From a virus: DNA of 20,404 nt. Below the pieces are notes generated by a model. That model saw only the letters and a list, made by a program, of their open reading frames with translations. It had not been told where the DNA came from and did no database searches. The translations under genes were made by a program, and so were the position numbers. Position 1 is the stretch's first letter, and each line of letters begins with the position of its first letter. Shown in pieces: positions 1 to 20,404 of this stretch. Location of the stretch: the IMG/VR virus record IMGVR_UViG_3300042146_000083, positions 1-20,404 of that record. One strand, given 5' to 3'.

Positions 1-49
1 AAGCATGGGGTGCTAGGGGTCGAGTGTTCGAATCACTCCGTCCCGACCA
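1..49 (+). tRNA. tRNA-Pro(GGG), 3' part (probable prophage attachment end)
   Basis: The 3' part of a tRNA gene runs in from the left edge. The anticodon loop ATGGGGT (5-11) gives anticodon GGG for proline. The T arm is GAGTG-TTCGAAT-CACTC, followed by the acceptor strand CGTCCCG, A and CCA (47-49). An integrase follows immediately, so this is most likely attL, where the phage-borne 3' end restores the tRNA. The anticodon stem pairs C4-G, G3-C and A2-T, but A1 faces A (base 42 of the tRNA). That mismatch would arise if host and phage halves differ at one stem pair. The 5' half of the tRNA lies outside the window. Confidence 0.85.
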
Positions 50-65
50 TATTTATCAGTAACTT

Positions 66-94
66 AGCCGAACTCTAGCCAGTTCGGCTTTTTT
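66..94 (+). terminator. Rho-independent terminator after tRNA-Pro
   Basis: An 8-bp perfect stem, AGCCGAAC / GTTCGGCT, with an 8-base loop is followed by a T run (89-94). It is oriented to end the tRNA transcript. It lies between the tRNA and the 3' end of the converging integrase gene; the integrase side has no T run. Confidence 0.85.
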
Positions 95-118
95 ACGCGT
101 AGGGACTTTTGCGGGGGG

Positions 119-1297
119 TCATCCCGTTTTCCTCCTCAGAATGGTCAATGCCGGCCCTCGGGAATCGGTGGTCGACGCTTTGTCTGCCGCTTCGATCAGT
201 TGTCCGAGCTCTGCAGTTGAATAGTGGCTCGTAATGCTGCCGTTCTTGTGCCCAAGCAATGCTTTGCGATCTTCCAGTGTCACGCCTGCTGCACGTAGCC
301 TTCTGCCAAAGGTGTGCTTCAGGTCGTGAACCCGGATCGAAATGAATCCAGGTAACGCCGGCCGGAGGTTCTTCTCCTGCCAAATCTTCCCGGCACGCAC
401 CCGGGCCTTCTTCCAAGCTGAATCATTCATCCTGTGCATTGCCGTGCCGTCATAAGGAAAAACCCATTCCTTGCTCTGGCCACGCTGCTTATCGATGACC
501 GATTTCGCAACGCTGTTCAGTACCACTAGGCGATCTTCGCCATTCTTTACGCCCGACGAAGCATTCCTGCCGCCAAAGCTGGCCGGTATCAGGAAAACGC
601 TGGTTTCAAGCTCGGGCACATAAATCTCCCAATCCCAGCGCAACTTGCAAACCTCCTGTTCCCGGCAGCCCGTGTTCACTTTGAATAAGGCCATCCGCTG
701 CAGGTGAGCCGGCAACTCAGCGAACAACACCGACTGCTCTTCCCACGAAAGTGGGTAGGGCTTCCTGCTGCTGATCTTCTCGTCGAGCATCCGGATCATC
801 GGTACCGACTCCAGCCACGGCCGTTTCTCCGCGTCGCGCCACTTCCTATGGCAAAGGTTCAGGATCCGGACGACTCGTTGCAGGGCAATATTCACTGTCC
901 GGTTCGAAACTCCAGGCTTGATCTTGCCTGTTGCGGTCTTGCTCGGCGCCTGACGATCCTTGATGAACTTGGCCAGAGTCCCGTCATCGATGTGCGTTAT
1001 CGGCAAATCACCGATGTACGGGTCGAGCTGCTCGATGTGTAGAGCAGACAATGCAATTGACGGCTGATCCTTGAATTCAACCAGGAAGCGGGTAGCGGCT
1101 TCACGCCAGGTTCGCACCTGGCGCACGCCATAGACCTTTTCCTGTCTGAGCTTTTCGAGCCGGTGAATCAGGTATTGCTCCGCTTCTTCCCTTTCGCTTG
1201 TTCCAGTGCTTTCCTGAAGTCGCTGACCTCTGACGACTTTGTCGATGTGCCAAATCCCGTTCCTCTCGTAGAGGCCGGACATTGTTTTTCGCGCCAT
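119..1297 (-). CDS. int: Tyrosine-type site-specific integrase
   Basis: A 392-aa phage integrase that would recombine attP with the tRNA-Pro attB site. The C-terminal catalytic domain shows R212 (GCREQE), the HDLKH box (H324, K327), H350 (LLGH) and the nucleophile Y359 (SHYS). The N-terminal part (about 1-60, then 80-160) fits the arm- and core-binding domains. The usual HxxR box has lysine at the R position, followed by GRRLR; I recall this HDLKHTF form in other Pseudomonas phage integrases, so it need not mean inactivity. The start ATG at 1297 has an AAGGAG ribosome site 7 bases upstream. The gene points at the tRNA and is last in the leftward operon. Its 5' end overlaps the upstream AlpA-like gene by 130 bp, so translation may be coupled or mutually limiting. 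Confidence 0.95.
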   Translation of the reverse strand: MARKTMSGLYERNGIWHIDKVVRGQRLQESTGTSEREEAEQYLIHRLEKLRQEKVYGVRQVRTWREAATRFLVEFKDQPSIALSALHIEQLDPYIGDLPITHIDDGTLAKFIKDRQAPSKTATGKIKPGVSNRTVNIALQRVVRILNLCHRKWRDAEKRPWLESVPMIRMLDEKISSRKPYPLSWEEQSVLFAELPAHLQRMALFKVNTGCREQEVCKLRWDWEIYVPELETSVFLIPASFGGRNASSGVKNGEDRLVVLNSVAKSVIDKQRGQSKEWVFPYDGTAMHRMNDSAWKKARVRAGKIWQEKNLRPALPGFISIRVHDLKHTFGRRLRAAGVTLEDRKALLGHKNGSITSHYSTAELGQLIEAADKASTTDSRGPALTILRRKTG

Positions 1298-1569
1298 TTA
1301 TTGACTCCTTGGCGCCCACTGCGGGGCGGATTGTTGTCCTCATTGCTGGCTTTTTCAATTGCCATCGACTCGATGTAGGCATCTGCCCACGCGTCCAGCT
1401 CAAGCCTGTCAAAGGCAACCCCCTGTTTTCCAATGGGGAATTCCCTGACGTGAGGGCGAACCGTGTTCTTGAATTCAGCGCGGCACATGCCGAGATATGC
1501 AGGGGCCTCTGTCGCCCGGATGAAGCGTGGAGGGGTCTCTACGACCGCCGCCGATTTTGTGTTGGCCAT
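1168..1569 (-). CDS. AlpA/excisionase-like DNA-binding protein
   Basis: A 133-aa protein. Residues about 15-70 look like a winged-helix AlpA/excisionase domain: a first helix with RATEAPAYLGM, then RPHVREFP and a GVAFDRLELDAW strand-helix. The position next to int fits a recombination directionality factor or a regulator of int. The chosen start is ATG 1569 with GAGGAA just upstream; an ATG eight codons earlier (1593) lacks such a site. Beyond residue ~80 the protein is polar and low in pattern (NEDNNPPRSGRQG), and its last ~43 codons lie over the int start in another frame. That tail may be non-conserved. The function is inferred from fold and place only. Confidence 0.7.
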   Translation of the reverse strand: MANTKSAAVVETPPRFIRATEAPAYLGMCRAEFKNTVRPHVREFPIGKQGVAFDRLELDAWADAYIESMAIEKASNEDNNPPRSGRQGVNKWREKQCPASTRGTGFGTSTKSSEVSDFRKALEQAKGKKRSNT

Positions 1570-1730
1570 AGGGATTCCTCGCCCGCCGTTCACCGGCAGG
1601 CTGGTAGGTGGATTGTGATAATCAGATGAAGGGAGTGAGGCGGGGTAAGCAGGTGAACTAAGGTTGATTGGTTCGCCTCGCCAGTTGCGTTACACAGCTC
1701 CCCTCCTGAAGTGACTGGTGAGGTGAACCC

Positions 1731-1787
1731 TTAACGGCGTGGCCCCTTGTAGCAGTACACGTAGGCAAACCAGGCGAGGGCGATCAT
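1731..1787 (-). CDS. 18-aa hydrophobic peptide (possible)
   Basis: This ORF starts with an ATGA overlap at the stop of the ASCH-like gene and encodes MIALAWFAYVYCYKGPRR: a short hydrophobic stretch followed by basic residues, like a tiny membrane peptide. Several other small genes in this prophage use the same ATGA coupling. There is no other support. The rest of 1570-1730 holds no gene I can see; it is where integrase arm sites or a promoter for the AlpA/int genes could lie. Confidence 0.35.
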   Translation of the reverse strand: MIALAWFAYVYCYKGPRR

Positions 1788-2509
1788 GGTGTCACCCGCT
1801 TGAACTCGACGACCCAGACCCAGGGGTTGGCGCTCCAGGACTCGTTGCCGTTGATGGAGGACCAGAGCAACTCGAACGACTTGCTCGGCTCAGCGCTGTA
1901 GGTTTCGATACCTTCAACGTGATACCACTCGCCAAGCTCTGCATGGTCAGGGTATGGGCGCACACCTTCAGCAAGGGCCTGCTCTTCGCTGATGTCCTGC
2001 AACCGCTCGACGCGCACGCCGGTGATCTCCAGTAGGATGCGGCTGGCCCAGCGGGGCATGTGGATGCTGGGCTTCCATGTAGGCTGCTCCTGCTCATAAG
2101 GAGTCAGGCCATCTGCCGCATAAACTAGGTCACCAGCCTCGCGGGCCTGGTCCAGATCCACCATGTCGGCGGGCTGCAGGTATGGGCCGCGCTGAACCTC
2201 GAAGTGATCGTAGTACCAGGTCTCGCGCACCCAAAGGCGCTCGCCGCGCCGTCCATACGGGCAAGGTGCAAACTCTTCTAACTCCTTGGCGCACGCAGCC
2301 TCGGTCGATCCAAATACGCAGAAGCCGTAGCGCGGATCACGCTGGCCGATTGCGCTCCAGCGCTGGCGCTCACCGGCGGGAACGGAGGTGTCCTCGGTAG
2401 GAATCTGTCCACCTTTCACCGGGCGCCGCGTAACCGTTTTCCGGCCTTCCAGGATGGCGCGCACCATTGGGGCCGAGAACAAGATCGGCCGTTCCTTTAT
2501 TTCAGGCAT
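1784..2509 (-). CDS. ASCH-like phage protein
   Basis: A 241-aa protein starting at ATG 2509 (AAAGGAA 6 bases upstream); a longer in-frame ORF to 2617 lacks a good site. The N-terminus RPILFSAPMVRAILEGRKT followed by VTRRP matches the ASCH-superfamily phage proteins, often labelled 'morphogenetic protein' in phage genomes, where the GRKTxTRR motif forms the nucleotide/RNA-binding cleft. The middle (about 100-160) has aromatic- and proline-rich segments with WVRETWYY and HMPRWASRI, also typical of the family. Biochemical function in phages is unknown; RNA binding or nucleoside handling is inference. It ends in an ATGA overlap with the 18-aa ORF. Confidence 0.75.
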   Translation of the reverse strand: MPEIKERPILFSAPMVRAILEGRKTVTRRPVKGGQIPTEDTSVPAGERQRWSAIGQRDPRYGFCVFGSTEAACAKELEEFAPCPYGRRGERLWVRETWYYDHFEVQRGPYLQPADMVDLDQAREAGDLVYAADGLTPYEQEQPTWKPSIHMPRWASRILLEITGVRVERLQDISEEQALAEGVRPYPDHAELGEWYHVEGIETYSAEPSKSFELLWSSINGNESWSANPWVWVVEFKRVTP

Positions 2510-2556
2510 GACTGTTCCTTTGCCGCTATAGCGGCTGACTTTGAAGGGGGAGGGAT

Positions 2557-2736
2557 TTACGGGTAGTTTTTGCTGATGCGCTTGGCGATGGCTTCGAGCT
2601 GCTCGGCCATGCCCCACATGTCGTTGTTGTCGCGGCGAGAGACGACCGGGGAGCGTTGGACGTTGCGATCGATCAGGATCTTCGCTGCCAGCAGGATCAG
2701 CCAGGCCTCGAACTTTCGGCGGATGAGGCGCTTCAT
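2557..2736 (-). CDS. Small 59-aa protein of unknown function
   Basis: It begins with an ATGA overlap at the stop of the upstream 143-aa gene, a strong sign of translational coupling. The protein starts MKRLIRRKFEAWLILLAAKI and continues with a polar helix (about 37-56) containing WGMAEQLEAIAKRI. It is basic at the N-terminus with a short hydrophobic helix (11-22), so it could be membrane-associated, though it is more likely a small soluble helical protein. No family recognised. Confidence 0.6.
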   Translation of the reverse strand: MKRLIRRKFEAWLILLAAKILIDRNVQRSPVVSRRDNNDMWGMAEQLEAIAKRISKNYP

Positions 2737-3164
2737 GCCGCCTCCGAAACTGGCTGACGAAACACAGGTAGGGCGCCGGCCTGCTCGCGTACAGCCTTCA
2801 TGCCCGCTTCGTCGTAACCCCAGATGTTGCTGTCGTTGAAACGCTCAGGTCCGAGATAGCCAGGGTGGATCGGTTCCCCGGTGCGGATGTAATCGCGAAA
2901 GGCTTCGACCACTGCGCGTAACGTGCCGCCATGACTGAAGCCGCGCCACCGACCGCCCCACACCGTTTTGTGGGTAAAGATGCGCTTGCCGGTGTAGTCG
3001 TCGATGAGCCAGACCTTGCCGCGCTGATCGACCTCCATGCTGGCGTAGCGGTTGCTGGCCTGACTGTAGAAGAAGCGGCGGCCGTGGTCGGCGATGACCC
3101 GGATCGCCTGATTCACCTGATCGGCGCGCTCGCGTTTCAAGGTAAGTTTGTTTTCTGTGGGCAT
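2733..3164 (-). CDS. Conserved phage protein, unknown function
   Basis: A 143-aa protein with charged N-terminal helices (KRERADQVNQAIRVIADHG), then a compact aromatic region (FFYSQASNRYASMEVD, WLIDDYTGKRIFTH, WGGRWRGFSHGGTLR), which resembles a small beta-rich domain, and a C-terminal YIRTGEPI-HPGYLG segment. I associate this arrangement with an uncharacterised protein in the int-proximal operon of Pseudomonas phages. The start ATG 3164 has a weak GAGATA site. Its first bases (ATGCCCACAGAAA) recur at the start of the stub at 5137. The divergent moron at 3201 begins 36 bp away. Confidence 0.65.
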   Translation of the reverse strand: MPTENKLTLKRERADQVNQAIRVIADHGRRFFYSQASNRYASMEVDQRGKVWLIDDYTGKRIFTHKTVWGGRWRGFSHGGTLRAVVEAFRDYIRTGEPIHPGYLGPERFNDSNIWGYDEAGMKAVREQAGALPVFRQPVSEAA

Positions 3165-3200
3165 GGGGATATCTCGTAGGTATAGTTCGGCGAAAAATGG

Positions 3201-3890
3201 ATGAGTAATTTTATGAAAATAGACAGAGTCGTTTTTGGCGGTTGCGTTGGTCTATTTGCTGCCGGTGGAGTTTTCTTCCAGATTTTTGATAAAGCATTGG
3301 ATGGTCAGTTTCTTACCCTAATGCTGAGCTTTGTTTCAGCTGTTGGAACTGTGGGCGCTGTTGCTGTCGCGATGCTGCTATCTCACAAAACAGAAAATCG
3401 ACTGATTAAATCTGATTTGGTGATCGCAGAGTTGGAGGCCGCCCGCGTCTCACCGCTCCTTGAATCTCTAGTTAGAGAAACCCACTCGGCTCAGACCACG
3501 TTCCTGTTTAAAGACGATCATGAAGTAACGGTGGATTTGTTAGAGAAGTTAAGTTTTCTTGGTCGGCTGGCTAGCGGTATCGCGCATGAGAGTCTCGTGC
3601 GAATGGCTTGCTTGGAGCAGAACTGTGCTCACCGAATAGCGAGAGCTCTGAGCTGTATTGAAAGTATCGTTGTTTTGGTGGACAGAATAAAAGCAGTCGG
3701 ATGGGACAATGTTCCGATGATGCAGAAAGTATTCTGGCATGGGCAGATTTACACCTCGATCGACGAGGCTCGAGACTTGTTGATGGTTGCCAGCCGCATT
3801 TGCCATCAGGCTTCAAACAGAGGTGCTCCAATGCCAACGGGCGAAGAAAAGTATGGTAACGAGGAGCAGGTCGATAGTTTAGTGGAATGA
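3201..3890 (+). CDS. Moron 1: two-TM membrane protein, unknown
   Basis: A 229-aa protein encoded against the direction of the surrounding operon, in visibly AT-richer DNA. Two hydrophobic helices lie at about 9-29 and 37-60, followed by a helical cytoplasmic domain of about 165 residues without cysteine or histidine clusters that would suggest an enzyme. This 2-TM plus helical-tail plan is common among phage-exclusion and abortive-infection membrane proteins, but I see no family-defining motif. The start could also be ATG 3213; both have weak ribosome sites. It is divergent from the 3164 gene, and its 3' end supplies the last codons of the leftward stub 3879-3977. It probably has its own promoter in the 36-bp gap or within the flanking 5' end. 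A superinfection-exclusion role is inference. Confidence 0.75.
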   Translation: MSNFMKIDRVVFGGCVGLFAAGGVFFQIFDKALDGQFLTLMLSFVSAVGTVGAVAVAMLLSHKTENRLIKSDLVIAELEAARVSPLLESLVRETHSAQTTFLFKDDHEVTVDLLEKLSFLGRLASGIAHESLVRMACLEQNCAHRIARALSCIESIVVLVDRIKAVGWDNVPMMQKVFWHGQIYTSIDEARDLLMVASRICHQASNRGAPMPTGEEKYGNEEQVDSLVE

Positions 3891-3977
3891 CTTATTGAGT
3901 TCCGATTCTACGGGCACGAACCGGCCCTTCAACTCGGCAGACGCGGGTAGGTCAGGCAGCGGCTTGTAGCGCTTCAA
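3879..3977 (-). CDS. 32-aa ORF overlapping the methyltransferase end, likely truncated by moron 1
   Basis: A TTG codon at 3977 with AGAGGA four bases upstream opens a frame (MKRYKPLPDLPASAELKG, then RFVPVESELNK) that overlaps the last 26 bases of the methyltransferase gene. The sequence looks like a genuine small phage protein start. Its final codons (SFH and stop) are the reverse complement of moron 1's last codons, so the original 3' end seems to have been replaced when moron 1 came in. It may still be translated as a short peptide. Confidence 0.45.
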   Translation of the reverse strand: MKRYKPLPDLPASAELKGRFVPVESELNKSFH

Positions 3978-4875
3978 TTATCCTCTGACCTGCAAGTGGC
4001 GGTACCGCATTGCCTGCCATGTGCATGGTCAGCCGATGATTGTCCGGGCGCTTGGTGTCGGCGGGGAACGACATGGCGGCAAGCGCCTCGTTCGCCGAGA
4101 GCATTCGCATCTCATCGCCACGCACCAGGGCCCACCGGTCAAGCGTGGTGATGGTTCCGATCGGCCGGTTGATATCCCGCCCAGTCAGCCCTGAGCCTTT
4201 TCCGTAGTAGGGCATGATGAATCGTTCACCGAAGCGTTCTCGCCTGTTGCGCACGCGGTCAAGGGTGGCTTGGGCTCTGCCCGGTTTCTCTATTGGTGAC
4301 CAGCGGCCGGCGTCGAAGTCGAGGAAGCTGTCGGCCGGCACATGCTGGCGTCGGTGAAGCTGCAGCATTAGTGGCGCCTTGCTCCGAGTGCAGACCAGAA
4401 ACAGGCGCACGCGGTGCTGGGGCACGCCGAGATCAGCACAATCGACGACATGAGGTGCGATCATGTAGCCCAGCGCGGCCATCGCCTGTGACCAGGCGGG
4501 GTATAAAGCCCAGTCCGTGAACTCTTCGACATTCTCGACCAGCACCACCTCCGGCCGGTGGAACTCGGCGGCCGACACAACTGCCCAGGCTGTCGACCGG
4601 GATGAATCGTGCTGGGCATTACCGGACTTTTTGCCGCGTGCCTTCGAATGACCCTGGCAGCACGGCGAAGCCAGCATGATGTCGTGGGCCGGGACCTTCG
4701 ACCAATCCGCCTGGTGAAGGTCCTGGCAGATGTGGATGGCTTCCGGGTGATTGGCGCTGTGCCACTCAACCGCAACTGGCCAGTGATTAGCGGCCCAAAG
4801 AACGTCGATACCGGCATTGCGGGCACCGGTGGACCATCCGCCAAGACCGGCGAATAAATCGATTGCTGTAGGCAT
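3952..4875 (-). CDS. DNA (cytosine-5-)-methyltransferase, orphan
   Basis: A 307-aa C5-cytosine methyltransferase that transfers methyl from SAM to a cytosine in a target I cannot predict. Visible motifs: I, DLFAGLGGWSTG (6-17); IV, SPCCQGHS (70-77) with the nucleophile at C73; VI, ENV (114-116); VIII, QHRVR (153-157); X, GNAVPP (288-293). The target-recognition part lies between VIII and X (about 165-285). All key motifs are present, so it is probably active. No restriction endonuclease is adjacent, so it is an orphan enzyme of the kind phages use to hide from host restriction. ATG 4875 is chosen because AGGA precedes it and motif I then sits at the usual place; an ATG 23 codons upstream is unlikely. 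The base composition is GC-rich like the phage core, unlike the flanking morons. Confidence 0.93.
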   Translation of the reverse strand: MPTAIDLFAGLGGWSTGARNAGIDVLWAANHWPVAVEWHSANHPEAIHICQDLHQADWSKVPAHDIMLASPCCQGHSKARGKKSGNAQHDSSRSTAWAVVSAAEFHRPEVVLVENVEEFTDWALYPAWSQAMAALGYMIAPHVVDCADLGVPQHRVRLFLVCTRSKAPLMLQLHRRQHVPADSFLDFDAGRWSPIEKPGRAQATLDRVRNRRERFGERFIMPYYGKGSGLTGRDINRPIGTITTLDRWALVRGDEMRMLSANEALAAMSFPADTKRPDNHRLTMHMAGNAVPPLAGQRIIEALQAAA

Positions 4876-4920
4876 GGGGCATCCTATGCCGGGCCATGCC
4901 CGGTCGGTGGAAATTGAATA

Positions 4921-5103
4921 GTGGCGACAAACAGTCGAATTCAATTAATTGCGAAGGTGTTTGCGAGCTGGTGTGCCGATCCGCATCCTTTGTTTATCAA
5001 CAAGCTGGAGCGATACCGCATGAAGCGACTAACTGAGTGGGTAAACCTGTTCGCAGCAGTAATCCGCCTGGTTGATGTGATCAGGCGTACTGGATGGTTT
5101 TGA
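4921..5103 (+). CDS. Possible 60-aa small protein
   Basis: A rightward frame with a GTG start (GGTGGA about 10 bases upstream) in a stretch lacking a leftward gene. An internal ATG at 5020, with GGAG before it, would give a 27-aa amphipathic, tryptophan-containing peptide beginning MKRLTEWVNLFAAVIRLVDV. It may be a small membrane-active peptide or chance. It overlaps the leftward stub 5081-5137 by 23 bp, and at most one is likely to matter. Apart from this frame, 4876-5080 shows nothing else. Confidence 0.3.
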   Translation: MATNSRIQLIAKVFASWCADPHPLFINKLERYRMKRLTEWVNLFAAVIRLVDVIRRTGWF

Positions 5104-5137
5104 ACGGCCGATTCAGGAGATAGGTTTCTGTGGGCAT
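5081..5137 (-). pseudogene. 18-aa stub sharing its 5' end with the 3164 gene
   Basis: A GTGAGG site precedes ATG 5137, which opens MPTETYLLNRPFKTIQYA and then stops. The start region (CCCATGCCCACAGAAA) is identical to that of the 143-aa gene at 3164 and close to that of the methyltransferase at 4875, after which similarity ends. It looks like the leftover 5' end of an operon gene whose body was lost or exchanged when accessory DNA was inserted. It could instead be a short leader peptide. Confidence 0.4.
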
Positions 5138-5193
5138 GGGATGCCTCACCTGGTGGCTTCGTGCGATCATTTAGGAAAAGTGACGGGGGTTAC

Positions 5194-5883
5194 ATGGATT
5201 CTAAAAGGAGCAAGCTTTCAACTGCGTTGACGAGCTTTTGGTTTTTTTCAAGCGTTTCTATTCTTATATCGTTAGCGATAGCTATATGGGTTTATCGTTT
5301 GAAGTTTGGAGGCGTTTTATCAAATAACTCAGCGGACTGGTCTAATTTTGGTAGTTACATGGGCGGCATATTTGGCCCGCTGGTTTCCTTCGTAACGCTC
5401 CTTGCGGTTTTGAAAACTGTTTATCTGCAAAGAGAACTATTGGACACTCAATCGAAAGAATTTGATCGCATGAATCAACTCCAGCAGCAGACGTTCGACG
5501 CCTCACTTAATCAGATGACCAGCGCCGCATCAGATGCTAGAAAACTTCAGGTGAGTGCCTCACAGGACACTGCTATAAAAGTCATTGATCAACATTTATC
5601 GATTTTCGATAGGAGTCTCACAAGGCAGAATGAAATTCTGTATAAGCTGATGGATACTCATAATTCAGATTTGTCAGATGAAGGTCGCATTGCTCGGAAG
5701 GATATATTCGATAATGCTATTAGGCGTAAAAATAAGGCTTCTTCGACTATTGATAGGCTGGCTGAGTTGTCAACAGCGATGGCAGTGACAGATTACCGAA
5801 CTTCCGATCAAGTGCGAAAAGAATTATTGTCAGGGTTGGATAAAATAAAGAATGACATTGATGAAAAATATGGTGGTGAGTAG
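5194..5883 (+). CDS. Moron 2: two-TM coiled-coil protein, putative phage abortive-infection (putAbiC-like)
   Basis: A 229-aa protein from ATG 5194 (GGGGG just upstream; a GTG at 5161 would add 11 residues). TM1 lies at about 14-34 and TM2 at about 56-76. Between and through TM2 runs DWSNFGSYMGGIFGPLVSFV, followed by LLAVLKTVYLQRELLDTQ. This closely follows the pattern W.FG.y.GG.l.P.lSf....all.t...Q.eel that I recall for the Pfam 'putative phage abortive infection protein' group. Residues about 78-160 form a coiled coil rich in Q, S and D, with a helical tail after it. The DNA is strongly AT-rich relative to its neighbours, indicating recent transfer. It is rightward within a leftward operon. 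A defence role at the inner membrane is inferred from family and context, not shown. Confidence 0.75.
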   Translation: MDSKRSKLSTALTSFWFFSSVSILISLAIAIWVYRLKFGGVLSNNSADWSNFGSYMGGIFGPLVSFVTLLAVLKTVYLQRELLDTQSKEFDRMNQLQQQTFDASLNQMTSAASDARKLQVSASQDTAIKVIDQHLSIFDRSLTRQNEILYKLMDTHNSDLSDEGRIARKDIFDNAIRRKNKASSTIDRLAELSTAMAVTDYRTSDQVRKELLSGLDKIKNDIDEKYGGE

Positions 5884-5919
5884 CTCAAAATTTAAGACAT
5901 CGCATCGAATCAAGGTGGA

Positions 5920-5985
5920 TCAGAGCGCCATTTCGACTTCGTCGTTTGGGCATGTGGCCGCCAACGTGTGCCGGTAAATATTCAT
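5920..5985 (-). pseudogene. 21-aa 5' remnant of a leftward phage gene
   Basis: A strong GAGGA site precedes ATG 5985, which reads MNIYRHTLAATCPNDEVEMA and one leucine, then TGA. The opening resembles the N-terminus of a ~75-85 aa uncharacterised Pseudomonas phage protein (MNxYRHxF...CPN...), so only the first quarter seems to survive. It sits between moron 2 and moron 3, and the break falls 37 bp from moron 2's stop. Insertion of morons is the likely cause. Confidence 0.5.
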
Positions 5986-6065
5986 GGAGGATCCTCGCTG
6001 GCTGGCGTGATTCGTTGAAGTGGGGTATTACAGATGCCCGGCATGGAGCCGAGATGGAGCAGTGA

Positions 6066-6767
6066 ATGAGAAAAGAAGTTGATCTGAGTGGTCTCGATCC
6101 AGATTTGGAGCCTGACAGTGAAAAGCTTCACCGTTTGGCCCGTATTGGGGTAGGTGCAATCCCAGTTGTTGGCGGCCCTCTGGTGGAGATTTTTAATTCA
6201 GTTCTTGAATCACCGCTGAGCAAGCGGCGAACTGAAACAATGATTCAACTTGGCGAGGTCATCAACGAACTGCTTGAGCAGGGCGTGGTGACTGAAGCAG
6301 GGTTGCAAGACAACGATGCCTTTATCAGCACAGTTGCCGAAGTGTGTGCCATATCGCTTCGGAATCATGAGGCTGAGAAACTTGAGGCGTTGCGCAACGC
6401 GGTAAAAAACTCCGCTCTCCCGAGTTGCCCATCAGATGACTATCGCCAAATGTTTCTGAACTTTGTCGATGTCTGCACCGTGACTCACATTCGCTTGCTT
6501 CACCTGTTTCTTGATCCTGAATCGTGGATAGCCCGGGACGGGAGGCAGTTTCCATCCTCTTGGAGTATGGGGGGGATTGATCAGGTCATTGAGTTCGCAT
6601 TACCTGAACTTAAAGGGCAGGATGCGATTTACAAAATTATCTGGAAAGATCTTTACCAGCGTGGGTTGATAAATACGGATAGTCTAGGAACCACTATGAG
6701 TGCCCATGGAATGAAGTCGAGTAGGACTACGCCAATGGGTTCCGCTCTTATAAAATTTCTGAGTTAA
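6066..6767 (+). CDS. Moron 3: unknown protein with glycine-rich hydrophobic segment
   Basis: A 233-aa protein whose ATG 6066 has GGAG seven bases upstream. An acidic N-terminus (1-20) is followed by a single hydrophobic glycine/proline segment, GVGAIPVVGGPLVEIF (28-43), long enough to insert in or lie on a membrane. A helical body (about 50-150) comes next, then a C-terminal part (about 185-233: IIWKDLYQRGLI and later MGSALIKFLS) that looks like a small winged-helix or 'GLI...T..G..L..FL' domain, as seen at the end of several defence-associated unknowns. I do not recognise the family. It is rightward and somewhat AT-rich. Its 3' end overlaps the end of the converging 125-aa gene by 20 bp and supplies that gene's stop. 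A host-protection role is inferred only from its moron position. Confidence 0.75.
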   Translation: MRKEVDLSGLDPDLEPDSEKLHRLARIGVGAIPVVGGPLVEIFNSVLESPLSKRRTETMIQLGEVINELLEQGVVTEAGLQDNDAFISTVAEVCAISLRNHEAEKLEALRNAVKNSALPSCPSDDYRQMFLNFVDVCTVTHIRLLHLFLDPESWIARDGRQFPSSWSMGGIDQVIEFALPELKGQDAIYKIIWKDLYQRGLINTDSLGTTMSAHGMKSSRTTPMGSALIKFLS

Positions 6768-7125
6768 CTTTGAAGGGCACGATGATCTCGTCGCCTGCAT
6801 CTCGCTTGAGCTCAGCCAAGCTCTGCTCTTGAAACGCTCGCGACACCTTTTCGCTTGGCTCGTAAGGTGTCGTGACATTCCGAAGCATCCAAGCCTGTGT
6901 TTCGAAGTCGGCGCCGATCAGGTTCTTCAGCAGCCTTTGGTGAATGTCCTGCTGGTTGTTGATGCCGTGGGCAGCCATGACCTTTTTCAGGTCGGGCTTG
7001 AACACACCAGCCACCTCAACCGTGAACTTCTCGATGCCCAGCGCGGCATTCCTGGCCGCTTCCTTCTCGCGCTTCTTGCGCTGCTTGATGGCTTCCGCCG
7101 TCAGCTCCTGCTGTTCCTCGGCCAT
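6748..7125 (-). CDS. Phage protein of unknown function with altered C-terminus
   Basis: A 125-aa protein whose ATG 7125 is preceded by AAGAGG. The N-terminus is a charged helix (EEQQELTAEAIKQRKKREKE), followed by a mixed domain containing KPDLKKVMAAHGINNQQDIHQRLL and then DEIIVPF near the end. I take the natural end to be near DEII(V)P. The last residues (KVNSEIL) and the stop come from the reverse complement of moron 3's final codons, so the tail appears to have been replaced at insertion. No enzymatic motif seen. Confidence 0.6.
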   Translation of the reverse strand: MAEEQQELTAEAIKQRKKREKEAARNAALGIEKFTVEVAGVFKPDLKKVMAAHGINNQQDIHQRLLKNLIGADFETQAWMLRNVTTPYEPSEKVSRAFQEQSLAELKRDAGDEIIVPFKVNSEIL

Positions 7126-7210
7126 GGCCTACCTCTTCAATTCCGCTGGCCGGCAAGTCCAGCCATGTCTGTCGTCGGCGCTGGCGCACCTGGTTGCTGA
7201 TGCGCCTCAT
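7016..7210 (-). CDS. Possible 64-aa basic protein
   Basis: Starts with an ATGA overlap at the stop of the 153-aa gene. The first ~30 codons encode a basic, arginine-rich segment (MRRISNQVRQRRRQTWLDLP) that is not shadowed by another gene. The remaining ~35 codons lie in another frame over the 125-aa gene. The coupling and the basic start suggest a real small gene, but the long overlap argues the true product could be different or shorter. Confidence 0.3.
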   Translation of the reverse strand: MRRISNQVRQRRRQTWLDLPASGIEEVGHGRGTAGADGGSHQAAQEAREGSGQECRAGHREVHG

Positions 7211-7668
7211 GCTGCGACCTTCACCTGATGCCAGGCGCCGGCGGCGTAGAACAACTTCGCGGCCTGCGCCTCGTCGAGCGTAATCTCCGCTGGAATGGCG
7301 ATCCATCCAGATGCGACCAGGTGGTTGGGGTTGCAGGTGTTGCGCAGCTCCAGGTAGTAATGCTCGATGGCATCTGTCAGGCGATCTACCTTGTAGATGC
7401 CCTCCGGCGAGATCTCCACCGACTTGACGTACTCACCGCCGCGCTCGTCTCGACACATGGCGCTGATGTAGATCGTCCAGCGGTAGGAGAATTCGAACAG
7501 TGCGTTGGCGATGGCCAGGCTTCGGATCTGTCGGCAGCTCTTCCAGTTCGCCATGATCTGCGCGCCGCTTGGGTCGATGTTCACGACCGCGACGTGATTC
7601 GTTCGGAGCAGCGCCCGGCAGCTGCGTTCTGCGCGGACGAATCCGTTATTCGGTTTCCGTTTGCTCAT
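7207..7668 (-). CDS. Conserved phage protein, unknown function
   Basis: A 153-aa protein with ATG 7668 preceded by GGAGG and overlapping (ATGA) the stop of the 80-aa gene. It has a basic N-terminus (MSKRKPNN), a central hydrophobic-aromatic stretch (ALFEFSYRWTIYISAM), then ERGGEYVKSVEI and an IEHYYLELRNTCNP segment. I associate it with an uncharacterised protein in Pseudomonas phage early operons. There is no signal peptide. No function proposed. Confidence 0.65.
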   Translation of the reverse strand: MSKRKPNNGFVRAERSCRALLRTNHVAVVNIDPSGAQIMANWKSCRQIRSLAIANALFEFSYRWTIYISAMCRDERGGEYVKSVEISPEGIYKVDRLTDAIEHYYLELRNTCNPNHLVASGWIAIPAEITLDEAQAAKLFYAAGAWHQVKVAA

Positions 7669-7907
7669 AGCGCCTCCGCGATTTTCCGCAGCGCCTTGCG
7701 CTCAGCCGCTGAGATGGCGGGGCGCCGGCGTTTGAGGACGGTTTCGGGATCGATCTTTGCGGATCGTTCGGCAGGTGGTGGATTGAGCTGAGCAGGTTCC
7801 GCTCTGGTGAAGCGCCCGCCGGCCGCTAGGTGCTGTTCGACCTGGCTGGAAAGCTCCCGCGCTTTATCGCGCCGGAACTCGATGTCGTATTTCAGGTTGC
7901 TGATCAT
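7665..7907 (-). CDS. Small 80-aa phage protein, unknown function
   Basis: ATG 7907 is preferred over the in-frame GTG 7916 because GAGGTGG sits 6 bases before the ATG. The N-terminal helix (MISNLKYDIEFRRDKARELS) is charged, the middle is proline-rich (ERSAKIDPETVLKRRRP), and the C-terminus is a short basic helix (AAERKALRKIAEAL). It lies directly downstream of the nuclease gene and is coupled to the 153-aa gene. No recognised domain. Confidence 0.6.
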   Translation of the reverse strand: MISNLKYDIEFRRDKARELSSQVEQHLAAGGRFTRAEPAQLNPPPAERSAKIDPETVLKRRRPAISAAERKALRKIAEAL

Positions 7908-7927
7908 GTTGGCCACCTCATTAGTTA

Positions 7928-8590
7928 TCAGGCACTTAAACGGTAGGCTTGGGCGCGAGCTCGGTCCGCGACTTCATCAACCATGCGATTCAGTTCCAGG
8001 TTGAACTGGACGAGTTCTTTGTGCAGGTTGGCGATGTAGTCTTCGTCGCGGTAAATCGTCTCGATATAGAGCTGACACTCTTCATCTTGGCGAGAATCGA
8101 ACGACAGGAAGTCCCACCATTTCCGGCCAGTAACGAACATGCAGCCCTGCACTTGAGGCATATGTTCCTCGGGCATGCCTTCGAGCCATGTCTTGACGTG
8201 AATCGCCTCATTGAAAGGGCACTTCGACTCGGTGCCTCCGTCATCGTTGATCAGCCCGTCAGGCGAGCAGCCGAGCCAGTCGTACTTCGGGTGAACAATG
8301 AATTCCGACGGCATCACGATGTTGCCGGTCAGCATCTCGTAGGCGTCCTGAGCCTTCTGCTCTTCGGTGTGACCCCACTTCAGGGAGGCGCTGCTGACGT
8401 TGTGCTTGGACTTCTTCGCCAGTCGCTCGAAGCACAGCTCGCGCATGTATGAGGTACGAGCCCCCATAGGTTCGCGCTTCCCGTTTTTGTCAGCCTTCCC
8501 CCATGCCATCACGTCTTTAAACCGGCTGGCTGTCACTCGGCCTGATCGGTCTGCATGCCACTTTTCAGTGCCCTGAAGTTCCGCTCTCAT
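7928..8590 (-). CDS. YqaJ/lambda-exonuclease-type recombination nuclease
   Basis: A 220-aa nuclease of the PD-(D/E)XK fold, expected to degrade 5' ends of double-stranded DNA and load the annealing protein encoded just upstream. Visible family marks: RVTASRF (18-24); WGHTEEQKAQDAYE (72-85) with the conserved glutamates; GCSPDGLI (107-114) with D111; ESKCP (121-125), giving the E121-x-K123 pair; and MPQVQGCMFVTGRKWWDFLS (144-163), the Q-containing helix and following strand. All active-site residues are present and the length is normal. ATG 8590 follows GAGGAAG and overlaps the recT stop (TAATG), so the two genes are translationally coupled. This is the phage's Red-like exonuclease. Confidence 0.92.
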   Translation of the reverse strand: MRAELQGTEKWHADRSGRVTASRFKDVMAWGKADKNGKREPMGARTSYMRELCFERLAKKSKHNVSSASLKWGHTEEQKAQDAYEMLTGNIVMPSEFIVHPKYDWLGCSPDGLINDDGGTESKCPFNEAIHVKTWLEGMPEEHMPQVQGCMFVTGRKWWDFLSFDSRQDEECQLYIETIYRDEDYIANLHKELVQFNLELNRMVDEVADRARAQAYRLSA

Positions 8591-9579
8591 TACGCCGCTT
8601 CCTCGGCCTGAGACAGGCCGTCGTTGGTGCCAGTCATATCGGTAAAGTCGCCATCAACGGTTGCCGCCATGTTCTTGAGCGCTTCGTGACACTCCAGGCC
8701 GATCGCTGCACGCTGTTTAGGCTTGAGACCTGCCCAGGCTGTTGCATAGGCGTCGATGTCCTGCCGCTTCGCGACTACCAAAAGGTCTGCGAATACTCCG
8801 TCTATTTCCGGCGACGGGGATTTCGGACCGAACGAAACACCAGCAGCGGCAGCGGTGTTTGAAGCCTGCTTCGCGGGGGTGATATCGATTTCGCCGCCGT
8901 ATGAGTCTTCGAACTCATCGGGTGTATAGACGCCGAGGATGACGTCAGGGCAGAAGAGTCGAGCCCATTTTTTAGTCACCAAGTAGGCAATCTGCTGCTT
9001 CGGATCCTCCGCCCAAAGCGTGGAGTTCCGGGTGCGGACCTGAGTGAGCAGAAGCTCCAGAACGCGGGGCTCGTCTTCGCCTTTGAAGGTTGCCCAGACC
9101 TTGATCCCGAGACCTTTCTCGTCGTCAAAACTCCAGTCAGGAACGCGGTATTTCTTGAATTCGCCAGTGTCCTCGTCCTTCTTGGTTCTGCTGGTGACTT
9201 CGCGCATCTTCCCGATGACGTTTTCCCAGGCGCCGAACCATTCGAAGTTCAAACGACCCTTCACCGGTGCCTTGGAGGTGATCACTGCGTTGACGAGCTG
9301 CGCCTCGTAGCTCAACGCACCGCCGTTGACGATGAACGTCTTCTGCGCAACAGCGAATGGGTTCATCTGCCACTGCATTGCTTGTAGCACCACCGCCATG
9401 CAGTCAGCTTGATTGCCCTTCAAGTGCTTGGGAACTGTTGTCACGCCTTTCGACATCATCAGTGCGAGGTCGCTCATCGACTTCATGGTGCCAGGGTCGA
9501 GAATGAGCGCTGCCGCGTTGTGCGATGGGTCATGGTAAGTGGCGATACCCGTTGGTGCCTGGGTGTCTGAATCAGTCAT
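8590..9579 (-). CDS. recT: RecT-family single-strand annealing protein
   Basis: A 329-aa protein that would anneal complementary single strands during phage recombination together with the adjacent exonuclease. The core at about 30-220 shows the RecT-like arrangement: MKSMSDLALMMSKGVTTVPK; GNQADCMAVVLQAMQWQMNP; FIVNGGALSYEAQLVNAVIT; then WARLFCPDVILGVYTPDEFE. The C-terminal ~100 residues are low-complexity or acidic (PAKQASNTAAAA, then a helical segment), typical of the variable tail. ATG 9579 has GGAGAG upstream. Its pairing with a YqaJ-type nuclease makes the assignment firm. Confidence 0.92.
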   Translation of the reverse strand: MTDSDTQAPTGIATYHDPSHNAAALILDPGTMKSMSDLALMMSKGVTTVPKHLKGNQADCMAVVLQAMQWQMNPFAVAQKTFIVNGGALSYEAQLVNAVITSKAPVKGRLNFEWFGAWENVIGKMREVTSRTKKDEDTGEFKKYRVPDWSFDDEKGLGIKVWATFKGEDEPRVLELLLTQVRTRNSTLWAEDPKQQIAYLVTKKWARLFCPDVILGVYTPDEFEDSYGGEIDITPAKQASNTAAAAGVSFGPKSPSPEIDGVFADLLVVAKRQDIDAYATAWAGLKPKQRAAIGLECHEALKNMAATVDGDFTDMTGTNDGLSQAEEAA

Positions 9580-9632
9580 GGCGCTCTCCGTGGCCGACGT
9601 GGAGTCGATCGGCCTTCAGATGGAAAGGGGAG

Positions 9633-10793
9633 TTAGAAGCGGATGGCGCGAAGCCAGGCGCGAGCAGTGTCGAGGTCCACGTCGAAGCCCAGGGCTACAA
9701 CCTCAACGATGTCTTCAACCGGCGGCGCAGTAGTAGTCACGTCATCAGGTTCAGCGGCGATCGCCTTTGCGCTGACGGGGGCGACTTCTACTTGCTTTTC
9801 GATCAGCGTCGCGACCGCAGCAATGACAGGGGCCGGTGCGGCAGCTTGGGCGCGCAGGCGAGCCAGTTCTTCCTGATCACGCTGATACTGTGCGTCGCGT
9901 TCGCGCTGCTGGCGCTGTTGCTCTTCCTGCTGCTCACGCTGTTGGCGTTGCTGTGCTTCCATGTCGCGGCGCTGCTGGTCCAGATCGTCCTGTTGCTTCT
10001 TCAAACGAAGACGGTCTTCTTCGGCGCGTTGCTTGCGCAACTCCTCAGCTTCTGCGTCAGCGATGCGCTGTTTCTCGCGCAACTCATCGAGTTCTTTCTG
10101 CTGGGCCAGCAACTTGGCTGCTGCCTCTTCACGTTCGACAGCAGACTTGTGAAGCGTTTCCAACTGCTCAATGGCGTTGTCGCGTGCGATGGTGCCTTCA
10201 GCTTCGAACTCGGCATATTCTTCGGGCAGGATCACCGATTCCTTGACGCTTTGCAGAATGCTTGTGACATCAGCAGCGCTGCGGCTTGCATATGCAGCAG
10301 CGACAGAACTGAAGCGGGTAATCTTTGTCCGGATGGCTTCGACACGTTCAGCCTCGACACGTTCGCGCTCGGCTTTGGCGTCAGCTACGCGTTTTTCTTC
10401 GGCCTTGATTGCTTCGTCAACAGGCGCTTCGATCGCCAAGACTCGATCCTTCAGCGCCTCACCGAACTCTTTAACCTGGTTGACGCGAGCCTGGGCATCC
10501 TTGACCTTCTGCTGATAGGGAATCAGCGCCGTCTTGGTGGTGTTGGCCAGGGCATAGCGCACGTCGCGAATATCGACGCGAACCTCCTTTGCATTCGCCA
10601 ATCCTTCGCTGGTTGAGCAGTCAACGACCAGCTTCGCGTAAGTGGTTTCCAAACGAACGATCTGTTCCTCGTGCGGCCGGTATTCGGCGATGTCGGTGAC
10701 GGCCACTGCAGGGGCGATAGATTTTTGTGCGTCGTCGGTATCGCTCACTTCGAACGATTCTTGCGCGAGTGCTTGTTTAGTATTTGCGGACAT
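9633..10793 (-). CDS. Long coiled-coil protein of the recombination block
   Basis: A 386-aa protein (ATG 10793, GAGGAA upstream). Residues 1-130 form a helical domain containing LETTYAKLVVDCSTSEGLANA and DVRYALANTTKTALIPYQQK. Residues about 130-330 are an almost continuous charged coiled coil with very high Q, E, R and A content (RQQREQQEEQQRQQRERD), giving the TolA/DUF1351-like look seen in proteins upstream of RecT in many phages. The C-terminal 50 residues (VEDIVEVVALGFDVDLDTAR) form a separate small helical end. It is probably cytoplasmic and probably assists replication or recombination, but no enzyme motif is present. The coiled coil produces a long spurious antisense frame. Confidence 0.75.
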   Translation of the reverse strand: MSANTKQALAQESFEVSDTDDAQKSIAPAVAVTDIAEYRPHEEQIVRLETTYAKLVVDCSTSEGLANAKEVRVDIRDVRYALANTTKTALIPYQQKVKDAQARVNQVKEFGEALKDRVLAIEAPVDEAIKAEEKRVADAKAERERVEAERVEAIRTKITRFSSVAAAYASRSAADVTSILQSVKESVILPEEYAEFEAEGTIARDNAIEQLETLHKSAVEREEAAAKLLAQQKELDELREKQRIADAEAEELRKQRAEEDRLRLKKQQDDLDQQRRDMEAQQRQQREQQEEQQRQQRERDAQYQRDQEELARLRAQAAAPAPVIAAVATLIEKQVEVAPVSAKAIAAEPDDVTTTAPPVEDIVEVVALGFDVDLDTARAWLRAIRF

Positions 10794-10834
10794 GACAATT
10801 CCTCGCCGCGCGGTGCGCAGCTTTTAAGGGGGGG

Positions 10835-10951
10835 TTATTGGGTGAGTTGAGAGCAGTAGGAGCTCGCCAGAATCCAGGCAGTGAAGAAGAGCAGGGCGAT
10901 AGCTGAGCCGCGCCAGAACCAGAAGCGCTTTGCACGCTGGTAGGAGGTCAT
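10835..10951 (-). CDS. 38-aa single-TM membrane peptide
   Basis: It starts in an ATGA overlap with the stop of the next gene (10948). The protein begins MTSYQRAKRFWFWRGSAIAL and continues into a hydrophobic helix (about 15-30) ending SSYCSQLTQ. A basic, aromatic N-terminus and one TM suggest an inner-membrane peptide with the N-terminus inside. Function unknown. Confidence 0.55.
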   Translation of the reverse strand: MTSYQRAKRFWFWRGSAIALLFFTAWILASSYCSQLTQ

Positions 10952-11067
10952 CGCACCACCGCCATAGGAAGGCTGATCTGCCGAGGCTCGCCGTTCTCTT
11001 TGAATAGGATGTATTGGAAGAGGAACACGGTCAGGCCGAAGGCCAGGAGCCAAAATACGATCTTCAT
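10948..11067 (-). CDS. 39-aa single-TM membrane peptide
   Basis: It starts in an ATGA overlap with the 64-aa gene. The sequence MKIVFWLLAFGLTVFLFQYI is one hydrophobic helix, followed by the short polar tail LFKENGEPRQISLPMAVVR. It may act with the neighbouring 38-aa TM peptide, to which it is coupled. No family known to me. Confidence 0.55.
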   Translation of the reverse strand: MKIVFWLLAFGLTVFLFQYILFKENGEPRQISLPMAVVR

Positions 11068-11258
11068 GACCGGACCCTCACCGCAATCCGGCCGCCCTTC
11101 ATGGTGGCCGCCAGGCGCTTCGGCAGGCTCGCCACTGCACGATCACGCGGCTGGCCGATCACTTCATTAAATGGAAGGTTGAAGCCCAACATGATCAGCT
11201 TCGATTCGATCTCGTCGAGCTGATCGTCGATCAGTGATTTAACTGGCGGGGTGGTCAT
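11064..11258 (-). CDS. 64-aa phage protein, unknown function
   Basis: ATG 11258 (GGGAG upstream) overlaps the stop of the 77-aa gene as ATGA. The protein has an N-terminal acidic helix (LIDDQLDEIESKLIMLGFNL) and a basic C-terminus (LPKRLAATMKGGRIAVRVRS). It appears soluble. The frame continues upstream of this ATG but without a ribosome site. It is one link in the chain of coupled small genes between the PL leader and the recombination genes. Confidence 0.6.
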   Translation of the reverse strand: MTTPPVKSLIDDQLDEIESKLIMLGFNLPFNEVIGQPRDRAVASLPKRLAATMKGGRIAVRVRS

Positions 11259-11488
11259 GCTGCCGCTCCCTGCTTTGGTGAGTTGGTGTAGTTGGCGTAA
11301 ATTTGCTCGATGCGTGCCCTGTAATGCCGGTGCTCGCTGTCGTCGATGGCACGCAGCATGTAGGCGAGGGTGATGCACGACGTCACCGCTGAACTGGCGT
11401 TGGGCTTGCCGAGGTTGCGGATCATGTTTTCGATCTCACCCTCGATCCAGGTGACGGCCGTCTGGTGGTCGCGTTGTGAATTGTTCAC
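11255..11488 (-). CDS. 77-aa helical phage protein, unknown function
   Basis: It starts at GTG 11488 in a GTGA overlap with the stop of the 82-aa gene. Helical throughout: HQTAVTWIEGEIENMIRNLG, then SAVTSCITLAYMLRAIDDSE and RARIEQIYANYTN. No catalytic or binding motif is visible. The overlap arrangement on both sides supports it as real. Confidence 0.6.
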   Translation of the reverse strand: MNNSQRDHQTAVTWIEGEIENMIRNLGKPNASSAVTSCITLAYMLRAIDDSEHRHYRARIEQIYANYTNSPKQGAAA

Positions 11489-11733
11489 GCTGCGTCTCCT
11501 TTCGGCGGGCAGACCAGTTCCATTTTCACCATGGCCAGGCCAATGCGCCGCTTCAGGTTTTTCCGCTCTTCCACCAAGCGGGCTTCCCGATCGATCAGCG
11601 CCTGGGTGCGCATCTGTTCGGCGGCCTCGTAGTCATGGAACTCTTCGGGCTGCGATTTCTTCTCGCGCCCCCAAGCGTCGTAGCGCCGGTCCCATTCTCG
11701 GGCCTGGGCGCTGTCTGCATAGCTGGTGGACAT
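11485..11733 (-). CDS. 82-aa helical phage protein, unknown function
   Basis: ATG 11733 has GGAGG six bases upstream, one of the best ribosome sites in the window; frames extending further up lack one. The sequence is dominated by charged helices (AQAREWDRRYDAWGREKK; EEFHDYEAAEQMRTQALIDR) and ends with CPPKGDAA. It is the first gene after the hairpin-rich tract and opens the chain of overlapping small genes. Confidence 0.65.
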   Translation of the reverse strand: MSTSYADSAQAREWDRRYDAWGREKKSQPEEFHDYEAAEQMRTQALIDREARLVEERKNLKRRIGLAMVKMELVCPPKGDAA

Positions 11734-11844
11734 GGTCGCCTCCAGATCGGCGGATGTTGATCCAACAAAACTCGGCTGCACTCATCCATTCCGCTGGTTG
11801 CCGTTGGGCGCGGAGGGGAGTGCATGCGGGTGGTGTTGGGAGAG

Positions 11845-12015
11845 AGTTGCCCAGGCCCGCTACTGGCGACGGCCTGGGTTTGCAGCATCAGCAATGTGCG
11901 ATGACGTTCGGTTGGGCCTACCGGTCCCCGGTTGATGCGCGGTCACATCCTCGGCCCTGCTGTCCGCTACCTGTCAGGTGTTGGGCGCAGCCTTCAGGCT
12001 TACTGCGCCACACGG
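11845..12015 (-). ncRNA. Candidate structured RNA element in the leftward transcript
   Basis: The gene-free tract 11734-12131 contains four close inverted repeats: CCCAGGCC 11850-11857 with GGCCTGGG 11871-11878; ACCGG 11920-11924 with CCGGT 11928-11932; ACCTG 11969-11973 with CAGGT 11975-11979; and GGCGCAG 11984-11990 with CTGCGCC 12003-12009, which also holds an inner AGCC-TTCA-GGCT hairpin. No T run follows any of them, so they are not simple terminators. Strand is assumed leftward because PL transcription must cross here. Possible roles are an antitermination (put-like) element, a processing site or a small RNA. In the same tract GGAGG stands before a minimal ORF (TTG or ATG, ending at TAA near 12023). 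Confidence 0.4.
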
Positions 12016-12131
12016 GTGGTTCGCTTACTGGTACATGGCTGTCAATCCTCCGTGTTGGGTTAGCAGAACAATGCAGGTGGCCGGTATAAGCCGGAGATTC
12101 GTCCGCACTGGCTGTAGGGATGTGAGGTTCA

Positions 12132-12806
12132 TCAGCCGTGAGTAATCGATAGGTCGCTGATGATGCAGATCGAAGCGTCTTCAGGGTCGGTCGTTTCGGA
12201 GTAATCGATCTGGTTGTAAACACCGCCGTGGAAGGCGAGCGTTTTCGTGTCCCATGTACTGTCGAGACGCATGATTGCGGAGGTGGATTTGACGCCGTTG
12301 CAGCTCGCCGACACGGAAACGGCACCGCTTGAATTCGCGTGGATGTTGATTTTGAAAAGTGCACCCAGCGGCACGTTTTCCAGCACCGTCGAGTTGACTG
12401 GGTCGTCTTGCAGATAGCTCGACCGGAATCCCATGGTGATTTTTCCCTTGTTCCAAAACACCTTCACCGGGGGGCGTTCGGAACCCTGCACATGAATCTG
12501 GCTGATCACCACTTTCTGCAGCGAGTTGACTTTCGTCAGTCGCATTTCTTGCCGGTTCCAGTGATCGGCGGCGCTGGAGAACGGCCAGTAACCGGGTTCC
12601 TTCCACTCGCAGCGCGTGCGTTTTGTGCTCTTGCTTGAGGCACCGAGGGTTGGCGCCGTCATCTGCAGCGAACCATCTGGAAGCATCGAGATAACCTCTG
12701 GACATTCGAGCAGCGCTCGCCAACCGATGAGTTCAAGTGCGATGGGGTTGCTCTCGGAAATTGGAAGCGGAGTAGCGATGGTGAAGTTGCTGATGTCTAC
12801 AGTCAT
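12132..12806 (-). CDS. Polysaccharide lyase family 7 (alginate lyase)-like protein
   Basis: A 224-aa protein matching the size of a bare alginate lyase 2 domain, which cleaves alginate by beta-elimination. The three PL7 signature strands are present in order: TRCEWKE (64-70), equivalent to R(S/T)EL(R) with R65; SQIHVQ (102-107) with Q103 and H105; and FHGGVYNQ (192-199), equivalent to YFKAGVYNQ, with Y197 and Q199. The first Y and the K of that last motif are changed (A191, H193). The predicted catalytic set R, Q, H, Y is intact. There is no signal peptide or TM, so release would need lysis or packaging with the virion. ATG 12806 has GAGG eight bases upstream. It is the first gene from PL. 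Alginate is the exopolysaccharide of many Pseudomonas, so degradation of host capsule or biofilm is the natural reading. A non-catalytic jelly-roll role is the alternative. Confidence 0.8.
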   Translation of the reverse strand: MTVDISNFTIATPLPISESNPIALELIGWRALLECPEVISMLPDGSLQMTAPTLGASSKSTKRTRCEWKEPGYWPFSSAADHWNRQEMRLTKVNSLQKVVISQIHVQGSERPPVKVFWNKGKITMGFRSSYLQDDPVNSTVLENVPLGALFKINIHANSSGAVSVSASCNGVKSTSAIMRLDSTWDTKTLAFHGGVYNQIDYSETTDPEDASICIISDLSITHG

Positions 12807-13098
12807 GGTCTTTACCTCATCCCATTTATGTCGCCTGGTTGATTTCCCGTCTGGCCCTGTCGCCAAGACCAGCCAGTGAAATCTTGTTTTCCGCTGGCAC
12901 CGCATAGCGGGTCATTCACGCGGTTCGAGCCTTTCGCTCTAGTCAGCCGTCGAGGTGGTCCTCGCGTTGGTAGCCTTTCGGGGCTATCTGATCTCCGGTC
13001 GCCGTAGAGGCAGTGCCGTCGTTGTTCGTATTGCGCTGATTGTTAAAGAGCGGTCAGGCCCCTTGAGGCCCTTCGCAGTGGCTGTGTGTCGCTGCGAT
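12807..13098 (-). other. Long untranslated leader of the PL transcript
   Basis: About 290 bases separate the inferred PL start from the first gene. No convincing ORF lies here on the left strand. The tract holds boxA (13041-13052) and short hairpins, including TAGCC/GGCTA (around 12975-12990) and GAGC/GCTC (around 12927-12940). A leader this long with boxA is the place of a nutL-type antitermination region. I found no N-like gene nearby. Confidence 0.5.
13041..13052 (-). promoter_or_regulatory. boxA antitermination element
   Basis: On the left strand the sequence reads CGCTCTTTAACA followed by ATCAG. This equals the rRNA-operon boxA core (GCTCTTTAACA), to which NusB/NusE bind, and is longer than lambda boxA. 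It lies about 45-55 bases into the predicted PL transcript. A clear boxB hairpin next to it is not evident. Confidence 0.75.
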
Positions 13099-13104
13099 GG
13101 ATGT

Positions 13105-13146
13105 AAATTAACCGCCGGTTTCTTTGTCGTCAATACCGGCGGTTAA
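13105..13146. promoter_or_regulatory. PL promoter with operators OL1 and OL2
   Basis: Two operator copies, TTAACCGCCGGTTTC (13108-13122) and AATACCGGCGGTTAA (13132-13146), have centres 24 bp apart and match the OR consensus TTAACCGNCGGTTAA. A leftward promoter fits: -35 TTGACG (complement of 13128-13133), a 17-bp spacer, and a weak -10 TAATTT (complement of 13105-13110). One operator fills the spacer and the other overlaps the -35, so CI or Cro binding would block it. Confidence 0.75.
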
Positions 13147-13184
13147 TTTATTTTCCGTGCAAATCGAATATGCTTTGGTAAAAG

Positions 13185-13200
13185 CTGTACATATATACAG
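13185..13200. promoter_or_regulatory. LexA (SOS) box
   Basis: CTGTACATATATACAG is a perfect CTGT-N8-ACAG LexA site with an alternating A/T centre, as in strong Pseudomonas and E. coli SOS boxes. It ends 17 bases before the start of the DUF1654 gene, where LexA would block its transcription until DNA damage. Confidence 0.8.
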
Positions 13201-13217
13201 TTATCAGGGGGTAATTG

Positions 13218-13532
13218 ATGGGTAAGCCGCAGAAACAAAACCAGCAGTTGAAGGAAGAGCTGACAGGCCTTGAAAGGCTTGGCTTGCGCGTCTCATCGAT
13301 GATCAATCACCCGGTGGCACAGGTTCAGCGTTGGGTGACGATCCATCGCCTGGACACGGACGGGGAAAGGGAGTGGGAAGAGGTGATGGGGTTGCTATCC
13401 GAGACGGACGGCATAGACATGACGTTCAATGACGATGAGTCGGTGACTCTGAGGTGGGAAGCAAGCGCGGAGGAAGACCGCGTGATGGCGGTCGACGAGC
13501 TGGAAGCGGTGGAGGAGCCGGCGCCTTTCTGA
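13218..13532 (+). CDS. DUF1654-family protein, predicted SOS-induced
   Basis: A 104-aa protein from ATG 13218 with GGGGG seven bases upstream. After a polar N-terminus (MGKPQKQNQQLKEEL) it shows the DUF1654 pattern: LERLGLRVSSMINHPVAQVQ, a WVTIHRLDTD strand, WEEVMGLLSETDGI, and DESVTLRWE, with an acidic tail. DUF1654 is a small family found mainly in pseudomonads and their phages, and its function is unknown. A perfect LexA box lies immediately upstream, so host SOS should switch it on independently of PL/PR, as with phage genes that support induction. It is rightward, opposite to its neighbours, and lies between OL and the repressor operon. Confidence 0.85.
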   Translation: MGKPQKQNQQLKEELTGLERLGLRVSSMINHPVAQVQRWVTIHRLDTDGEREWEEVMGLLSETDGIDMTFNDDESVTLRWEASAEEDRVMAVDELEAVEEPAPF

Positions 13533-13539
13533 ATGGCGT

Positions 13540-13563
13540 AAAAAAGCCCGCGTACAGCGGGCT
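13540..13563 (-). terminator. Rho-independent terminator
   Basis: Stem AGCCCGC / GCGGGCT with loop GTACA; read leftward it ends in TTTTTT. It closes the leftward 78-aa paralogue A gene, and the rightward DUF1654 gene also ends against it. A near-identical hairpin stands at 14128-14150. Confidence 0.85.
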
Positions 13564-13581
13564 CATCTATTAGGGCTGACT

Positions 13582-13818
13582 TCAGTCCTCAGGATCAATC
13601 TCTTCTTCTGGCTCACACCTGGCAATCAGCTCTGCAATAGTTTCGGCTATGAAGTCCGCATTTCCTGTAATCACGGCCAAGTGGTCCTCAATACGGTCGG
13701 ACACGTCCGTAGAGCCACGCTGATCGATCCAAATACCGATCTCTTCAACGGCACAACCAAGGGCCATGATGTTCTGGTTGAGGCGGTGGAGCAGGGCGGG
13801 GGTAAGGTCGTTTGACAT
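13582..13818 (-). CDS. Paralogue A of a tandem small-protein family
   Basis: A 78-aa protein, ATG 13818 with GGAGG upstream. Two predicted helices: LLHRLNQNIMALGCAVEEI, then IGIWIDQRG, and after a short linker DHLAVITGNADFIAETIAEL, with an acidic tail. The same plan (RxN..I.AL..AVEEI..WI.Q...I.D.L.....ADFI...I.EL) occurs in the two upstream genes, so the three arose by tandem duplication. A helical bundle, perhaps dimeric, is likely. Function unknown. Ends at the terminator 13540-13563. Confidence 0.7.
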   Translation of the reverse strand: MSNDLTPALLHRLNQNIMALGCAVEEIGIWIDQRGSTDVSDRIEDHLAVITGNADFIAETIAELIARCEPEEEIDPED

Positions 13819-13872
13819 GACGGGTCCTCCGGTTAAAAGGGAAGCATAGCGAGGAGGGAAGGGCCTAACAGG

Positions 13873-14085
13873 CTATCGATCATTCAACAACGAGGCGACA
13901 CCACGCGTGATGAACTCTAAGTTTTCATCCAGCTTGGTCAGTGAGTTGCGGATTCTGGTCCCGTCTTCAGCAGGACCATGCAGCTGTTCAATCCAAATGG
14001 ACAGATCCTCCACAGCCGCCGCTATGGCGAGTTGGTTCTCGTTGAGTTTGTAGATCAGAGAGGGGATGAGGTCGTTGGTCGGCAT
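13873..14085 (-). CDS. Paralogue B of the tandem small-protein family
   Basis: A 70-aa protein; ATG 14085 is preceded by AAAGGAGG, near the ideal ribosome site. The sequence MPTNDLIPSLIYKLNENQLA, then IAAAVEDLSIWIEQLHG and LDENLEFITRGVASLL follows paralogues A and C but is the most diverged of the three. It lacks its own strong terminator downstream, only a weak GCCT/AGGC hairpin near 13865, so it may be co-transcribed with A. Confidence 0.7.
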   Translation of the reverse strand: MPTNDLIPSLIYKLNENQLAIAAAVEDLSIWIEQLHGPAEDGTRIRNSLTKLDENLEFITRGVASLLNDR

Positions 14086-14127
14086 GGCTTGATCCTCCTT
14101 TGTGTGAGGAAAAGCGTAGCAGGCAGT

Positions 14128-14150
14128 AAAAAGCCCGCGCATGGCGGGCT
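14128..14150 (-). terminator. Rho-independent terminator
   Basis: Stem AGCCCGC / GCGGGCT with loop GCATG, followed leftward by a T run. It ends paralogue C and is a copy of the hairpin after paralogue A, so the duplicated unit includes gene plus terminator. Confidence 0.85.
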
Positions 14151-14169
14151 CATTTGTTCGGGATAAGGG

Positions 14170-14406
14170 TTAAGCCTCCAGCGCCATAACCACCTCAGGC
14201 TCACGCTCAGTTTCCAGCTCGGAAATCATGTCGGCTATGAAGTCGGCGCCTCCGGAAACCACGGCCAAGAGATCATCGATATGTTCAGACACTTCATCAG
14301 CGTCGCATTGCTCGATCCAGGCGGTGATCTCTTCTATTGCGCGACCGAGGGCCTCAATCTCTCGGTTGATGCGATGGAGCCGGGCAGGGTTACGTTCATT
14401 CAGCAT
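14170..14406 (-). CDS. Paralogue C of the tandem small-protein family
   Basis: A 78-aa protein. The second of two in-frame ATGs (14406) is chosen because AAAGGA lies six bases before it and touches the first ATG. The sequence has ARLHRINREIEALGRAIEEI, TAWIEQCDADEV and DLLAVVSGGADFIADMISEL, matching A most closely, with an acidic tail ending MALEA. It has its own terminator and a region of decayed similarity upstream. Confidence 0.7.
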   Translation of the reverse strand: MLNERNPARLHRINREIEALGRAIEEITAWIEQCDADEVSEHIDDLLAVVSGGADFIADMISELETEREPEVVMALEA

Positions 14407-14441
14407 GACCATTCCTTTGGTAAGTGCGCGAGACGGAAATG

Positions 14442-14530
14442 TTAGGCGTTAAGGGCAACAAAAAGTTCGCGTATAGCGGCATATTTGTTGAAGGCTTGCT
14501 CTTCCGTCAGCCGGATCACCTCAGGCGTAA
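14442..14530 (-). pseudogene. Decayed end of a fourth paralogue unit (possible)
   Basis: Bases 14458-14490 resemble a worn copy of the AGCCCGC terminator (AAAAAGTTCGCGTATAGCGG against AAAAAAGCCCGCGTACAGCG). Bases about 14497-14530 resemble the 3' end of paralogue C (ATCACCTCAGGC against ACCACCTCAGGC). In the left strand a short open frame reads PEVIRLTEEQ where C has PEVVMALEA. The body of the gene is missing. Confidence 0.4.
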
Positions 14531-14583
14531 ACTAAACACGGTGCAGCATGCATTGAAAAAAACGCTGCACTTGGAGGTGAGCC

Positions 14584-15105
14584 ATGCGCTCAATATCTGC
14601 TTGCACCTCGATCGCACTGCTGGCGCTGTCTATAGTGCCACTTGCCACCGCAGCGTCTTCGGTCGAAGTCGTCTTCAAGAACCCCGAAAAATTCAGCGAT
14701 GCCAGCCTTGATAGTCCGGGCTATGAACGTGGTGCCGATCCTTATGTCATGAAAGAGCTGCGTAGCTACATCCAGAAGCTTGGCGAGCGGTACCTGCCAC
14801 CCGGCCAGCAGCTGCAAATTGAAATACGCAACATCGACCTGGCCGGTCGCTACGAACCTTGGAGGTCAAATGCCTACGAGGTGCGCTTCATGCGCGACAT
14901 CACTTGGCCGAGCATCGATCTACATTACGTGCTCAAACAAAACGGCCAGATCGTGAGCCAAGCCGACGCCAGGGTCATAGATCAGTTCTACCTCCAGCGT
15001 CCGGGACGTGCCAACAGAAGTGACAGGCTCTATTCCGAGAAGGCCATGCTCTCGGACTGGTTCCACAGACAATTCGCCGGGCAACATCAGAGCGGGTTGA
15101 ATTGA
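14584..15105 (+). CDS. DUF3016-family secreted protein (moron)
   Basis: A 173-aa protein; ATG 14584 has GGAGGTG upstream. A signal peptide is clear: positively charged start, hydrophobic core (CTSIALLALSIVPLATA) and AxA-type cleavage near residue 23. The mature part follows DUF3016: VEVVFKNPEKFSDASL, LPPGQQLQIEIRNIDLAGRY, RFMRDITWPSIDLHYVLKQ, SQADARVIDQFYL and SEKAMLSDWFHRQF. DUF3016 proteins are usually encoded on proteobacterial chromosomes and have unknown function. It is probably periplasmic. A hairpin (GTGCAGC 14541-14547 / GCTGCAC 14564-14570) sits three bases before the ribosome site and could affect translation. It is rightward among leftward genes, so probably independently expressed in the lysogen. 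Confidence 0.82.
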   Translation: MRSISACTSIALLALSIVPLATAASSVEVVFKNPEKFSDASLDSPGYERGADPYVMKELRSYIQKLGERYLPPGQQLQIEIRNIDLAGRYEPWRSNAYEVRFMRDITWPSIDLHYVLKQNGQIVSQADARVIDQFYLQRPGRANRSDRLYSEKAMLSDWFHRQFAGQHQSGLN

Positions 15106-15158
15106 ACCACCCTGTGCTCTGAATCATCCTTCCGGTATGGGAGGTATGGGCCAAAACG

Positions 15159-15182
15159 AAAAGCCCGGCGCTGGGCCGGGCT
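15159..15182 (-). terminator. Rho-independent terminator
   Basis: Stem AGCCCGGC (15162-15169) / GCCGGGCT (15175-15182) with T's on the leftward exit. It ends the 126-aa gene at 15211. Two relatives of the same hairpin stand at 15705-15729 and 15809-15832. Confidence 0.8.
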
Positions 15183-15210
15183 CAAGAATGTTGCGGCTGT
15201 GCATTCAATG

Positions 15211-15591
15211 CTATTTGAAATGTTTTGTTATCGCCTGCTTGCCTATTGCTGCCTCGATGTCTCGGTAAGTGCGTTTCTCAGCCGCGCACAGAAGCGACCT
15301 TCCATCCCTCAGCTGTATCGAAAAGGTCAGCTCGATCTCATCGTCTGCCAACATCGCACCGGCGACAGCTCCAATCGGACCAAGAGCCAATGCTCCAGCC
15401 AACCCTAAACCGATAGCACTCGATAAATCTCGGTATGAAGTTTCACTGACCACCATGGTGTCGAGTATTTCGGAGGTGGCAATCTTGAGGCCAGGCCATG
15501 GATAAACAGCCGTTTGTATAGTCATGAAGCCAGGTTCAAATACTGCGAATCCCTCAAGGAAATCCCCAGCTAAGATTTTTATTTTTGCCAT
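15211..15591 (-). CDS. 126-aa protein with glycine-rich hydrophobic segment, unknown
   Basis: ATG 15591 is chosen for GGAGGG upstream; an ATG six codons earlier lacks one. A beta-rich N-terminus (MAKIKILAGDFLEG) is followed by a hydrophobic glycine/alanine segment, SSAIGLGLAGALALGPIGAV (57-76), continuing to residue 81, and then a polar strand region (EIELTFSIQLRDGRSLLCAA). The middle could span or lie in a membrane in the manner of glycine-zipper proteins. I recall similar 'KI..GDF.eG' proteins as uncharacterised accessory genes. It has its own terminator on the left and two hairpins to the right, and looks like an independent cassette. Confidence 0.6.
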   Translation of the reverse strand: MAKIKILAGDFLEGFAVFEPGFMTIQTAVYPWPGLKIATSEILDTMVVSETSYRDLSSAIGLGLAGALALGPIGAVAGAMLADDEIELTFSIQLRDGRSLLCAAEKRTYRDIEAAIGKQAITKHFK

Positions 15592-15704
15592 ACGGCACCC
15601 TCCCTTCATTTTCCTGCAAGAAAATTCAACGCTCAGAGGGTTGTGCCGTCAACGAGCCGAGGACGAGGGGCGGCGATTGTCCGACTGCTGGAGGGCCAAG
15701 AATG

Positions 15705-15729
15705 AAAAAGCCCGGCGCTAGACCGGGCT
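15705..15729 (-). terminator. Hairpin, terminator-like
   Basis: Stem AGCCCGG (15709-15715) / CCGGGCT (15723-15729) with a leftward T run (15705-15709). No gene ends directly against it; the nearest leftward gene ends at 15837 beyond another hairpin. It may back up that one. The rest of 15592-15836 shows no gene. Confidence 0.65.
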
Positions 15730-15808
15730 CTCTGTAGATGGGCCAAATCCCTTTGGCTGACTGCATTGTGCTTGGATGGTATGACGAAAGCATGACAGGG
15801 CGGATACG

Positions 15809-15832
15809 ATAAGCCCGGCGCTAAGCCGGGCT
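15809..15832 (-). terminator. Terminator of the nucleotidyltransferase-partner operon
   Basis: Stem AGCCCGGC (15812-15819) / GCCGGGCT (15825-15832), four bases after the stop of the 300-aa gene, with a short, weak T stretch. It is followed by the hairpin at 15705-15729, which has the better T run. Confidence 0.7.
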
Positions 15833-15836
15833 CAAA

Positions 15837-16739
15837 CTACCAAGGTAGTGACGTTATCGTATATCTAGGTCTGCCTTTTCCTACGGTTCTCGCGCTTAAC
15901 TTAATTGTAAATGCTTGATTAAGATGAGCATTGATCACTGATGGATTTTCAATTGTGGTCGCGATCCGCCCATGAATTACATTCCCATCCTGTGCTTTGA
16001 ACTCAAATCTACGCTCAGCGGGGAAAGCTCCCAAGAACTCCCCTCTAAAGTCCACATCCATCTCGGTGATATTCTCAACACTTAAGCGCGAACGGCTGAT
16101 ACGAACTTGGTCAACACTTGAGAATGAGAACACGTGGTCCTGCGTGGATACAGAGCAGAACGCTTCATAAGCAATTAACTTATCTAGGTACTCTGAAACC
16201 ATTGCTATAGCCCTAGTCCCGAGTCTAGACGCTGGCTCAGATAGTTCTTCATCGCTTTTTGTTGACGCTTCTAGCAACTCGGCGACTAATTCGAAAGCTT
16301 GTGAAACGGGTGTAGTACCTTCCAATGGTAGCTGTGCCTCATCCGTTAGCGCTTCTTCGAATTCAAAACCAAATGAACCTAACGCTGTACCGGTAATTAA
16401 TATTTGGTTTTGAGCTCTATTTGGGATTGGGCCGAAATCGTTTAGAACACCACTTATAGAAGCAGCAATAGCTGCAACTGCATCTGTAAATTTACTTGTG
16501 GCGACTGAACCGAATTCTGCAACTATCCCATGAACACCGCGTACAGGCGCGCCACGATAAGTAACGATTGCTTTCGCGGGAGCAAACGCACCCCGGCCAG
16601 GGTCGCGAAGCGTGGCTCCAATCTGATCCTTCCTAGACTGTAGAGACAGTCGAGTAAGGTTGCTGAGTCCCGGCTGCTGGGACATCCGGTCCAGAAAACT
16701 GATTTCTGCCTGTGCATGAGTGAATTCAGTTCTGTTCAT
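15837..16739 (-). CDS. Unknown partner of the nucleotidyltransferase
   Basis: A 300-aa protein with no family I can name. ATG 16739 has AGGAG eight bases upstream and overlaps the end of the nucleotidyltransferase gene by 14 bp, so the two are translated together. An N-terminal helical part (1-45) is followed by PAKAIVTYRGAPVRGVHGI (about 54-72), SKFTDAVAAIAASISGVLND, then GPIPNRAQNQILITGTALGS (102-121) with GFEFEEALTD, a helical centre (about 145-200), and a beta-rich C-terminal third (RISRSRLSVENITEMDVDFR; RRFEFKAQDGNVIHGRIATT). There is no HEPN Rx4-6H motif, no TM and no HTH. The DNA is AT-richer than the phage core. Its function is presumably tied to the neighbouring nucleotidyltransferase, as target, effector or antitoxin. 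Confidence 0.75.
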   Translation of the reverse strand: MNRTEFTHAQAEISFLDRMSQQPGLSNLTRLSLQSRKDQIGATLRDPGRGAFAPAKAIVTYRGAPVRGVHGIVAEFGSVATSKFTDAVAAIAASISGVLNDFGPIPNRAQNQILITGTALGSFGFEFEEALTDEAQLPLEGTTPVSQAFELVAELLEASTKSDEELSEPASRLGTRAIAMVSEYLDKLIAYEAFCSVSTQDHVFSFSSVDQVRISRSRLSVENITEMDVDFRGEFLGAFPAERRFEFKAQDGNVIHGRIATTIENPSVINAHLNQAFTIKLSARTVGKGRPRYTITSLPW

Positions 16740-17298
16740 TCTGGAGCTCCTGCTTGCGAATCACCAAAAGATCGGACGCATCCTGGTCTTGACCTGGTTC
16801 GAGCTTAACGCTCAGAAAGCCTTTCCACTGCTGTGATCTTCTATGTGACCACATACTGTACCAGTATGCTGCAAGCTCTATTAGTGTTTCAGGTGGCTCC
16901 GACAAAAGGGTAATGTAAAAATCTACCTTATAGGTGGCCTTAATCCAGGCGTTGTCTACGAGCTTTTGTATGTCCGGTTGGGTTAACGCTTGCTGAATTG
17001 CCGGAGAAACGTCTGCAAACGTCACCACATCCATGTCATTTGGCGCACGCCCCTCTAGCATCTCCACATTTTCCATGAAGCTTCCATCGAGCCACTGCGT
17101 CCCCGAGACAATGCCCATCCGATGCATTTCGGCTCGATGTGCTAGAAATCCTTCGAGCACCTCGCATCTCTCCAATGTAGTTGAAAAACGGTCAATGACC
17201 TGTCTTACATCGGTAGGGTAGGGTGCTCGTGTAGGTGATGTGGGGTCTTGCTCGTCGATCGGCGGTATTACACCTTGGTGATTCCAAAACGGTATCAA
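16726..17298 (-). CDS. Nucleotidyltransferase-fold protein (DUF6932-like)
   Basis: About 190 aa. The Pol-beta-type nucleotidyltransferase signature is visible: WLDGSF (G72-S73), then PNDMDVVTF with D88 and D90, and a third acid in YKVDFYITL (D126). All three metal-binding acids and the GS turn are present, so it should transfer a nucleotide to a protein or RNA. A conserved-looking YWYSMWSHRR segment follows (145-154). I recall uncharacterised proteins with this signature (IPFW..QG..PP start, DUF6932). Start: TTG 17298 has GGAGG at the ideal distance and gives MIPFW; ATG 17310 has none. It overlaps the 300-aa partner by 14 bp. It lies downstream of the repressor on the same strand, so it is probably expressed in the lysogen. 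Confidence 0.8.
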   Translation of the reverse strand: MIPFWNHQGVIPPIDEQDPTSPTRAPYPTDVRQVIDRFSTTLERCEVLEGFLAHRAEMHRMGIVSGTQWLDGSFMENVEMLEGRAPNDMDVVTFADVSPAIQQALTQPDIQKLVDNAWIKATYKVDFYITLLSEPPETLIELAAYWYSMWSHRRSQQWKGFLSVKLEPGQDQDASDLLVIRKQELQNEQN

Positions 17299-17325
17299 CG
17301 AAACCTCCATGCGCAACGTGAGAAA

Positions 17326-17526
17326 TTAGTGGGCTAAAACACCCTTATCAGACCTTGCTTTAAGTTTGTTTGCATTCCGCACAAGGAGCACCATTCGCAT
17401 GAATGGCCAACTCATCAATGTGAAGTTCGAATCGCTATTGCTCCGCACAATCCTTCCCACCTTTACCTCATCAGCGTAAGCAGTCAGCCGATCCTTATCA
17501 GCATGGCTTTCAGCCCGAAGCAGCAA
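17326..17526 (-). CDS. Possible small protein, 44-66 aa
   Basis: The open frame starts at TTG 17526 and overlaps the 62-aa gene by 17 bp. An alternative GTG at about 17457, with GATGAGG upstream, would give MGRIVRSNSDSNFTLMSWPF followed by MRMVLLVRNANKLKAR. The C-terminal segment is hydrophobic-basic. It is on the repressor strand with no strong start. The true product is uncertain. Confidence 0.35.
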   Translation of the reverse strand: MLLRAESHADKDRLTAYADEVKVGRIVRSNSDSNFTLMSWPFMRMVLLVRNANKLKARSDKGVLAH

Positions 17527-17698
17527 TTCTCAGCGCTACTGCAGCTTCAAGAAGCTTCTGTACCTGAGCTAAGACGACTGACGCCAGATCTTCATCCCCT
17601 GCTGCTTTAAGAGCGTCCACTACGTCGAGCAGCCTTACGATCTCGACCTCAATGGCGCGAACGGATTCGCCTATATGGTATTGAAGTGAGTGCGCCAT
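17510..17698 (-). CDS. 62-aa helical protein, unknown function
   Basis: ATG 17698 has AAGGA about ten bases upstream. The whole protein looks like two helices: YHIGESVRAIEVEIVRLLDV then EDLASVVLAQVQKLLEAAVA. It is downstream of the repressor and the 67-aa gene on the same strand, so probably part of the lysogenic transcript. No family recognised. Confidence 0.5.
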   Translation of the reverse strand: MAHSLQYHIGESVRAIEVEIVRLLDVVDALKAAGDEDLASVVLAQVQKLLEAAVALRIAASG

Positions 17699-17760
17699 CT
17701 CAGTCGATCCTTAAGTCCGATCGCTTACAAATCCCCGCCGTACCCACTGGCTGTTACGCT

Positions 17761-17964
17761 TTAATGAAGAACCCTGCGACTCTCTCCAATCCTGATCCGG
17801 TCCAGCGCCCGGTTTAGCGAGTCCAATGCATCAAGGAGGGCTTTCGCCTCAGCTTCCCGACCATCTCCCCAAAGGCGTTCAGCCATTTTATTCAGGGCTT
17901 GGATAGAGCGCTCGATTTCAGCAGCAGTCACCACAGCCTGACTTTCCGGCTTTTTCTTCGGCAT
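17761..17964 (-). CDS. 67-aa helical protein, unknown function
   Basis: ATG 17964 has GAGG nine bases upstream; the longer frame to 18042 runs back into the repressor gene without a site. A lysine-rich start (MPKKKPESQ) precedes two helices (AAEIERSIQALNKMAERLWG; REAEAKALLDALDSLNRALD). It lies 56 bp downstream of the repressor stop, the position of rex-like genes in lambda. No known motif. Confidence 0.55.
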   Translation of the reverse strand: MPKKKPESQAVVTAAEIERSIQALNKMAERLWGDGREAEAKALLDALDSLNRALDRIRIGESRRVLH

Positions 17965-18020
17965 TGTCAGAACCTCTGCAGCGCTCGCACTCCGGCCCGA
18001 ATGCTCAGCCAACAACCCAG

Positions 18021-18896
18021 TTACACCAGGTGAGCGTTCCATACCAGAAGCACGCGTGCCTGGATGTAAGTCTCATCCGCTCTGATCGTTTGCGGTGGGT
18101 GCATCGTATTATCAGAAATCATTTTGATCTGATCATCGCCAACCCATTGGAGCCGCTTGATGTAGAGGTGGCCTTCCCAAGAGAACATGTAAATCCCGTC
18201 CCCCACGAATTCCCGAATACTGATGTCGACGAGCAGAGGGTCTCGATGCTTGATCGTGGGCGCCATCGACTGACCCCAGCCGGTCACCATCTTGAGATGG
18301 AAGTGTTCCTTGAACTCGACGCCCATCTCGCGCAGATGCTGAGGGCTTACCCTCACGTCCTGGAGTAATTCCGGGTAGTCGTGCGGTATTTGTCCGCCAC
18401 CCATGGCAGCGCGGACGTCGTAATGCGCGATCCATACTTCGTCTCCAACTACGCCGGGGCGGTAGTAATCGACCTCAATGGCGCCGCCGCCGCTATCTTC
18501 AGCCTCTGCGACCGCAAGTAGCCGTCTGCGGGCATCTTCTGAAAGTCCTTTTCCCTGCTTATCCAGCATCTGGCGAACCAGGTCAGCCGCCGACGAGGTC
18601 AAAACTGGTGTTCCTGTTTGGTCCGCAGCGCTTGTCAGCCCGCTTATCTCGTGCGCCAGCCTCTTGCTGAATTTCTCGATAGGTACTTCTAGAACGCGTG
18701 ATAGCACTGCGGCAAATTTCGCGTTCAGGGGATTGGTGCCGTTCAAGTACATCGCGACAGCGGCGGCAGATATATCAGCCGCTTCAGCAAGGCCCGCCTG
18801 GGTGAGTCCAAGGGCATTTTTTTTCGATACGAAAATCGCCTTGGCGGCGTCGCATTCAGCTTTCAGCTCTGGGGAAAGTTCTTTCTTTTTACTCAT
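18021..18896 (-). CDS. cI: CI-type phage repressor (HTH + S24 peptidase)
   Basis: A 291-aa repressor that keeps the prophage silent by binding OR and OL. The N-terminal lambda-repressor-like HTH lies at about 20-75 (LTQAGLAEAADISAAAVAMY is the HTH core), with a long linker (90-150) and a C-terminal S24 dimerisation/autoprotease domain. The catalytic serine is S210 in GWGQSM and the catalytic lysine K247 in LYIKRL. The usual Ala-Gly or Cys-Gly cleavage dipeptide is absent; the place where it is expected reads RAAMGGG (162-168). The PRM -10 is so close to ATG 18896 that the mRNA would be leaderless or nearly so, like lambda cI; no good ribosome site is present. This gene heads the lysogenic transcript. 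Confidence 0.93.
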   Translation of the reverse strand: MSKKKELSPELKAECDAAKAIFVSKKNALGLTQAGLAEAADISAAAVAMYLNGTNPLNAKFAAVLSRVLEVPIEKFSKRLAHEISGLTSAADQTGTPVLTSSAADLVRQMLDKQGKGLSEDARRRLLAVAEAEDSGGGAIEVDYYRPGVVGDEVWIAHYDVRAAMGGGQIPHDYPELLQDVRVSPQHLREMGVEFKEHFHLKMVTGWGQSMAPTIKHRDPLLVDISIREFVGDGIYMFSWEGHLYIKRLQWVGDDQIKMISDNTMHPPQTIRADETYIQARVLLVWNAHLV

Positions 18897-18904
18897 CCGT
18901 GAAA

Positions 18905-18972
18905 TTTAACCGTTGGTTAATTTATTTGCGTCAACCGGCGGTGTTGCTAGAAAACTAACCGGCGGTTAATAT
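18905..18972. promoter_or_regulatory. OR with three operators; PR and PRM
   Basis: Three copies of an operator have centres 25 and 24 bp apart: TTAACCGTTGGTTAA (18906-18920), TCAACCGGCGGTGTT (18931-18945) and CTAACCGGCGGTTAA (18955-18969). PR (rightward): -35 TTGCTA 18944-18949, 17-bp spacer, -10 TAATAT 18967-18972. PRM (leftward): -35 TTGACG (complement of 18929-18934) and a weak -10 (GGTTAA/GTTAAA) at 18905-18911. The cI-proximal operator overlaps the PRM -10 (OR3-like), the cro-proximal one fills the PR spacer (OR1-like), and the middle one touches both -35 boxes, as in lambda. Confidence 0.85.
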
Positions 18973-19004
18973 TGAGTCTGACAACACCATTCGAGATTTT
19001 CAGA

Positions 19005-19211
19005 ATGAAGCAGATCCCACTTACAGAGCTGGTTGCTACGAAAGGGCAGGCCTTTGCGGCTAAGTCTCTTCGGGTCAGCCCCGCTGCAATCAGTAAGGCC
19101 ATTTCCGCCGAGCGAAACATTTCAGTCATCTGCAATGAAGACGGGACTTTCGAAGCTCAAGAACTGAAGCCGTTTCCGGCCCAGGTAACACCGAAAAAAA
19201 CCGCCGCCTAA
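19005..19211 (+). CDS. cro: Cro-like repressor
   Basis: A 68-aa protein that closely follows lambda Cro. The N-terminus (MKQIPLTELVATKGQAFAAK) leads into a helix-turn-helix (SLRVSPAAISKAI, 21-33) and a beta strand (NISVICNEDGTFEAQELKPF). It ends PFPAQVTPKKTAA, strikingly like the lambda Cro C-terminus (KPFPSNKKTTA). It should bind the 15-bp operators at OR and OL, shutting PRM first. ATG 19005 is chosen over an upstream TTG (18972), which falls in the -10. A weak GAGA site precedes it. Its stop overlaps the stop of the converging 71-aa gene. Confidence 0.9.
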   Translation: MKQIPLTELVATKGQAFAAKSLRVSPAAISKAISAERNISVICNEDGTFEAQELKPFPAQVTPKKTAA

Positions 19212-19423
19212 CCAATCACCTTCCGGTTAGAGGCGAGCGAAACGGTAGCGCGCTCAAACCCGCGCAACTCATCACCGCCAAGTCGATCACGCAAAGGGCC
19301 GGCAACCCGCTCAAATTCAGGCCAAAGCCGAAGTTGAGACGACAAGGGAAGGGTGGAGGACAAGGCGACCACCAAGCAGCAAAGGGCGGCTATCTCGCCT
19401 TGAAGTGCGGAAGAGTCGGTCAT
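19208..19423 (-). CDS. 71-aa protein, converging with cro
   Basis: ATG 19423 (AAGGA about eight bases upstream) opens MTDSSALQGEIAALCCLVVA, LSSTLPLSSQLRLWPEFERV and a charged tail. A helical, mildly hydrophobic N-terminus is followed by a polar helix. I recall similar small proteins near the immunity region of Pseudomonas phages, but no function. It runs against PR transcription between cro and the CII-type gene, so its message would be antisense to the PR leader and expression may occur only when PR is off. Confidence 0.55.
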   Translation of the reverse strand: MTDSSALQGEIAALCCLVVALSSTLPLSSQLRLWPEFERVAGPLRDRLGGDELRGFERATVSLASNRKVIG

Positions 19424-19489
19424 GGATGCGTCCTTGATCATTTCGGTGATGGCATTTTGGATGCGTCAGCACAAAGGAAAAACTAGGAC

Positions 19490-19954
19490 ATGAAAACGCC
19501 CGTACTAGAGACCCGCCGCCAAGTGATGGCTGCCGTGTCAAGCGCCTTCCCAGGCGGCATGGACTGCGCCGCAGCTCGTCTTGGCATCAAGGACAAGCGC
19601 CTCGAAAACCAGATCTACGAGACGGCAGGCTGCAAGCCTTTGAGCGACACCGAAATCTTCGTCCTGGAAAGCGAGACCAAAACCGAGCACCTGCCGAATT
19701 ACATCTGCGCCATGTACGGCGGAGTGTTCGTTCGGATTCCCGAGGCGGGGCAGCTGGATAACGTCGACCTGTACCAGCGCTCACTGAATGCCTCGGCACA
19801 GCGCGGTGCATTGGATCAGATGGTGGCCGCCGCACTGGAAGATGGCGAGATCGATGCAGCAGAAGCCAAGAAGATTCGCGCTCTGCACGCCAAGTACCTG
19901 TCGTCCAGCCTTGAGGCTGTAGCTGCGGTGATCGAGCTGCACAAGGCCGGGTAG
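19490..19954 (+). CDS. CII/YmfL-family phage regulatory protein
   Basis: A 154-aa protein; ATG 19490 has AGGA close by. The N-terminal region (LETRRQVMAAVSSAFPGGMD, then AAARLGIKDKRLENQIYETA) matches the Phage_CP76/CII group, a regulator with a Cro-like HTH that activates establishment or repressor promoters. It continues KPLSDTEIFVLESETKTEHL, PNYICAMYGGVFVRIPEAGQ and a helical C-terminus (LDQMVAAALEDGEIDAAEAK). It follows cro in the PR operon, as lambda cII does, although it is not the lambda CII fold by sequence. Confidence 0.82.
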   Translation: MKTPVLETRRQVMAAVSSAFPGGMDCAAARLGIKDKRLENQIYETAGCKPLSDTEIFVLESETKTEHLPNYICAMYGGVFVRIPEAGQLDNVDLYQRSLNASAQRGALDQMVAAALEDGEIDAAEAKKIRALHAKYLSSSLEAVAAVIELHKAG

Positions 19955-20045
19955 GCAATCGCAACACATCGGTGGGGCCGATGAGTAATGAAGGCGTAGC
20001 TGGCAGTTCGCCGCTCGCACCAGGAAGATCATTAGGGGAAAGGAA

Positions 20046-20144
20046 ATGGATGGCAATTCAACAGGACGCATGGGGACGTTGAACGCTGAGGGCAGAAGCT
20101 CCGTCGGCGGGATTGGTCGCGTCTGCAGAAAAGTAATGGCCTGA
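20046..20144 (+). CDS. Possible 32-aa peptide
   Basis: A strong AGGGGAAAGGAA site stands before ATG 20046. The frame reads MDGNSTGRMGTLNAEGRSSV, then GGIGRVCRKVMA. It is glycine/serine-rich with no hydrophobic helix. The good ribosome site is the only support. A perfect 7-bp palindrome (GCCTGAA-T-TTCAGGC, 20139-20153) lies across its stop codon. Confidence 0.35.
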   Translation: MDGNSTGRMGTLNAEGRSSVGGIGRVCRKVMA

Positions 20145-20155
20145 ATTTCAGGCAC

Positions 20156-20181
20156 AAAAAAGCCGACGGTCGAGGTCGGCT
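20156..20181 (-). terminator. Terminator-like hairpin
   Basis: Stem AGCCGAC (20161-20167) / GTCGGCT (20175-20181) with six A's before it, so it has a T run only for leftward transcription. No leftward gene ends here inside the window. It might shield PR-side genes from antisense transcription, or act as a structured element in the PR message. Confidence 0.5.
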
Positions 20182-20209
20182 GATTCGATAACACTTAGTG
20201 AGGCCGATT

Positions 20210-20323
20210 ATGCAGAGCCAATCCAATTCAAGCAATACCCCTCCCAATGTCGCGACACGTTTTCAGCATTCGGAAAACGTGTCGCGTACTTCTGCGCTTT
20301 CCCACCTGGTCAGGAATACCTGA
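20210..20323 (+). CDS. 37-aa serine/asparagine-rich ORF containing a long inverted repeat
   Basis: ATG 20210 has GAGG six bases upstream. The frame reads MQSQSNSSNTPPNVATRFQH, then SENVSRTSALSHLVRNT. Its stop (TGA 20321-20323) is one base before the start of the next gene, suggesting coupling. Most of the middle is made by the perfect 14-bp inverted repeat at 20251-20286, so the peptide may be secondary to the DNA or RNA structure. Confidence 0.5.
   Translation: MQSQSNSSNTPPNVATRFQHSENVSRTSALSHLVRNT
20251..20286. repeat. Perfect 14-bp inverted repeat
   Basis: CGCGACACGTTTTC (20251-20264) and GAAAACGTGTCGCG (20273-20286) are exact reverse complements around an 8-base centre (AGCATTCG). No T run follows. 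It could be a protein-binding site, part of a replication origin beside the replication gene, or an RNA hairpin in the PR message. Confidence 0.85.
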
Positions 20324-20324
20324 C

Positions 20325-20404
20325 ATGCAATACACCGTCACGATCAACCAGGTGAAGGCATTGGAGTGGGGGCTGAACTCTCAGCAAGCTCTGCTGTTCG
20401 CCTT
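20325..20404 (+). CDS. Start of a probable replication-region protein (partial)
   Basis: ATG 20325 opens MQYTVTINQVKALEWGLNSQ followed by QALLFA at the right edge. The start resembles a helix-turn-helix phage protein found in the replication (O-like) position of Pseudomonas phages; only 26 codons are visible. Its AGGA ribosome site lies inside an inverted repeat, GTCAGG-AATA-CCTGAC (20309-20324), ending one base before the ATG. It comes one base after the stop of the 37-aa ORF. Confidence 0.65.
   Translation, partial: MQYTVTINQVKALEWGLNSQQALLFA

Follow-up and report, generated by a model that had tools for sequence, protein, structure and literature searches.

Polysaccharide lyase family 7 (PL7) is a well-known enzyme family, and what appears to be new here is a lineage of PL7 proteins, with no visible signal peptide, that occurs repeatedly under DNA-damage repressors. 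Its tie to CI or LexA is well supported by the sequence comparisons described below. One such gene is carried by the Pseudomonas prophage analysed here, and we read its product, with a probability of about 0.55, as an SOS-controlled alginate lyase carried as cargo, which would be induced by DNA damage, remain in the cytosol, be freed by lysis and loosen the alginate matrix.

A PL7 enzyme encoded amid recombination and regulation genes

The window, which is the whole stretch of DNA analysed, is an IMG/VR virus record of 20.4 kb (20,404 nt) with genes for an integrase, an exonuclease, RecT, and CI, Cro-like and CII-like proteins. The following genes lie in its left part:

119..1297, minus strand: tyrosine integrase
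7928..8590, minus strand: YqaJ/lambda-type exonuclease
8590..9579, minus strand: RecT-like annealing protein, farther down the left operon
12132..12806, minus strand: PL7 (Alginate_lyase2) enzyme, 224 aa, predicted catalytic set R65/Q103/H105/Y197

The PL7 reading frame runs from an ATG at 12806, with GAGG upstream, to a stop at 12132, and the relatives conserve this ATG as the start. A longer reading of 257 aa was rejected because its start is not conserved in the relatives. The Alginate_lyase2 model of Pfam covered the protein over positions 1-225 of 225 (E-value 4.4e-41) and scored 141.6 bits against a curated cut-off of 29.7 bits. The family phrog_31475, which is labelled 'unknown function', matched over the full length (1e-137, 457 bits) and gains a function-level name, PL7. 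NCBIfam had no model for the protein.

Among solved structures, PA1167 from P. aeruginosa (PL7, PDB 1vav) was the best sequence match, and about 24% was the highest identity to any solved alginate lyase. When a profile built from 26 relatives was searched against the PDB, it also matched A1-II' and 7nde, a fungal glucuronan lyase. Structure prediction from the single sequence gave a pLDDT of 34, and an AlphaFold2 model based on a 26-row alignment gave 88. A comparison of this model with solved structures by Foldseek and VIA-align placed PA1167, a single domain of about 222 aa, first, sharing the fold over its whole length (E-value 1e-16, Z 28, rmsd 1.8 Å, 206 residues) as well as the catalytic residues. 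All of the best PDB matches, with A1-II' and others following PA1167, were PL7 enzymes with the beta-jelly-roll. The original prediction of an alginate-lyase-like gene, which was to be checked by structure prediction against PL7 enzymes, was confirmed by the reading frame, the full-length profile match, the fold and the presence of the catalytic residues. Membership of the window protein in PL7 is well supported by fold, profile and catalytic residues, and alginate would be the probable substrate.

No signal peptide was visible by eye in the protein (N-terminus MTVDISNF...) or in its relatives, and the product is a single 224-aa domain with neither a tail fusion nor a position in a tail module. 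Both the missing secretion signal and the stand-alone domain had been noted from the sequence, and they stand. PADLOC, whose library would not list an unknown counter-defence protein, gave no match. The median dN/dS between copies of the gene was 0.048 (1853 pairs), which shows strong purifying selection.

The catalytic residues are invariant and the YFKAG strand is altered

A1-II' from Sphingomonas (PL7; 2cws, 2zaa) shares the fold of the window protein (Z 25) at about 20% identity; it is an enzyme of bacterial alginate utilisation and not phage cargo. In profile alignments with A1-II', R65, Q103, H105 and Y197 aligned with the PL7 catalytic residues, with His191 and Tyr284 of A1-II' opposite H105 and Y197. 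The A1-II' chains in the PDB that carry the H191N and Y284F mutations differ precisely at these two positions, which fixes the catalytic assignment of H105 and Y197. A comparison of 127 distinct relatives showed that R65, E67, Q103, H105, K115, R128, Y197, N198 and Q199 are invariant. The four catalytic residues had been predicted correctly.

The same cannot be said of the claim that two residues of the YFKAG strand were changed, as the strand reads AFHGG and differs at three positions. The window protein departs from PA1167 in this strand, and a YFKAG-type strand is not a condition of PL7 membership. The telling change is from lysine to H193, which was found in 126 of the 127 relatives and is therefore a trait of the lineage. 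H193 may bear on the choice of substrate in this lineage.

The gene follows a left promoter with operators shared with cI/cro

The regulatory features of the window are as follows:

13104..13150: left operator and left promoter (PL), two CI-type operators with the core AACCGSCGGT, spaced by 24 bp, that surround a -35 hexamer (TTGACG) and a weak -10 hexamer (TAATTT)
13185..13200: LexA box CTGTATATATGTACAG, upstream of the divergently oriented DUF1654 gene and adjoining the left operator
13215..13532, plus strand: DUF1654 gene, divergent to the PL7 gene and kept beside PL in such prophages and in chromosomal modules
18021..18896, minus strand: CI-type repressor (HTH_3 and peptidase S24)
18906..18969: right operators, with the left-operator motif present three times between cI and cro
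18972..19211, plus strand: Cro-like repressor (phrog_35, weak)
19490..19954, plus strand: CII-like activator (Phage_CP76, phrog_101)

The operator found both at PL and between cI and cro was TTAACCGSCGGTTAA. The AACCGSCGGT motif formed two clusters (18906-18969 and 13104-13150) with a 24-bp spacing in both, and 9 matches were found in the window versus 2.2 expected. A promoter scan of the window found no consensus sigma-70 site and did not report the PL hexamers, which were recognised by eye around the operators (TTGACG at 13128-13133 and TAATTT at 13105-13110). The sharing of the operator between cI/cro and 13104-13150 identifies PL and supports the earlier proposal that the left operon begins with the PL7 gene, on a transcript that would be repressed by CI. 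The LexA-type box at 13185-13200 is perfect, and the DUF1654 gene, having a LexA box of its own, perhaps encodes an SOS-made antirepressor or modulator.

Several other genes were seen in the window, in which ARAGORN found no tRNA. Three paralogous small genes (78, 89 and 80 aa, one cluster) lie in a row on the minus strand at 13582-14412; the first matches phrog_12397, and each is followed by a GC-rich hairpin and a T run. Downstream of cI, at 15837-17316 on the minus strand, a phrog_18731 gene (300 aa, function unknown) accompanies a gene for a DUF6932 protein with a weak match to the PADLOC candidate defence family PDC-M63A, and the two are a possible defence pair expressed in the lysogen. 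The left part of the prophage also has a C5-cytosine methyltransferase gene with a TTG start (3952-4944, minus strand).

The leader contains a hairpin found before many unrelated genes

Three features flank or precede the PL7 reading frame on its own strand:

11850..12078, minus strand: conserved stretch 3' of the PL7 gene, possibly non-coding, part of a frame for variable cargo and in part present in phage Aurca01
12807..13095, minus strand: 5' leader of the PL7 mRNA, structured (z -2.8)
12841..12884, minus strand: 43-nt leader hairpin with a GCGA loop, common to many Pseudomonas phage contigs

The leader is about 290 nt long and folds better than shuffled sequences, as its z score shows. The 43-nt hairpin within it, GATTTCACTGGCTGGYCTTGGCGACAGGGCCAGACGGGAAATC, was nearly invariant in at least 120 stretches of IMG/VR contigs (for example L194, L229, L240 and L267), mostly 36-60 nt upstream of the start codons of diverse unrelated genes, and it was also found upstream of a chromosomal PL7 gene (L135). 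Its predicted fold has -26 kcal/mol (z -7.25), and it shows a few paired changes. Because the search pattern included the 3' half of the hairpin, the independent evidence is the conservation of its 5' half. No Rfam family matched the window, and the hairpin is absent from Rfam; it could act in antitermination or processing. Prophages that bear other genes at this place, such as Aurca01 and SC_8_H2H8, have the flanks of the PL7 gene (12836-13100 and 11800-12078) in common with the window. A piece of the 11800-12078 stretch also adjoins the chromosomal PL7 gene of L080.

Close relatives are found in Pseudomonas and distant ones in phages

Close relatives were found at 47 loci in IMG/VR and 34 in genomes of GTDB species. 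Their hosts were nearly all Pseudomonas, and the genome records found were all Pseudomonas. The lineage, which is distinct from the housekeeping PA1167 type, was present in 74 of 399 Pseudomonas genomes. No relatives were found on plasmids. One viral contig, L043, was set aside as independent phage evidence because its PL7 groups with a chromosomal module.

In a collection of phages only distant relatives were found, namely in Psa21 (60% identity), nine PpuM phages (36-40%) and AH02 (28%), where the gene adjoins those for an esterase and a holin. A free-standing PL7 gene is not unique to the window, as all of these phages have one. The gene of the jumbo phage Psa21, annotated as a polysaccharide lyase family 7 protein and not mentioned in the Psa21 genome paper, matches over its full length and is stand-alone without a tail domain, as in the window, but it lies in the tRNA cluster of a 305-kb phage with no CI or LexA context.

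Many chromosomal copies lie behind one of several kinds of DNA-damage repressor

Bacterial chromosomes were found to carry near-identical copies, placed behind other repressors that respond to DNA damage. The contexts of the lineage comprise prophages, chromosomal modules of a CI repressor and PL7 without other phage genes, and positions behind LexA boxes. Many chromosomal copies have a CI/S24 repressor no more than about 0.7 kb away, sometimes together with a divergent DUF1654 gene, in an otherwise ordinary neighbourhood where other phage genes are few or absent; at all loci where upstream repressors of this type were seen, they shared the strand of PL7. Three arrangements recurred: a repressor beginning 'MEFKERLK' with PL7 at a folE-like locus, a repressor beginning 'MKTRRPL' with PL7 at other places, and a putida-group module of repressor, DUF1654 gene with LexA box, and PL7.

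Predicted operators were found in these modules as well. In L070, of the putida type, four operators (TTAGCN5GCTAA) were seen, one pair at the repressor and the other at the PL7 promoter, and L063 and L051 had pairs of different operators upstream of PL7. The operator search in L049 was weak (2 matches, with 3 of 100 shuffles as good), and in L055, which is of the L049 type, the motif was also visible by eye at the repressor. An 11-mer was shared between the repressor and PL7 promoters at 31 of 81 loci, compared to 89 of 1046 controls; since this test misses degenerate palindromes, motif-specific operator searches were added.

Other chromosomal copies, which lack a repressor, had LexA boxes (CTGTATATACATACAG and similar) at -123 to -237. 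At six loci (L069, L127, L134, L141, L180 and L181) such a box preceded PL7 with neither a repressor nor DUF1654, and at L056 and L167 the box was farther upstream. Overall, a LexA-type box was present in 21 of 96 chromosomal upstream regions and in none of 100 shuffled sets. In a comparison made with equal detection on 3.7-kb Pseudomonas loci, a repressor or LexA box was found at 23 of 36 loci matched by the window protein's lineage (A1-matched), a few of which are themselves classical, and at 0 of 30 loci with classical PA1167-type PL7 genes, which differ in this respect from the window lineage.

An alignment of the leaders showed that a single leader follows at least three types of CI operator and one LexA promoter; the promoter has therefore been swapped while the leader and gene stayed. 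In a PL7 tree the contexts were scattered over several clades, with at least 4 label changes for the CI-linked and 3 for the LexA-linked context when counted by starred branches. Roughly one in two chromosomal copies in the survey had neither a repressor nor a LexA box, for example the DoxX-linked copies of L144-L163, so SOS control is frequent and not universal. No lysis gene was found in the chromosomal modules.

At the DoxX/PAS-kinase locus of L144-L163, we observed an upstream pair, CTTAAC-N5-CTTAAC, whose 11-bp step resembles that of a response-regulator site; a terminator-like hairpin comes after the pair, some 90 nt upstream of PL7.

The literature searched, outside which subscription papers mostly lie, described no SOS- or CI-linked alginate lyase. 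The SOS linkage and the domesticated PL7 modules thus appear to be undescribed within the papers searched.

Proposed release by lysis and its alternatives

Lysis release that loosens alginate is in our view the best mechanism, for which we infer the activity, timing, release and benefit. In the lysogen, CI bound to the two left operators would keep PL7 off. DNA damage would remove CI, and the PL transcript would then yield the PL7 enzyme first, via the structured leader. The enzyme would build up inside the cell because it has no export signal, until lysis by the phage, another prophage or a pyocin would free it. Freed enzyme could cut the alginate around the burst cell and let virions or kin leave the matrix. 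The chromosomal copies that are controlled by LexA or by a CI-type repressor of their own may perform the same service for the bacterium, using the lysis of other elements.

The occurrence of SOS-linked copies in chromosomes as well as prophages argues for a role linked to damage or lysis, and the chromosomal copies weaken an anti-host or counter-defence role that only a phage would need. The place of PL7 beside the esterase and holin genes of AH02 also speaks for release. On the other side, a protein that is of use only at lysis would not be expected in an early operon, and the chromosomal modules without a lysis gene count against release. The regulatory logic is like that of S-type pyocins and similar proteins, where DNA damage induces a protein without a signal and lysis frees it, but the product here is a polysaccharide lyase and not a toxin, and it would be repressed directly by CI or LexA. 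Phage depolymerases borne on tails likewise attack the surface or matrix polysaccharides of the host enzymatically. These are late, virion-bound, multi-domain proteins, whereas the window PL7 is free-standing behind PL.

The early position and the missing signal peptide in every relative inspected by eye would also suit an enzyme at work within a damaged or infected cell, either trimming alginate in the periplasm, to which it leaked or was let in, or cutting another anionic polymer in the cytosol, as part of a takeover or a stress response. Lambdoid phages often place host-interaction genes near PL, and the SOS-linked chromosomal copies do without lysis genes. We nevertheless regard this as unlikely, as to our knowledge no alginate polymer occurs in the cytoplasm, PADLOC showed no link of PL7 to defence or anti-defence families, and AH02 has its PL7 gene beside lysis genes.

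A slightly more doubtful alternative is that the PL7-fold lyase is likewise released by lysis but has another substrate, such as a glucuronan-like or other bacterial exopolysaccharide. The AFHGG strand with its fixed H193 could mean a different uronate polymer, which counts against the alginate-lyase reading; the PL7 beta-glucuronan lyase 7nde was among both profile and fold matches, and the identity to solved alginate lyases is low, as given above. Its nearest fold and profile matches are nevertheless bona fide alginate lyases, and nearly all hosts found belong to Pseudomonas, an alginate-making genus.

That a host gene sits in a variable cargo slot by chance without any phage role, as might be suspected from the other genes in the same flanking frame in Aurca01 and SC_8_H2H8 and the leader hairpin before many unrelated genes, is very improbable, and this passenger-gene idea was dismissed given the low dN/dS, the invariant catalytic set and the repeated placement behind SOS-responsive repressors compared to none in the classical PL7 control.

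Under release by lysis as the preferred reading, a wider proposal can be made, which we put forward tentatively as possible and below even odds: Pseudomonas may answer DNA damage, by a response not recognised before, with the dissolution of its alginate matrix. Signal-less PL7 from prophages and from domesticated chromosomal modules, driven by a CI repressor or LexA, would be made on SOS induction and, once freed by lysis, would serve phages and surviving kin alike as a common good by opening up the biofilm.

SOS-linked PL7 occurs both in prophages and in chromosomal modules of two or three genes with few or no phage genes. This pattern would connect SOS induction and cell lysis with the breakdown of the alginate matrix, and it poses a question that can be tested directly.
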